Source of the DNA: a virus
IMG/VR virus record: IMGVR_UViG_3300007540_004695
Span: 1-47,359 of that record
Direction: 5' to 3' (one strand)
DNA: 47,359 nt
Shown piece after piece: positions 1-47,359 of this stretch. The notes beneath the pieces are model-generated. The model was not told where the DNA came from. It was given only the letters and a program-made list of their open reading frames with translations, and did no database searches. The position numbers were made by a program, and so were the translations under genes. Position 1 is the stretch's first letter; each line of letters opens with the position of its first letter.

Positions 1-1
1 G

Positions 2-547
2 AGTGGTGCTTTTCGTGATTGCACTGGCTTAACTGGTTCATTAACGTTACCTACTAATCCAAACTTCACAACTATTGCTGAAGGGGTGTTCCGCGACAAC
101 GGCCTAACTGGCTCATTAGTTATTCCAGATAGTGTTACGAGTATTGGGGGTTATGCTTTTAAAGGTTGTACTGGCTTCACTGGTTCATTGACTATTCCAG
201 ATAGTGTTACGATTATTGAAAGAGATGCCTTTAACAATTGCGGTGGCTTCACTGGCGATTTAGTTATTCCAGATAGTGTTACGACTATTGGGAGTAGTGC
301 TTTTATTACATGCGCTGGTTTAACTTCATTAACCATCGGGAATGGTATTACGCGTATTGAGTTTAATGCTTTTTCCCAGTGCACTTCTATTACCAGAGTT
401 GAGATTCTCGCAACAACTGCACCTCTAATCTATTCTTCTGCATTCGCTAGCATGACTTCAGTATCACCAGCAGAGATTCATGTTCCAACAGGAGCAACAG
501 GGTATGCAGCGTCGTATGATGGTTTAACAGTAGTAGCAGATTTGTAA
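2..547 (+). CDS. Leucine-rich-repeat (BspA-like, LRR_5) fibre protein, C-terminal part
   Basis: The reading frame is open to the left edge, so the start lies outside the window. The visible part is a row of about 23-residue repeats of the form 'IPDSVTSIGGYAFKGC', typical of BspA/Treponema-type LRR_5 proteins. Neighbouring repeats are almost identical at DNA level (attccagatagtgttacg recurs three times), which suggests recent repeat expansion. The last ~50 residues leave the repeat pattern and end in a compact tail (IHVPTGATGYAASYDGL). In phages such repeats occur in receptor-binding fibres, and the setting next to other virion and host-interaction genes fits that. The 655-residue protein at 19994 carries the same repeat family. 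The family call is firm; the fibre role is inferred. Confidence 0.75.
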   Translation, partial: SGAFRDCTGLTGSLTLPTNPNFTTIAEGVFRDNGLTGSLVIPDSVTSIGGYAFKGCTGFTGSLTIPDSVTIIERDAFNNCGGFTGDLVIPDSVTTIGSSAFITCAGLTSLTIGNGITRIEFNAFSQCTSITRVEILATTAPLIYSSAFASMTSVSPAEIHVPTGATGYAASYDGLTVVADL

Positions 548-554
548 TTCTTTC

Positions 555-582
555 TTGACTTTTTTTATGTAGTATATATAAT
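555..582 (+). promoter_or_regulatory. Sigma70-like promoter of the sulfotransferase gene
   Basis: TTGACT (555-560) and TATAAT (577-582) are separated by 16 bases. The ATG at 591 is 8 bases past the -10 box, so the transcript should start at or just before the start codon. No Shine-Dalgarno sequence is present. Confidence 0.65.
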
Positions 583-590
583 ACTAATAT

Positions 591-1388
591 ATGAAAACAG
601 TTCACTTCACATCTGGTCTACCTAGAGCTTGCTCAACTCTTTTACAAAACCTATTAGCCCAAAACCCTGAGGTCCATGCCACTGCCACATCTGGCATTCA
701 TGAGATTGGTTATATTGCTAGAGACTTTTTTGAAACAGAAGAGTTCAAAACATTCAAGAATCCATTAGACGGGGAAAGACAATACCACAATTTCCTTAGA
801 GGTGGTATTAAAAGCACATTTGATGGTGACACTGATAGACCAGTAGTTGTTGATAAGTGCAGATCATGGATTGGGCATCTTGATCAATTGTTTCAAGTGT
901 TTCCAGATGCTAAAGTATTAGTACCAGTCAGAGACATTCGAGGTATTCTGTCTAGCTTTGAGAAGATGAGAATTAAACATCCATCGAGGTTCGTCAGTAT
1001 AGAAAAGCAAAATCCTCAGAACTGGACTACTGTCGAAAAGCGATCACAGGGATGGTTACAAGTACCACCGCTTGGCATCGCAGTAGAAAGACTACATGAT
1101 GCAGTAAAGAGACATAAGGATAAACTACACTTTGTTCATGCAGAAGATCTAACAGCAAACCCAGTAGAAGCAATGAATGCAGTCTGGGACTACTTAGAGA
1201 TGGATAGGTTTGAGGTCAATCCGCTAAACGTAGAACAGTATACAGATGAGCATGAACTTGGCTGGCCCTATGGTGAGCATAAGATCCGTAACGTGGTCAA
1301 GCCGTTAAAGCCAGATTGGCATAACGTCTTAGGTAAGCAGTTCTCGGAGCAGATTAAGCAAAGCTTTGATTGGATAAATCAACTGTAG
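591..1388 (+). CDS. PAPS-dependent sulfotransferase family protein
   Basis: A 265-residue cytoplasmic P-loop protein. The N-terminus FTSGLPRACSTLLQNLL (about residues 6-22) matches the 5'-phosphosulfate-binding loop of sulfotransferases, and VPVRDIRGILSSF (about residues 111-123) matches the 3'-phosphate-binding region. Family members move a sulfuryl group from PAPS to a sugar, lipid or protein acceptor; the acceptor here is unknown. The gene has its own promoter directly upstream and stands between an LRR fibre end and a lectin-like virion gene. It may therefore alter a surface glycan or a virion component. Length and both motifs look intact. The substrate and role are inference. Confidence 0.8.
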   Translation: MKTVHFTSGLPRACSTLLQNLLAQNPEVHATATSGIHEIGYIARDFFETEEFKTFKNPLDGERQYHNFLRGGIKSTFDGDTDRPVVVDKCRSWIGHLDQLFQVFPDAKVLVPVRDIRGILSSFEKMRIKHPSRFVSIEKQNPQNWTTVEKRSQGWLQVPPLGIAVERLHDAVKRHKDKLHFVHAEDLTANPVEAMNAVWDYLEMDRFEVNPLNVEQYTDEHELGWPYGEHKIRNVVKPLKPDWHNVLGKQFSEQIKQSFDWINQL

Positions 1389-1392
1389 TCAA

Positions 1393-1905
1393 TTAACCAA
1401 CAAATCCGAGTTCGAACAATCTACGGAATCTATCTGTACCTTCTTCGGTTGATGTTTCGTACAGCTTGTTTCTAAACTCAACATCGGTAACAGTAGGTGC
1501 TGCAGTCTTGTAAGGATGGCCACCTGGTAGATTAGCTACCTGGCCCCACTTCCATGCTGTATAACCTTCAAGCTTTTGTTTGTCTTCAAGTGTCATGTTG
1601 GCTTGTTGCACAACAACAAATTCACCAGCTTGTCCATTTAAGCCATTGCTCTCAGGATCCGTTGACTGTGAACCGAGTGTAAGACTGGTAAATGGATCTG
1701 GATTATTCGCAACGTTGCGTATACCAGTAATCTCAGTAGTGTAATTCTGCCTCAATATCACATCACTAATATCTGTGCAGTCGATTGAATATACAACAGT
1801 CCGGTTATCATTAGGCGCTGAAATTATAGACGTATTTACAGTAAAGGCAGCGCCCTTTTTTATTAACAATTGTGTGTTACCCGTATTACCATTTCTCAAA
1901 AGCAT
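1393..1905 (-). CDS. ConA/LamG-like virion protein, C-terminal part after a frameshift
   Basis: The C-terminal part of a lectin-like (concanavalin/laminin-G fold) phage surface protein. The segment KLEGYTAWKWGQVANLP followed by GHPYK is the conserved ending seen in many phage fibre-associated ConA-like domains. The ATG at 1905 is probably not a real start. The frame stays open upstream to about 1960, encoding IFNLTNGDGVISVDDS, and that continues the protein of the 1946-2233 fragment in a frame shifted by one base. No late promoter lies before this ATG. I read it as the second half of one interrupted gene rather than an independent gene. Confidence 0.6.
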   Translation of the reverse strand: MLLRNGNTGNTQLLIKKGAAFTVNTSIISAPNDNRTVVYSIDCTDISDVILRQNYTTEITGIRNVANNPDPFTSLTLGSQSTDPESNGLNGQAGEFVVVQQANMTLEDKQKLEGYTAWKWGQVANLPGGHPYKTAAPTVTDVEFRNKLYETSTEEGTDRFRRLFELGFVG

Positions 1906-1945
1906 AGAATCGTCGACACTTATGACGCCATCACCGTTGGTTAAG

Positions 1946-2233
1946 TTAAATATCGTTGAATTTCAAAATAGGTGAACTAATACTATTATCATCTAAGTTA
2001 ATAGCAGTACCACCATCAAAGTCTATCGTTGATAAACCGTTAATATTTGTAGTACCATATAAAGGTAGATCGGTATAATCGACTTCTGAAAGATCGTTAG
2101 CATTATAACTTTTATCTCTCCACTCAGCAACCGTATCACCTGTCGAAAGAGTTATAGTTGTAGTATCTGTTGAATCGTACCAGTTTTTTAGAGAACCGAA
2201 GGGTAGGAAAATAGGAGTCCATAATTTAGCCAT
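1946..2233 (-). CDS. ConA/LamG-like virion protein, N-terminal part before a frameshift
   Basis: The start is set at 2233 (MAKLWTPIFLPF), not at the longer ATG 2287, because a perfect NATAAATA promoter sits 5 bases before it. The sequence WYDSTDTTTITLSTGDTVAEW then RDKSYNANDL matches the usual opening of phage ConA/LamG-like domains (W-D-x-S-D ... V-x-x-W-x-D-K-S-x-N). The frame ends at TAA 1946-1948, where homology would be expected to continue. The missing half is in the next frame at 1393-1905. The local sequence GAT ATT TAA C would join the halves by a +1 shift. Either the gene is broken, or a real +1 recoding event joins the two frames, or one base is wrong. Confidence 0.65.
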   Translation of the reverse strand: MAKLWTPIFLPFGSLKNWYDSTDTTTITLSTGDTVAEWRDKSYNANDLSEVDYTDLPLYGTTNINGLSTIDFDGGTAINLDDNSISSPILKFNDI

Positions 2234-2238
2234 ATTAT

Positions 2239-2246
2239 TATTTATG
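2239..2246 (-). promoter_or_regulatory. T4-like late promoter of the lectin-like gene
   Basis: CATAAATA then ATAAT (5 bases) then ATG 2233. It is divergent from the groL start at 2311, so two promoters share a 77-bp gap. Confidence 0.65.
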
Positions 2247-2310
2247 CTATTTACCATAAAATATAAAGAGTGATATTGATTTTTCACTTTTAGTTTATAA
2301 AATAATATAT

Positions 2311-3939
2311 ATGAGTAAACAAATTTTATTTGACGATGAAGGTCGTAGAAAGATCCTAACTGGCGTTAAGACGCTAGCTAGAGCCGTTAAGGTTACGTTA
2401 GGACCTAAAGGTCGAAATGTAATGATTGAAAAGTCATTCGGTGTACCTGTTGTAACTAAAGACGGTGTTTCGGTCGCTAAGGAAATCTCATTAACAGATC
2501 CATTCGAGAACATGGGTGCACAGATGGTACATGAGGTAGCAAGTCGTACTGCTAATAGTGCTGGTGATGGTACGACAACTGCTACAGTACTCGCTGAAGC
2601 AATCTATCAAGAAGGCCTCAAGAGTGTAGCAGCTGGATCTAACCCCGTCTTTGTTAAAAGAGGTATTGATAAAGGAGTAGCTGCAGCTGTTGAGAGCATT
2701 AAAGCAATTAGCAAGCCGGTTAAAGATATGAATGACATTCGCCAGATTGCGACTGTATCTGCTAACTGGGATAAAGACGTTGGTGACATTATCGCTGATG
2801 CTATGGAGAAGGTAGGTAGTGACGGTACTATTACTGTTGAAGAAGGTTCAGGTCTAGAAACGACATTGAGTGTTGTTGAAGGTATGCAATTCGATAGAGG
2901 CTATCTAAGTCCGCACTTCGTAACAAACGAAGCAAGTATGGACGTAACATTTGATGATGCTCTAATTCTACTATGCGAGAAGAAGATTACTAATCTAAAT
3001 GAACTGTTACCACTGCTACAGCTTGTTGCTAAGAAGAATAAGCCTCTACTCATTCTCGCAGAGGATGTTGAAGGTGAAGCTCTTTCAGCACTAGTCGTAA
3101 ATAAGTTAAGAGGTACATTGAATGTCGCTGCAGTTAAGTCTCCTGGGTTTGGTGACCGACGTCGCGATTCACTTTATGACATTGCAGCACTTACAGGCGG
3201 TTCTGTTGTATCAAGTGACGATACACTTCGACTTGAGAATGTTAAACTTGAACATCTCGGAACAGCTCGGAAGGTATCAATCACTCGTGAAGCTACCACG
3301 ATTGTAGATGGTAGGGGGGTTGCGCCAGCTATTGCAGCACGTGTCGATCTAATTAAAGAAATGATTAGTCAATCCGGGTCTGATTTCGATCGTGATCAGT
3401 TGCAACAGCGGCTAGCTAAACTAACAGGTGGTATTGGTGTTATTAATGTAGGTGGTCAAACAGAACCTGAAATGAAGGAGAAGAAGGATAGAGTCGATGA
3501 TGCACTCGCAGCAACAAGAGCAGCTGTAGAAGAGGGTATTGTACCTGGTGGTGGGACTGCACTGCTTAAAGCTAAGGGTGCCATTGCTGAGGCAGCTACT
3601 CGCCTTGAAGGTGATGAAGCTATCGGTGCTCGATTAGTTGAGAAGTCTGTTGAGGCTCCAATTAGACAGTTATGTAAGAATGCTGGCGTCGATGGTTCGC
3701 AAATCGTTCTTAAGATCCTTGAATCTGGTCTAGGTTATAATGTAGCGACAGATGAGTACGTCGATTTACTTGAAGCTGGTATTGTTGACCCTACAAAGGT
3801 AACACGATCGGCTCTGCAGAATGCAGGATCAGTCGCCGGAATGCTATTAACTACTGAATGTTTAATTGTAAATGAACCCACATCAGCTAGCGCTGAAGCA
3901 CCTCATGAAATGGGCTCACCCATGGGTGGAATGATGTAA
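2311..3939 (+). CDS. groL: GroEL (Cpn60) chaperonin, phage-encoded
   Basis: A full-length 542-residue type I chaperonin. Visible hallmarks are TLGPKGRNV (29-37), the ATP-site Asp in [12 protein letters not shown] (about residue 51), GDGTTT (85-90), the apical segment [20 protein letters not shown], the SPGFGDRRR segment, [13 protein letters not shown] in the rear equatorial domain, and a methionine-rich tail (GSPMGGMM). It should form the ATP-driven double-ring folding chamber, presumably for virion proteins. No groES-like gene is present in the window, so it would need the host or a distant co-chaperonin. Upstream is an AT-rich late-promoter-like stretch (TATAAAATAATATAT) directly before the ATG and no Shine-Dalgarno sequence. 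There are no signs of decay. Confidence 0.97.
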
Positions 3940-3949
3940 GTGAGTTTAA

Positions 3950-4624
3950 CTACTTAAATCCTATATCAATACCTCTATCCACCATTCTCTTAAGAATGGC
4001 GCATGTACCTAATTGCTTATCGATAGCTGTAGATGAATACCTACCATCGGCAACATATTTACCTTTAGTGTAGTGGTTTGTACCAGCCCACAAGTAAGGT
4101 GAGTGTATTGATCTGTATTTAAGATAACCTAATCCATTATACTTCTCAATATTGTATAGAGCGTCGTTACATATTGACCAATCAATACTTTCGAGGTCTT
4201 TTAACTTATATAGGGCGTCTTCTGCTGACTCTAAGAACGTATAAGACATACCGTTGGCTGGTGGAGCCTTAGGTCTCCCCTTGGGTACCCATCTTGTCCT
4301 TGTAGTTAGCGGTGACCCTTCATGTAGATGCTTCTTGAAGCTCCACGTGGACTCTCTACCATGTAAAACAAAAACGACAGCAGAGGATACACCACCAGTT
4401 CTCATTTTCTCAATAGCCACATATGTAGGCTTATTGTCAATATATAATGAGATAGCTTTATCGATTCGAAATACTTGTGAGCCTTTTATCTCAACACTAT
4501 CCCACAACTCCTCGTGATGCGTGAGAGGGTTATGTCTCTTTGGTGGTGTCGGGCCTCCTACTAGACCGCGGTTAGCAAAGGCTAGTAGGAGGAGACACGC
4601 AAGGCATGCAAGGAGCTTATACAT
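3950..4624 (-). CDS. Endolysin, lysozyme-like, with N-terminal signal or anchor segment
   Basis: A 224-residue protein. Residues 1-18 (MYKLLACLACLLLLAFAN) form a hydrophobic signal or signal-anchor segment. The rest resembles a phage/prophage lysozyme-like family I know by the patterns FVLHGRESTWSF (with the likely catalytic Glu), FKKHLHEGSPLTTRT, VPKGRPKAPPANG and YLWAGTNHYTKGKYVADGRY. The predicted role is cleaving peptidoglycan at the end of infection. Its start overlaps the end of the upstream holin-like gene by 8 bases, forming a lysis cassette. The hydrophobic N-terminus suggests Sec export rather than purely holin-dependent release. The family is recognised from memory of conserved blocks; the bond specificity is not known. 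Confidence 0.7.
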   Translation of the reverse strand: MYKLLACLACLLLLAFANRGLVGGPTPPKRHNPLTHHEELWDSVEIKGSQVFRIDKAISLYIDNKPTYVAIEKMRTGGVSSAVVFVLHGRESTWSFKKHLHEGSPLTTRTRWVPKGRPKAPPANGMSYTFLESAEDALYKLKDLESIDWSICNDALYNIEKYNGLGYLKYRSIHSPYLWAGTNHYTKGKYVADGRYSSTAIDKQLGTCAILKRMVDRGIDIGFK

Positions 4625-4961
4625 TAATAATTATAACTAAACCAGCGGCAATAAGTGCCCCGCCAGCAAAGTATGTTAGAGCTTCGATCTTTGTAATAAG
4701 AATTCTTTGCCATGGTGTTAGTGAGTCCCAATCTCTATTGATCCACTCTTTATCATCAACATACCGGTCAGTTGTCGTTCTATTGTAAACATTACGGAGG
4801 AGCAGACCCGAGGCACAAGCTGTAAGGGTGAAGATAGGAATGAGTAAAAGGCCCTTCATGGCCACTGCAAGTGTTCCGGAAGTGTATGCAAAGATAAGCA
4901 ATCCGAGAACAAGTAAAAGCGGCCAATATCGCTTAATATAATTAATAATTGGTATTTTCAT
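4617..4961 (-). CDS. Small membrane protein, candidate holin
   Basis: A 114-residue protein with three hydrophobic segments: about 12-30 (YWPLLLVLGLLIFAYTSG), 35-56 (MKGLLLIPIFTLTACASGLLL) and 93-113 (YFAGGALIAAGLVIIINV). A charged loop (RTTTDRYVDDKEWINRDWD) lies between the second and third. Its 3' end overlaps the endolysin start and it has its own late promoter. That placement and topology fit a holin or another lysis membrane protein, but no specific holin family motif is visible. Confidence 0.55.
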   Translation of the reverse strand: MKIPIINYIKRYWPLLLVLGLLIFAYTSGTLAVAMKGLLLIPIFTLTACASGLLLRNVYNRTTTDRYVDDKEWINRDWDSLTPWQRILITKIEALTYFAGGALIAAGLVIIINV

Positions 4962-4966
4962 ATATG

Positions 4967-4974
4967 TATTTATG
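4967..4974 (-). promoter_or_regulatory. T4-like late promoter of the lysis cassette
   Basis: CATAAATA, then CATAT (5 bases), then ATG 4961. The TAA inside the motif also serves as the stop codon of the upstream gene (4970-5248). Confidence 0.65.
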
Positions 4975-5248
4975 TATAGCTCTTCACTATCGCAACAACA
5001 ACATTAGTAACTTTAGTGCCTCTATTATATTTAACACATGTGCTGTCCTGCGTTAGTATGAGCATTCCATCACGTGGTGTAGTAGTTATGTATAAAATGT
5101 GATCCCCCTTGTTAGCGTAGATTGTCTTTGCAGCACACACTGTGTATTGCAGGTTACCATTATCTTTAAGTATTTGTACAGCATTCATTTCATTAAACCC
5201 GAAGAGTGATAGTGGTAAAAACAATAAAGATATTAGTAAGCTTTTCAT
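4970..5248 (-). CDS. Small secreted protein of the lysis region
   Basis: A 92-residue protein with an N-terminal signal peptide (MKSLLISLLFLPLSLFGFNE) followed by a short beta-rich mature part containing two cysteines (TVCAAK, STCVKY). It is the first gene of the leftward lysis group, directly before the candidate holin. Position and export suggest a periplasmic or envelope role in lysis, possibly spanin-like, but no lipobox or spanin signature is seen. A TATAAAATA stretch a few bases before the ATG is a degenerate late promoter. Function unknown. Confidence 0.55.
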   Translation of the reverse strand: MKSLLISLLFLPLSLFGFNEMNAVQILKDNGNLQYTVCAAKTIYANKGDHILYITTTPRDGMLILTQDSTCVKYNRGTKVTNVVVAIVKSYT

Positions 5249-5280
5249 ACCAATATTTTATAGGCTTTACCTTTCAAAAC

Positions 5281-5326
5281 ATATACAGTGATCACTGTAT
5301 ATTGTCCACCTTTATCACTGTATATT
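5281..5326. promoter_or_regulatory. Operator-like perfect palindrome plus a repeated half-site
   Basis: Positions 5281-5302 form a perfect 22-bp palindrome with half ATATACAGTGA. The 13-base unit ATCACTGTATATT at 5291-5303 is repeated at 5314-5326, 23 bp further on. This is the arrangement expected for a dimeric DNA-binding regulator with a second, weaker site. It lies in the 193-bp gap between the divergent genes starting at 5248 and 5442. No regulator is identified. Confidence 0.5.
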
Positions 5327-5351
5327 ACGTTTAAACATGGTAGGATATAGA

Positions 5352-5381
5352 TAAAAAAACCTCAGCTGGAAGGCTGAGGTC
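5352..5381 (-). terminator. Rho-independent terminator for leftward transcription
   Basis: Stem 5359-5366 (ACCTCAGC) pairs with 5373-5380 (GCTGAGGT) around a 6-base loop. On the minus strand the hairpin is followed by a run of T. It would stop leftward read-through from the opposite direction before the lysis genes, insulating them from the early cluster. Confidence 0.75.
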
Positions 5382-5428
5382 TTAAATGATGTAGTTTGGT
5401 AATACTAACAAAAAGTGATACATATACA

Positions 5429-5436
5429 ACTAAATA
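5429..5436 (+). promoter_or_regulatory. T4-like late promoter
   Basis: ACTAAATA, then TTAAT (5 bases), then ATG 5442. It is used here to choose the start of the following gene. Confidence 0.55.
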
Positions 5437-5441
5437 TTAAT

Positions 5442-5762
5442 ATGGTTGATCTAAACGAAAACACCAATATAAACATACCACTTCGTAACCTTTTAGCACT
5501 AATCTTTATGGTAGCAGTTAGTGTCACCGGGTATATCAATGTTACATCTAGAATTACTCAGCTTGAGCACGATCGAAATATTCGTGATGTAGAGATTGGA
5601 GCGAATACAGAGTTTCGTATTAAATGGCCGAGAGGCGAACTCGGTGCCTTGCCTGAAGATGCTGAACAAAATCTAAGATTACAGTACATCGAAAAGCACT
5701 TAGACGAAGTAGAAAAGATCACTCGTACTTTAGAGATTACGGCAGACAACGCGAAGAATTAA
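5442..5762 (+). CDS. Small membrane-anchored coiled-coil protein
   Basis: A 106-residue protein. One transmembrane helix (about 16-37, LRNLLALIFMVAVSVTGYINV) is followed by a charged helical region with coiled-coil character (ITQLEHDRNIRD; RLQYIEKHLDEVEKITRTLEI). It resembles small conserved membrane proteins I recall from T4-like marine phages, with an EFRIKWPRGELG-type middle segment. The start ATG 5442 is preferred over the upstream GTG 5415 because of the late promoter. An inner-membrane spanin-like role is possible from its topology and closeness to the lysis genes, but no homology supports it directly. Confidence 0.6.
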   Translation: MVDLNENTNINIPLRNLLALIFMVAVSVTGYINVTSRITQLEHDRNIRDVEIGANTEFRIKWPRGELGALPEDAEQNLRLQYIEKHLDEVEKITRTLEITADNAKN

Positions 5763-5769
5763 AAGATAA

Positions 5770-6036
5770 TTACTCCACCTCATATTTCGGACACTTATTG
5801 ATACTCTCTGAGAATGTATCTTCGAATCCTGCTTCATCATTACCCCGACCATTGAAACAATAATCAAATAGCCAATCGCGAATTTCGATCTTAGTCATAC
5901 CTTCAACCCATTTCTCTTTCTCGACCTTAGCCATAAGCTTATCAAAGTACTCCTCTTGAATCTTACCCAATTCCTGAATAAAGTCTCCAGTCTTAAATGC
6001 TTCGTCGTCTAGTTCTGCTTTGATTTTTACTTTCAT
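5770..6036 (-). CDS. Small acidic protein of unknown function
   Basis: An 88-residue soluble protein, rich in acidic and lysine residues, with a helical central part (EELGKIQEEYFDKLMAKVEK type). It is the last gene of the leftward cluster and ends 8 bases from the convergent gene at 5762. Its start follows the upstream gene's stop by two bases. The sequence CATAAATAATTATG spans that junction, so it may also have its own promoter. No family recognised. Confidence 0.6.
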   Translation of the reverse strand: MKVKIKAELDDEAFKTGDFIQELGKIQEEYFDKLMAKVEKEKWVEGMTKIEIRDWLFDYCFNGRGNDEAGFEDTFSESINKCPKYEVE

Positions 6037-6038
6037 AA

Positions 6039-6248
6039 TTATTTATGTCTCGGTACTTTCTTATTTGCGTCATCCATACCCATTGCTAACTCAACAACCA
6101 TACGCTCACTCCATCCAGCAAACGGACCTCGCATAAAGACTTGAGTCAGTTCGTCAGGTTTGAATCTGTCATACTTCTCAAGAGTCAACTTAACCCAATT
6201 GTCAGTCGCTTCTTGCCATGCATTTTCTTTTTCTTCGTATTCATTCAT
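6039..6248 (-). CDS. Small soluble protein of unknown function
   Basis: A 69-residue protein with many charged and aromatic residues (ENAWQEATDNWVKLTLEKYDRF) and no membrane segment or known motif. The start is the ATG 6246-6248, one base after the TAA of the upstream gene. The gene is therefore probably translated by coupling within the leftward operon. Confidence 0.6.
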   Translation of the reverse strand: MNEYEEKENAWQEATDNWVKLTLEKYDRFKPDELTQVFMRGPFAGWSERMVVELAMGMDDANKKVPRHK

Positions 6249-6249
6249 T

Positions 6250-6822
6250 TTATTTTACTGTAAGATAGTAAGCACCTGTTTTCGAATCATTATATTTGAT
6301 CTCCGTAACAGTTAAGCCTTCTAATTCCTTATGCACATCACCGAGATTTGTACCTACACCAATATATGGCCCACCACTTGGATCAACTGAGGATAACTTG
6401 CCTTCAGCGTCCATTGACATTCCAACATGATCATCATCTTCAAAGGAATACTCAACGCAATTCTTAGTTATGATAGTGAATTTTCGATCCTCATTGTATC
6501 GGCTTTTAACTACAACATATGGCCATCCAGCCCAACTGGGAGCTGCCGGCACACTAGCCCAACTGCTTTGAATTGGATCAGAGACACCTGAAGACACTAC
6601 ATCTTCATCAGAATCAAAATCAACTTCGGCTTTATCATTTGGATAAAGATGCTCTGTCATTTCTCGACCTTTTTCAAAGAAGCACTCGCCTACAGTATCT
6701 GGATGATACCCAGCGGCAATGCACAGACCGTATAACTTCTCAGTCAGGTCACTCATCCCCATTGAATCGTGTGTACTTTCGCAGGTATATGTTTCTTCGT
6801 AATTTTTTATTGTGATTTTCAT
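6250..6822 (-). CDS. Hypothetical early protein, paralogue of the gene at 7503
   Basis: A 190-residue soluble protein starting MKITIKNYEETYTCES; the longer start at 6867 is rejected because TATAAAATT lies directly before ATG 6822 and a separate small gene ends at 6827. The first ~60 residues (LTEKLYGLCIAAGYHPDTVGECFFEKG) match the start of the protein at 7503-7823 (ETAEYMYRLCISSGYDAGSVAEAFLEIG), so the two share a duplicated N-terminal domain. The C-terminal half is a different acidic, beta-rich region (EDDDHVGMSMDAEGKLSSVD). Function unknown. Confidence 0.6.
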   Translation of the reverse strand: MKITIKNYEETYTCESTHDSMGMSDLTEKLYGLCIAAGYHPDTVGECFFEKGREMTEHLYPNDKAEVDFDSDEDVVSSGVSDPIQSSWASVPAAPSWAGWPYVVVKSRYNEDRKFTIITKNCVEYSFEDDDHVGMSMDAEGKLSSVDPSGGPYIGVGTNLGDVHKELEGLTVTEIKYNDSKTGAYYLTVK

Positions 6823-6826
6823 AATT

Positions 6827-6964
6827 TTATAGGAAGAGCGTGGCAGCTGCAACGATAGCAATTCCAACTACTATTCCATTCGTGGTGTTACCTAAAAAAT
6901 ATCCAACGCAACCGCATATCGTGATAAGTGATAGGACTTTAATATTCTCTGTTATATATTTCAT
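6827..6964 (-). CDS. Very small membrane protein (45 residues)
   Basis: The gene runs from ATG 6964 to TAA 6827. It encodes MKYITENIKVLSLITICGCV, then YFLGNTTNGIVVGIAIVAAA, then TLFL, giving two hydrophobic stretches around a short polar turn. A GGAACACTGATATAAT promoter ends 5 bases before the ATG, which strongly supports it as a real gene despite its size. The next gene starts 5 bases downstream. No function can be assigned. Confidence 0.6.
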   Translation of the reverse strand: MKYITENIKVLSLITICGCVGYFLGNTTNGIVVGIAIVAAATLFL

Positions 6965-6969
6965 GCTAT

Positions 6970-6985
6970 ATTATATCAGTGTTCC
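6970..6985 (-). promoter_or_regulatory. GGAACAC-type cluster promoter
   Basis: GGAACACTGATATAAT, 5 bases before ATG 6964. The GGAACACTGA part also encodes the last residues (Glu-His-stop) of the upstream gene. Confidence 0.65.
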
Positions 6986-7152
6986 ATTCCGATAAGGCCA
7001 AAACCGTGTGTTGCGATCGCGTTTAAGATGATAAAAACACAAGTCACTACATGCAGGACTATCCACACACTCCTAATGATGGCGACTTTATCAGCCTTGT
7101 TATTATCTGAATAGGCTTTGTGGCCTATTGCTTTGCACCATACCTCCCACAT
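6976..7152 (-). CDS. Small membrane protein (58 residues)
   Basis: The start is set at ATG 7152 (MWEVWCKAIGHKAYSDNNK). The longer reading from 7191 would run into the tRNA-Leu gene and is not credible. TTTAAATAAT directly precedes this ATG. One hydrophobic helix (IIRSVWIVLHVVTCVFIILNA) lies in the C-terminal half after a lysine-rich cytoplasmic part. Function unknown. Confidence 0.6.
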   Translation of the reverse strand: MWEVWCKAIGHKAYSDNNKADKVAIIRSVWIVLHVVTCVFIILNAIATHGFGLIGMEH

Positions 7153-7163
7153 ATTATTTAAAA

Positions 7164-7250
7164 TGGTAGTCGTGATGGGACTCGAACCCATATGGGGTAA
7201 CCCCCAGCAGTTTTTAAGACTGCTCTGTAAACCGATTCCAGCACACGACC
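7164..7250 (-). tRNA. tRNA-Leu (anticodon UAA), CCA encoded
   Basis: A class II tRNA. Acceptor GGTCGTG pairs with CACGACT (first pair G-U), D stem CTG/CAG, anticodon stem GCAGT/ACTGC with loop CTTAAAA giving anticodon TAA, a long variable arm (GGGGGTTACCCC), and a T arm with GGTTCGAGTCC. The 3' CCA is in the DNA. It sits in the leftward cluster between two small genes. Confidence 0.92.
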
Positions 7251-7262
7251 TTTAAATGTTAA

Positions 7263-7484
7263 TTACTCTTCAATTTCCTTTAGTTTAATTTTCTGCCGGC
7301 CAAACTTTCGTTCTGCGCCATCTACTGCAAGAATCCAACCTGTCTTTGTTGTCGTAAACTGCCACTCATTACTTAAACCAAAACGGTCACCTGTAAAGTG
7401 AATGCCTAGTGCACCCCACATTGTTAGCGCTTCTATCACAACTTCTTTACCGCTATCATCGATGAGCCATTTCTTTTTTTTCAT
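7263..7484 (-). CDS. Small basic protein of unknown function
   Basis: A 73-residue lysine-rich protein (MKKKKWLIDDSGKEVVIEAL) with no membrane segment. The middle part (EWQFTTTKTGWILAVDGAER) suggests a small beta fold. The start follows an AT-rich AAAATAATAATAT stretch. It is placed between tRNA-Leu and the gene at 7503. No family recognised. Confidence 0.55.
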   Translation of the reverse strand: MKKKKWLIDDSGKEVVIEALTMWGALGIHFTGDRFGLSNEWQFTTTKTGWILAVDGAERKFGRQKIKLKEIEE

Positions 7485-7502
7485 ATATTATTATTTTATT
7501 CT

Positions 7503-7823
7503 TTACGGCCGGTAAAGCTCCCACTTTTGCGAAGGTTGTTCCGTCTTCGATCCTTCTAGCGTATCATCTCTTAGTAACCCATCGTATGGTTCTATACCTG
7601 ATTCATGCCATGTGATATCTACACCGGAATGAGTATCTTCCTTTTCATCTAAAGGACAGTACAGTTCACCAATCTCTAAGAATGCTTCAGCAACGCTACC
7701 TGCATCATATCCAGAAGATATACATAACCGGTACATATACTCTGCCGTCTCATACACTGTTAACCCGGCGGTGTTAGTTTCAATCGTGTGTTTATCTTCG
7801 TATACTTCTATTGATAGTTTCAT
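7503..7823 (-). CDS. Hypothetical early protein, paralogue of the gene at 6250
   Basis: A 106-residue protein whose first 60 residues resemble the N-terminus of the protein at 6250-6822 (shared pattern Y-x-L/R-L-C-I-x-x-G-Y ... E-x-F-x-E-x-G). The C-terminal tail is short and acidic-to-polar. The start overlaps the stop of the upstream small membrane gene in a TAATG arrangement, implying translational coupling. The shared domain is unidentified. Confidence 0.6.
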   Translation of the reverse strand: MKLSIEVYEDKHTIETNTAGLTVYETAEYMYRLCISSGYDAGSVAEAFLEIGELYCPLDEKEDTHSGVDITWHESGIEPYDGLLRDDTLEGSKTEQPSQKWELYRP

Positions 7824-7951
7824 TATTTAATTATGTTGAGGGTTTTAAGCAGGTAATACCAGCAGGTAATCGATACAGTACAACTAGTACCGTATGCAAT
7901 AATTGCCGGCCAGTTAATGTAAGGAATTTTTTTATAAATTGGTTTAATCAT
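7823..7951 (-). CDS. Very small membrane protein (42 residues)
   Basis: The protein begins MIKPIYKKIPYINWPAIIAY and has one hydrophobic helix (IIAYGTSCTVSITCWYYLL). The start at 7951 is chosen instead of 8098: the longer frame overlaps the Cys-rich gene at 7986-8228, and its extra residues have no membrane or domain character. The stop overlaps the next start as TAATG. Function unknown. Confidence 0.45.
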   Translation of the reverse strand: MIKPIYKKIPYINWPAIIAYGTSCTVSITCWYYLLKTLNIIK

Positions 7952-7985
7952 ATGTATATATTGTATGGCTACTCCTGTTGCAACT

Positions 7986-8228
7986 CTACGACGTAGCATT
8001 ACGACTAAAGTTAGCTCTCGCTGAACGTGCACCATTAGGTACATAGTATTTGCGCTTTTCTTTCCAGGAGTCAGCTGAATGAATTTCAATCTCACCACCG
8101 GTTTTGTGCTGATATATCATTACCCCTCGAGGTCTTTCTATATCTGTTTCAAACGCACACGTTTTACATCTCTTAAGATTGAGCTCAGTACGAGCCCTTT
8201 CTACTTCTCTTCCACATCCGCAGTTCAT
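7986..8228 (-). CDS. Small zinc-ribbon-like protein
   Basis: An 80-residue protein with the Cys pattern CGCG near residue 3 and CKTC about 20 residues later. Four cysteines in two pairs suggest a zinc ribbon. A charged segment (ERPRGVMIYQHKTGGEIEIH) and a basic tail follow. The start is ATG 8228, because a GGAACACC-type promoter ends 6 bases before it; the upstream ATGs at 8255 fall inside that promoter. Such small phage zinc proteins often bind nucleic acid or polymerase, but nothing specific can be said. Confidence 0.6.
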   Translation of the reverse strand: MNCGCGREVERARTELNLKRCKTCAFETDIERPRGVMIYQHKTGGEIEIHSADSWKEKRKYYVPNGARSARANFSRNATS

Positions 8229-8234
8229 ATTATT

Positions 8235-8250
8235 ATTATATTGGTGTTCC
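8235..8250 (-). promoter_or_regulatory. GGAACAC-type cluster promoter
   Basis: GGAACACCAATATAAT, 6 bases before ATG 8228. It fixes the start of the zinc-ribbon gene. Confidence 0.7.
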
Positions 8251-8262
8251 ATCATATATACC

Positions 8263-8790
8263 TTAGAAGAGTTCTAATTGTACTTCACTAGGTACTACAT
8301 CAACCTTGAACGCGTTAAGCACCTTACGAGTAGGTCGAAACTCTTCACCGTAGTTATCGATGAGCACACCATCTTTAATAGTGAATACGTGATTGGATAC
8401 GAATACTAAAAAGGTACCCTTGCGGAAGGCATCGATGAACGACTTAACAGTCTTCTTACGATGCACTATCTCTCCGCGGAGCTTATACTCATTGCAGAGG
8501 CTAACAGTAGGTATTTTTTTGTATTTAAAATTAATATCACCTGCTGTTTGGATAGGGTTATCATGATCAGTGAAAGCTTCGAGCTTATCAGTCATACCCT
8601 TTGCGCCCTTACGGTCCTTTCGACCTATGACATCTTTCATATATCTGTGAGCAGCGTCATAAGTTACGCCTACTGCAGTTGCGATTGCTCGGACTGAACA
8701 ATCATTCTTTTCTCCGATCTTAGAGGCTGCGGATGCTTTACTGAAGTCGATCTCTGTCGACGAATGCTTATAATCTAATACTTTGCTCAT
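8263..8790 (-). CDS. Papain-like (C39/CA-type) cysteine peptidase-fold protein
   Basis: A 175-residue soluble protein. NDCSVRAIATAVGVTYDAAH places a candidate nucleophile Cys31 at the start of a helix. FVSNHVFTIKDGVLIDNYG supplies His134 and Asp145 or Asn146, the spacing expected for a Cys-His-Asp/Asn catalytic site. Similar phage proteins are known only as conserved papain-like peptidases. It has a longer mRNA leader (about 40 bases) shared almost word for word with the RadA-like gene at 15319. The target is unknown; a host protein or a phage precursor is possible. Confidence 0.6.
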   Translation of the reverse strand: MSKVLDYKHSSTEIDFSKASAASKIGEKNDCSVRAIATAVGVTYDAAHRYMKDVIGRKDRKGAKGMTDKLEAFTDHDNPIQTAGDINFKYKKIPTVSLCNEYKLRGEIVHRKKTVKSFIDAFRKGTFLVFVSNHVFTIKDGVLIDNYGEEFRPTRKVLNAFKVDVVPSEVQLELF

Positions 8791-8831
8791 TGTTATAATA
8801 GTTGGTTGTTATTGTTTCTTTCTTCTCTATA

Positions 8832-8847
8832 ATTATATCGGTGTTCC
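8832..8847 (-). promoter_or_regulatory. GGAACAC-type promoter with a conserved leader
   Basis: GGAACACCGATATAAT preceded by the palindrome TTCCGGAA. The leader TATAGAGAAGAAAGAAACAA, then TAACAACCAA, runs to ATG 8790 and nearly matches that of the gene at 15319. Confidence 0.7.
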
Positions 8848-8923
8848 GTTCCGGAATTATCACCTTTAACATAGATCTGTCAGATACTCGAATCGACTTT
8901 TCTTTTATGTCGCTCTTACCACT

Positions 8924-8939
8924 ATTATAACGGTGTTCC
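8924..8939 (-). promoter_or_regulatory. GGAACAC-type promoter, upstream member of a tandem pair
   Basis: GGAACACCGTTATAAT. Its bases also encode the last four residues and stop (Gly-Thr-Pro-Leu-stop) of the gene at 8925-9134. No start codon follows closely; the next element is the promoter at 8832. Confidence 0.55.
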
Positions 8940-9134
8940 GGCTTGAAATCTTCTCATATCCAGCCAATTTAAGTAAAGCTCTTCAGCTTGACCGAGCCCT
9001 AGACCATAAGCATCTGCTAATATAGCGTGCGGGTATTGATCCGGGTATGTTCCTCCACTCTCTTCACTTAACTTAATTAAGTATTCGAAGAACTTATTAG
9101 CGTCTTCCTGCTCTATATGTAATCGTCTTTCCAT
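8925..9134 (-). CDS. Small soluble helical protein
   Basis: A 69-residue protein starting MERRLHIEQEDANKFFEYLI. The upstream ATG at 9194 is rejected since the small membrane gene at 9142-9303 occupies that DNA. It is helical, with a tyrosine/proline-containing middle (GTYPDQYPHAILADAYGLGL). It ends in GTPL, encoded by the embedded promoter at 8924. No family recognised. Confidence 0.5.
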   Translation of the reverse strand: MERRLHIEQEDANKFFEYLIKLSEESGGTYPDQYPHAILADAYGLGLGQAEELYLNWLDMRRFQAGTPL

Positions 9135-9141
9135 ATTAATC

Positions 9142-9303
9142 TCAACCGTAAAATCTAGATGCGTACGTTTTATACATGTAGTCAGGATACGCAAACAGCA
9201 TTGACTTGATTGTAATCATGCATGCAAATATAGTTGCAGGTAAAAAGACAAGTAAGATGAGAAGATGTATACCTAACTCGAACCATATATTTTTCTTATT
9301 CAT
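9142..9303 (-). CDS. Very small membrane protein (53 residues)
   Basis: ATG 9303 to TGA 9142. The protein has a charged start (MNKKNIWFELG), one long hydrophobic helix (IHLLILLVFLPATIFACMI) and a polar C-terminal part (YPDYMYKTYASRFYG). TATAAATT lies immediately before the ATG. The next gene starts 8 bases after its stop. It fills a stretch that otherwise looks empty. Confidence 0.55.
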   Translation of the reverse strand: MNKKNIWFELGIHLLILLVFLPATIFACMITIKSMLFAYPDYMYKTYASRFYG

Positions 9304-9348
9304 AATTTATATGGTATTAGATTCGACGTGTAGTGACTGGCTGTGTAA

Positions 9349-9570
9349 TTAATCACGTTTAATAATATTAATTGTACCAACCAAACTCGCACCAGCTGTA
9401 ATAATTGCTTCTGCTTGATCTGGAGCAAGACGCCAACCTAATAAGGTTGCTACAGTAATAAGGCCACGCCATGTACTCTCTTGCTTAAGTCTAACCATAA
9501 TACTATCTTGCACGAAGCCGTGCTTACATTTAGTTACTTCTTGTGTTGTTGTATTTGTTTCTTCACTCAT
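9349..9570 (-). CDS. Small protein, possible holin-like membrane protein
   Basis: A 73-residue protein with start ATG 9570 (MSEETNTTTQEVTKCKHGF), preceded by CATAAATATAT. The C-terminal half (TWRGLITVATLLGWRL, then APDQAEAIITAGASLVGTI) resembles short phage proteins often labelled as holins, with two weakly hydrophobic helices joined by a PDQ turn. Its position in the early cluster, far from the endolysin, makes a lysis role uncertain. Confidence 0.5.
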   Translation of the reverse strand: MSEETNTTTQEVTKCKHGFVQDSIMVRLKQESTWRGLITVATLLGWRLAPDQAEAIITAGASLVGTINIIKRD

Positions 9571-9595
9571 ATATATATTTATGTAAAATGGTAAA

Positions 9596-9673
9596 TGGTA
9601 CACCAGGAGGGACTCGAACCCCCGACCTAAGCATTAGAAGTGCTTTGCTACTATCCAACTGAGCTACTGGTGC
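9596..9673 (-). tRNA. tRNA-Arg (anticodon UCU), CCA encoded
   Basis: Acceptor GCACCAG pairs with CTGGTGT (first pair G-U). The D arm has AGCTCAGTTGGAT, and the anticodon stem AAGCA/TGCTT has loop CTTCTAA (anticodon TCT). The T arm is GGGGGTTCGAGTCCCTC. CCA is encoded. It reads AGA, a codon frequent in these AT-rich genes. Confidence 0.95.
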
Positions 9674-9717
9674 ATTTTGTTATATCCGTTTAACTATAGG
9701 CGCGTTTTGTTATATAA

Positions 9718-9802
9718 TGGTGGGCAGGGCTGGATTCGAACCAGCGTAGATAAAATCAGGAGGTTTACAATCTCCCCTCGTTGGCCACTTGAGTACCTAC
9801 CC
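9718..9802 (-). tRNA. tRNA-Tyr (anticodon GUA), CCA encoded
   Basis: Acceptor GGGTAGG pairs with CCTGCCC. The anticodon loop TTGTAAA gives GTA, and the stem GGAGA/CCTCC has one A-C mismatch next to the loop. A long variable arm, as in bacterial tRNA-Tyr, and a T arm GCTGGTTCGAATCCAGC follow. CCA is encoded. Only 44 bases separate it from tRNA-Arg. Confidence 0.93.
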
Positions 9803-9812
9803 ATTATTATTT

Positions 9813-10016
9813 TTATTTGTCTTGAGATTTCTTTTTCTCTACTCTACTAATCTTCCACTGTCTAAAGAGAAGAACTAATATAATAGTACCTGCAAAAAGG
9901 GCAGCAGTTTTTACAAAGAAACTGACTGGTGTTTTTTCAACTACTACGGCGGCATCCATCATGTTTTGATGAAACTTGTCATCAACCAATTTCTCTATTT
10001 GTGCTAGTATATTCAT
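9813..10016 (-). CDS. Small single-pass membrane protein
   Basis: A 67-residue protein with an amphipathic N-terminal part (IEKLVDDKFHQNMMDAAVVV), one transmembrane helix (about 36-52, TAALFAGTIILVLLFRQW) and a lysine-rich tail (RVEKKKSQDK). CTTAAATA lies a few bases before the ATG. Function unknown. Confidence 0.55.
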   Translation of the reverse strand: MNILAQIEKLVDDKFHQNMMDAAVVVEKTPVSFFVKTAALFAGTIILVLLFRQWKISRVEKKKSQDK

Positions 10017-10034
10017 GTATTATTATTTAAGAGG

Positions 10035-10325
10035 TTACCATATTCCATACACCACACCCATTCCAAATATATTTACTACCATATAGTACGAAGTTAATAT
10101 CATTGGCCAGGCTAGCTTGCGTTTATAATACCCATACGTTGCAGCAGTACAGCTAACAAAGAAGCCTGGGTATATATATGCCATGTTAGGTGCTTCAGCT
10201 GTTAACGCAAGCATTAAGCTAGCCACGACAGCAAATATTAGACTTACCAGCTCACATGTGAATGCAGCGCGGTCAGTTTCGTAGCTATGTAAGCAGAACT
10301 TCTTTATGCGTTTGAGTGTATCCAT
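10035..10325 (-). CDS. Multi-pass membrane protein
   Basis: A 96-residue protein with about three transmembrane helices: CELVSLIFAVVASLMLALTA, YIYPGFFVSCTAATYGYY and MILTSYYMVVNIFGMGVVYG. It has a short positively charged N-terminus (MDTLKRIKKF). The YYMVVNIFG type of motif is reminiscent of small PnuC-like or nicotinamide-uptake proteins, but the match is too short to rely on. It follows CTTTAAATA upstream. Function unknown. Confidence 0.55.
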   Translation of the reverse strand: MDTLKRIKKFCLHSYETDRAAFTCELVSLIFAVVASLMLALTAEAPNMAYIYPGFFVSCTAATYGYYKRKLAWPMILTSYYMVVNIFGMGVVYGIW

Positions 10326-10335
10326 GTATTGGTAT

Positions 10336-10554
10336 TTAAAGTTTTAATTCTGTTAGTACTTCACCCGCCTTTATGCGAAGATCGTCTCGGCTGTTGCTAT
10401 ACTCTCCGGAGCGTTGCTTACCAGCAACTACAAGATGCACGAAATCTAATAGCATAGCCTTGTCGAGAGCTAGTTGATGGTGCTCATCGGCTAGCAGCTG
10501 CTTATATTGATGAGCTTGCTTCTCCTTTTCAATTGACTTGTTAGTATAAATCAT
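10336..10554 (-). CDS. Small helical protein, coiled-coil-like
   Basis: A 72-residue soluble protein, mostly helical and rich in Lys, Glu and Gln (SIEKEKQAHQYKQLLADEHH). No membrane segment or motif is recognised. It sits 8 bases after the upstream gene and 10 bases before the downstream one. Confidence 0.55.
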   Translation of the reverse strand: MIYTNKSIEKEKQAHQYKQLLADEHHQLALDKAMLLDFVHLVVAGKQRSGEYSNSRDDLRIKAGEVLTELKL

Positions 10555-10562
10555 TGCCGTAA

Positions 10563-10760
10563 TTATACTACAATTTCAAAATCGCCCTCGAGTCCTAGCA
10601 TACCGTTACAGAACCCAGCGACATCTAGCATCGTATACTCATAGAAGAATTCAATCATCTTATCCTCTCCACGCGTCCTAAAACAGAACCCGTTACCGTT
10701 AATAAATGTATGACATGCATCATACGCCTTTTTAGTTTTAAACTTAATAATCATTTGCAT
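10563..10760 (-). CDS. Small protein of unknown function
   Basis: A 65-residue soluble protein with a mixed alpha/beta pattern (MIIKFKTKKAYDACHTFING). An aromatic segment (MIEFFYEYTMLDVAGFC) follows. A GGAAC-type promoter lies 9 bases upstream of ATG 10760. An in-frame ATG two codons later is an alternative start. No family recognised. Confidence 0.5.
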   Translation of the reverse strand: MQMIIKFKTKKAYDACHTFINGNGFCFRTRGEDKMIEFFYEYTMLDVAGFCNGMLGLEGDFEIVV

Positions 10761-10769
10761 CGTATTAAT

Positions 10770-10785
10770 ATTATATTAGGGTTCC
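10770..10785 (-). promoter_or_regulatory. GGAACAC-type cluster promoter, degenerate
   Basis: GGAACCCTAATATAAT, 9 bases before ATG 10760. It overlaps the final codons (Glu-Pro-stop) of the gene at 10776. Confidence 0.55.
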
Positions 10786-11051
10786 CTTTTGATATCAGGC
10801 TCAGATGCTTGATATTTCTCTTCAAGTTCTTTAGTAGGTCGCCACTCCGATACTGGCTCACTGACCCATACCTTACCTAGTTCGTTATATGTATTTGTAG
10901 AAATAGGCCAGTCCGTACCTACACGTTTCCAGCCACTCCAATCTGAAATGCCTTTGCCGTGATATTCGTAAGTTCTCGAGGCGAATCCAGTAACAGGAGT
11001 ATTTCGTAGAATGTGATCTTCCGGTAGTTTATGTAGTCTAATAAACTTCAT
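10776..11051 (-). CDS. Small soluble protein of unknown function
   Basis: A 91-residue protein rich in Trp, Pro and charged residues (WSGWKRVGTDWPISTNTYNE), with a repeated short pattern around 'VSEPVSEWRPTKELEEKY'. No domain is recognised. The start overlaps the stop of the upstream gene as ATGA, so the two are translationally coupled. Confidence 0.5.
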   Translation of the reverse strand: MKFIRLHKLPEDHILRNTPVTGFASRTYEYHGKGISDWSGWKRVGTDWPISTNTYNELGKVWVSEPVSEWRPTKELEEKYQASEPDIKREP

Positions 11052-11248
11052 TTAATCTGATATCTATCAATCATCTTAGTTAGTATACTCCACCACAACC
11101 TATCAATCCTATCGATGTCATCAGTGCCGTATGCGTTAATAATACTAGTTACACCTGCAGCGTGAAGCTCTTCTACTTGCTTCTCAGCAAATGCATCTTC
11201 TTTCTTACGACGTCTGATGATCTGCAGATCTGATTCCTGTTTACTCAT
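11048..11248 (-). CDS. Small basic helical protein
   Basis: A 66-residue protein with a strongly basic stretch near the N-terminus (IIRRRKKEDAFAEKQVEEL) and a C-terminal helix with two tryptophans (IDRLWWSILTKMIDRY). It overlaps the next gene by 4 bases (ATGA). Nucleic-acid binding is possible given the charge. No family recognised. Confidence 0.5.
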   Translation of the reverse strand: MSKQESDLQIIRRRKKEDAFAEKQVEELHAAGVTSIINAYGTDDIDRIDRLWWSILTKMIDRYQIK

Positions 11249-11266
11249 TACTGCTTAGAGATGTTA

Positions 11267-11515
11267 TTAACAAAAGCGACCAGTTTTAAGCATACCAATA
11301 GCATCCAGCTCAGTCTGAAGGCTGTTAACCACCTCATCTAACTTCTCAAGCTTTTTGATATTAGATGGTTTATGTTCTTCCATAGCGTCAGCCATTCTCT
11401 CTGCTTCTCCTAAAGCCTTACTATACGCTCTATCTAGATCTCTACTGATCTTTCTATATGCTACTGTAAGTTCCTTATTAACTAGCCCCTTATACTTTCT
11501 AATTGCTTGTATCAT
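11267..11515 (-). CDS. Small coiled-coil protein
   Basis: An 82-residue protein, almost entirely helical with heptad-like spacing (ISRDLDRAYSKALGEAERMA; IKKLEKLDEVVNSLQTELDA). It has its own promoter 6 bases before the ATG, and no membrane segment. It may be a scaffold or adaptor-like early protein, but no function can be assigned. Confidence 0.55.
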   Translation of the reverse strand: MIQAIRKYKGLVNKELTVAYRKISRDLDRAYSKALGEAERMADAMEEHKPSNIKKLEKLDEVVNSLQTELDAIGMLKTGRFC

Positions 11516-11521
11516 ACTATT

Positions 11522-11537
11522 ATTATATCGGTGTTCC
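11522..11537 (-). promoter_or_regulatory. GGAACAC-type cluster promoter
   Basis: GGAACACCGATATAAT, 6 bases before ATG 11515. It lies exactly between the upstream stop codon and this start. Confidence 0.75.
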
Positions 11538-11744
11538 TTACTGTGCTGCTTCAGCTGTCTCTTCTTTTATAGAAGGCAGGAGTACATGTAATGCTCCTCG
11601 ATGTTTAATGTTCTCAATCTCTAGGTAGTCAATACGCTTTGCTTGCATGTCAATGTAGTTGACAATAAAGCCCATCATACAACTAAGAACACAGATACAT
11701 AGTAGATTAATAACCCGACTCCAATCAGTCTTTTTTTTACTCAT
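11538..11744 (-). CDS. Small single-pass membrane protein
   Basis: A 68-residue protein with a basic N-terminus (MSKKKTDWSRV), one transmembrane helix (about 12-30, INLLCICVLSCMMGFIVNY) and a short helical tail (MQAKRIDYLEIENIKHRGAL). It has its own promoter 5 bases upstream. Function unknown. Confidence 0.55.
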   Translation of the reverse strand: MSKKKTDWSRVINLLCICVLSCMMGFIVNYIDMQAKRIDYLEIENIKHRGALHVLLPSIKEETAEAAQ

Positions 11745-11749
11745 ACCTA

Positions 11750-11765
11750 ATTATATGAGTGTTCC
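11750..11765 (-). promoter_or_regulatory. GGAACAC-type cluster promoter
   Basis: GGAACACTCATATAAT, then 5 bases (TAGGT), then ATG 11744. Confidence 0.7.
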
Positions 11766-12109
11766 TAGTAGCTGGACGAATAATACACCCTATACCCCTC
11801 TTTATCTTTCTCGCGCGCTTTCGCTATAAATTCTAAATCTCTATCGAAATTATAATCATCCTGAGATGTATCAGCACCATAAAAGAATCCGGTGGTTACT
11901 GGTAGTTGTCTCAAGAGCACATCTTCCTCTAACCGATCTATATCACCTGATGTTAGCTGCATAGCAGCGCAATTGAAGTCGTCTTTCTTACCTTTATATC
12001 TATATAGGTTCTCCATCCAGCCCTGTAGAGCGTTATGTTTCCGCCAGTATTGAAGGTCAATTTGGTCACCTTCTTTATCTCTGATATAAGCATATTGATC
12101 TAATCCCAT
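11765..12109 (-). CDS. Conserved phage protein of the MGLDQYAY type
   Basis: A 114-residue soluble protein. MGLDQYAYIRDKEG, YWRKHNALQGWMENLY, FNCAAMQLTSGDIDRLEED and GFFYGADTSQDDY match a conserved phage protein family I recall, often mislabelled as phosphoglycerate kinase and without a known function. The length agrees with that family. A GGAACACC promoter ends 6 bases before the ATG. I do not propose a biochemical activity. Confidence 0.7.
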   Translation of the reverse strand: MGLDQYAYIRDKEGDQIDLQYWRKHNALQGWMENLYRYKGKKDDFNCAAMQLTSGDIDRLEEDVLLRQLPVTTGFFYGADTSQDDYNFDRDLEFIAKAREKDKEGYRVYYSSSY

Positions 12110-12115
12110 GTTATA

Positions 12116-12131
12116 ATTATATCGGTGTTCC
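12116..12131 (-). promoter_or_regulatory. GGAACAC-type cluster promoter
   Basis: GGAACACCGATATAAT, 6 bases (TATAAC) before ATG 12109. Confidence 0.75.
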
Positions 12132-12133
12132 TT

Positions 12134-12253
12134 TTAATCGAACAACATTTTACATGTAATATAAACTAGACATAAAGTAATCACAAACATTATTGAGCGC
12201 TGCAGCGGAGGAATTGGCGCGTCTGCCAGTATAACTGGTAAGCATGCTATCAT
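12134..12253 (-). CDS. Possible very small membrane protein (39 residues)
   Basis: ATG 12253 to TAA 12134 encodes MIACLPVILADAPIPPLQRS followed by a hydrophobic helix (IMFVITLCLVYITCKMLF). The nearest upstream -10-like element (CGATATAAAT, near 12290) would leave a leader of about 35 bases, so the start is less secure than its neighbours. It otherwise fills a 180-base gap. It may be a chance frame. Confidence 0.35.
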   Translation of the reverse strand: MIACLPVILADAPIPPLQRSIMFVITLCLVYITCKMLFD

Positions 12254-12292
12254 GTACGGTACTTATGCAGCGATGCTTAATTTATATCGTAA

Positions 12293-12634
12293 TTACTGCT
12301 GCTGGGTCGGGCTGGTGAACCTGAACCAACTCTTCTTCTTTTTTACCTCACTCTTTGCTCCTTCCATAACATCTGATTGTTTAGGTTGGGATTCAATATG
12401 ATCTACATGTTTATATATCACTGCTGCATCTTCCTTCGAGACTGGTAGCTCAGTGGGAGGTAAATTAGGCTCAGATGTAATAATAGAATTACTATCTATT
12501 AAAGCAGTGGGTGTAACTCTAGTCTGTAGGGTAGCCTTTATTACCTCCCATGGTCTGAAAATAACTACTAGCAGGGTAGTAACTATACATACATAGCCAA
12601 GTATTGCTATTATAGCTTTACTAGTCCGCGGCAT
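12293..12634 (-). CDS. Single-pass membrane protein with long soluble tail
   Basis: A 113-residue protein with one N-terminal transmembrane helix (about 8-27, IAILGYVCIVTTLLVVIFRP) and a polar, proline- and lysine-containing tail that ends in a basic stretch (KSEVKKKKSWFRF) and glutamines. It lies 3 bases after the upstream gene. No family recognised. Confidence 0.5.
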   Translation of the reverse strand: MPRTSKAIIAILGYVCIVTTLLVVIFRPWEVIKATLQTRVTPTALIDSNSIITSEPNLPPTELPVSKEDAAVIYKHVDHIESQPKQSDVMEGAKSEVKKKKSWFRFTSPTQQQ

Positions 12635-12637
12635 AAT

Positions 12638-12841
12638 TTAATCTTCAGTGAGTAGGGTAAGAATATCAGACTGATTAACATAGGTCATTCTCTGACCACC
12701 ATTACCTTCTGAGACGAGATAAACTACTTCGGGGTTGCCTGAGATAGTTTTTTCTTCTATATTAATTACCTCGCCGTATGAGTGAAAATGATCTCCGGAC
12801 TTATAGTTAATTGTTTGGCCTTTTCTGTATTTTGGTTGCAT
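12638..12841 (-). CDS. Small beta-rich protein
   Basis: A 67-residue protein (KYRKGQTINYKSGDHFHSYG, then VINIEEKTISGNPEVVYLVS). The pattern of short strands around glycines suggests a small SH3-like barrel, similar in feel to the many small phage proteins that begin 'KxGDxV'. This is only a fold impression. AATAAATATATAAT lies upstream of the ATG. Confidence 0.5.
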   Translation of the reverse strand: MQPKYRKGQTINYKSGDHFHSYGEVINIEEKTISGNPEVVYLVSEGNGGQRMTYVNQSDILTLLTED

Positions 12842-12856
12842 AATTGTATTATATAT

Positions 12857-13087
12857 TTATTGGTCACTGATAGCAACTTCTTTTAATAGGTTGTAGGCTA
12901 AGTCAAGATGTAGATATAAATCTACGCCAAACTTACGCTCTAACGTACGCTTACTGATCTTAAGATTACTCTCCTTCATTGTAGCGAAGTCCTTGAATTC
13001 ATCCATGTTATAGGTTGCTTCGAGGTCGAACTTAACGATATGAGTTCGGCCATTCTGTACAACTTCGAGTATTCGATTTACTGGCAT
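12857..13087 (-). CDS. Small soluble protein of unknown function
   Basis: A 76-residue protein (MPVNRILEVVQNGRTHIVKF) with a helical C-terminal half (LERKFGVDLYLHLDLAYNLL). Its start overlaps the end of the upstream gene by 10 bases. No motif recognised. Confidence 0.5.
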   Translation of the reverse strand: MPVNRILEVVQNGRTHIVKFDLEATYNMDEFKDFATMKESNLKISKRTLERKFGVDLYLHLDLAYNLLKEVAISDQ

Positions 13088-13263
13088 GCCGGCAGTTCAT
13101 TAAGTATATACGCAACTTCAATCTCGAAAGATTTCTGGTCGATAATATTACCACAACTGCCAACATATACGGGATCCATTGCATCTTTATCTGTATATAC
13201 TACAACAACACCTGTATCTGGATTAAGAGTGAAAGTGTAACCTTCTGTTTTAATATTGTTCAT
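13078..13263 (-). CDS. Small soluble protein of unknown function
   Basis: A 61-residue beta-rich protein (YTFTLNPDTGVVVVYTDKDA) with one Cys-Gly turn and a C-terminal Cys. It lies directly downstream of the DUF932-like gene and overlaps the next gene by 10 bases. The start follows an ATAAATAATAAG stretch. No family recognised. Confidence 0.5.
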   Translation of the reverse strand: MNNIKTEGYTFTLNPDTGVVVVYTDKDAMDPVYVGSCGNIIDQKSFEIEVAYILNELPACQ

Positions 13264-13302
13264 GTTTATCTTTATTGCTTATCTTATTATTTATAGTAGT
13301 TC

Positions 13303-14307
13303 TTAGTTCATTGCTGCGAGGTCTAGAAACTTTTTACCTCGGTTGATTGTCTTCTCGCAAAGCTCGCGGTTATTGACTACAGTCCAGAATGCATTTTTAT
13401 TCATGCGACCTAGTCCATGTTCAGACGAGTAGTACTGACTTGCTTTATTCTTACCACCGCCTCGTGTACTGTTATGAGTATAGTAGTCAGTGACTGCAGA
13501 GAACGCATCAGCGTAGTTCTCTCCACGGTTACCAGCACCTCTAGTGAATAGCTCACCTAGACGTTCAACTGTGTTGAGGCAACGGACACTCGCGTTCTCC
13601 CTAGGGTTATTACGAGTGAGGAAGCCTGTATATAGCTGCTGAGCCTTTTCGAGGTCAATACGACGCTGCAGGAGTTTATCAAATTTCGTTTTGAAATCCT
13701 CCTGTGTACCGAGAAATTCATCTACCAATACTGTTAGATCAGCTAGCTTAAGCTCAACATCACCGCGGTGTACAGCAGACCCAACCAGCCCCTCATTAGA
13801 CCTTAGGTTAAAGTTGAATGTATTCTCACACACTGTACATACATTCGTATTGTTGATCCATAGACGAGAGCTCTGATCATGAGCGTTACCGAAGTTTAGG
13901 AAGTCTTGAAATTGACGATCGCCGATCTTGTACTCTTTATGGTCACTGAGACTGATAGTCGCAAAAACCTTGCCTCGATTACCTACGGACCCAACACTCT
14001 CAAGCTTTGCTTTAGGCAGTCGATTCATAGCATCGCTGACGAGATCCATAAATGATTCATTCGAGACCTCCTTGTATGCTTTTGACATTGGCTTACCAAT
14101 TAACTGACCATCATCGCTACCAACTAGGATATCGAATCCGGAATCAACATCTTCACCATTTGCTTCGAATGAGAGAGCACGGCGCTCCACATCCCATGAT
14201 GTTAAGTAGTTATCCTCTAAGTGGATAAATTCTTTTACCTCCGTCAAACCATGCCAGGCTTGTTTTAGGCCGACCTGCTTATCTCTCGCTGTAATATTAT
14301 GTCCCAT
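13303..14307 (-). CDS. DUF932 / phage-plasmid-like protein
   Basis: A 334-residue soluble protein. The start MGHNITARDKQVGLKQAWHG, the internal DVERRALSF and GKVFATISL segments, and the central NNTNVCTVCENTFNFNLRSN fit the DUF932 family of phage and plasmid proteins; family members have no proven function. The gene has the longest leader in the cluster (about 52 bases, with a hairpin and an A-rich run before the ATG), which suggests high or regulated expression. It is flanked by the RadA-like gene upstream. It may act in DNA metabolism or superinfection functions, but that is speculation. Confidence 0.7.
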   Translation of the reverse strand: MGHNITARDKQVGLKQAWHGLTEVKEFIHLEDNYLTSWDVERRALSFEANGEDVDSGFDILVGSDDGQLIGKPMSKAYKEVSNESFMDLVSDAMNRLPKAKLESVGSVGNRGKVFATISLSDHKEYKIGDRQFQDFLNFGNAHDQSSRLWINNTNVCTVCENTFNFNLRSNEGLVGSAVHRGDVELKLADLTVLVDEFLGTQEDFKTKFDKLLQRRIDLEKAQQLYTGFLTRNNPRENASVRCLNTVERLGELFTRGAGNRGENYADAFSAVTDYYTHNSTRGGGKNKASQYYSSEHGLGRMNKNAFWTVVNNRELCEKTINRGKKFLDLAAMN

Positions 14308-14332
14308 TTTTTTGTTTTTTTAGTTTATTGCT

Positions 14333-14349
14333 GAAGGAATCGTTCCTTC
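14333..14349 (-). other. Hairpin in the leader of the DUF932-like gene
   Basis: GAAGGAA and TTCCTTC form a 7-bp stem with a 3-base loop, about 10 bases after the predicted transcript start. No U-run follows, so it is more likely a 5' stabilising structure than a terminator. Confidence 0.5.
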
Positions 14350-14359
14350 TTACTCTTTA

Positions 14360-14375
14360 ATTATATCGTAGTTCC
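14360..14375 (-). promoter_or_regulatory. GGAACAC-type promoter with long leader
   Basis: GGAACTACGATATAAT. The ATG is about 52 bases downstream, showing the motif acts as a promoter and not only as a translation signal. Confidence 0.65.
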
Positions 14376-14398
14376 TCTTTGTTCAAGGTCTTTTTCCT

Positions 14399-15319
14399 TT
14401 AAACTGCTGATACCATGGTATGCTTATAGATAGAATTCTTACCTTTACCAAACTTCTCGAGCTTATTATTCAATACTAGCTCACGTAAACGGTTATATGC
14501 AGTATTGTAGTCGCAGTCAAGCTTATCCATAACACGATCGATACTAATATGAGGCGGCTCTTTCATATCAAGTATAGCTTCAAACTCTACCTGCTTCCGG
14601 TTTTTCTTTGAAGGAGCTTTATCAGCATCTTCAATCTTAACAGGGTTACCGAAGTCATATCCTCCATGCCCGAGAGATAAAGTTACCTCATTCAAGGCTC
14701 CAAAACGATTCTTACTAAAGTGGATCTTACGAAGACCGTCTTCGAATTCACCCTCGATCGCGATTTCCATATTAACATCAACAGTATGCGGTACAATAGT
14801 ACTACCTTTTAGCTTACCGTCTTTAGTAAGGTGCATAACGAAGAATACAGTACACTCTGTATCTTTAGCAGCGCGCGTCAAACGGCTTACTGCATAGCGC
14901 TCGAGCTCAGCTCGATTCATCTTCTTCTTAGAAGTTAAGGCCTGAAAAGAATCAACAACTAGAACATCGAATTGCTTCATAACTTCACATAGAGTATCTA
15001 TATCAGTCTCATTAGCGACCTTAACGTTCTTAACTTTAATGCGATTGCACGTAAAAGCTAACTGCACAGAACTCTCTTCACCTGAAGCATAAGCAGTCTC
15101 GTAACCTTGCTTAGATAAGCCTTCAAGCATCTGCAATAGGAGAGTAGTCTTACCACAGCCTGCAGGAGCAGTCATTGTAATTGCACTACCAGGTAGAACA
15201 CCTTCGCCGAATAGATCATCGATGGTCTCTATACCTGATTTATAACGGCGATAAAAGAGGTCCGGTATCTTGATATTGCTAACAGATTGGAATTGCGTTG
15301 TTTCGTATCCTAGATTCAT
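14399..15319 (-). CDS. RadA/RecA-like ATPase
   Basis: A 306-residue ATPase. It has SGIETIDDLFGEG (28-40), Walker A APAGCGKTT (51-59), a YASGEES segment, Walker B DVLVVDS (about 117-123) and the RadA-type KNRFG motif in HFSKNRFGALNEV (about 205-217). These match the core of RadA/Sms, a recombination-associated branch-migration helicase. Unlike bacterial RadA it lacks the N-terminal zinc finger, and the C-terminal Lon-like domain is replaced by a short region resembling a winged helix (MDKLDCDYNTAYNRLRELVL). The likely role is loading or moving DNA strands during phage replication or recombination. Its leader is nearly identical to that of the peptidase gene at 8790. Confidence 0.8.
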   Translation of the reverse strand: MNLGYETTQFQSVSNIKIPDLFYRRYKSGIETIDDLFGEGVLPGSAITMTAPAGCGKTTLLLQMLEGLSKQGYETAYASGEESSVQLAFTCNRIKVKNVKVANETDIDTLCEVMKQFDVLVVDSFQALTSKKKMNRAELERYAVSRLTRAAKDTECTVFFVMHLTKDGKLKGSTIVPHTVDVNMEIAIEGEFEDGLRKIHFSKNRFGALNEVTLSLGHGGYDFGNPVKIEDADKAPSKKNRKQVEFEAILDMKEPPHISIDRVMDKLDCDYNTAYNRLRELVLNNKLEKFGKGKNSIYKHTMVSAV

Positions 15320-15357
15320 TATATTAATTGGTTGTTGTTGTTTCTTTCTTCTCTATA

Positions 15358-15373
15358 ATTATATCGGTGTTCC
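15358..15373 (-). promoter_or_regulatory. GGAACAC-type promoter with conserved leader
   Basis: GGAACACCGATATAAT with TTCCGGAA just upstream. The leader TATAGAGAAGAAAGAAACAA leads to ATG 15319. Confidence 0.75.
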
Positions 15374-15433
15374 TTTCCGGAATCTCGATAATTATCGTCT
15401 ATGTTTTAAGGTTCTTAACCTCTCTACTCTTAT

Positions 15434-15449
15434 ATTATATCGGTGTTCC
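15434..15449 (-). promoter_or_regulatory. GGAACAC-type promoter, upstream member of a tandem pair
   Basis: GGAACACCGATATAAT with no start codon close behind. The ~60 bases to the next promoter contain inverted repeats (GGTTAAGAACC; CGATAATTATCG). Either a tandem promoter or the start of a short RNA. Confidence 0.6.
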
Positions 15450-15451
15450 GG

Positions 15452-15613
15452 TTACTCTTCATTACGGATGCGCGTATTCTTCCGGCACTTAACGCGACCA
15501 TCTCTCTTTTTCTTATCAGTGAAAGAAAAACTCGGTGCCGGCATCGGATGTCTCGCCAAATTACGACGTTTAATCGATGTATTTTCGATACGCTGAGGTT
15601 TCTTATTTTTCAC
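15452..15613 (-). CDS. Small, very basic protein (53 residues), GTG start
   Basis: GTG 15613 to TAA 15452. The sequence is dominated by Lys and Arg (KNKKPQRIENTSIKRRNLAR; FTDKKKRDGRVKCRKNTRIR). A promoter of the cluster type ends 6 bases before the GTG, the standard distance seen elsewhere, which supports both the gene and the unusual start. It is the first gene of the leftward cluster. The charge suggests nucleic-acid or ribosome binding; no family recognised. Confidence 0.6.
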   Translation of the reverse strand: MKNKKPQRIENTSIKRRNLARHPMPAPSFSFTDKKKRDGRVKCRKNTRIRNEE

Positions 15614-15619
15614 ATTATT

Positions 15620-15635
15620 ATTATAGTAGTGTTCC
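15620..15635 (-). promoter_or_regulatory. GGAACAC-type cluster promoter
   Basis: GGAACACTACTATAAT, 6 bases before GTG 15613. It is the most upstream promoter of the leftward cluster. Confidence 0.65.
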
Positions 15636-15677
15636 CGTTCGTGATTGATTTAATTTCCTTAATTACTGGTCAGGTTA

Positions 15678-15685
15678 TATAAATA
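15678..15685 (+). promoter_or_regulatory. T4-like late promoter of the fibre module
   Basis: TATAAATA, 9 bases before ATG 15695. A short leader is possible here. Confidence 0.6.
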
Positions 15686-15694
15686 ATATTACAT

Positions 15695-16246
15695 ATGGCC
15701 AACAAACGTATAACCGACCTTCCTGGAAGTCAACCTCTAGTAGGTACCGAGGCTCTTGTAACAGACCAGGAATCTAGTCTAACAGTCACGGGTATTGATA
15801 CAGTACAGACTACTCTATCTGCAATGCAAGAGTTTACTCTATCAGCTGCACCCTTTATAAACGTTACTGGTGATTCAACTTTTACAGGTACATCAGATTT
15901 TGAGGGACCAGTTACAATGCCTGGTGCACGGACGCTCGTTAACAGTCCTGGGTTTGAAGTAACTGGTGAATTTACAGTAGATGGTATATCGGAATTCTTC
16001 GGAGATGTAGAAGTCGAAAATGGCGCTGACTTGAATGTCACATCCGGGGTATTATTATCTGGAGGTGAAGATCTTGGCGACATTTTTGCCTACAAAGGTC
16101 AGTACATACAGAACGGTGGAGGTGTTGAATTTATACAAAGACTAACTCAAGCGCAATACGACGCTATAGGTATACCTGACCCGACCATACTTTACATAAT
16201 CGTAGGACAATATGAGTGTTTTAACATTTGTAACTATTGGCGATGA
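15695..16246 (+). CDS. Tail fibre protein, N-terminal attachment type
   Basis: A 183-residue virion protein. The start MANKRITDLPGSQPLVGTEA resembles the N-terminal attachment domain of T4-like fibre proteins ('ITDLP...'). A beta-rich stalk follows (TFTGTSDFEGPVTMPGAR). The ending FIQRLTQAQYDAIGIPDP plus TILYIIVG is a common C-terminal motif of phage fibre or baseplate-linked proteins. Its last 35 bases overlap the start of the FGE-like gene, so translation is probably coupled. It may be the adaptor that anchors the variable receptor-binding protein. Confidence 0.7.
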   Translation: MANKRITDLPGSQPLVGTEALVTDQESSLTVTGIDTVQTTLSAMQEFTLSAAPFINVTGDSTFTGTSDFEGPVTMPGARTLVNSPGFEVTGEFTVDGISEFFGDVEVENGADLNVTSGVLLSGGEDLGDIFAYKGQYIQNGGGVEFIQRLTQAQYDAIGIPDPTILYIIVGQYECFNICNYWR

Positions 16247-18044
16247 GGGTAACGCTGCTGATACCACTGGCTATGGTGATGTATCATATGCATATGATAT
16301 CAGTAAGTTTGAAATTACCGAGGGCCAGATATCTGCTTATAATGCTGACCCTATAAACAGTACTCGGCAGATCGCAGTAGGTGGCAGTGGTACTGATAAA
16401 CCAGCTTTAAGCATAAGCTGGAACGAAGCTGCTCGTTATGTTAACTGGCTTAATATAAATGATGGAGCTCAACCAGCGTATAATTTTACTACATCAGGAG
16501 TTAATGATAATATTACTCTTTGGAGTAGCGTTGAAGCTTGGCAAACCGACGGCGAAAATCTATTCAGACATAAAGATGCAAAGTATTTCCTACCAAGTGA
16601 AGATGAGTGGTATAAAGCAGCTTATTATAAAAGTGGTAGTACTAACGCTGGTTATTGGTTATATCCAACAGGATCAGATACTGCTCCAACACCAGTAGCT
16701 TCTGGAACTACCGTTGGTACAGCTGTTTATGATGGTCAGAGCGCTCCTGCTGATGTCGATCAAGCTGGCGGTCTCAGTCCTTATGGTACAATGGGTCAAG
16801 GTGGTAACGCAAATGAGTGGAATGAAACTACTGCAGATGGTAATAATGATTTGGCTACCGGGTCGCGGACGCAGCGCGGCGGCATCTGGGTCAACAACTC
16901 CAGCTCCTTGCAGTCGACCACCCGCAGCACCAAGTCCCCTGCCTTCGAGGGCGGTGGCACCAGTTTTCGTATAGCGAAGGTGTCAGTTCCAGCACCTCCG
17001 GTGGAGTTAACGTTTGTAACTATTGACGATGTCGGTAACGCTGCTGATACCACTAGTTATGGTGATGTTAGTTATACATATCAGATTGGTAAGTATGAAA
17101 TTACTGAGGGTCAGATATCTGCTTATAATGCTGATCCTATAAATTCTACACGACAGATTACAACAGATAATCGTGGTACTAATAAACCAGCGACGAGTAT
17201 AACTTGGAACGAATGCGCTAGGTATGTTAACTGGCTTAATATAAAAGAAGGTCTCCAACCTGCATACTACTTCACTACATCAGGAGTTAATGATGATATT
17301 ACTCTTTGGAGTAGTGGGGAAGCATGGCAGCTTGGTGGTGAGAACTTATATCGACATAAAGATGCAAAGTATTTCCTACCAAGTGAAGATGAGTGGTATA
17401 AAGCGGCTTATTATAAGAGCGTAGGTGTTAATGCCGGTTACTGGTTATACCCAACAGGATCAGATACTGCTCCAACAGCAGTAGCTTCTGGAACAACAAC
17501 TGAGACAGCTGTTTTTGATTTTGTTTCAAGTGATCCTGCTGATGTCGATCAAGCTGGCGGTCTTAGTCCTTATGGTACAATGGGTCAAGGTGGTAACGCA
17601 GATGAGTGGATTGAAAGTTCCGGAGATGGTAATAATGATTCGGCTGTTGAGTCGCGGGTGCTCCGCGGCGGTTCCTGGGATACCGTCGCCGCCTTCATGC
17701 AGTCGCCCAACCGCGACGCCAGCAGCCCGGCCTTCGAGTTCGACTTCCTCGGTTTTCGTGTCGCATCGTTCGTTCCTCCTGTACCGTTTTCTTCGAACAC
17801 ATCACCGGTCTTAAATTTAGCAGATAATCTCAAAATGGGATCTACCCAAGTAACAGCAGCATACTTGGATTCTGTTCGAGTATGGCCTATCAATGATGGT
17901 ATCTGGCGTTTTGACACTCCTTCACCCGGTACTACAATTACAGGGTTCAAAATAACCACATCGAGTGGTGGTGTATTCGTCGATTGGGGAGACGGTAATA
18001 CTGATTTTGTAAATTCAAATCAATCTATAAATAAAACGTATTAA
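16212..18044 (+). CDS. Receptor-binding protein with two FGE-like lectin domains and two variable repeats
   Basis: A 610-residue protein made of two tandem formylglycine-generating-enzyme-like (sulfatase-modifying factor, C-type-lectin fold) domains, about residues 1-262 and 263-525, with a PKD-like tail (SSGGVFVDWGDGNTDF). Each domain has the family blocks FEITEGQISAYNA, WNEAARYVNWLN, FLPSEDEWYKAAYY and LSPYGTMGQGGNA. It then ends in an R-G-G-x-W ... R ... F-R segment that is GC-rich and hypervariable, matching the variable region of diversity-generating-retroelement targets. The domains are known targets of such systems in phages; the reverse transcriptase is not in this window. The protein ends abruptly after INKTY, where PKD domains normally continue. 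The likely role is variable adhesion to host surface ligands. Confidence 0.85.
   Translation: MSVLTFVTIGDEGNAADTTGYGDVSYAYDISKFEITEGQISAYNADPINSTRQIAVGGSGTDKPALSISWNEAARYVNWLNINDGAQPAYNFTTSGVNDNITLWSSVEAWQTDGENLFRHKDAKYFLPSEDEWYKAAYYKSGSTNAGYWLYPTGSDTAPTPVASGTTVGTAVYDGQSAPADVDQAGGLSPYGTMGQGGNANEWNETTADGNNDLATGSRTQRGGIWVNNSSSLQSTTRSTKSPAFEGGGTSFRIAKVSVPAPPVELTFVTIDDVGNAADTTSYGDVSYTYQIGKYEITEGQISAYNADPINSTRQITTDNRGTNKPATSITWNECARYVNWLNIKEGLQPAYYFTTSGVNDDITLWSSGEAWQLGGENLYRHKDAKYFLPSEDEWYKAAYYKSVGVNAGYWLYPTGSDTAPTAVASGTTTETAVFDFVSSDPADVDQAGGLSPYGTMGQGGNADEWIESSGDGNNDSAVESRVLRGGSWDTVAAFMQSPNRDASSPAFEFDFLGFRVASFVPPVPFSSNTSPVLNLADNLKMGSTQVTAAYLDSVRVWPINDGIWRFDTPSPGTTITGFKITTSSGGVFVDWGDGNTDFVNSNQSINKTY
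16863..16970 (+). repeat. Variable repeat 1 (DGR-type) of the receptor-binding protein
   Basis: A GC-rich island in AT-rich DNA. Conserved anchors CGC GGC GGC, TGG, CAG TCG, CGC, GCC TTC GAG and TTT CGT alternate with NNC codons (GTC AAC AAC TCC AGC TCC; GGC GGT GGC ACC). This is the layout expected when AAC codons of a template repeat are altered at adenines. Confidence 0.75.
17652..17759 (+). repeat. Variable repeat 2 (DGR-type) of the receptor-binding protein
   Basis: Same length and anchors as repeat 1, but the variable blocks read GAT ACC GTC GCC GCC TTC and TTC GAC TTC CTC. In my hand alignment of the 36 codons about 36 bases differ between the two repeats, about 30 of them at codon positions 1 or 2. 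Confidence 0.75.
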
Positions 18045-18049
18045 TAGCT

Positions 18050-18787
18050 ATGGCAACAATAATAAATTTAAATCCAGAGGATGGCCCAGAAGCTGTTACT
18101 GGAATCGATTGCGGGACATCCTCTCCGAGACTTAGTGGTACGATTGATGTATCTGCTTTTGAAAATTTACAAGATCTTACATGTGATGGTAACGATATAA
18201 CGGAAATAGCTGGTTTTTATGATAACCCTAACATAAAGAGAGTGTTAGCAGCGAACAACAAACTTACTGGGTCTATCCCTGATTTGACCGGTATGACTAG
18301 TATAGAGCGTTATTGGGTAATGGTAAATGAACACACCGGTTCCTTCCCGAATATAAATGGATTATCTAACTTAGGACTTATAAATGTCGGTGCCAATAAT
18401 CTCACCGGCACTTTACCTGCAGACTTACAATCACTAGGAGTACCAAAGCTATTTCGATTTAATATATACGGCAACTCCTTCACCGGCACCCTTTCAGATT
18501 GTACTGGTATGAATAACCTAGAGTACGTTTTAGCTGATAATAATAACTTGACTGATTTTACCGGTGGAGTCGAACCTAGTTTATATAGGTTTTTTATAAA
18601 CAACAATAACCTTACAGAAACGGCGGTAGATAATATTCTTCAAGCTTTTGTCGACGCTAATAGAACCACTAACATGAGTATCGCCATAATGAACCTAGGT
18701 GGTAGTGGAAATGCTGCTCCATCAGCAGCAGGCGTTACAAACAAAAACACCCTTATTAGTAGAGGGTGGTCCGTAACTACAAACTAA
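18050..18787 (+). CDS. Leucine-rich-repeat fibre-associated protein
   Basis: A 245-residue protein with repeats of plant/extracellular LRR type (ANNKLTGSIPDLTGMTSIER; GANNLTGTLPADLQSLGVPK; ADNNNLTDF; NNNNLTETAVDNIL). The start MATIINLNPEDGPEAVTGID comes 5 bases after the stop of the FGE-like gene. In related phage proteins a PKD domain runs directly into such LRRs, so this may be the detached C-terminal part of a once longer fibre. It ends in a TNKNTLISRGWSVTTN cap common in LRR fibre proteins. A role in adhesion is inferred. Confidence 0.7.
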   Translation: MATIINLNPEDGPEAVTGIDCGTSSPRLSGTIDVSAFENLQDLTCDGNDITEIAGFYDNPNIKRVLAANNKLTGSIPDLTGMTSIERYWVMVNEHTGSFPNINGLSNLGLINVGANNLTGTLPADLQSLGVPKLFRFNIYGNSFTGTLSDCTGMNNLEYVLADNNNLTDFTGGVEPSLYRFFINNNNLTETAVDNILQAFVDANRTTNMSIAIMNLGGSGNAAPSAAGVTNKNTLISRGWSVTTN

Positions 18788-18794
18788 TAATACT

Positions 18795-19028
18795 ATGGCA
18801 TATCAAGTTATAACAGAAATAAATAATATACAAACATCAGATACCGATTGGTGGATGCTATATGACTCAGATACTTTAGAAACAATCTCACCGCTAATGC
18901 AGTGTAGTGGTTACACATCATCACCCTTACCTGTTGATGTAATGGTTAAAGGAGATGCTAAGGCTGAAATTGAACAATATATCATTGATAACGATATCAA
19001 GCCGTTTACTGATGATGATATTGTCTAG
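18795..19028 (+). CDS. Small protein at the end of the fibre operon
   Basis: A 77-residue acidic soluble protein (ITEINNIQTSDTDWWMLYDS; C-terminal NDIKPFTDDDIV), 7 bases after the LRR gene. It may be a fibre chaperone or adhesin cap, judged by position only. Its stop codon TAG shares the palindrome CTAG with the stop of the convergent glycosyltransferase gene. No family recognised. Confidence 0.55.
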   Translation: MAYQVITEINNIQTSDTDWWMLYDSDTLETISPLMQCSGYTSSPLPVDVMVKGDAKAEIEQYIIDNDIKPFTDDDIV

Positions 19029-19921
19029 CATACTGCGTCAAATATATCTTGTAAATTAAATATATCTGATTGTGGGTACGGGAATTCATGCCCTGGTCCA
19101 TTAAAGTCATAATCGAATAGGAAGCTGTCAATACCAGCAGTATTCTGACCTTCGATAGGCTCGACGAACGGTTCGAAATTTTTATGTAAGTCGTAGCCAA
19201 ATACCTTCGGGCTTGTACCAACCCACAATACAGCTGATTCAACATCAAATGCTGCAGCTGCATGCTGAAGACAGCTATCGATAAGTATACGTTTTTGAAC
19301 TACCCCCGGTAATAGCATTAATGTACGTTTATCCATCTCAGGTAACGCTTCAACGCCATGCAGGCTTGGACAGTTTGGTCTTGTTACGTGTAGTATATGG
19401 TATTGGTCTTTTAAATTATCTACTAGTATTTGAGCCTGGACGTTAGGAATATCTCTCGTCCAACAATATCCTATCTCATTGTCATGAAACATACCACCAT
19501 TAGTCTGTAGTAGTAGAGTAGGTTTAGATCTTGTAAACTGATTACTTACCCGCTCAACCTCAACAGGTGTGTAGAATAGACCTGGTGTATTAATACCATC
19601 CCATTTGATGTTATGTGTATTGCACCAGGACTCGGCTAGTACTTGATTATTGTATATATGACCAGTATTAAAATAGGGCTCACCTTTGAGTACAATTGTA
19701 TCACGCCCTTCAATATAATCTTTATAGAAGTATGGAATAACACCTGATCTAAAGACTCTATAGACGTCGGGATTGTTTAAGTAAACCTCAGGCCAAGGGG
19801 TAACTACAATAATCTTCCGTTCAGGGTATGCGGCTTTAATATTTCTCGCGACAGCTGTAGATGCGATAATCTTACCTAAGCCTCCTTCAGGGTTGAAAAT
19901 TAGATATTCCTTTTTATCCAT
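19025..19921 (-). CDS. Glycosyltransferase family 9 (heptosyltransferase-like) protein
   Basis: A 298-residue protein. The start MDKKEYLIFNPEGGLGKIIA contains the N-terminal GGLGD/K-type loop of GT-B fold family 9 enzymes. KPTLLLQTNGGMF and the later IDSCLQHAAAAFDVESAVLWVGTSPKVFG segment match the C-terminal nucleotide-sugar site of that family (…D..H.A.A.....lwg...). ATG 19921 is preferred over 19942 because an AT-rich promoter-like stretch directly precedes it. The gene is leftward, inside the rightward fibre module, which suggests separate acquisition. It may glycosylate a phage or host surface component; the donor and acceptor are unknown. Confidence 0.7.
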   Translation of the reverse strand: MDKKEYLIFNPEGGLGKIIASTAVARNIKAAYPERKIIVVTPWPEVYLNNPDVYRVFRSGVIPYFYKDYIEGRDTIVLKGEPYFNTGHIYNNQVLAESWCNTHNIKWDGINTPGLFYTPVEVERVSNQFTRSKPTLLLQTNGGMFHDNEIGYCWTRDIPNVQAQILVDNLKDQYHILHVTRPNCPSLHGVEALPEMDKRTLMLLPGVVQKRILIDSCLQHAAAAFDVESAVLWVGTSPKVFGYDLHKNFEPFVEPIEGQNTAGIDSFLFDYDFNGPGHEFPYPQSDIFNLQDIFDAVC

Positions 19922-19979
19922 ATATATTATTTTATACACCAAACTCCAAAGATCAACTATAGAATAAAGCTTTATCCGT

Positions 19980-19987
19980 CTTAAATA
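19980..19987 (+). promoter_or_regulatory. T4-like late promoter
   Basis: CTTAAATA, 6 bases before ATG 19994. Confidence 0.55.
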
Positions 19988-19993
19988 ATATTA

Positions 19994-21961
19994 ATGAGCA
20001 AAGGAACGTCTATATACCATTTCAGTAGTACAGTCTTATACAATGAAGTATTTGATCCTAGAGAAGATCTGATTGTATCCTTAGTACGTACGAATGATGA
20101 GCAAGAAGATCTCGGATCATTGAGCCTCCAAGGAGGTTCTTTCGGAGGCAGCTTATTAGAGCTTGAACCTACACGTCAGAATCCGACAGGTACACTTGGT
20201 TATAATTTCTCTAATGAGTTTGAGAACCTATGTTTATATCTCTTTGATGCATCAGTAGATACGTCGAACTTTTCCGGCATTGACGGTCCCTCACGTAGCA
20301 CGGCAATTTCTGCTTTTGATGTTGCTCACGTACCTGGTAATATTTTCCTAAGCGGTGATAACCCCGTACCGAATAGGTATTATAGGAGTTTTGGAACGGT
20401 TCCACTGCCACCTGCAACCCCAACAGTATTATATGATACGAGTGGTACACCAGTAGTTTCCATAGCAACAGATATACCAGATAACTGGAACACTAGTGGC
20501 TCATCTTACCCGACTGCGACTCGCTTAGTAATTGGAACAAGCTGTACTGTAGTTGGCGTGCAAGCCTTCAACGCGGCGATAAACGTAGCTTTCGGGGTAA
20601 ATTCTACGGAACTACTAATACCTTATAGTGTAACTGATGTTGGTACTCAAGCCTTTCAAGGTACGGGATTTACATCAATAAGTTTAGATAGTGGATTGGT
20701 AAATATAGGAGATGCAGCATTTTACGAAATGGAGAAGCTAGAAGGTGAAGTAATAATTCCTGAAGGTGTTATAACTATTGGTCAAGCGGCCTTTGCAACC
20801 TCTGGCACTCTTGACGACGGGGGCGGTATCACATCGATAACTATTCCAAGTAGTGTAACAAGTATTGGAGCAAATGCGTTTGCGCAGCCGACTGCCGGTT
20901 TCCCAGGTGATCGAGGCAGCGTGCTAGCCTTAACGAGGGTTAATTGCTATGTGAATAAATCAATTGTTGATGCAGGAGTTAATTCACTAGGTGGAAATAA
21001 CGGCTTAACAGAGATTCATGTTCGTCGGAATGACTCTTCTTGGACTGCTGGTCCTGGTCAGACTGCTGGCGGGTTAACCTTATTCGTGATTAAAGATTTA
21101 GAGGACTCACCGGTAAGTGCGGGGTGGAATGCAGATACTGCATGGGTTGACTCAGCCGGTACTTCTGAATTCAGATATACTTACAACGATTCTAAGTATG
21201 GTAGACCTCAAAATGGGTGGGAGTTTAGATACACGACAGCCGAACCAGGTAGCAGCACAAACTGCTTCTATACTACAGTCTCTTCTGCTAGTGGTTTATT
21301 TCCATGGGAGATACCAAGTTGGTACGTTACCAATAACAGCTCTAATACATATGCTCTTTCTACAGCTAGTACAGTCGATTTAACATTATCAGGATTTACA
21401 ACCAAATATGGTCTGTCGACAGACAATGCCTATGAACTCGATGGGCCTGGGGCTAGCGTTTTAACGGACCTAACTCAACCAGCTATAAGATTGACTGACC
21501 CTACATCTTTCGGTTCATTCCTATCCGGTGCATTAGTATTAGCTTGTGTAGATAACAACGGAGCTTTTAGTTTATCAGGTAGTCAAGATGGATTTTATAA
21601 TAGCGGTACAGAGACATTATCATCAAAGGTATTCAGTGTTAGGGCATTATCTGCATTACAGAGCACTAGATCAGCAGAGTTATGTACGTTTGACTTTAAA
21701 GGTGCTGTTGTACCTGAAGATGGTTATTCAACTATCGATGATAGATGGAAACTTCTAAGAGTTGGATTTAAACGAAATCTACAAGACGTCGTACTGTATG
21801 TACGCGAAAATGGTATATATGAAACTCAACAAGTCTTCAGTACAGGCTTTAACCTCGAACAACTGCCAGCTGGTATTAAGGTAGGTATTTCATATTCAGG
21901 TCACATGCCTATGGAAATTCAAAACCTAACCATTAATGGTATATTGTCATCGGCGTCATAA
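19994..21961 (+). CDS. Tail fibre protein with BspA-like LRR_5 domain
   Basis: A 655-residue protein. After an N-terminal ~140-residue virion domain, residues about 170-320 form LRR_5 repeats (YSVTDVGTQAFQGTGFTSIS; IPEGVITIGQAAFA; IPSSVTSIGANAF) of the same family as the partial gene at 2-547. A LamG/ConA-like region (FDFKGAVVPEDGYSTIDDRW; AGIKVGISYSGHMPMEIQNL) makes up the C-terminus. The arrangement suggests a modular receptor-binding fibre. The next fibre gene begins 11 bases after its stop. Confidence 0.7.
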   Translation: MSKGTSIYHFSSTVLYNEVFDPREDLIVSLVRTNDEQEDLGSLSLQGGSFGGSLLELEPTRQNPTGTLGYNFSNEFENLCLYLFDASVDTSNFSGIDGPSRSTAISAFDVAHVPGNIFLSGDNPVPNRYYRSFGTVPLPPATPTVLYDTSGTPVVSIATDIPDNWNTSGSSYPTATRLVIGTSCTVVGVQAFNAAINVAFGVNSTELLIPYSVTDVGTQAFQGTGFTSISLDSGLVNIGDAAFYEMEKLEGEVIIPEGVITIGQAAFATSGTLDDGGGITSITIPSSVTSIGANAFAQPTAGFPGDRGSVLALTRVNCYVNKSIVDAGVNSLGGNNGLTEIHVRRNDSSWTAGPGQTAGGLTLFVIKDLEDSPVSAGWNADTAWVDSAGTSEFRYTYNDSKYGRPQNGWEFRYTTAEPGSSTNCFYTTVSSASGLFPWEIPSWYVTNNSSNTYALSTASTVDLTLSGFTTKYGLSTDNAYELDGPGASVLTDLTQPAIRLTDPTSFGSFLSGALVLACVDNNGAFSLSGSQDGFYNSGTETLSSKVFSVRALSALQSTRSAELCTFDFKGAVVPEDGYSTIDDRWKLLRVGFKRNLQDVVLYVRENGIYETQQVFSTGFNLEQLPAGIKVGISYSGHMPMEIQNLTINGILSSAS

Positions 21962-21968
21962 ATAAATA
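21961..21968 (+). promoter_or_regulatory. T4-like late promoter
   Basis: AATAAATA, 4 bases before ATG 21973; an overlapping CATAAATA begins 4 bases earlier and shares the TAA stop of the upstream gene. Confidence 0.6.
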
Positions 21969-21972
21969 TAAC

Positions 21973-22635
21973 ATGGCTAATTTCAAATTAACAGAATTAA
22001 ACAGTATAAGCGATACAGCTGCTTCAGACTTAATATATATAGTACAACAGGATCTTTCAAAGAGTATTACAATTGAGAACTTCTTTAGCAATGTACCGGC
22101 TCAGATAACCTCAACTGGAGGTTTTGATATAGTGAATCCAGGTATTAATGGTGGTCAATATCTATCCGGTGGTCAAGAGCTAGGTATAGCGTTACAGGGT
22201 AGCCTTGCATCTAAGAATACTCGTCAAATACTATTTATCGAGAATACTACTAATGACCCCTTCGAATGGCCAGGTGGTAACGACGTTCTAACACCATATG
22301 GTAATAGTGTTGTAAATATATCCGGAGGTGCCATTGTACCGTCATCTGCAATACAGCGTCTAAATGTACGTGTACCTAATACTGATGAAGAAGCACTACC
22401 GGTTGGATGGAATATTAAGTTCATCCAAACAGGTGAGTTACCAATTTACCTAAGTGCCGGTGGTGGTGTTACAATTTTATCTGTCAACGATACTTTGAGT
22501 TCCGGTTATACTGGAGCAGCAGGTGAAATACCTTACTCGTCGGTGGAAGTGTATAGGGCAGCGGAAAATAAATTTGTTGTTACGCACAGCCTATCTTGTA
22601 ATGGGTTAGGTACAGATAGATCTGACTGGTCCTAG
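21973..22635 (+). CDS. Tail fibre or fibre-attachment protein
   Basis: A 220-residue virion protein. MANFKLTELNSISDTAASDL, then IYIVQQDLSKSITIENFFSN, is the N-terminal attachment pattern found at the start of many T4-like fibre proteins (also seen at 15695 and 31895). The remainder is beta-rich without a recognised domain (VGWNIKFIQTGELPIYLSAG), and may bind a ligand or another fibre subunit. Confidence 0.65.
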   Translation: MANFKLTELNSISDTAASDLIYIVQQDLSKSITIENFFSNVPAQITSTGGFDIVNPGINGGQYLSGGQELGIALQGSLASKNTRQILFIENTTNDPFEWPGGNDVLTPYGNSVVNISGGAIVPSSAIQRLNVRVPNTDEEALPVGWNIKFIQTGELPIYLSAGGGVTILSVNDTLSSGYTGAAGEIPYSSVEVYRAAENKFVVTHSLSCNGLGTDRSDWS

Positions 22636-22653
22636 TTCGAGACGTAGTCTTTA

Positions 22654-22661
22654 ATTAAATA
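22654..22661 (+). promoter_or_regulatory. T4-like late promoter
   Basis: ATTAAATA, 8 bases before ATG 22670. Confidence 0.45.
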
Positions 22662-22669
22662 TAATTAAG

Positions 22670-25600
22670 ATGCCTGTTGAGATAAAGAGTTATAGCAATA
22701 TTAAACCAGTTAACTTTATGCTGGAGGATCCTGATAGAGCTTTGGACCTATCTATTCCAAGTCAATTCTCTACCCTGCAGGGAATGAGTTTACTGGAATA
22801 TAATTTCCTATTGAGTGCTAACGATGTATTAAATAAAAATTATACTACAACGTATTTAACAAACACTAAGACTGAGCAAGATATCTTTGATCTTAATCAA
22901 CCAGAAGAAATATCGAGTAGCTTTGCAACAACACTACAATTCGGCAATATTGCGGCAGGGTATCTTACAATAGATAGAAATAACAGCACTCTCTCAAGTG
23001 CGCAGAGCGTAACCACCTTTGATAATGCTAGCGCGCAATCATTTACTGCTATACTAACTTCTGTTAATGATGATCTATATTGTAGAGTTTTTACTTATGA
23101 CGGGGTATATAGAAAGTATCTCGCATATCACACTGAAACGGACCAGTTAGTTTTTGACACACTACCTAATGCTGATGGGTTAGTTACAACCACATACTTT
23201 AACGCTATTCAGAGCGATAATCATTTACGGTTATCCATACAGGGTGAGACATCCACCGGTGTATTAACATCGAGTTTAATTAGCGTAGATGGTAGCGCAC
23301 TAACCACTCTACCTACACCAGACTTCGATGACTATAAGAGTAGTACAATAACGCTATCTAATAGCGGTGTACCGAATACAAAATATCTAGATATAAGTAA
23401 TAACTTCGTGTATTATACTTCCGGAGCTGATATTGACGAGGTTAAAACACTAAGTGGTACTAAGTATAACTTCCTAATGTACAGTAATTATGAAGATAAT
23501 TATATTAAGAATGGTAATATATGTTCTAATTTAAATTACTTCAATCTAAAGAATCAAATTTCCAATCATCATAACGTTAATAAGAATTTGCCGTTCGCTG
23601 ATAAGCAAATGCAGCGACAGTATACGTCAATCGTGAACAACGAGACGCAGGAAGCATCAGAGGAGTTCTTAAGACTGCAGTATAACTTCCACACAGTAGA
23701 ATATAACTTCCAACCTGACACCTATACAAAATTTATATTACCGGATAACATATTACCGTTTACACAGATAAACTTAAATGATGCTGGTCTGCAGGCTGCT
23801 GGCGCATATGCAGCAGATTCACCTCACTTTAGTGATAGAATATATAAGGATGTTGGTAACCGAAAAGATGTTGTTAATAATCTTAATGAAAATGGAGAGT
23901 ACCTATGTAGCTGGTTGTATAATAATGGCCTAGATGGTATATGGTATGATAGATACTATCTGCCCCAAGACATTACAGGCGTTGAGGCAGAAGAGGGTAA
24001 TTTAAATAATCCGCCGATACCACTATCTGCCTCAACCCCTGTAATTGATCAAATAGTGGATACATTAGGTGTTAGTGAAATGAACTACATCGACATTGAG
24101 AGTACGTTAATGCTCGAGCCTAGTGGTGTATATTATTACGCGCGTGTAGGTCATAAATCTGTATCTACTATTTTAGATAAACTCTCCGGCGACCTAATTA
24201 AACGAAACTTTACACCAAGGCAAAATGGTGACCCGGCTTATGTCGGACCCTCTACTGATACATTAGTTATTAATACATCTGCATACGATACATTCAGTAT
24301 ACTTGCAGATAACCGAGGCAATGTTAATGGTCTGAATATATCTTTTGAATTAGATATACCAAACCTCGATGACCCGAAAGCATTTCAATTAGTAGGTAAT
24401 CTGTTTAATGGTGGGTTAGGCATTGTTAAGAACTTTTACTTTACTCCGCTCATATACCTATATGAAGGTAACACCATTTACTATTACGATACAGACTTTA
24501 ACCTGATCAAAACAACTACAATCCCGTCCCTAACAGTTATTAGAGATATCTTATATGTTAGTAAGAGTACGGATATTGTAGTCGTCGGCTCAGGCCCTGG
24601 TGGTAGTAAGATCATGCGCGTATCGTATACCGGTGATGTTCAAAAGGAAAATAATGATGATATTGCAGCAGATATTGTCGAGTCTGATTATAGCTCACGT
24701 GTAATGTATGGAGCTGGCTCAAAAGTACTAATTAAGGATATTAATAGCATAGCTCCCGGGGCTTGGGATCTAGATACACAAACCCTAATAGCCTCGCCGG
24801 CTATAGCAAATCTCGATATTGTGGATGAATCAGTAATCAGACGAAATAATAATAGTGAGTTTGGTACAATGCGAGGACTGAGAGGCGTTAACTTAAATGA
24901 TACCCTAGGAGCAGCTATAAGTGGTACCGGCAGTAATTACGGTATGTCAAATAAAGTAATATTTAAAGATTTCGTCCAAGATACAACGTTCCTAGCTCTC
25001 TCGACAAACACTAAAATATGGGATATTAACTCTTTTAATGAAGAGCTCTATGTACAAACTGATAATAAGCTACAAGTCTTTAGTACTGAAAGAGAGTTAC
25101 TCTCAAGCTTTACTCTCTCTACTTCTGCAGTTTCAGGTCATAAGATTGATTTTGTCACGGAAGATTACATAACTAAACCATTAGTGTTATCTAGGGATAT
25201 TAATGGTAAGCTAATCGCAGATAAAATTACACTTGCACCCACTACATCGAGTGGGTATACACTATCATCTTATGCGTTACCTATAACAGGTGCTGATCTC
25301 GGTTACGATTTCGGTACTAAATTAGGAAACTTTGCGAACCCTACTAATGTATATAGTATGGAGCAAACCTTTAAGGAGTACGAAAATAAGTTCTGCGTAC
25401 TAACAAGATTTGATAACGCATATGCCGGTTCACCTGTTGAAAGGATATGGGAGCTCGAGGGGCAGGGTGATCCCAGTGTATGGAGTGACCTAACGAGTGG
25501 CAACTGGTCTGTTAACTACAGTGGAGCAGGCACAACTCTTGATGATAATAGTGATATAATAGTGATACCGAATATAATACCTGGTAAGAATTGTATTTCT

Positions 25601-26167
25601 ATTAACAGCGATCTACTAACCGGTAAGACAACGGTAGATGTAAACGGTACATCGGTCGCTGACATTAACATAACTGTAGGTATGAGACCTCTTAAGAATT
25701 ATTTGAATAATGCTTTCTTTATAGGTCAGCCAAACTATAGTATCGACCCTGTATCAAATTTTATCGATAATCAAAGCTTCAACGCCAAGTATATTACAGT
25801 TAAAAACCTCCGCGCATATAACGCGCAACTCTACCGTGATTTAATTGACTATCAGTTCTTAGAATGCTCGGAGATCGACCCTGTAAATTTCGATATAACT
25901 TCTGGCACGCGTAATAATGTCGAGACTATTGATAATTTATTCAGCTACACCATACCAGGTAGCCTCGCAAATAGAGTGAAAATATATATTAAGAACGGAG
26001 GCTTGACGAGTAAGGAAGGTATAATATTATCAGACACTCTTACATCGAAAGTTAAAACCTTCATGCCAAAAAATGTTACTCATGTTATCTTTGATTACAG
26101 TATAGGCAATAATTTTAAACCTGGAGAGAATGTAGAAATACTCCGAAATGTACCTTCACCAGTATAG
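22670..26167 (+). CDS. Large virion structural protein with propeller-like and LamG-like regions
   Basis: A 1165-residue protein, the largest in the window. The middle (about 580-880) has recurring strand patterns like a beta-propeller (LTVIRDILYVSKSTDIVVVG; TNTKIWDINSFNEELYVQTD). The C-terminal ~250 residues (ISINSDLLTGKTTVDVNG; KYITVKNLRAYNAQLYRDLI) look LamG/ConA-like. No named family is recognised. It is paired with the related-looking 622-residue protein at 26237. Late promoter and position imply a tail or baseplate appendage. No signal peptide. Confidence 0.6.
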   Translation: MPVEIKSYSNIKPVNFMLEDPDRALDLSIPSQFSTLQGMSLLEYNFLLSANDVLNKNYTTTYLTNTKTEQDIFDLNQPEEISSSFATTLQFGNIAAGYLTIDRNNSTLSSAQSVTTFDNASAQSFTAILTSVNDDLYCRVFTYDGVYRKYLAYHTETDQLVFDTLPNADGLVTTTYFNAIQSDNHLRLSIQGETSTGVLTSSLISVDGSALTTLPTPDFDDYKSSTITLSNSGVPNTKYLDISNNFVYYTSGADIDEVKTLSGTKYNFLMYSNYEDNYIKNGNICSNLNYFNLKNQISNHHNVNKNLPFADKQMQRQYTSIVNNETQEASEEFLRLQYNFHTVEYNFQPDTYTKFILPDNILPFTQINLNDAGLQAAGAYAADSPHFSDRIYKDVGNRKDVVNNLNENGEYLCSWLYNNGLDGIWYDRYYLPQDITGVEAEEGNLNNPPIPLSASTPVIDQIVDTLGVSEMNYIDIESTLMLEPSGVYYYARVGHKSVSTILDKLSGDLIKRNFTPRQNGDPAYVGPSTDTLVINTSAYDTFSILADNRGNVNGLNISFELDIPNLDDPKAFQLVGNLFNGGLGIVKNFYFTPLIYLYEGNTIYYYDTDFNLIKTTTIPSLTVIRDILYVSKSTDIVVVGSGPGGSKIMRVSYTGDVQKENNDDIAADIVESDYSSRVMYGAGSKVLIKDINSIAPGAWDLDTQTLIASPAIANLDIVDESVIRRNNNSEFGTMRGLRGVNLNDTLGAAISGTGSNYGMSNKVIFKDFVQDTTFLALSTNTKIWDINSFNEELYVQTDNKLQVFSTERELLSSFTLSTSAVSGHKIDFVTEDYITKPLVLSRDINGKLIADKITLAPTTSSGYTLSSYALPITGADLGYDFGTKLGNFANPTNVYSMEQTFKEYENKFCVLTRFDNAYAGSPVERIWELEGQGDPSVWSDLTSGNWSVNYSGAGTTLDDNSDIIVIPNIIPGKNCISINSDLLTGKTTVDVNGTSVADINITVGMRPLKNYLNNAFFIGQPNYSIDPVSNFIDNQSFNAKYITVKNLRAYNAQLYRDLIDYQFLECSEIDPVNFDITSGTRNNVETIDNLFSYTIPGSLANRVKIYIKNGGLTSKEGIILSDTLTSKVKTFMPKNVTHVIFDYSIGNNFKPGENVEILRNVPSPV

Positions 26168-26222
26168 ACTGGTACAGTTTCATTATAAATATCGTAAATT
26201 CGTTTGAAGATTGATTTTTTGT

Positions 26223-26230
26223 TATAAATA
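26223..26230 (+). promoter_or_regulatory. T4-like late promoter
   Basis: TATAAATA, 6 bases before ATG 26237. Confidence 0.7.
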
Positions 26231-26236
26231 CTTTTG

Positions 26237-28105
26237 ATGTCGCAGTATACACTAAATAATAATAGTATGTCTATTAGTTTTCAGGGAACTGAAGTACCTG
26301 TAGATGTTTTTAAATATACTGAGGGTAATGCTCTCAATTTTGACGGTGAAGATTATATAGGGTACTATACAGTAGCTGGTAATCGTGTATACCGTGGCAG
26401 AGTGATAGATAGTAGCTCTCCCATACTAACAGCTGTAGATAACTCTCGAGGTAATTTTATTATAGAGCGAAGCTTCTTTAATAGAGGTACGTATGTTGAT
26501 ATGGAACTTACGAATGACCTTGAGCAACTAAGATTCCAGCCAAGTGAGTTTATTAACCAAAACTCTATTAATACTAAACTGACTAAACTATATGAAAATT
26601 TCTTAGATTTATATAACTACTCATTTGTACGTAATAGTAATTTACCATTTAACTACACAGGTTTTATCGGTGTAACAGGTAATACTCCTACCGAGTACTT
26701 AAATTACACTACAGATTTGAATAGTACGTATACAGATACAAGTGAGGTAAACTTAACAGATGCTAGAGGTTTTGAATTGATAGGTAACTTTAATACATCG
26801 AGTAACCCACTAAAGGTTGAGACACCTGGATCGTTCGCATCAATATATTTCACCACATCTGCCCTTCAGATATTTATAAATCAAAACGACCCCGATACAG
26901 GTAGTACGGCTACTTTTATATTATCCACAGATAGAGCAGACGGTATATTCTCGCAGCCGTTTCAAAATATTACTGATATTACGACGAATGATATGGATAC
27001 ATTGTATGTCAGCGATACTTTTCATAACCAAATTTACAGATTATACATCGACCCTGTTATTAACAATAAGGACCCAGGATCATCTTCTTTTGATCTTTTA
27101 AACGCAGGTGGATTTAAACTAAATACATCCGGTCAAAGTACACTTTCAGGGGTCAGTCATATGTATTATTTTAACGATGAGATATATACATGGAACGAAG
27201 GCCGTAAATCGGTCATTGTTTTAGGAGACAACTTATCTAAGATAAGAGAATATAATAACATTGTTTTTAAGGAAAAGCAAGTACAAGACTTTGCGGTTAA
27301 TCCTATAACTGGTGTATTGTTCATTGTATTTGATGATTTTACTATATTAGAAGTCGATTCATTGTTTAAGACTGCTTCTATTCTACATGCACCAGATGTA
27401 GGCCGGTCAGATCCAGGTACACCAACACGTATTTTATTTTCACAGAATGATAGTAATATATACTATATCATCACTGATACAAACGTATTCAAGTTTCTGA
27501 TATATGCCGGTACAGACGAGTTGATAGGTAGTTTTAACTTTACAGATTTACCGGGTGTCGACTTTACTACGAGTCGTCGGATATTTGATGCTAAGATTCT
27601 CGCAGAGAATGAGAACAGAGATTCCTTGTTCATATTTAATAAAGATATTGTTAAGGTAGGTGATGAGTATAGAGGTAGAGATAGATTAATGAGATTTAGT
27701 GAACCTAATAACCTCTTAAATCTGTTAGAGGATGCTAATTTTAAGATATACGATAGAGAAGATATATCAGTTAAAGAACAATATTTTAATAATATTACTT
27801 TTAATAAGAGTCTGCAGAAACTACTTTACAATCACGATAATCTTGCTGCAAATATTCAATTCCAATTTAATTTAGCATATAGTACAGAAAAGCTTCTAAC
27901 ACTTACAGGTATATCAAGTCTTTCAGCTTCTGTAGTACAGGCATCAACCTACGATAATTTCGTTGGCATGAATGAGGTTTTAACTCCTCAAGTATTCAAT
28001 AGATGTATTGAAAGAATATATAACTACCAGTTAAGTATCATGAAGTGCCTAGAGTTTAATGTGACTAATTTAAAGTACCCATATAGTGAGATAGTACCCT
28101 TTTAA
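26237..28105 (+). CDS. Virion structural protein with NHL-like beta-propeller
   Basis: A 622-residue protein. DMDTLYVSDTFHNQIYRLYI (about 250-270) is a typical NHL-repeat blade; further blades follow (VQDFAVNPITGVLFIVFDDF; ILFSQNDSNIYYIITDTNVF). The C-terminal ~120 residues are helical and end in a KCLEFNVTNLKYPYSEIVPF segment. The start is ATG 26237; the TTG three bases earlier is ignored because the late promoter spacing fits the ATG. It probably forms a tail appendage together with the protein at 22670. Confidence 0.6.
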   Translation: MSQYTLNNNSMSISFQGTEVPVDVFKYTEGNALNFDGEDYIGYYTVAGNRVYRGRVIDSSSPILTAVDNSRGNFIIERSFFNRGTYVDMELTNDLEQLRFQPSEFINQNSINTKLTKLYENFLDLYNYSFVRNSNLPFNYTGFIGVTGNTPTEYLNYTTDLNSTYTDTSEVNLTDARGFELIGNFNTSSNPLKVETPGSFASIYFTTSALQIFINQNDPDTGSTATFILSTDRADGIFSQPFQNITDITTNDMDTLYVSDTFHNQIYRLYIDPVINNKDPGSSSFDLLNAGGFKLNTSGQSTLSGVSHMYYFNDEIYTWNEGRKSVIVLGDNLSKIREYNNIVFKEKQVQDFAVNPITGVLFIVFDDFTILEVDSLFKTASILHAPDVGRSDPGTPTRILFSQNDSNIYYIITDTNVFKFLIYAGTDELIGSFNFTDLPGVDFTTSRRIFDAKILAENENRDSLFIFNKDIVKVGDEYRGRDRLMRFSEPNNLLNLLEDANFKIYDREDISVKEQYFNNITFNKSLQKLLYNHDNLAANIQFQFNLAYSTEKLLTLTGISSLSASVVQASTYDNFVGMNEVLTPQVFNRCIERIYNYQLSIMKCLEFNVTNLKYPYSEIVPF

Positions 28106-28119
28106 TCTCGTTTTATTTG

Positions 28120-28127
28120 ATTAAATA
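28120..28127 (+). promoter_or_regulatory. T4-like late promoter
   Basis: ATTAAATA, 5 bases (TTTGT) before ATG 28133. Confidence 0.6.
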
Positions 28128-28132
28128 TTTGT

Positions 28133-28828
28133 ATGGCTAGTTTTACAGGACAAAATATATGCAGTACTTATAAGTCTATACTGAACTTAGGACCTAGTGC
28201 GCAGCTGAATTGTACATTAAATGGTAGCACCGCGTGTATAGTTACGGATGGTACAGGCCTGGAATCAAGCCTTTACCTCCGCACTAAAGGTAACGGTATG
28301 ATATCCTGCGGTACATTACAGGTAAGGGGTGGGGACCTTAATATGTGCGGTAACAGCATTAACAACGCTAATCAGGTTAATGCTACCGGTGTTGCCTCAT
28401 CCGGACTAATTAGTACACAAAATAGCCTTGATGCTCAGGCTGATGTACTTGCAAGGCAAGATCTGAGAGCTTGCCGTAATCTAATAGTAGCAGGTGTTGC
28501 AACTGTCACTGGTGTTATTAGAGGTTGCTCTGACATTATAGCGTTCTACTCTTCCGATAAACGGTTAAAAGAGAATGTAAACAAGATTGTAAACTCTAAA
28601 GAAGTAGTCAAAAACTTAACTGGCTATTCCTTCGACTGGAAAGAGGAAGCAGATAGAGAAGGTAAGGACTTCGGTGTAATGGCCCAAGATGTCGAGAAGG
28701 TACTTCCGGAATTAGTACATGAAAGACCTGATGGATTTAAATCGGTCGACTATGTTAAGATCATACCATACCTTATTGAAGAGGTTAAGCGTCTAGACGC
28801 TGAGGTAGAAGAGTTAAAAGGTGCTTAG
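28133..28828 (+). CDS. Fibre protein with C-terminal peptidase S74 (intramolecular chaperone)
   Basis: A 231-residue protein. The first ~140 residues form a glycine/asparagine-rich fibre (RTKGNGMISCGTLQVRGGDL). From about residue 140, YSSDKRLKENVNKIV begins an S74 domain, and it continues with GYSFDWKEE, DFGVMAQDVEKVLPELV and SVDYVKIIPYLIEEVKRLDA. S74 domains trimerise fibres and then cut themselves off through a Ser-Lys dyad; the Ser and Lys of SDKRLK are present. The mature product would thus be the fibre part only. A coiled coil ends the chaperone. Confidence 0.9.
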   Translation: MASFTGQNICSTYKSILNLGPSAQLNCTLNGSTACIVTDGTGLESSLYLRTKGNGMISCGTLQVRGGDLNMCGNSINNANQVNATGVASSGLISTQNSLDAQADVLARQDLRACRNLIVAGVATVTGVIRGCSDIIAFYSSDKRLKENVNKIVNSKEVVKNLTGYSFDWKEEADREGKDFGVMAQDVEKVLPELVHERPDGFKSVDYVKIIPYLIEEVKRLDAEVEELKGA

Positions 28829-28864
28829 TCCTTTTAGGTGTAGTGTTATTCGTAGAGTTATTAT

Positions 28865-29335
28865 ATGAGGTTATACTATTACGTGCATAAATGTGTTAAT
28901 ACTGATAAGCTGGTATTCACTACTTCGTGTAAAAAAATTACCATGGAATCTCAATGTATTGAGTTGAGCCAAGCAGAAACACAAGAATACAGCTTACATA
29001 TTAAATACATAGATTGTTGTGAATTAGATAAAAATAGCAAGTTGGTATCTGATCCGGTGCTGGTCTTAGCTCAAAGACTTGAGTGTTTGACTATAGGTAT
29101 TCACCGCCGTATATTAGAACTGCGAAAATTGATTGTTGAGGCTTCTGCTTTGAATAATACAGATGTCATTAAAGAGATTACACAGACAATTACAGCACTA
29201 GACGATTTTATAAATGAAGATTTTTCAAGCATTAAAACTATCAAAGAAATCGACACACTTACGTGCCCAGAATTAGATATAGATTTTCCACAGCACTATG
29301 CAAGCAAAATATACAGAATACGACATACACAGTAA
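28865..29335 (+). CDS. Hypothetical protein, first of an overlapping trio
   Basis: A 156-residue soluble protein rich in Cys in its first third (VHKCVNTDKLVFTTSCKKIT; YIDCCELDKN), then helical (LAQRLECLTIGIHRRILELR). The last 38 bases overlap the next gene. No family recognised. Neighbours suggest a cargo or modification role rather than a core structural one, but nothing proves this. Confidence 0.5.
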   Translation: MRLYYYVHKCVNTDKLVFTTSCKKITMESQCIELSQAETQEYSLHIKYIDCCELDKNSKLVSDPVLVLAQRLECLTIGIHRRILELRKLIVEASALNNTDVIKEITQTITALDDFINEDFSSIKTIKEIDTLTCPELDIDFPQHYASKIYRIRHTQ

Positions 29336-29834
29336 AGGTGTACCTAAATTAGAGCATGTAGCAGATTTAGAAGCTGCTTTAAAATCTCTATCACCCAAAA
29401 GTGTATATGATAGATTAGAAAAAACCGTAAGAAGTGGGCCTCTAAATTCAGACGCCCCTCACGCTGTTAACGCATCTTTAGCAAAGCTCAGTGATTCAGA
29501 TGCAATAGATTTATTACCGGTATTAAAGAAATGTTTCCCGTCGCTAAGATTTAGAATAAGCGGTAAATTCGTATACGGACCTGGTGATCGCATCGATGAA
29601 CATACAAACTCCGATGATCCATCCGACACGCTATACATAACATATGCAACTGGTAGGTCCAAATTCTCATACCGTTATTCTTTAGACGACGATTTCATCG
29701 ATACATACGACGCTGTTGATGGTATTACATTAAGAGCATTTGAACTTACCGCTAGAGAGCCCTATACATATCATAAAGTTGAATGTGAATCAGGTTATAG
29801 AGTTTCAATCGGATTGAGATATGTCAGTGTTTAA
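29298..29834 (+). CDS. Putative 2-oxoglutarate/Fe(II)-dioxygenase-like protein
   Basis: A 178-residue protein. GDRIDEHTNSDDPSDTLYIT (about residues 98-117) and the later YTYHKVECESGYRVSIGLRY (about 156-175) resemble the His...His/Arg jelly-roll core of 2OG-Fe(II) oxygenases: a first His, a distal His and an Arg ten residues on for 2-oxoglutarate. The usual HxD metal motif reads HTN here, which may weaken or change metal binding. A hydroxylase acting on a virion or host protein is possible. The overlap with both neighbours implies co-expression. Confidence 0.5.
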   Translation: MQAKYTEYDIHSKGVPKLEHVADLEAALKSLSPKSVYDRLEKTVRSGPLNSDAPHAVNASLAKLSDSDAIDLLPVLKKCFPSLRFRISGKFVYGPGDRIDEHTNSDDPSDTLYITYATGRSKFSYRYSLDDDFIDTYDAVDGITLRAFELTAREPYTYHKVECESGYRVSIGLRYVSV

Positions 29835-30159
29835 ACAAACATTCAGTAATCACATCTTAGACGGTAATAGATACATCGATGTACAATCATTAATTAGGAC
29901 GCTTAATGCGCTGCGAGTTTTAGAATATTGCGACAATTACGATATTGTCAACACCCGATGTAAAGACTATCAACTAAAAGAGGAGGTTATTAATTACTAT
30001 AAAAAGGAAGGGGTTTGTACTGAACCTATTGTTGTGACTGATGATGATTTTTGCTTAGACGGTAGACACCGCGTAGCGTATAGAAAGCAGATAAACGATA
30101 CGACATGTTCAGCATATATTGTACCGAGAGAGTATGTTAATAAATTTATTAAGACCTAA
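29821..30159 (+). CDS. ParB/sulfiredoxin-like fold protein
   Basis: A 112-residue protein. EPIVVTDDDFCLDGRHRVAY (about 67-86) matches the conserved P-I-x-V ... D-G-x-H-R motif of the ParB/Srx (ParB N-terminal-like) fold, which binds nucleotides. Only this domain is present; there is no DNA-binding helix-turn-helix. The start overlaps the upstream gene by 14 bases. It may work with the oxygenase-like protein. The biochemical role is unknown. Confidence 0.6.
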   Translation: MSVFKQTFSNHILDGNRYIDVQSLIRTLNALRVLEYCDNYDIVNTRCKDYQLKEEVINYYKKEGVCTEPIVVTDDDFCLDGRHRVAYRKQINDTTCSAYIVPREYVNKFIKT

Positions 30160-30167
30160 CTCGTTAT

Positions 30168-31895
30168 TTAATTAGCAATAATCACTTGAAACGGTACATC
30201 AACGTAGCTTCTGCTAATAAACGAAACGGTATTGGCGTCATTGCCTCCACCCTGCCCACCGGAGCTTTCGAGTGATACGCACTCGACATATATCGAAGTA
30301 TTATTGTTATCTATACGTACAGAGATAGCATACTGACCAGATAAGAAGCTATTGCTCGGAGATTGTAGTGTCCAGTTGTTTGCTAAGGATGCAACAGCCG
30401 TTGGCCTGGTACCTATATCATCAATTGTTATAGTGTATCTACCGATTGCTGTTCTTGTTAGTGTACAATTCCTGAGATATGTATTTATATCTGGTATATG
30501 ATCGACTGTTGCATATACCTGTGTACCTGTTAACTTTAATCTATTAGAACCGTCAAATGTGAAGTCGTCTGATACCTTTAATCCGATCTGGGTGCTGGAT
30601 AAATTTACAAACGCAGTCTGGGTACCTTGCGCATCAAGAGCTGATAGGCCAGTACCGACGTTAACGTTGTACTGCTGAATATCATCAGGCTTAGCTTTAA
30701 TGATGTAACTCATAGCAACGTATGGTTGAACGTTGTCGTGCGCGACATTATTCATATGATCAGCATCATTTAATTGCTGCGTTGCAGTCATCGCGTCATA
30801 GAGCTTGTTTGGACTCGGGCCAGCTGGGATAGGCTGAGGGTTGGTACCACAGGTGTATTGAGTGACTGGAGCGTTGCCGGCTACCCATCTTCCGCAATAA
30901 CAAGTATTGGAAATGGATAGAGCACCGGGATTTCTTGTGACCGAAAGTGGCTTGTTTACCAGGAAAGGGAACCAATCATCATTGATTGACTGGCTAAATG
31001 TACCTGTGAAGTGCATATGGTTTATTGCCTGGTAACTTAATGTATGCTTATACTCGCCACCGTACGTGGCAAAATTGGTCGTGCATGTGTTTGTACCGTC
31101 ATTACCTTGACCAGCACCTACCATGGTCCTAGCTCTTAAGTCTGGTAGTGCGTAATAAGCACCTGTAGGTGAAGGTGCACCGCCCGATGTAGTTCGAGGT
31201 CCCCACTGCGTGCCGAGTAGATCTCGAAGCTCTGGATAAGCTGAACCTAAGAATCTGCGCTCTGAGAATAAGTTAATCCACTTATCATCTGGTATACTAG
31301 ACTGACCACCTGCCCATGGTATGATTGTACCGACAGGAGAGGTATCACTGAAAACTAATGCAGTGCCGTCTCCAGGTACCGCTTCTGCCCACGTTAGGTT
31401 ACCAGATCCATCTGTCCGAAGAAAGTTCCGTGGAACTTCGGTTGCTGGGAAATTGTATGGTATGCTATTAATAGTAACTTGACCAGTAGATACAGATAAC
31501 CTATTTGATACTTGCACCGCCGGCGAAGCAACACTACTAGTAGCAGTAATGCCTCTCACAGTATAATCACTGTCATTATCAAGGGCTCTATTATTAACAG
31601 CGTTGTCGGCTAATAGATCGTTTCCGATAGTACGTGCTTTGATCTGAGCATTTGTAATTGATTTATCGGCAATCTTATCAGCTGTCACTGCCTGTCCAGC
31701 TAGCTTAGTGTTAGTTACAGCTGAGTTGGTTATGTTATTAGTCTTAACTATACTATCTGTTAAGAGATTACTTACCTGAATCTTTTTAGAGATGCCTGTA
31801 TCATTAGAGGATTCTCTACTGTTAATAATAATCTCGTTAACATCACTATTAACATTAATCTCGTTGAGTTCAGATATACGAATATCACTTGCCAT
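30168..31895 (-). CDS. Tail-collar-domain fibre protein (short tail fibre-like)
   Basis: A 575-residue protein. The N-terminus (RISELNEINVNSDVNEIIIN) is of the fibre-attachment type, followed by beta repeats (NAQIKARTIGNDLLADNAVN). A phage tail-collar domain lies at about 190-310: GTIIPWAGGQSSIPDDKWIN, RRFLGSAYPELRDLLGTQWG, YYALPDLRARTMVGAGQ and GGEYKHTL. Such domains occur in T4 gp12-like short fibres and many side fibres. A C-terminal beta domain follows. It is first after the convergent junction at 30160 and has a perfect late promoter. Confidence 0.8.
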   Translation of the reverse strand: MASDIRISELNEINVNSDVNEIIINSRESSNDTGISKKIQVSNLLTDSIVKTNNITNSAVTNTKLAGQAVTADKIADKSITNAQIKARTIGNDLLADNAVNNRALDNDSDYTVRGITATSSVASPAVQVSNRLSVSTGQVTINSIPYNFPATEVPRNFLRTDGSGNLTWAEAVPGDGTALVFSDTSPVGTIIPWAGGQSSIPDDKWINLFSERRFLGSAYPELRDLLGTQWGPRTTSGGAPSPTGAYYALPDLRARTMVGAGQGNDGTNTCTTNFATYGGEYKHTLSYQAINHMHFTGTFSQSINDDWFPFLVNKPLSVTRNPGALSISNTCYCGRWVAGNAPVTQYTCGTNPQPIPAGPSPNKLYDAMTATQQLNDADHMNNVAHDNVQPYVAMSYIIKAKPDDIQQYNVNVGTGLSALDAQGTQTAFVNLSSTQIGLKVSDDFTFDGSNRLKLTGTQVYATVDHIPDINTYLRNCTLTRTAIGRYTITIDDIGTRPTAVASLANNWTLQSPSNSFLSGQYAISVRIDNNNTSIYVECVSLESSGGQGGGNDANTVSFISRSYVDVPFQVIIAN

Positions 31896-31900
31896 ATTAT

Positions 31901-31908
31901 TATTTATT
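31901..31908 (-). promoter_or_regulatory. T4-like late promoter
   Basis: AATAAATA, 5 bases before ATG 31895; it overlaps the stop codon of the upstream gene. Confidence 0.65.
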
Positions 31909-33094
31909 ACAATAACGTAATATTATCGCCGTCAGGGTCAGTTATTACTCTATTAATAGCACTTAATCCATAACCTGATGTTGGGTATGAGTAGAGGAAG
32001 TCAGTATCACTAGAGATAAATATATTATTCGGGTCAGTAGTACCTGGTACGTACCCGGTTGAAACAAGCGTACCGTATGTATACACAGTAGCGTCTGGTG
32101 GTAATAAATTAGTCTGATTAAAGGTTATTTTGATCGGATCATAACCTGTAACTATATTAGTAAATTCGTTACCTGTACCAACTATACCTAGATTATTAAA
32201 ACCATCCGTGATTACATCAAAGAATGTCTCGTATGTCGATAGAACGCCAGTTTCTAAAGTAGTCGCTGGTATATAAGGTATGGCTAAATCAGTATAGTTA
32301 ATTAAACTAGTAGATGAGAGATCTGTTATGGCCGTATCCTGGCCGGATATGGAGAAAGCAAAAGCATACCGTCTACCAGTATGACCTTGTAACTGAAAAC
32401 CACCGGCACTTAACCCAATATCACCGAATGCTGACAACGCGCTCGATGGAGACAGCTCAGTCCTTGCTAAGAAGGAGTCATCAGGATACAGGACTGTGTC
32501 TTCAGGGTCAGTATTAAGATAAATACCGGACAACACGCGAGACGACGGTTGAAGTTCAAAGTACGTTAACGGGTAAATAATATTTTCATCCGTCTCTACG
32601 TTAAAGTACGGTACAGCACTCCCACCTACAGTAAACAACTGGCTGTTGAGGATTTCTATGTTTCTATCTACAATATTCTCCGGTGTAGTTCTAAACTCGA
32701 TAATATGAGTTGCTGATAAAGGCCCTGTATTCTGATCTACTTGCTCATATTTAATAGCAATATTAGCTGATAAAGTAGTATAGGTTGATGCGGTGGTAAA
32801 ATATGTATGTGATATACTAGTAAACGGTAAAGTATTGGTAACACCACCACTAAATTTAGCTGAATATGTGGTAATGCCACTAGACGCCGGGTCCCCGAAA
32901 TCGATTTCGACGCTATTGAATCCAGGTTTATCTGAGTGAAAGTCTATTATATCACTCTGTATACCAGATAGCAGAAAAGTGACTACCGTATTACCTTGTA
33001 TCGCTTCTCTTGATATAAAATTAACGCTACTATCTTGAGGTTGATAGTTAGATAAGTTTACGGTTAATGTATGTTTAGAATCTAAGTGTGCCAT
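31907..33094 (-). CDS. Virion structural protein with PKD-like domain
   Basis: A 395-residue protein. SVEIDFGDPASSGITTYSAK followed by ISHTYFTTASTYTTLSANI (about 75-115) is a PKD-like Ig fold. A second, looser repeat may lie near the C-terminus. Its start lies 20 bases inside the upstream gene, so the two are probably coupled. Position between a collar-type fibre and gp6 points to a baseplate or tail appendage. No specific homologue recognised. Confidence 0.6.
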   Translation of the reverse strand: MAHLDSKHTLTVNLSNYQPQDSSVNFISREAIQGNTVVTFLLSGIQSDIIDFHSDKPGFNSVEIDFGDPASSGITTYSAKFSGGVTNTLPFTSISHTYFTTASTYTTLSANIAIKYEQVDQNTGPLSATHIIEFRTTPENIVDRNIEILNSQLFTVGGSAVPYFNVETDENIIYPLTYFELQPSSRVLSGIYLNTDPEDTVLYPDDSFLARTELSPSSALSAFGDIGLSAGGFQLQGHTGRRYAFAFSISGQDTAITDLSSTSLINYTDLAIPYIPATTLETGVLSTYETFFDVITDGFNNLGIVGTGNEFTNIVTGYDPIKITFNQTNLLPPDATVYTYGTLVSTGYVPGTTDPNNIFISSDTDFLYSYPTSGYGLSAINRVITDPDGDNITLL

Positions 33095-35447
33095 AGGTCA
33101 GGTCTTGTGCAGGCTCGGATGTTATACTCCGTGCGTTAAAGTTATTTATAAACGTATTAGGGGAATAAAAGTTTATAGTCTTGGTAAAGTTATCCGGGGC
33201 TATTATATAGTTGTCAGTAACCGTAAATATATCACCGTCGAGTTCAAATACTAGTATATGTATAAAGCAAGTATGATTTAAGTCCCTGAAGTTAGTGATC
33301 GATATAAACTTGCCTTGCTTATCATTATAGGCTAACGCGATGTTCGTTATCTCAACAATATTAGTATCAAGGTTGAAGGTAAAATTATCGGCGAAATAAC
33401 TCTGATTCTGTGATGTGTTAGTTACGAGATTTACTTCTCTCTTAGTATCCTTATTATACTTGAACATCTCGAACTGGAAGAACTTAATATTCGTCGGTGA
33501 TGTTGTAGATGGGTCACTAGTTAGTTTGATATAGAAGATGTCACTGCCTAATCTAGTAGGGTTACTGAGATTACTTATAGGTGTGGTAGCTTGATCAACT
33601 ATTATCTCTTTAGTATACGGCCTAACCGTTGCAGTGAATTCTGCCGGGCTGAATTTACCATTTGTATAGTCGATACTATCAATGACAAGGTAATTGGCCG
33701 TTTTAAAGAAGAATATGGTCTCAAAAATATCTAAATCTTGATACTCACCACTTTCCAATTGCCCCAATAAGACAGGATCATAAGCGAATCGACTAAAAAC
33801 AGTGCCGAATTCATCTGCTATAGGTTTTATTGTGCTGTTAAGGACGTTACTAACTTCGATCAGCTTACCTTTATGTCTAATGCCAGCTAATGTTTCTTTT
33901 CTATTATCAGTAGATACGGTTTCAAATACTGTTGAATACCTATCTTGGACTGGTTCAACTCCTTCAAAATTATCTAAATTTCTATTACCAGCATCTGTAA
34001 CGTTAGTAATATAAAACTGATTACCGTATATATCACCGACTTCTTTAACGATCTGGCTCGGGACATTAAGTTTCTCAATACCTACCAATGGGGTGATATT
34101 ATTAGGCTCAAACAATCTCTGTTCAGTAGTATTATATGAGTGGAATGTTTGGTCCTTACTATCTACCTCAGGCAAAAATCTACCAAACGAAGATGATACG
34201 TTTTTAAACCTATTAAATGTACTATTGAATATTAGCGGATTAGCTCTCACACGACCACCAACGCCCTCTATTGAACCATACCTAGATGGGTTTGGTATGA
34301 CGTATGTGGTATTACGTTCAAAATCGTCCGGTACAATATAGCTACTAAAGTCGCACTCCATTTTAAGAGCACCTCTTATAGATGGTTTAAAGAATAGGCC
34401 TACGCTTCTCTCACTCTTAAACGAGTCACCAGTAACTGCTAGTGTTGAAGGGTGGTTAATATTCAATAAGTTTCTATGCGGATACTTAGCTGTGAATAGT
34501 TTTTCGTATACATAATCCGTACCATCACCGGTAGAGATATAATACATATCAGTACCTTGAAAGTTAACGGGAATCTCTTTTGTAAAATTGTAGTTTAAAT
34601 CCGACCTATCACCGGTATTTTGATACCCTATAAATTGATCAGGTTGTAATAATGATAGATCCGGTTGATTGTAGGTAACTAGTAAGCCTGGAATCTCTTC
34701 TAGCTCTACACCATCGGTGTTTATTATATCAATAATAGCCTCATCGTCGTTTATATAGAAAGAGCTACTTATCGTATTTGTATTAGATGTAAAATAGTCG
34801 GATCTATCGCCTGAGATTGTATCATAAAAAGTCGGAGACTCCTTCGGGTCCAAGTCGTAATAATCGTTAAACGTATCATACACTCTTTCAAAACTAATAT
34901 CGATACTATTAACGATGTCTTCAGGCGTCCTCTTATTAGGGTTAATACCCGGAGCCACATCATCACCGTAGTATATATCAAGTATTTGGTCCTTGATAAA
35001 GGTCACCGCACCTCCATCGGTACCCTTTTTCTTAATATACTCTAAGTTACTGGTTATGCTAGCACGCTTCTTTTTAAAGTATAAAGCTATTTCTTTAATC
35101 TTCGATGTAAAGAATGGTAGTGCAATTGTTAGTTGCTCGTTATTGTTTAAATCTATATTATCGAAATAACGCTTCTCCTCGTTAGTGAAAAAGAGTAAGT
35201 TTATCTCTGATAAGAAATTAATAAACTGCGTTCTAACATTTACGTTAATAGAAACTAACGAGGTATTTGTATACGCCTCCCAATATTGTAGGTATCTCTG
35301 ATAACTTGATAACTCATTCTCTTTATCATTAACATCAGCGTACTTTAAATAATCAAGAAAGGAGAAAGGTTCATTTAAATCTCTCTTTGCATCATCTAAA
35401 GTGTTTGTTACACTGAAGTATACGGTAGTATCGCTTAAGGCAGGCAT
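33075..35447 (-). CDS. Large baseplate/tail structural protein
   Basis: A 790-residue protein with a helical N-terminal third (FINFLSEINLLFFTNEEKRY; KIKEIALYFKKKRASITSNL) and a beta-rich remainder (NPTRLGSDIFYIKLTSDPST). No named family is visible. In T4-like phages large wedge proteins (gp7, gp8, gp10) are encoded near gp6 and gp25, so this is a candidate by position only. It has its own late promoter. Confidence 0.6.
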   Translation of the reverse strand: MPALSDTTVYFSVTNTLDDAKRDLNEPFSFLDYLKYADVNDKENELSSYQRYLQYWEAYTNTSLVSINVNVRTQFINFLSEINLLFFTNEEKRYFDNIDLNNNEQLTIALPFFTSKIKEIALYFKKKRASITSNLEYIKKKGTDGGAVTFIKDQILDIYYGDDVAPGINPNKRTPEDIVNSIDISFERVYDTFNDYYDLDPKESPTFYDTISGDRSDYFTSNTNTISSSFYINDDEAIIDIINTDGVELEEIPGLLVTYNQPDLSLLQPDQFIGYQNTGDRSDLNYNFTKEIPVNFQGTDMYYISTGDGTDYVYEKLFTAKYPHRNLLNINHPSTLAVTGDSFKSERSVGLFFKPSIRGALKMECDFSSYIVPDDFERNTTYVIPNPSRYGSIEGVGGRVRANPLIFNSTFNRFKNVSSSFGRFLPEVDSKDQTFHSYNTTEQRLFEPNNITPLVGIEKLNVPSQIVKEVGDIYGNQFYITNVTDAGNRNLDNFEGVEPVQDRYSTVFETVSTDNRKETLAGIRHKGKLIEVSNVLNSTIKPIADEFGTVFSRFAYDPVLLGQLESGEYQDLDIFETIFFFKTANYLVIDSIDYTNGKFSPAEFTATVRPYTKEIIVDQATTPISNLSNPTRLGSDIFYIKLTSDPSTTSPTNIKFFQFEMFKYNKDTKREVNLVTNTSQNQSYFADNFTFNLDTNIVEITNIALAYNDKQGKFISITNFRDLNHTCFIHILVFELDGDIFTVTDNYIIAPDNFTKTINFYSPNTFINNFNARSITSEPAQDLTYGTLRF

Positions 35448-35453
35448 ATAAAA

Positions 35454-35461
35454 TATTTATT
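35454..35461 (-). promoter_or_regulatory. T4-like late promoter
   Basis: AATAAATA, 6 bases (TTTTAT) before ATG 35447. Confidence 0.65.
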
Positions 35462-35467
35462 CTCGAA

Positions 35468-36961
35468 TTACGATCCTGATATAAGACCTAGGTTAGTATA
35501 TAGATTATGAGAAATAACTTTTTCCGCTACACCCCATTTATCAATGTACTGGTTATAAGAAGTTAGGCTATTTAGATACGTGTTGTTTGCATTATCAAAA
35601 TCAATAAATTTCTGTAGATAAGAACCTTCTATCGTATCTATAAAGTCGTAGAATTGGTAGTACTTATTAATATCAATACCTGTAATATTATTAGGCATTA
35701 CTAAGCCCCATCCCCAGGATCTATTATATGCTGAAAGTGGGTATGCATTATGACTTGTATAGTTAACATCAGTAGCACTTAAGATATTAGTATTAACCAA
35801 TTTATACTGATTACTGAATTTTTCATACGCTAATATATTCTTTGAATTTGTACCAGTCTCGAGTAAGGTATCCTCTACTGGTAGAAGGTCTCCTCGATTC
35901 TTACCATAAAACTCTTTACTAATATAACCTTTTGAATCGTAATTACCTTGGAATTGATTCTTGCTACCCAGTTGCCGGCTTACACCAACAGATAGTATAT
36001 CAATCAACCGCTCCAAGCTAGGTGGGAATTGCTGATTATACTCGTCCATAGTCATTGACAGTTGACTAACGAGAGAGTTTAGTGACTTAACGTTTGCATA
36101 ATCAGGGTCATTAATGTTAGCGACGTAGTTACTGACTTTCTCGTGAATCTTTATACCTAAGGTCTCCGGGTAACTGCTACTATCGCCGACGATTTGGCCC
36201 AGTAGTTGATCCATGAAGATTGGTTCACGCTGTAACACGGGCTGTGTAGCTAAGTCCTTATAATTCTGCGCCTGGTTATTATCTTCTCCAATCTTTCTGA
36301 TATCGTAGATCGGTTCTGCTGGATATACGTCAAATAATGTTGACACTCCTGAAACTGTATTGCTTGCATCAGAGTAGGTTACCTGAATTCTCAGATCTGT
36401 ATCAGCGACAGATGTTTGTATAACACCCTTGAGGTAGCCACCGCCATCGCTAGCGCTGAGGTCCCCGTAATTAGTACGATATGTTGATTCACCGTCTAGG
36501 ACAGCTGTACCATTACTTCTTATTAATTTTACCTCTAGATTAGCATCATCGACTATTATAAAATCCTCTATGGTATTTTGAACTTCTACTAATTCATTGA
36601 TCGGTCCAGGTGTCTGGGTCCGTAGTAGCTCAAGTTCTTTCGTTAGCTTAGGGTACCTCTTTAAAGGTGCACCACTAAGATCGACCACTTTAGCAATAAA
36701 ATATATATCTTGATTAACAAAGTTAATTTTAGGTATATTGAATGATGACAGAGATGTAATAAACCCTGTAATGCCGTTAGTAGTAATACTTAGAGTCTTA
36801 TCTTGTAATGTCTCGGTCCTAGCTGATATAGAATATGAAATAGTAGCAGGACCTGCGTTGATTGTTGGTAGTGTATTGCTGGTACCTATCTCAACACTTT
36901 CAGGGTCAAGAAAAAAGCGCGGCTCAAAAGCAGCAAATAGTATAACATTATGTTCACCCAT
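35468..36961 (-). CDS. Baseplate/tail structural protein
   Basis: A 497-residue protein. The N-terminal half is beta-rich (TLSITTNGITGFITSLSSFN), with Ig-like strands near residues 150-225. The C-terminal half is helical (VKSLNSLVSQLSMTMDEYNQ; LYTNLGLISGS). It stands between two other virion proteins and has a late promoter. No family recognised; a baseplate wedge component is inferred from the neighbours. Confidence 0.55.
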   Translation of the reverse strand: MGEHNVILFAAFEPRFFLDPESVEIGTSNTLPTINAGPATISYSISARTETLQDKTLSITTNGITGFITSLSSFNIPKINFVNQDIYFIAKVVDLSGAPLKRYPKLTKELELLRTQTPGPINELVEVQNTIEDFIIVDDANLEVKLIRSNGTAVLDGESTYRTNYGDLSASDGGGYLKGVIQTSVADTDLRIQVTYSDASNTVSGVSTLFDVYPAEPIYDIRKIGEDNNQAQNYKDLATQPVLQREPIFMDQLLGQIVGDSSSYPETLGIKIHEKVSNYVANINDPDYANVKSLNSLVSQLSMTMDEYNQQFPPSLERLIDILSVGVSRQLGSKNQFQGNYDSKGYISKEFYGKNRGDLLPVEDTLLETGTNSKNILAYEKFSNQYKLVNTNILSATDVNYTSHNAYPLSAYNRSWGWGLVMPNNITGIDINKYYQFYDFIDTIEGSYLQKFIDFDNANNTYLNSLTSYNQYIDKWGVAEKVISHNLYTNLGLISGS

Positions 36962-36966
36962 AAGAT

Positions 36967-36974
36967 TATTTATG
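36967..36974 (-). promoter_or_regulatory. T4-like late promoter
   Basis: CATAAATA, then ATCTT (5 bases), then ATG 36961. Confidence 0.65.
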
Positions 36975-36981
36975 TATAATT

Positions 36982-37794
36982 TTAATCTTCATAGTAATAA
37001 AATGAAGTACTACCTGATGTACCTAAAAATACTGTACCTGCCTCTGGTTTATTATATAAAAAGTAAGGTGGGTCTGAAGTAACCGTATTTAGCTTGCCGT
37101 ATATAAACTCATTACTTGTCTTTACCGATTCTGTTATTAGCACCCCATCGTCGCCTTGGAGCTGTACGAAACTACTAAACAGTCTTAAGTGTGCATATAT
37201 ATCACTGTAATACTCTGCATTTGTTGTGGCCTTACTCTTATTACCAGAGACACTCAAATTAACACTATACCCATCATCAGCGGAAACAGATGGCCAGCTT
37301 TGATAGGAATTAAATCTAGTTAGTATAATTGGATTTTCAAGAGAAGAGTTCAACGCACTACTACCTTCTTTGTATGTTAAAAATAATTTATCAGGTATAA
37401 CGTTACTTATGTTGAAAATAGGTCGAGTGACAACAGTATAGAAGTTTGATGCACTATCTACTGCTACTAATGTGACTTTATATTCACCTGGATACTTATA
37501 ATAATGAGACGCGGTGAGGTCTGTTGATATTGTGCCGTCACCTAGGTCTATAAAATACCGATAACTATCAACTAGTGGCGAAGCTGATACTCCGTTCAGA
37601 TCTGTACCATCAAAATCCGGAAAGACTCTAAATGTGTACTGCTCATTTGCAAACCCTGGAATGGCCGATATACCTCCCCATTTACTCTCTCTGGTGGACG
37701 GGTCAATGACACGCACCGGTAAGTTTATAGGTGGTAGAGTACTATAATCTCTATCAAAATTATAAATCTGAGATTCTGGTGATGTTATGGGCAT
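36982..37794 (-). CDS. PKD-domain virion protein
   Basis: A 270-residue protein. YRYFIDLGDGTISTDLTASH then YYKYPGEYKVTLVAVDSASN (about 83-122) is a clear PKD domain (…DGT…HxYxxxGxYxVTLxV…). It starts only 3 bases after the stop of the gp6 gene and probably shares its transcript. PKD domains in phage proteins often bind carbohydrate or form Ig-like spacers. The rest is unrecognised. Confidence 0.65.
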   Translation of the reverse strand: MPITSPESQIYNFDRDYSTLPPINLPVRVIDPSTRESKWGGISAIPGFANEQYTFRVFPDFDGTDLNGVSASPLVDSYRYFIDLGDGTISTDLTASHYYKYPGEYKVTLVAVDSASNFYTVVTRPIFNISNVIPDKLFLTYKEGSSALNSSLENPIILTRFNSYQSWPSVSADDGYSVNLSVSGNKSKATTNAEYYSDIYAHLRLFSSFVQLQGDDGVLITESVKTSNEFIYGKLNTVTSDPPYFLYNKPEAGTVFLGTSGSTSFYYYED

Positions 37795-37796
37795 AA

Positions 37797-39629
37797 TTAA
37801 TCAATAATTTCTACGTTAATTCTACTTTTCAAATCACTACTATATAAGAACGGAAATTTGAAGTACGGTAATGATACGTTAGACCCTGTACTCGCAATAT
37901 CGACATCAGCATATGCAGCGTTGAAGTTATATATGTTTAAAAATGGTACACTTCTAACTATTTCACCAGTATCAGCGCTACGCTTAACAGTTCTTAGACC
38001 TGCAACACCTTCAATAGCCAGAATTTTAGTACTGATGGCTGTAATGTTAATAGTGTCGCCTAGCTTTACGTTCGCCGGGTCAAAAGCTTCTTCAAAAACG
38101 TTATTAGCTTCCTCTATAATACGCGCTGCACTAATTCTATTATTCTGCTTACGTTGTATAATTAGTTCAGAATACTCAATATCATCAAGAGATGGCTTGT
38201 CGTTAAAGCTATCTTGCAACCCAATTGTAACTCCAACATAGACTGGATCCATTGGCTGTATTTCGGAGTTAATAATCTTTTGAGACTGAGCAGTATTAAT
38301 AACTTCTGATTTCTGTGCTTGTGTTAAATAAAATAAATTATTATCACTATCTGCTATCTTTATCTTCGGTACCATAAAGGCGTATACCTGGTTAGCCTGA
38401 TTAGTAGTAGAGAATTTAACCTGATTGAATAAGAATCTTGAATCTTGGTTAGGTCTATCTAAACCAAGGTCGTAATAATACTTTATAACAGTATCAATAA
38501 ATGACTCATTACTCACCAAAACCGTACTTGTGATTATATTACTATAACGCTTTTCTACAAACGCTTGGAAATCATCGTTTGTTACAATTCTATTCTGCGC
38601 AAAGAAGCTTCTAGGTGCATTTTCCTTGATTTGCTTAACTGTTTCAATCTCACCAGGGCTAGTAGCTCCGATAGAGTTTGTAAATGCTACCGCCGATGCA
38701 AGGTTAGGTGTTAGGATAAGAATATTAGACTCGTATATATCGGGCGTTATTGCTTCAAACTGTGTTGTTGTAAATACATTAAGATTATTACCGTCTAGCT
38801 TACCAGCGGAAACTTTACCACCTATACCATTACTCTTCAAGTAATATATAAAAATCTTATCTCCGGTTTGGAGTTGTATGCCATTGACACCGTTACCAAA
38901 TTTTATTTCATAAAACCCATTCTCATTTAAACGTTTCTCAAATACATAACTCGTATTAGTAGCATTAAAAAGAGAATCAATCTCTGCAAATTCATTATAC
39001 TTATTAGTGTTGGCGTTTTGAATATATACACCAATTGAATCAGCCTCAATATTAACCGGTGTCTGGTTAATATTATCTCTAACTAATAGGGTTACAGTTT
39101 CAAACTCTTCACCAATAGCTGTAAGAACAGGGTTCTCGACGTACTTCCCTTGATACAGTAGAGTATTTTCTGACAACGTCGTCAGTTGTTCATCAGCGAT
39201 ATTGGTCTTACTAAATGTTGCATCCTTGATGAAAGAATAGTCAGTACCATCGATACTAAAATACGAATATCTTTTTATAGTATATACGTTTACCGGTAAC
39301 CTACTACTAGCCTCTGCTTCAAAAGGCAGTACTGCTGTCTTATAACCAGTAGGCTTGTATCCTATAAGCTTAGTAATCCTGTTAATATTTTCAAAAACAG
39401 TAGATTCGTTGAATAGAGACTCAGAAGAGGTTTGGTTAAGGTAAAATAGTGAGAGGTGGTATGATAGAGCAATGATATCAATAATAGCAGATAGGTTACT
39501 GCCTTCAAAATCTTGGTCAGTAAAGGTACCGCCTTCTCTCAAACGCTGCTTAATTAAGCTCTTTAGAGTTAGGGCATCGAAAGTTGCATAAGCATCCTTC
39601 GGTAGTGTAAAGTCAGTATTATCCGCCAT
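37797..39629 (-). CDS. gp6: Baseplate wedge subunit gp6 (baseplate J-like)
   Basis: A 610-residue protein. Its N-terminus (FDALTLKSLIKQRLREGGTF; DFEGSNLSAIIDIIALSYHL; SESLFNESTVFENINRITKL; IGYKPTGYKTAVLPFEAEAS) has the layout of T4-like gp6, the central wedge protein that joins baseplate segments. The later FFAQNRIVTNDDFQAFVEKR and INITAISTKILAIEGVAGLR segments match the J-like C-terminal part. The length is close to T4 gp6. The gene next upstream is gp25, its usual partner. Confidence 0.88.
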   Translation of the reverse strand: MADNTDFTLPKDAYATFDALTLKSLIKQRLREGGTFTDQDFEGSNLSAIIDIIALSYHLSLFYLNQTSSESLFNESTVFENINRITKLIGYKPTGYKTAVLPFEAEASSRLPVNVYTIKRYSYFSIDGTDYSFIKDATFSKTNIADEQLTTLSENTLLYQGKYVENPVLTAIGEEFETVTLLVRDNINQTPVNIEADSIGVYIQNANTNKYNEFAEIDSLFNATNTSYVFEKRLNENGFYEIKFGNGVNGIQLQTGDKIFIYYLKSNGIGGKVSAGKLDGNNLNVFTTTQFEAITPDIYESNILILTPNLASAVAFTNSIGATSPGEIETVKQIKENAPRSFFAQNRIVTNDDFQAFVEKRYSNIITSTVLVSNESFIDTVIKYYYDLGLDRPNQDSRFLFNQVKFSTTNQANQVYAFMVPKIKIADSDNNLFYLTQAQKSEVINTAQSQKIINSEIQPMDPVYVGVTIGLQDSFNDKPSLDDIEYSELIIQRKQNNRISAARIIEEANNVFEEAFDPANVKLGDTINITAISTKILAIEGVAGLRTVKRSADTGEIVRSVPFLNIYNFNAAYADVDIASTGSNVSLPYFKFPFLYSSDLKSRINVEIID

Positions 39630-39634
39630 ATATT

Positions 39635-39642
39635 TATTTATG
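39635..39642 (-). promoter_or_regulatory. T4-like late promoter of gp6
   Basis: CATAAATA, 5 bases (AATAT) before ATG 39629. Confidence 0.7.
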
Positions 39643-39657
39643 AATAAAAAACATTAA

Positions 39658-40134
39658 TTAAACGGAAAAACCGGATCGAGACAAATTACCGGAAAGATTA
39701 AATTTAGCGCCTTTAAACCTAGGGATACTGTATGTGAAATTGCATATATAACTATGATTACCAATATCCGGTGTTATTGTTAGGTTGATAATGTTAACTC
39801 GTGGCTCATTTGCTGCTACATTATCGATAATACCTGTACCAATAGCATCAGCTCGTTCTTCTGTTACTGGTAAGAAAAGAAGGTCACCGAAATTGATGCC
39901 GAACGTGGGATTGAGTGGCTTTTCACCCGGCGATGTTGTTATAAGATTAATGAATGCGTTTTGTATTGCCTCGACATTAACATCGTCAAGAAGGTCTCTA
40001 ACTTCTTTACCCTTATTGAGAGGGTCATTATTTGTATAACCTAAAACTAAATCTAGTCTAAGATCATTATAAATAACTTTATTCTCTTTCTGTGGTTGAG
40101 CTTGTGTTAGTATGTTTAAGTTAATCTCGGCCAT
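39658..40134 (-). CDS. gp25: Baseplate wedge subunit gp25 (GPW/gp25 family)
   Basis: A 158-residue protein. IQNAFINLITTSPGEKPLNP, then FGINFGDLLFLPV and NEPRVNIINLTITPDIGNHS, match the gp25-like fold (LL-x-T-x-x-GE-R-x-x-x-P-x-F-G). These small wedge proteins nucleate the sheath-baseplate junction. It precedes gp6 in the same direction. A TTAAATA element is about 10 bases before the ATG. Confidence 0.85.
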   Translation of the reverse strand: MAEINLNILTQAQPQKENKVIYNDLRLDLVLGYTNNDPLNKGKEVRDLLDDVNVEAIQNAFINLITTSPGEKPLNPTFGINFGDLLFLPVTEERADAIGTGIIDNVAANEPRVNIINLTITPDIGNHSYICNFTYSIPRFKGAKFNLSGNLSRSGFSV

Positions 40135-40174
40135 TGTATATATTATTTAAGCTATGGAATTATTAACTCGAAAC

Positions 40175-40182
40175 CATAAATA
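40175..40182 (+). promoter_or_regulatory. T4-like late promoter
   Basis: CATAAATA, then ATAAT (5 bases), then ATG 40188. Confidence 0.7.
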
Positions 40183-40187
40183 ATAAT

Positions 40188-40778
40188 ATGGCGAACAAAT
40201 TTCTAAATCTTATCGAAGCAACTATACAGAGAATGACTAACGGTGGTATCCTAACTGGTGATAGAGTACAGCTAGCAGATGATTACAAGTCTCATAAAGG
40301 CTTTAAAGAATTACCTAAAACAGTGCAGGACTATATTGAAAGTATCTTTAAGGATACAGACCTCAATAAGAAGGTAATTAATATTAAAACCGAATACCCT
40401 AGTTCGGCGCCAGGTAATGAAGATAACAGAGGCTCTTCGTTCATTGCTACAGTAGCTGTTGAACTTACTAACGGTCTGTATGATAATGAGAATTCAGTAT
40501 CCGTACCAATGAGTATACTAGTTGCTGACGATGGCGGCCATGGTGCTGATTTCGGAAGTGCTCCAGTACCTGACTCAGTTAAGTATGATAACAAGGTTCA
40601 AATTGATCCTGTTGAAGCTGAAGAGAATGAAGAGCAGCAGCAAACAATGACTCAACAAGGTGATAGCCTTAAAAAATCAGAGCGCTCGCTAGCTAAGAAG
40701 AACACTAAGATACCTTCAAAGCCAGCGACACCGTCTCCAGCAGTTAATGAGAACTATACTGCACAGTATATGTCCTAG
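40188..40778 (+). CDS. Conserved phage protein of unknown function
   Basis: A 196-residue soluble protein. The first ~70 residues are helical (MANKFLNLIEATIQRMTNGG; FKELPKTVQDYIESIFKDTD). The tail from about 140 is disordered, rich in Glu/Gln, then Ser/Pro/Lys (SLAKKNTKIPSKPATPSPAV). I recall similar proteins in T4-like marine phages near gp25, without known function. A late promoter argues for a virion or assembly role. Its stop shares CTAG with the convergent clamp-loader gene. Confidence 0.6.
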   Translation: MANKFLNLIEATIQRMTNGGILTGDRVQLADDYKSHKGFKELPKTVQDYIESIFKDTDLNKKVINIKTEYPSSAPGNEDNRGSSFIATVAVELTNGLYDNENSVSVPMSILVADDGGHGADFGSAPVPDSVKYDNKVQIDPVEAEENEEQQQTMTQQGDSLKKSERSLAKKNTKIPSKPATPSPAVNENYTAQYMS

Positions 40779-41689
40779 ATCTTGCTCAATGCTACCCAGC
40801 AAGCGAATGCATTAATCTCTTTGTCTAATACAAAGACATCCTTATACATATAATCACTAAGTACGAGAATATACTCTCGCTTCTTATCGTCATGCAGATT
40901 ACTTGAATATATAAAGTTTAAGTACTGCTTCATGAGATTATGGTAATCCCCCTGAAACTCGTTTTCATTCTCGATAAGATACTTACGTAGTCCAATTGCG
41001 TCGCTACTCTGTACATCATTATGAATCTTATCTACAAGCTCTCTACTATCTAAAGCGATGTCGATATTGAAACAACCATTAACACACGCCTTCTGCACTG
41101 CGTTAATAATCTTACGAATATCAGGATAGTTCTGCTTAATTGCATTTACAAAATTAGTCTTCTGATCGTCTTCAATCTTAATACCTTCAGATTTTACGAC
41201 GCTGACAATACGTTTTAGTACATCATCAAACGGAGGGTTAAGGTCAAATGACTGCGTCCGGCTCTGAATAGCAGGTATGATCTTATGCTTATAGTTTGCA
41301 GTTAGAATAAAGCGAGTCTGCCCGCTATACTCTTCCATAGTATTACGTAGAGCACGTTGACCGTCGATAGTTATACCGTCAGCCTCATCAAGTATAACTA
41401 CCTTAATACCACCAGTAAGTGACTTGGTCTGACTAAAGCCAACAACCTTTGAGCGAATAGTATCGATACCATTCTCGTCTGATGCGTTAATATACAGATA
41501 CTGACACTTTAAGATATCCTCAATGAGAATTCTAGCTAATGTAGTTTTACCAAGACCTGGTGTACCTACAAAGAGCAGATTGGGTATCTCGTCTTCAATA
41601 GATTCGAAATACTTTCTATTAGTATCCGATAAAACTAAATCAGCTAGCGTCCGTGGCCTATACTTTTCGACCCAAAGGTTGTTAAACAT
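40775..41689 (-). CDS. gp44: Sliding-clamp loader ATPase (gp44 / RFC small-subunit type)
   Basis: A 304-residue AAA+ protein. It has LWVEKYRPRTLADLVLS (5-21), Walker A GTPGLGKTT (42-50), Walker B VVILDEADG (about 97-105), sensor 1 FILTANYKHKI (about 126-136) and the SRTQSF box (about 142-147). This is the T4 gp44/RFC pattern. The complex opens the sliding clamp and loads it on primed DNA in the replisome. The start overlaps the stop of the small basic gene upstream (TAATG), suggesting coupling. No gp62 partner or clamp gene is in the window. Confidence 0.93.
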   Translation of the reverse strand: MFNNLWVEKYRPRTLADLVLSDTNRKYFESIEDEIPNLLFVGTPGLGKTTLARILIEDILKCQYLYINASDENGIDTIRSKVVGFSQTKSLTGGIKVVILDEADGITIDGQRALRNTMEEYSGQTRFILTANYKHKIIPAIQSRTQSFDLNPPFDDVLKRIVSVVKSEGIKIEDDQKTNFVNAIKQNYPDIRKIINAVQKACVNGCFNIDIALDSRELVDKIHNDVQSSDAIGLRKYLIENENEFQGDYHNLMKQYLNFIYSSNLHDDKKREYILVLSDYMYKDVFVLDKEINAFACWVALSKI

Positions 41690-41799
41690 TACTTTCTTTT
41701 CTTTTTCGGTGGTTTAGTAACAGTTACGGTTACTGTTTTACGTATCTTGGTACTACCTACCTTCTTCTCTGTTATTCTCTGTCTAGTTGTTTTGCCCAT
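41689..41799 (-). CDS. Very small basic protein coupled to the clamp loader
   Basis: ATG 41799 to TAA 41689. A 36-residue protein (MGKTTRQRITEKKVGSTKIR, then KTVTVTVTKPPKKKRK). Eleven of its residues are lysine, several at the C-terminus. Its stop overlaps the gp44 start as TAATG, and a cluster-type promoter precedes it, so it is probably a real leader gene of the clamp-loader operon. DNA or ribosome binding is a guess. Confidence 0.55.
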   Translation of the reverse strand: MGKTTRQRITEKKVGSTKIRKTVTVTVTKPPKKKRK

Positions 41800-41824
41800 A
41801 TTTTTTTATTTTTAATGTTAATCT

Positions 41825-41840
41825 ATTATAATGGTGTTCC
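41825..41840 (-). promoter_or_regulatory. GGAACAC-type promoter of the clamp-loader operon
   Basis: GGAACACCATTATAAT, with a 25-base A-rich leader to ATG 41799. It is the only copy of this motif found outside the 6-16 kb cluster. Confidence 0.7.
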
Positions 41841-41860
41841 TCCATGTTAGCTACTTTGTA

Positions 41861-42343
41861 TTACTTACCTGTTGAACCGAAGCCACCTTCACCTCGCTCA
41901 GCTACTTCAACCTCATCTGCCCACTCTACTGTAGTTACCCAATTCTTCTCTACCTTAATTTGAGCTACCTTATCTCCTACTTTATAGTTGTAGTCTTTAT
42001 TAGAGAAGTTATACATCTTTACCGCACAATCACCTCGATACCCGGTATCAATCTCACCGAGATGCGGTTGCAACCCAGCTTTAAAACCTAGACCAGACTT
42101 AGGTTTAATTACAAATCCAAAGCCGGGTGTGATATAACCGACCTTAATACCGACAGGTACTACAGCACTACCAATAGATACCTTATGATCCCAATGTGAC
42201 CGAGCACCAGGGATGGTAGTATCTTCAACTGCGAATAAATCATAGCAGTTATCGTCATTATGAGCCTTTTCAGGTAGTTTAGCGTCATCGTGAGTCTTAA
42301 CAAATTTAATCTCCGCGTCAATTTTTACATCAGTACTATTCAT
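41861..42343 (-). CDS. dut: dUTPase (dUTP diphosphatase)
   Basis: A 160-residue trimeric-type dUTPase. All five motifs are visible: NCYDLFA (motif 1), PKSGLGFKAG (motif 2), GEIDTGYRGDCAVKMYN (motif 3, with the catalytic Asp), KVGDKVAQIKV (motif 4) and RGEGGFGSTGK (motif 5). It hydrolyses dUTP to dUMP and pyrophosphate, keeping uracil out of phage DNA and feeding dTMP synthesis. Its upstream promoter is sigma70-like rather than late, which fits an early gene. Confidence 0.95.
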   Translation of the reverse strand: MNSTDVKIDAEIKFVKTHDDAKLPEKAHNDDNCYDLFAVEDTTIPGARSHWDHKVSIGSAVVPVGIKVGYITPGFGFVIKPKSGLGFKAGLQPHLGEIDTGYRGDCAVKMYNFSNKDYNYKVGDKVAQIKVEKNWVTTVEWADEVEVAERGEGGFGSTGK

Positions 42344-42351
42344 ATGTACCT

Positions 42352-42379
42352 ATTGTATATACTAATCTTGAATATTCAA
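42352..42379 (-). promoter_or_regulatory. Sigma70-like promoter of dut, overlapping a palindrome
   Basis: TTGAAT (42374-42379) and TACAAT (42352-42357), 16 bases apart; ATG 42343 is 8 bases further, so the message would be leaderless or nearly so. The -35 lies inside a perfect 14-bp palindrome (CTTGAATATTCAAG, 42367-42380). Confidence 0.5.
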
Positions 42380-42387
42380 GTGGTTAT

Positions 42388-42395
42388 ATTAAATA
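42388..42395 (+). promoter_or_regulatory. T4-like late promoter
   Basis: ATTAAATA, then CTTTT (5 bases), then ATG 42401. Confidence 0.6.
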
Positions 42396-42400
42396 CTTTT

Positions 42401-42877
42401 ATGTCAAAGGAGGAAACCAATCCAGATGTTAATGATTTACTAGATGCTCTCAAAGCGAAAGGTGATATCAAAGTTAAAGCTACTTCTAACCAGAATGAAG
42501 AATTTACACTCGAAAGAGATGATATTGAAGCTTTTATTCTGAATAATACCGGCAAGCTAATTAAAGATAGTATGTCATACATTGACGAGATTGGTGAATA
42601 TGTTTCTGCGGCACCAGATAGTAGAGATGTTGAAGCTTTAGCTAAATTAATATCATCATCAGCTACAGCACTAGACAGTCTACAAAAGATACACATCTCG
42701 AACGAGAAAAATAAAAACGCTGTCTTTATAAAGACATTGGATATCGAGAGTAAAAAGGTATTACAGCAGAGTGATCAACATCATAAAGTCCTACTCAATA
42801 GAGAAGAGTTAATGTCAAAATTAATTATAGAGGCAGAAATTGTAGATGATGTAGAATCTATCTCAACCCAGAATTAA
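42401..42877 (+). CDS. Possible small terminase subunit (gp16-like)
   Basis: A 158-residue soluble, helical protein. The start is ATG 42401 (MSKEETNPDVNDLLDALKAK) because of the late promoter; the longer frame from 42290 overlaps dut. The middle (KLIKDSMSYIDEIGEYVSAA; DVEALAKLISSSATALDSLQ) resembles the helical core of T4-like small terminase subunits, which bind DNA and regulate packaging. The similarity is of general pattern only. No large terminase is present nearby. The stop shares TTAA with the convergent gene. Confidence 0.45.
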   Translation: MSKEETNPDVNDLLDALKAKGDIKVKATSNQNEEFTLERDDIEAFILNNTGKLIKDSMSYIDEIGEYVSAAPDSRDVEALAKLISSSATALDSLQKIHISNEKNKNAVFIKTLDIESKKVLQQSDQHHKVLLNREELMSKLIIEAEIVDDVESISTQN

Positions 42878-43740
42878 CTGCCAGGTGTATATACATCATC
42901 CAGGTCAGCCTCAACATCACTAGTACCAGCATCTATCTTATTCTTTAGCATATCTAATGTAGTTGCTACACCTTCAATTGTAGTGTTATAAGCTAAATCA
43001 ATACTAGCTCTACTGAGATCTCTATCCTGCCAGTTAACCTCTTTAAAGAAGTTAATAAAGTCTGCCATATTTTTAAGCAGGGTTTTAATCTTAGCATTCA
43101 CCGGGTCCTTCAGTAAAAATAATCGATCTATATACAGATTATCATTAACTAGATTATCACCGTGCGCAGTTTTAGCAACATTTACATCCGTAGTTGCTTG
43201 TAGCCCTGCAAGGTTAGTTTTCATTAACGCATCAGTGTAGATGGAGAGTCTTATATTGTTATCTAACTGCGTCTGTGATACTTTGTTGTACAGAGACGCT
43301 GGGAGAGCGTTGGGGTAGTTAAAATATGTATCGTAGGTATCAAAGAAGGGTGACGTGCTATTATCAATGATACTAGTCTGATTAATAATGTTACCTATAT
43401 CGTCGCTGAAAGCAATTAAGTACACATTACCTGTACCTAAGCTATCAGTAATAAAACCTCTAACAGATGTCAGAAGGCTTTGATATTTTTCAATGAAATA
43501 TAATTGAAATTGCTCATTATAGCTATCGAGTTTTGAATTATTCAACTCTATATATACATTACTAATACTCTGTGCAATACTATCACTACTCTTAGCCTTC
43601 TCCAGATCTATACATGTACCTAGCTCATCTAAAAATCCTTGAAAGCTCTCGAATAGAGAGTTATTTGCCTCGTAAAAATCGACACTAGTTTGCTGGACCA
43701 TTCCTACATATTCCGGCGTTAAAGAAATTTGATTACTCAT
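42874..43740 (-). CDS. Baseplate/tail structural protein
   Basis: A 288-residue, mostly helical protein (LFESFQGFLDELGTCIDLEK; SLLTSVRGFITDSLGTGNVY). It ends the three-gene leftward operon that starts with gp53 and is joined to the previous gene by a TAATG overlap. No family recognised; the operon context indicates a baseplate or hub role. Confidence 0.55.
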   Translation of the reverse strand: MSNQISLTPEYVGMVQQTSVDFYEANNSLFESFQGFLDELGTCIDLEKAKSSDSIAQSISNVYIELNNSKLDSYNEQFQLYFIEKYQSLLTSVRGFITDSLGTGNVYLIAFSDDIGNIINQTSIIDNSTSPFFDTYDTYFNYPNALPASLYNKVSQTQLDNNIRLSIYTDALMKTNLAGLQATTDVNVAKTAHGDNLVNDNLYIDRLFLLKDPVNAKIKTLLKNMADFINFFKEVNWQDRDLSRASIDLAYNTTIEGVATTLDMLKNKIDAGTSDVEADLDDVYTPGS

Positions 43741-45278
43741 TAGGTTGTACTCTCGTTAAAGTTGGGGTTACTGAAGTGATTGGTCTTTATACCAACTATC
43801 CGTTGAATGTAGGTTGTTTCGTCAATAAATTGATGCTCTACCTCTGTTAGTAAATACATACCTAATAACTTATTATCATATTGATTCTCTATATATGCTC
43901 CTTGCCTGTCTACAGAGAAGAAAGTGCCTGTCTTTCTTAAGAGTTGACCCTTAATTATAATCTCTATAGCCATATTAGAAAACAGACTAGACTTTAATAG
44001 CTTATTAGAACCATACGACTTCCTTATCTCCGCCGATTCCCCATACTCAGAAAAATTTGACTCAAACGTTTGATTCTCTTTTTGAAGATTCGTCAAGGGC
44101 AGGTTAGGGTAAGGCTTGTTATTGTCGCCTTTAAGCGGACTTACATATATATCACTAAACTTATCACGTACCGCTTTAGCGCTACTATCCTTAACTTCTA
44201 TATTAAATCGTTTATTTTTAAAATCGTATGAATTGACAACCTGGGTCTTAATCGCTTTTTTATATTGCTCACCATCAGTATCAAAGAATTTATAATTTAA
44301 TACGTCACCCTTACTGCCAAATTCTAATGCACCTGCAGGCGCTTTTTTAGATGGTTCAATTACACTTGAATCATCGCTACCCATACCATTAATGGTAAAG
44401 TTCTCGACAAATAACTCACCGCCTACGTTTCTACTTTTTTGAAGAGCTTTACCGAATATACTCTCCGCACTCTGCAGAGTGTATTCACCAGTGTAGTTTG
44501 ATTTCTTTAAAAATGAAAAGTCATTAGATGAACTATTACTCACGTGCCGGTCTAAAAGATAATTTAAATCGTCATGAGCTGTGTTATTAATAGGGGAGGA
44601 GTAGAATAGCTTTGATGCACCAGCCTCGAACTCTGAACTATTAATAACATTTCCACCATCTAGATTTCCATTTAATATAGCTTTTATACTATCCCCTGTA
44701 GTAGCATACCTATCCTCATTATTAGATTGTGCTGCTTCAACACCTTCCGGAGATGCTAGCTTACCAGTTGAGAAAAATGCTTTCTTCTCCTTTAAAATTT
44801 CCTCATCTACATCACCGATATTAAAAAATTTACATTCGACACCATTAATAGTAGTATCACTACCTTGCTTGATAGTAAAAATATATCTGAGTCCGAATGT
44901 TGTTTTAAAGTCCTTATCATCATTAGTAAACTCTGATAATGGGCCGTCGTCTATAGGTATAATTTCAATCTGAATAAAATCTCTACCATCTCCACGGTAA
45001 GTATACCCCTTTAATGGTGCGATATCGGGTTGAAATTCACGGTCTGTAGGATCAGTTACGAATCGCTCTAGAGCAGATTGGGTATTATCGAGAGCTATAG
45101 AGCCCCTTACCCATGGGTCACGGAGATTGTCGATGAGCTTAAGTTCTTTGACTTCCTTCTTAGTTAAAGTAACCCTATCACCTTCTGGATTGAACAAAGT
45201 TACTTTAAATAGATACTTCTGTGTATCTATAATAGAGCTAAATCTCTCTTCATAAGAGGTATCGAAGTTATATCTCAT
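43740..45278 (-). CDS. Baseplate hub/tail structural protein candidate
   Basis: A 512-residue protein. It opens with DTQKYLFKVTLFNPEGDRVT and LKLIDNLRDPWVRGSIALDN, consistent with the beta-barrel of hub-like proteins (gp27/gpD type: insertion of local coordinates into a structure). The later YENQYDNKLLGMYLLTEVEH and TTYIQRIVGIKTNHF segments also fit a hub barrel. It is coupled to both neighbours by TAATG overlaps. The name is a position- and pattern-based suggestion. Confidence 0.5.
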   Translation of the reverse strand: MRYNFDTSYEERFSSIIDTQKYLFKVTLFNPEGDRVTLTKKEVKELKLIDNLRDPWVRGSIALDNTQSALERFVTDPTDREFQPDIAPLKGYTYRGDGRDFIQIEIIPIDDGPLSEFTNDDKDFKTTFGLRYIFTIKQGSDTTINGVECKFFNIGDVDEEILKEKKAFFSTGKLASPEGVEAAQSNNEDRYATTGDSIKAILNGNLDGGNVINSSEFEAGASKLFYSSPINNTAHDDLNYLLDRHVSNSSSNDFSFLKKSNYTGEYTLQSAESIFGKALQKSRNVGGELFVENFTINGMGSDDSSVIEPSKKAPAGALEFGSKGDVLNYKFFDTDGEQYKKAIKTQVVNSYDFKNKRFNIEVKDSSAKAVRDKFSDIYVSPLKGDNNKPYPNLPLTNLQKENQTFESNFSEYGESAEIRKSYGSNKLLKSSLFSNMAIEIIIKGQLLRKTGTFFSVDRQGAYIENQYDNKLLGMYLLTEVEHQFIDETTYIQRIVGIKTNHFSNPNFNESTT

Positions 45279-45646
45279 TACTGTAATTGCTGTTTTATGC
45301 TATCGATAGTAGGTTTTAAGTACTGCTTTTTAATATACTTTATACGACGACCACTTGCTATCTTAGCAGGGTTTGTGATATTATTCACTACCATAATTAG
45401 CCACCATAAGTAGGTAGTACCGTAAATTCTATAGCTTAACGTTGTAATAGGTAGAGCTTCATTGTATGCTACTGCTGTAAACAGTTCATCATCGATATCA
45501 TCAGGTAGCTTTATCTTCTTAAGAATATTATAATAGAAAAAATCTTTGTCACCTGTTTCATAGATCTTAAAGATATTCTCATACCTATACTGCTCTAGTA
45601 TAGATAGATCAGTAATATCCTCTTGAAATTTTCCAAAGTCAGCCAT
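45278..45646 (-). CDS. gp53: Baseplate wedge protein gp53-like
   Basis: A 122-residue protein. YRIYGTTYLWWLIMVVNNIT, then NPAKIASGRRIKYIKKQYL, matches the core of T4-like gp53 (Y-G-x-x-x-Y-W-W-I-I-x-x-x-N-x-I-x-D-P ... G-x-x-L-x-I-P). This small wedge protein closes the baseplate assembly. It is first in its operon with a perfect late promoter and overlaps the next gene as TAATG. Confidence 0.8.
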   Translation of the reverse strand: MADFGKFQEDITDLSILEQYRYENIFKIYETGDKDFFYYNILKKIKLPDDIDDELFTAVAYNEALPITTLSYRIYGTTYLWWLIMVVNNITNPAKIASGRRIKYIKKQYLKPTIDSIKQQLQ

Positions 45647-45651
45647 ACTAA

Positions 45652-45659
45652 TATTTATA
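45652..45659 (-). promoter_or_regulatory. T4-like late promoter of the gp53 operon
   Basis: TATAAATA, then TTAGT (5 bases), then ATG 45646. Confidence 0.75.
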
Positions 45660-45702
45660 ACAGGTTAACTCTTATATCACCTATTCAGAGTATTTATTCA
45701 CC

Positions 45703-46968
45703 TTAGGTCCGCGGCGGTAAGAGACTATCACTTGCAATGTCCTCTTTTGTCTTGTTACGTGACCTTGTAGGTAGGCCTTGTGTAGGTGCTTCTGCACCGG
45801 TACCGCTAAAGGCGTCGAAGGTACCCCGAATGGGGTCTAAAGCGGCGTTTACTGTTAGTTTCGGCTTAGCTATATTAGCATATAAAAAGTTTCTGGTTTC
45901 AGCATTTAACCCGGTAACGGATATATCAAGCTGGTATGCGTCAGGTATTATTGTCTCAATAGAAGTTGACGCAGTAGAACTACCAGGTGATTGTATAGGT
46001 ACCTCTATCGTCATTTTTCTGCGTGAGCCTACAAATTTTACACTTAATTCCGAAATATAGGCATAAGGCATAAATGCGACACCTGGCAAGTGTAACTCAT
46101 ACAGTACAGGCTGTTCAATTATACTTTTACTGACCCTACCAGGTGTGTTCTGGTAGATTAAGCCGAATAATAATTGCCAATTTCTAGAGATATCATCAAC
46201 AGATATGGTATTGAGGAGAGGTAATGTAAAACTCAAAGTCTTACCCTCATCTTTCATTTCAAATTGTTTTGCCTTTTCAATATAAGTACCTGGCTTTACT
46301 AAATTTGCGGCACCGGCAAGGCCCGATGCTAACCCAGCGAGTTTATTAGCAATTGGTGCTACGAGACCTTCATTAACCTGCCCGAAGGTGTTATTACTCT
46401 TACTAAAGGTATCATCGAGGTATGGAAAATAGTAACTAAACCCGGTATTCTCAAGGCTATATAAACCTTCATATGGTTTAAGGGCGTTGTTTTGGAAGGT
46501 CGTCAACCCACCTAACTGTGTAGCCAGGTCTGAAAATTTATCTAGTATGCCGGCAACTGACTTACCTGCCTTATCAACAACGTTAGCTAGTCCAGCTCCT
46601 AATCCCAGTGTTCCTCCCTCCTCAGTGGGCACTGGCGCGCCAACTAAACCAGCTAACGTATTACCAGCGACTTTCGCAGAATCTACAGAAGCGAGAGCAC
46701 TATACGCGAGGTTTGTGACCGTAGAGTTGAGTTTAACTCTTTTCTCAATCAATTGAAGCCGTGGTACATCGTTTCTTGAACTCTTCGGACTTACAGTCCA
46801 TGGAAAGTCATCTACGATATTAATTGGATCCGCCATTTTACCTTGAGTGTACCCATCGAGGGTAGCTAAATCGGTTAAATCACCACCAGCGGCAGCGATA
46901 CCTCCACCAGACCTTTCCAGTATGGGTAACGCTGGAGTACTACCTTCTTTAAGATGCCATAGATTCAT
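45703..46968 (-). CDS. Tail/baseplate structural protein
   Basis: A 421-residue protein. The N-terminus is polar (MNLWHLKEGSTPALPILERS). An alanine/glycine-rich hydrophobic middle (VAGNTLAGLVGAPV; NKLAGLASGLAGAANLV) precedes a beta-rich C-terminal half with LPLLNTISVDDISRNWQLLF, YQNTPGRVSKSIIEQPVLYE and HLPGVAFMPYAYISELSVKF. Similar blocks occur in structural proteins of T4-like marine phages that I cannot name. A late promoter and the gp53 neighbourhood support a tail or baseplate role. Confidence 0.6.
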   Translation of the reverse strand: MNLWHLKEGSTPALPILERSGGGIAAAGGDLTDLATLDGYTQGKMADPINIVDDFPWTVSPKSSRNDVPRLQLIEKRVKLNSTVTNLAYSALASVDSAKVAGNTLAGLVGAPVPTEEGGTLGLGAGLANVVDKAGKSVAGILDKFSDLATQLGGLTTFQNNALKPYEGLYSLENTGFSYYFPYLDDTFSKSNNTFGQVNEGLVAPIANKLAGLASGLAGAANLVKPGTYIEKAKQFEMKDEGKTLSFTLPLLNTISVDDISRNWQLLFGLIYQNTPGRVSKSIIEQPVLYELHLPGVAFMPYAYISELSVKFVGSRRKMTIEVPIQSPGSSTASTSIETIIPDAYQLDISVTGLNAETRNFLYANIAKPKLTVNAALDPIRGTFDAFSGTGAEAPTQGLPTRSRNKTKEDIASDSLLPPRT

Positions 46969-46974
46969 TATATA

Positions 46975-46982
46975 TATTTATA
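46975..46982 (-). promoter_or_regulatory. T4-like late promoter
   Basis: TATAAATA, 6 bases before ATG 46968. Confidence 0.65.
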
Positions 46983-47003
46983 TTACGCGCGCATTAATGC
47001 GGA

Positions 47004-47359
47004 TTAAACTGGTGCAGTTGGGAAAGATCTGCTATCTGCTACAGACATACCTGCGAATTGCATACTACTAGTACCTCCAATACTAGCTTGCTCAGTGGGG
47101 TTCAGTGAAGAGTATAGTAATTTTCCGAGCTCTATTAACAAGCTATTACGTTCCTCATCTAATTCGATTTGCGTTGCCATGTGGTCAGCATGCATTTCAT
47201 GAAGATTTGCTAATAACTTACCGTTACTTTCAAACCCAGTCGCTAAGGTTGTTAACAGCGGACCACCTTCTTTCATAGCGTATATGGTATCACTTGGATT
47301 TGCTTGAGCTAATGCCCGGCCGTCTTTACTAAAGATAATACCATCATCGATTTGTGCGA
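47004..47359 (-). CDS. Large tail protein, C-terminal part
   Basis: The frame is open to the right edge, so this is the C-terminal end of a longer gene that starts outside the window; the internal ATG 47276 is not the start. AQIDDGIIFSKDGRALAQAN then PSDTIYAMKEGGPLLTTLAT is typical of the ending of phage tail-associated proteins, including tape-measure-like ones (…DGII.p.G....nP.DtI.A.K.GGPL). A helical tail follows (MATQIELDEERNSLLIELGK). The exact identity needs the missing part. Confidence 0.6.
   Translation of the reverse strand, partial: AQIDDGIIFSKDGRALAQANPSDTIYAMKEGGPLLTTLATGFESNGKLLANLHEMHADHMATQIELDEERNSLLIELGKLLYSSLNPTEQASIGGTSSMQFAGMSVADSRSFPTAPV

What the first reader, a model, noticed from the sequence alone, without database searches (positions are those of the whole stretch)
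16863..17759. Two retroelement-type variable repeats in one phage receptor-binding protein
Each FGE-like domain ends in a GC-rich island with fixed anchors (R-G-G-x-W, Q-S, R, P-A-F-E, F-R) and variable NNC codons. By hand alignment the two 36-codon islands differ at about 36 bases, roughly 30 of them at codon positions 1 or 2, the reverse of normal drift. This is the signature of adenine-directed mutagenic retrohoming (diversity-generating retroelement) from an AAC-rich template. Two targets in tandem within one protein would let a single phage diversify two ligand sites at once.
Basis: partly seen in the sequence, partly recalled or inferred. Interest (0 to 1): 0.88.

Follow-up and report, generated by a model that had tools for sequence, protein, structure and literature searches.

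The report
Retroelement-written tail repeats, writer missing
A marine virus of bacteria carries, twice in one probable tail protein, short stretches with the fingerprint of a known hypermutating retroelement, yet neither the enzyme nor the template is found in its 47 kb, in 56 related records, or in one complete related genome, so the diversity seems to be written elsewhere and passed around by recombination.

Summary
ORF 16212-18044 holds two tandem FGE/C-type-lectin domains, each ending in a GC-rich ~117-bp island. The 32-codon cores differ at 32 bases, 13/14/5 by codon position; the rest of the two domains differs 32/33/57. The islands are variable repeats of the diversity-generating retroelement (DGR) kind. 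Across five related islands the variable columns fall on the template adenines of an independent complete DGR (30/45 against 1/51 invariant columns, p=1e-12), and silent sites stay fixed where neighbouring ones diverge. The closest non-marine relatives of this domain are targets of complete DGRs.

No reverse transcriptase (RT) is found in the window, in 56 records of relatives, or in G014, a complete 170.7-kb T4-like relative with a pristine island. The template skeleton was not found in IMG/VR, sampled GTDB genomes, or phage and plasmid collections. Close strains share identical islands; their differences are backbone gene-conversion patches and module swaps ending at the island's 3' edge. 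I conclude these are orphan DGR-written modules, imported by recombination or written in trans, slightly decayed in this phage. RT-less target genes are known in Treponema denticola: a new variant of a known kind.

The parts
16212..18044 (+). Gene that holds the islands: 610-aa probable tail adhesin with two tandem FGE-sulfatase/C-type-lectin domains and a short C-terminal segment
   Evidence: best solved relative by profile is TvpA, a DGR variable protein
16227..16979 (+). FGE domain 1
   Evidence: 74% identical to domain 2
17013..17768 (+). FGE domain 2
16863..16979 (+). Island 1: DGR-type variable repeat (32-codon core 16875-16970), slightly decayed (AAG, CCT, GGT, AGT off the template skeleton)
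17652..17768 (+). Island 2: DGR-type variable repeat (core 17664-17759); 3' end TCGGTTTTCGTGTCGC identical to the 3' end of VR and TR of the complete DGR in L122
17769..18044 (+). C-terminal segment kept in the syntenic relative G059, which lacks both FGE domains: window 16219 and 17811 correspond to G059 43282 and 43277
15695..16246 (+). Upstream fibre protein with Phage_tail_C tip motif, overlapping the start of the FGE gene
18050..18787 (+). Downstream leucine-rich-repeat protein of the same tail cluster

Best explanation
The two islands are variable repeats written by adenine-mutagenic retrohoming of a DGR whose template is an AAC-rich ~100-120-bp sequence of this skeleton: CGC GGC GGC AAC TGG AAC AAC AAC NCC AAC AAC NTG CAG TCG ANC AAC CGC AAC(x4) CCG NNC AAC GAG AAC AAC AAC NTC GGT TTT CGT. 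They sit at the presumed ligand-facing C-terminal end of FGE/C-type-lectin domains of a probable tail adhesin. The DGR core (RT, Avd, template) does not appear to belong to this phage lineage. Already written FGE modules circulate among T4-like marine phages by homologous recombination whose 3' crossover lies in the conserved GGTTTTCGTGTCGC, and then drift; the window's islands show a few such decayed sites. Shown: the imprint, the absence of RT and template in all relatives searched and in one complete genome, the module swaps. Inferred: that the writer sits in another element or host and either acts in trans or supplied the donors of the modules.
For: Variable columns of five islands fall on TR adenines of the independent DGR in L122, 30/45 against 1/51 (p=1.2e-12); only 1 of 51 invariant columns is A. 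L009 against L010: island differences 12/13/0 by codon position, 148 upstream codons 30/29/41 (on L014 and L023 which carry the same two islands). Complete DGRs exist in relatives of the domain: L074 (RT, Avd, TR; 49 of 51 VR differences at TR-A in three VRs from contigs without RT), L122 (22 of 22 in its own VR), L152 (22 of 23 in its own VR, FGE domain 52% identical to the window's). No RT in the window or in 44 + 12 further records, controls BPP-1 and L074 positive; no Avd. G014 is complete, L148 bridges its ends at 99.5-100%, and it has a pristine island but no RT and no TR. Swaps: L014 against L023, ~540 bp ending at the island's 3' edge; L018 against L020 and G001 against G002 likewise. 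Islands identical between L014 and L012/L013, which differ at about 50-60 sites, many of those in L013 in the FGE backbone.
Against: The window is a 47-kb fragment, so its own phage could hold an RT elsewhere. G014 is a more distant relative, not the same species. The A of CAG never varies in these islands, so either selection keeps it or the template rule is not perfect. No donor carrying RT plus this exact skeleton was found anywhere searched.
Confidence: 0.68

Rival explanations
1. Ordinary cis DGR: the phage encodes its own RT and template in the part of its genome not in the window, acting on two remote targets.
For: The islands bear the DGR imprint; remote targets are known and missed by short contigs (PMC8144416); most of the window phage's genome is unseen.
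Against: No RT within 16 kb upstream or 29 kb downstream, none in close kin G001, G002, G052, G059, none in complete G014; template skeleton not found in IMG/VR apart from the islands themselves.
Confidence: 0.17
2. Relic: the lineage once had a DGR in cis, lost RT and template, and the islands are remnants drifting apart.
For: Graded decay from pristine (L009, L010) through W1, W2, L001 to heavily decayed (L002, L003); RT-less FGE target genes in T. denticola are read as remnants (PMC4891356).
Against: Pristine silent sites in G014 and L010 despite diverged backbones call for recent writing or recent import; no trace of RT or template remains in any relative searched.
Confidence: 0.11
3. Not retroelement-made: positive selection plus gene conversion between FGE modules of GC-rich donors produced the pattern.
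For: Gene conversion and module swaps are plainly seen; two codons between P and E are shared by W1 and W2 only.
Against: Does not explain fixed silent third positions beside saturated first and second positions, the lack of A at invariant columns, or the match to template adenines of independent complete DGRs.
Confidence: 0.04

Closest known systems
Treponema denticola DGR, TvpA (PDB 2y3c) and its remote or RT-less FGE target genes (PMC4891356)
   Same: FGE/C-type-lectin target, C-terminal variable repeat; isolates lacking RT and template keep target genes; top profile match among solved structures
   Different: Bacterial chromosome; here two tandem repeats in one T4-like marine phage protein and no RT-bearing relative of the lineage found
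DGRs in viral contigs L074, L122 and L152 (IMG/VR)
   Same: Same repeat architecture, codon register and AAC-rich design; L122 shares the exact 16-bp 3' end
   Different: They carry RT and template next to the target, and an accessory gene in L074 (Avd) and L122 (HRDC); GC-rich loci (~0.6)
Bordetella phage BPP-1 DGR (Mtd)
   Same: Phage tail receptor protein with C-terminal variable repeat at template adenines (PMC12875486)
   Different: BPP-1 encodes RT, Avd and TR in cis; none found here
[quoted passage not shown]
   Same: Two variable repeats served by one template
   Different: Two separate genes and a complete cassette there; here two repeats in one protein and no cassette

Membership tests
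Diversity-generating retroelement (complete system) | Reverse transcriptase of the DGR type | tested here: not met
   None in window, 44 records, 12 further records, or in window, G014, G001, G002, G052, G059 with a DGR-RT profile without filters; positive controls work. The window's own genome is incomplete
Diversity-generating retroelement (complete system) | Template repeat matching the variable repeat with A at variable sites | tested here: not met
   No skeleton match outside FGE islands in window and kin or in IMG/VR apart from one chance match; GTDB hits are not templates; no similar sequence in phages or plasmids
Diversity-generating retroelement (complete system) | Accessory protein Avd | tested here: not met
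   PF22296 found in none of the window group's records; BPP-1 and L074 controls positive
DGR target gene (variable protein) | Variation confined to template-adenine positions of a short C-terminal repeat | tested here: met
   Indirectly, against templates of independent DGRs: p=1.2e-12 and 1.7e-11; codon-position and silent-site contrasts
DGR target gene (variable protein) | C-type-lectin/FGE fold carrying the repeat | tested here: met
   By sequence: PF03781; TvpA best solved relative, E=1.1e-10. Own structure model too poor to use
DGR target gene (variable protein) | Initiation-of-homing sequence at the 3' end | tested here: inconclusive
   3' end identical over 16 bp to that of L122's TR and VR; function not tested
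DGR target gene (variable protein) | Ongoing mutagenesis | tested here: inconclusive
   Islands identical between strains that differ elsewhere; no reads available

The most novel reading that the evidence does not exclude
Lytic T4-like marine phages keep DGR-ready target repeats in tail adhesins but outsource the mutagenic machine: an RT and template in the host, a prophage or a co-infecting phage rewrites their islands in trans, and recombination spreads the results among phages.
Probability: 0.3. Interest if true: 0.82.

Novelty: new variant of a known kind. Interest (0 to 1): 0.58.

Why it matters
DGR surveys find targets next to an RT, so orphan or trans-served targets escape them (PMC8144416 says so for remote targets). 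A complete phage genome with a pristine DGR-type repeat and no RT suggests that tail-adhesin diversity can be shared property of a community rather than of one genome. It also gives a testable case: find the writer, or show that recombination alone moves the repeats.

Tried and rejected
GTDB pattern scan: 7 hits, unrelated or ordinary FGE-family genes, not templates. L073 is a chance match in another gene. A deduced template against phages and plasmids: no match. FGE protein against phages: no match. AlphaFold model of domain 2: mean pLDDT 51, discarded, no fold search done. L121, L123 and L124 share the 16-bp 3' end in sequences without the repeat. The idea that P-A-F-E is a fixed anchor was rejected. 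Two family scans failed on coordinates; the second was repeated with corrected ones. One paper search failed on its wording.

Full report
What is there. The window is a whole IMG/VR record of 47,359 bases, 40% GC, from a distant relative of T4-like phages: its baseplate wedge protein matches phrog_219 and its best matches among phage records are 24-29% identical wedge proteins, mostly of cyanophages. ORF 16212-18044 encodes two tandem FGE-sulfatase domains (PF03781), 74% identical to each other, behind a Phage_tail_C protein and before leucine-rich-repeat proteins. Each domain ends in a GC-rich island. The 32-codon cores, 16875-16970 and 17664-17759, differ at 32 bases, 13/14/5 by codon position. 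The other 217 aligned codons differ 32/33/57 (p=0.0012 for the contrast).

Relatives. A protein search gave 53 loci in viral contigs. Several T4-like phages among them carry islands with the same skeleton, CGC GGC GGC NNC TGG NNC NNC NNC NCC NNC NNC NTG CAG TCG NNC NNC CGC NNC(x4) CC, with third positions nearly fixed. Over all pairs of five islands the differences are 138/133/29 by codon position, 173 codons non-synonymous and 17 synonymous.

Proof of kind. Scans for islands and a profile search led to complete DGRs with FGE targets. L074 has Avd (NCBIfam DivGenRetAVD above cut-off), RT (YVDD) and a template with AAC in the variable codons; 49 of 51 differences of three VRs from contigs without RT (L030, L032, L033) fall on its adenines. 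L122 has an HRDC accessory gene, RT and TR, and 22 of 22 VR differences lie at adenines; its TR ends in the same TCGGTTTTCGTGTCGC as window island 2. L152, whose FGE domain is 52% identical to the window's, has an RT and a TR with 22 of 23 differences at adenines. The columns variable among the marine islands coincide with the adenines of these independent templates: 30/45 against 1/51 (L122, p=1.2e-12) and 30/45 against 2/51 (L074, p=1.7e-11). For W1 against W2 alone it is 21/32 against 10/64, p=1.6e-6. Only 1 of 51 invariant island columns is A, whereas 32 of 136 identical positions just upstream are A. The best solved relative of the domain is TvpA, the T. denticola DGR variable protein.

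No writer. PF00078 finds nothing in the window, in 44 records of relatives or in 12 more, while BPP-1 and L074 ring. Avd is absent too. The skeleton scans of IMG/VR return FGE islands and one chance match. G014 is decisive for its own lineage. Its ends carry the same KKKST repeat inside one gene, and contig L148 runs through the junction at 99.5% and 100% identity, so the 170,716-base genome is complete; it has T4-type portal, capsid, terminase and polymerase genes. It has one pristine island at 149908, no template and no RT.

How the islands move. L014 and L023 are closely related phages, nearly identical around the gene, that differ in a block of about 540 bp which ends sharply at the island's 3' edge; the 148 codons compared upstream of the island differ 30/29/41 by position, the island 12/13/0. 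L018 against L020 and G001 against G002 end at the same edge. Since sequences beyond GFRVA differ between modules, a crossover in the conserved 3' end is what unequal homologous recombination would give (inference). Between still closer strains, L014 and L013 or L012, the island is identical although about 50-60 sites differ elsewhere, many of those in L013 as patches in the FGE backbone, which reads as short-tract gene conversion. A syntenic relative, G059 (82% nucleotide identity over 14.6 kb), lacks both FGE domains while keeping the fibre gene before and the C-terminal segment after them.

Age of the window's islands. L009 and L010 have no third-position difference; W1 and W2 have five between them, L002's islands many. 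So the window's copies were written less recently, or have drifted since (inference).

Comparator for absence of the cassette. In L030 and L033 the target gene's end and the S49 peptidase region lie 7-11 bases apart in the alignment, where L074 has the 1.8-kb avd-RT-TR segment. L030's repeat still matches the L074 template at every non-A base though flanks are 77-88% identical. Those contigs are short, so an RT elsewhere is possible.

Literature. T. denticola isolates without RT and TR keep FGE target genes, read as remnants (PMC4891356). The global survey of 2021 states that remote targets escape it (PMC8144416). Phages with two target genes per cassette are known (PMC10743442). In the few searches made I found no report of tandem orphan repeats in one T4-like phage protein; the library holds open-licence papers only.

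Verdict. Observation confirmed; DGR origin of the islands very likely (about 0.95); a DGR of this phage's own unlikely (0.17); orphan modules moved by recombination, with the writer in another element acting now or in the recent past, most likely (0.68).

Noticed in passing
window 6970, 8235, 8832, 8924, 10770, 11522, 11750, 12116, 15358, 15434, 15620, 41825: Motif ATTATANNNGTGTTCC, 12 copies with at most one mismatch against 0.1 expected, mostly between minus-strand genes; on the minus strand it reads GGAACACNNNTATAAT, so perhaps a phage promoter with a TATAAT box.
   Followed up: partly
L074:279-2091 against L030:4695-4703 and L033:3804-3816: The avd-RT-template segment is cleanly absent in two syntenic viral contigs whose variable repeats still match the template at all or nearly all non-A bases: a second candidate for orphan or trans-served targets.
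   Followed up: partly
G059 43277-43282 against window 16219-17811: Both FGE domains are missing in a syntenic relative while the rest of the tail cluster is kept.
   Followed up: yes
L014:11078-11304 against L013: Dense patches of substitutions in the FGE backbone between nearly identical strains, as from short-tract gene conversion.
   Followed up: partly
window 5316-6436 against G002: 98.7% identity in a patch beside stretches of 80-90% identity: mosaic exchange between these phages.
   Followed up: no
window 2311-3939 and 591-1388: Phage-borne GroEL chaperonin (phrog_5725) and a sulfotransferase (PF13469).
   Followed up: no
L122:6655-7125: DGR with an HRDC-domain accessory gene in front of the RT.
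   Followed up: no
window 18050-18787 and 19994-21961: LRR and BspA-type LRR proteins in the same tail cluster; similar tandem repeats also at 86-547.
   Followed up: no
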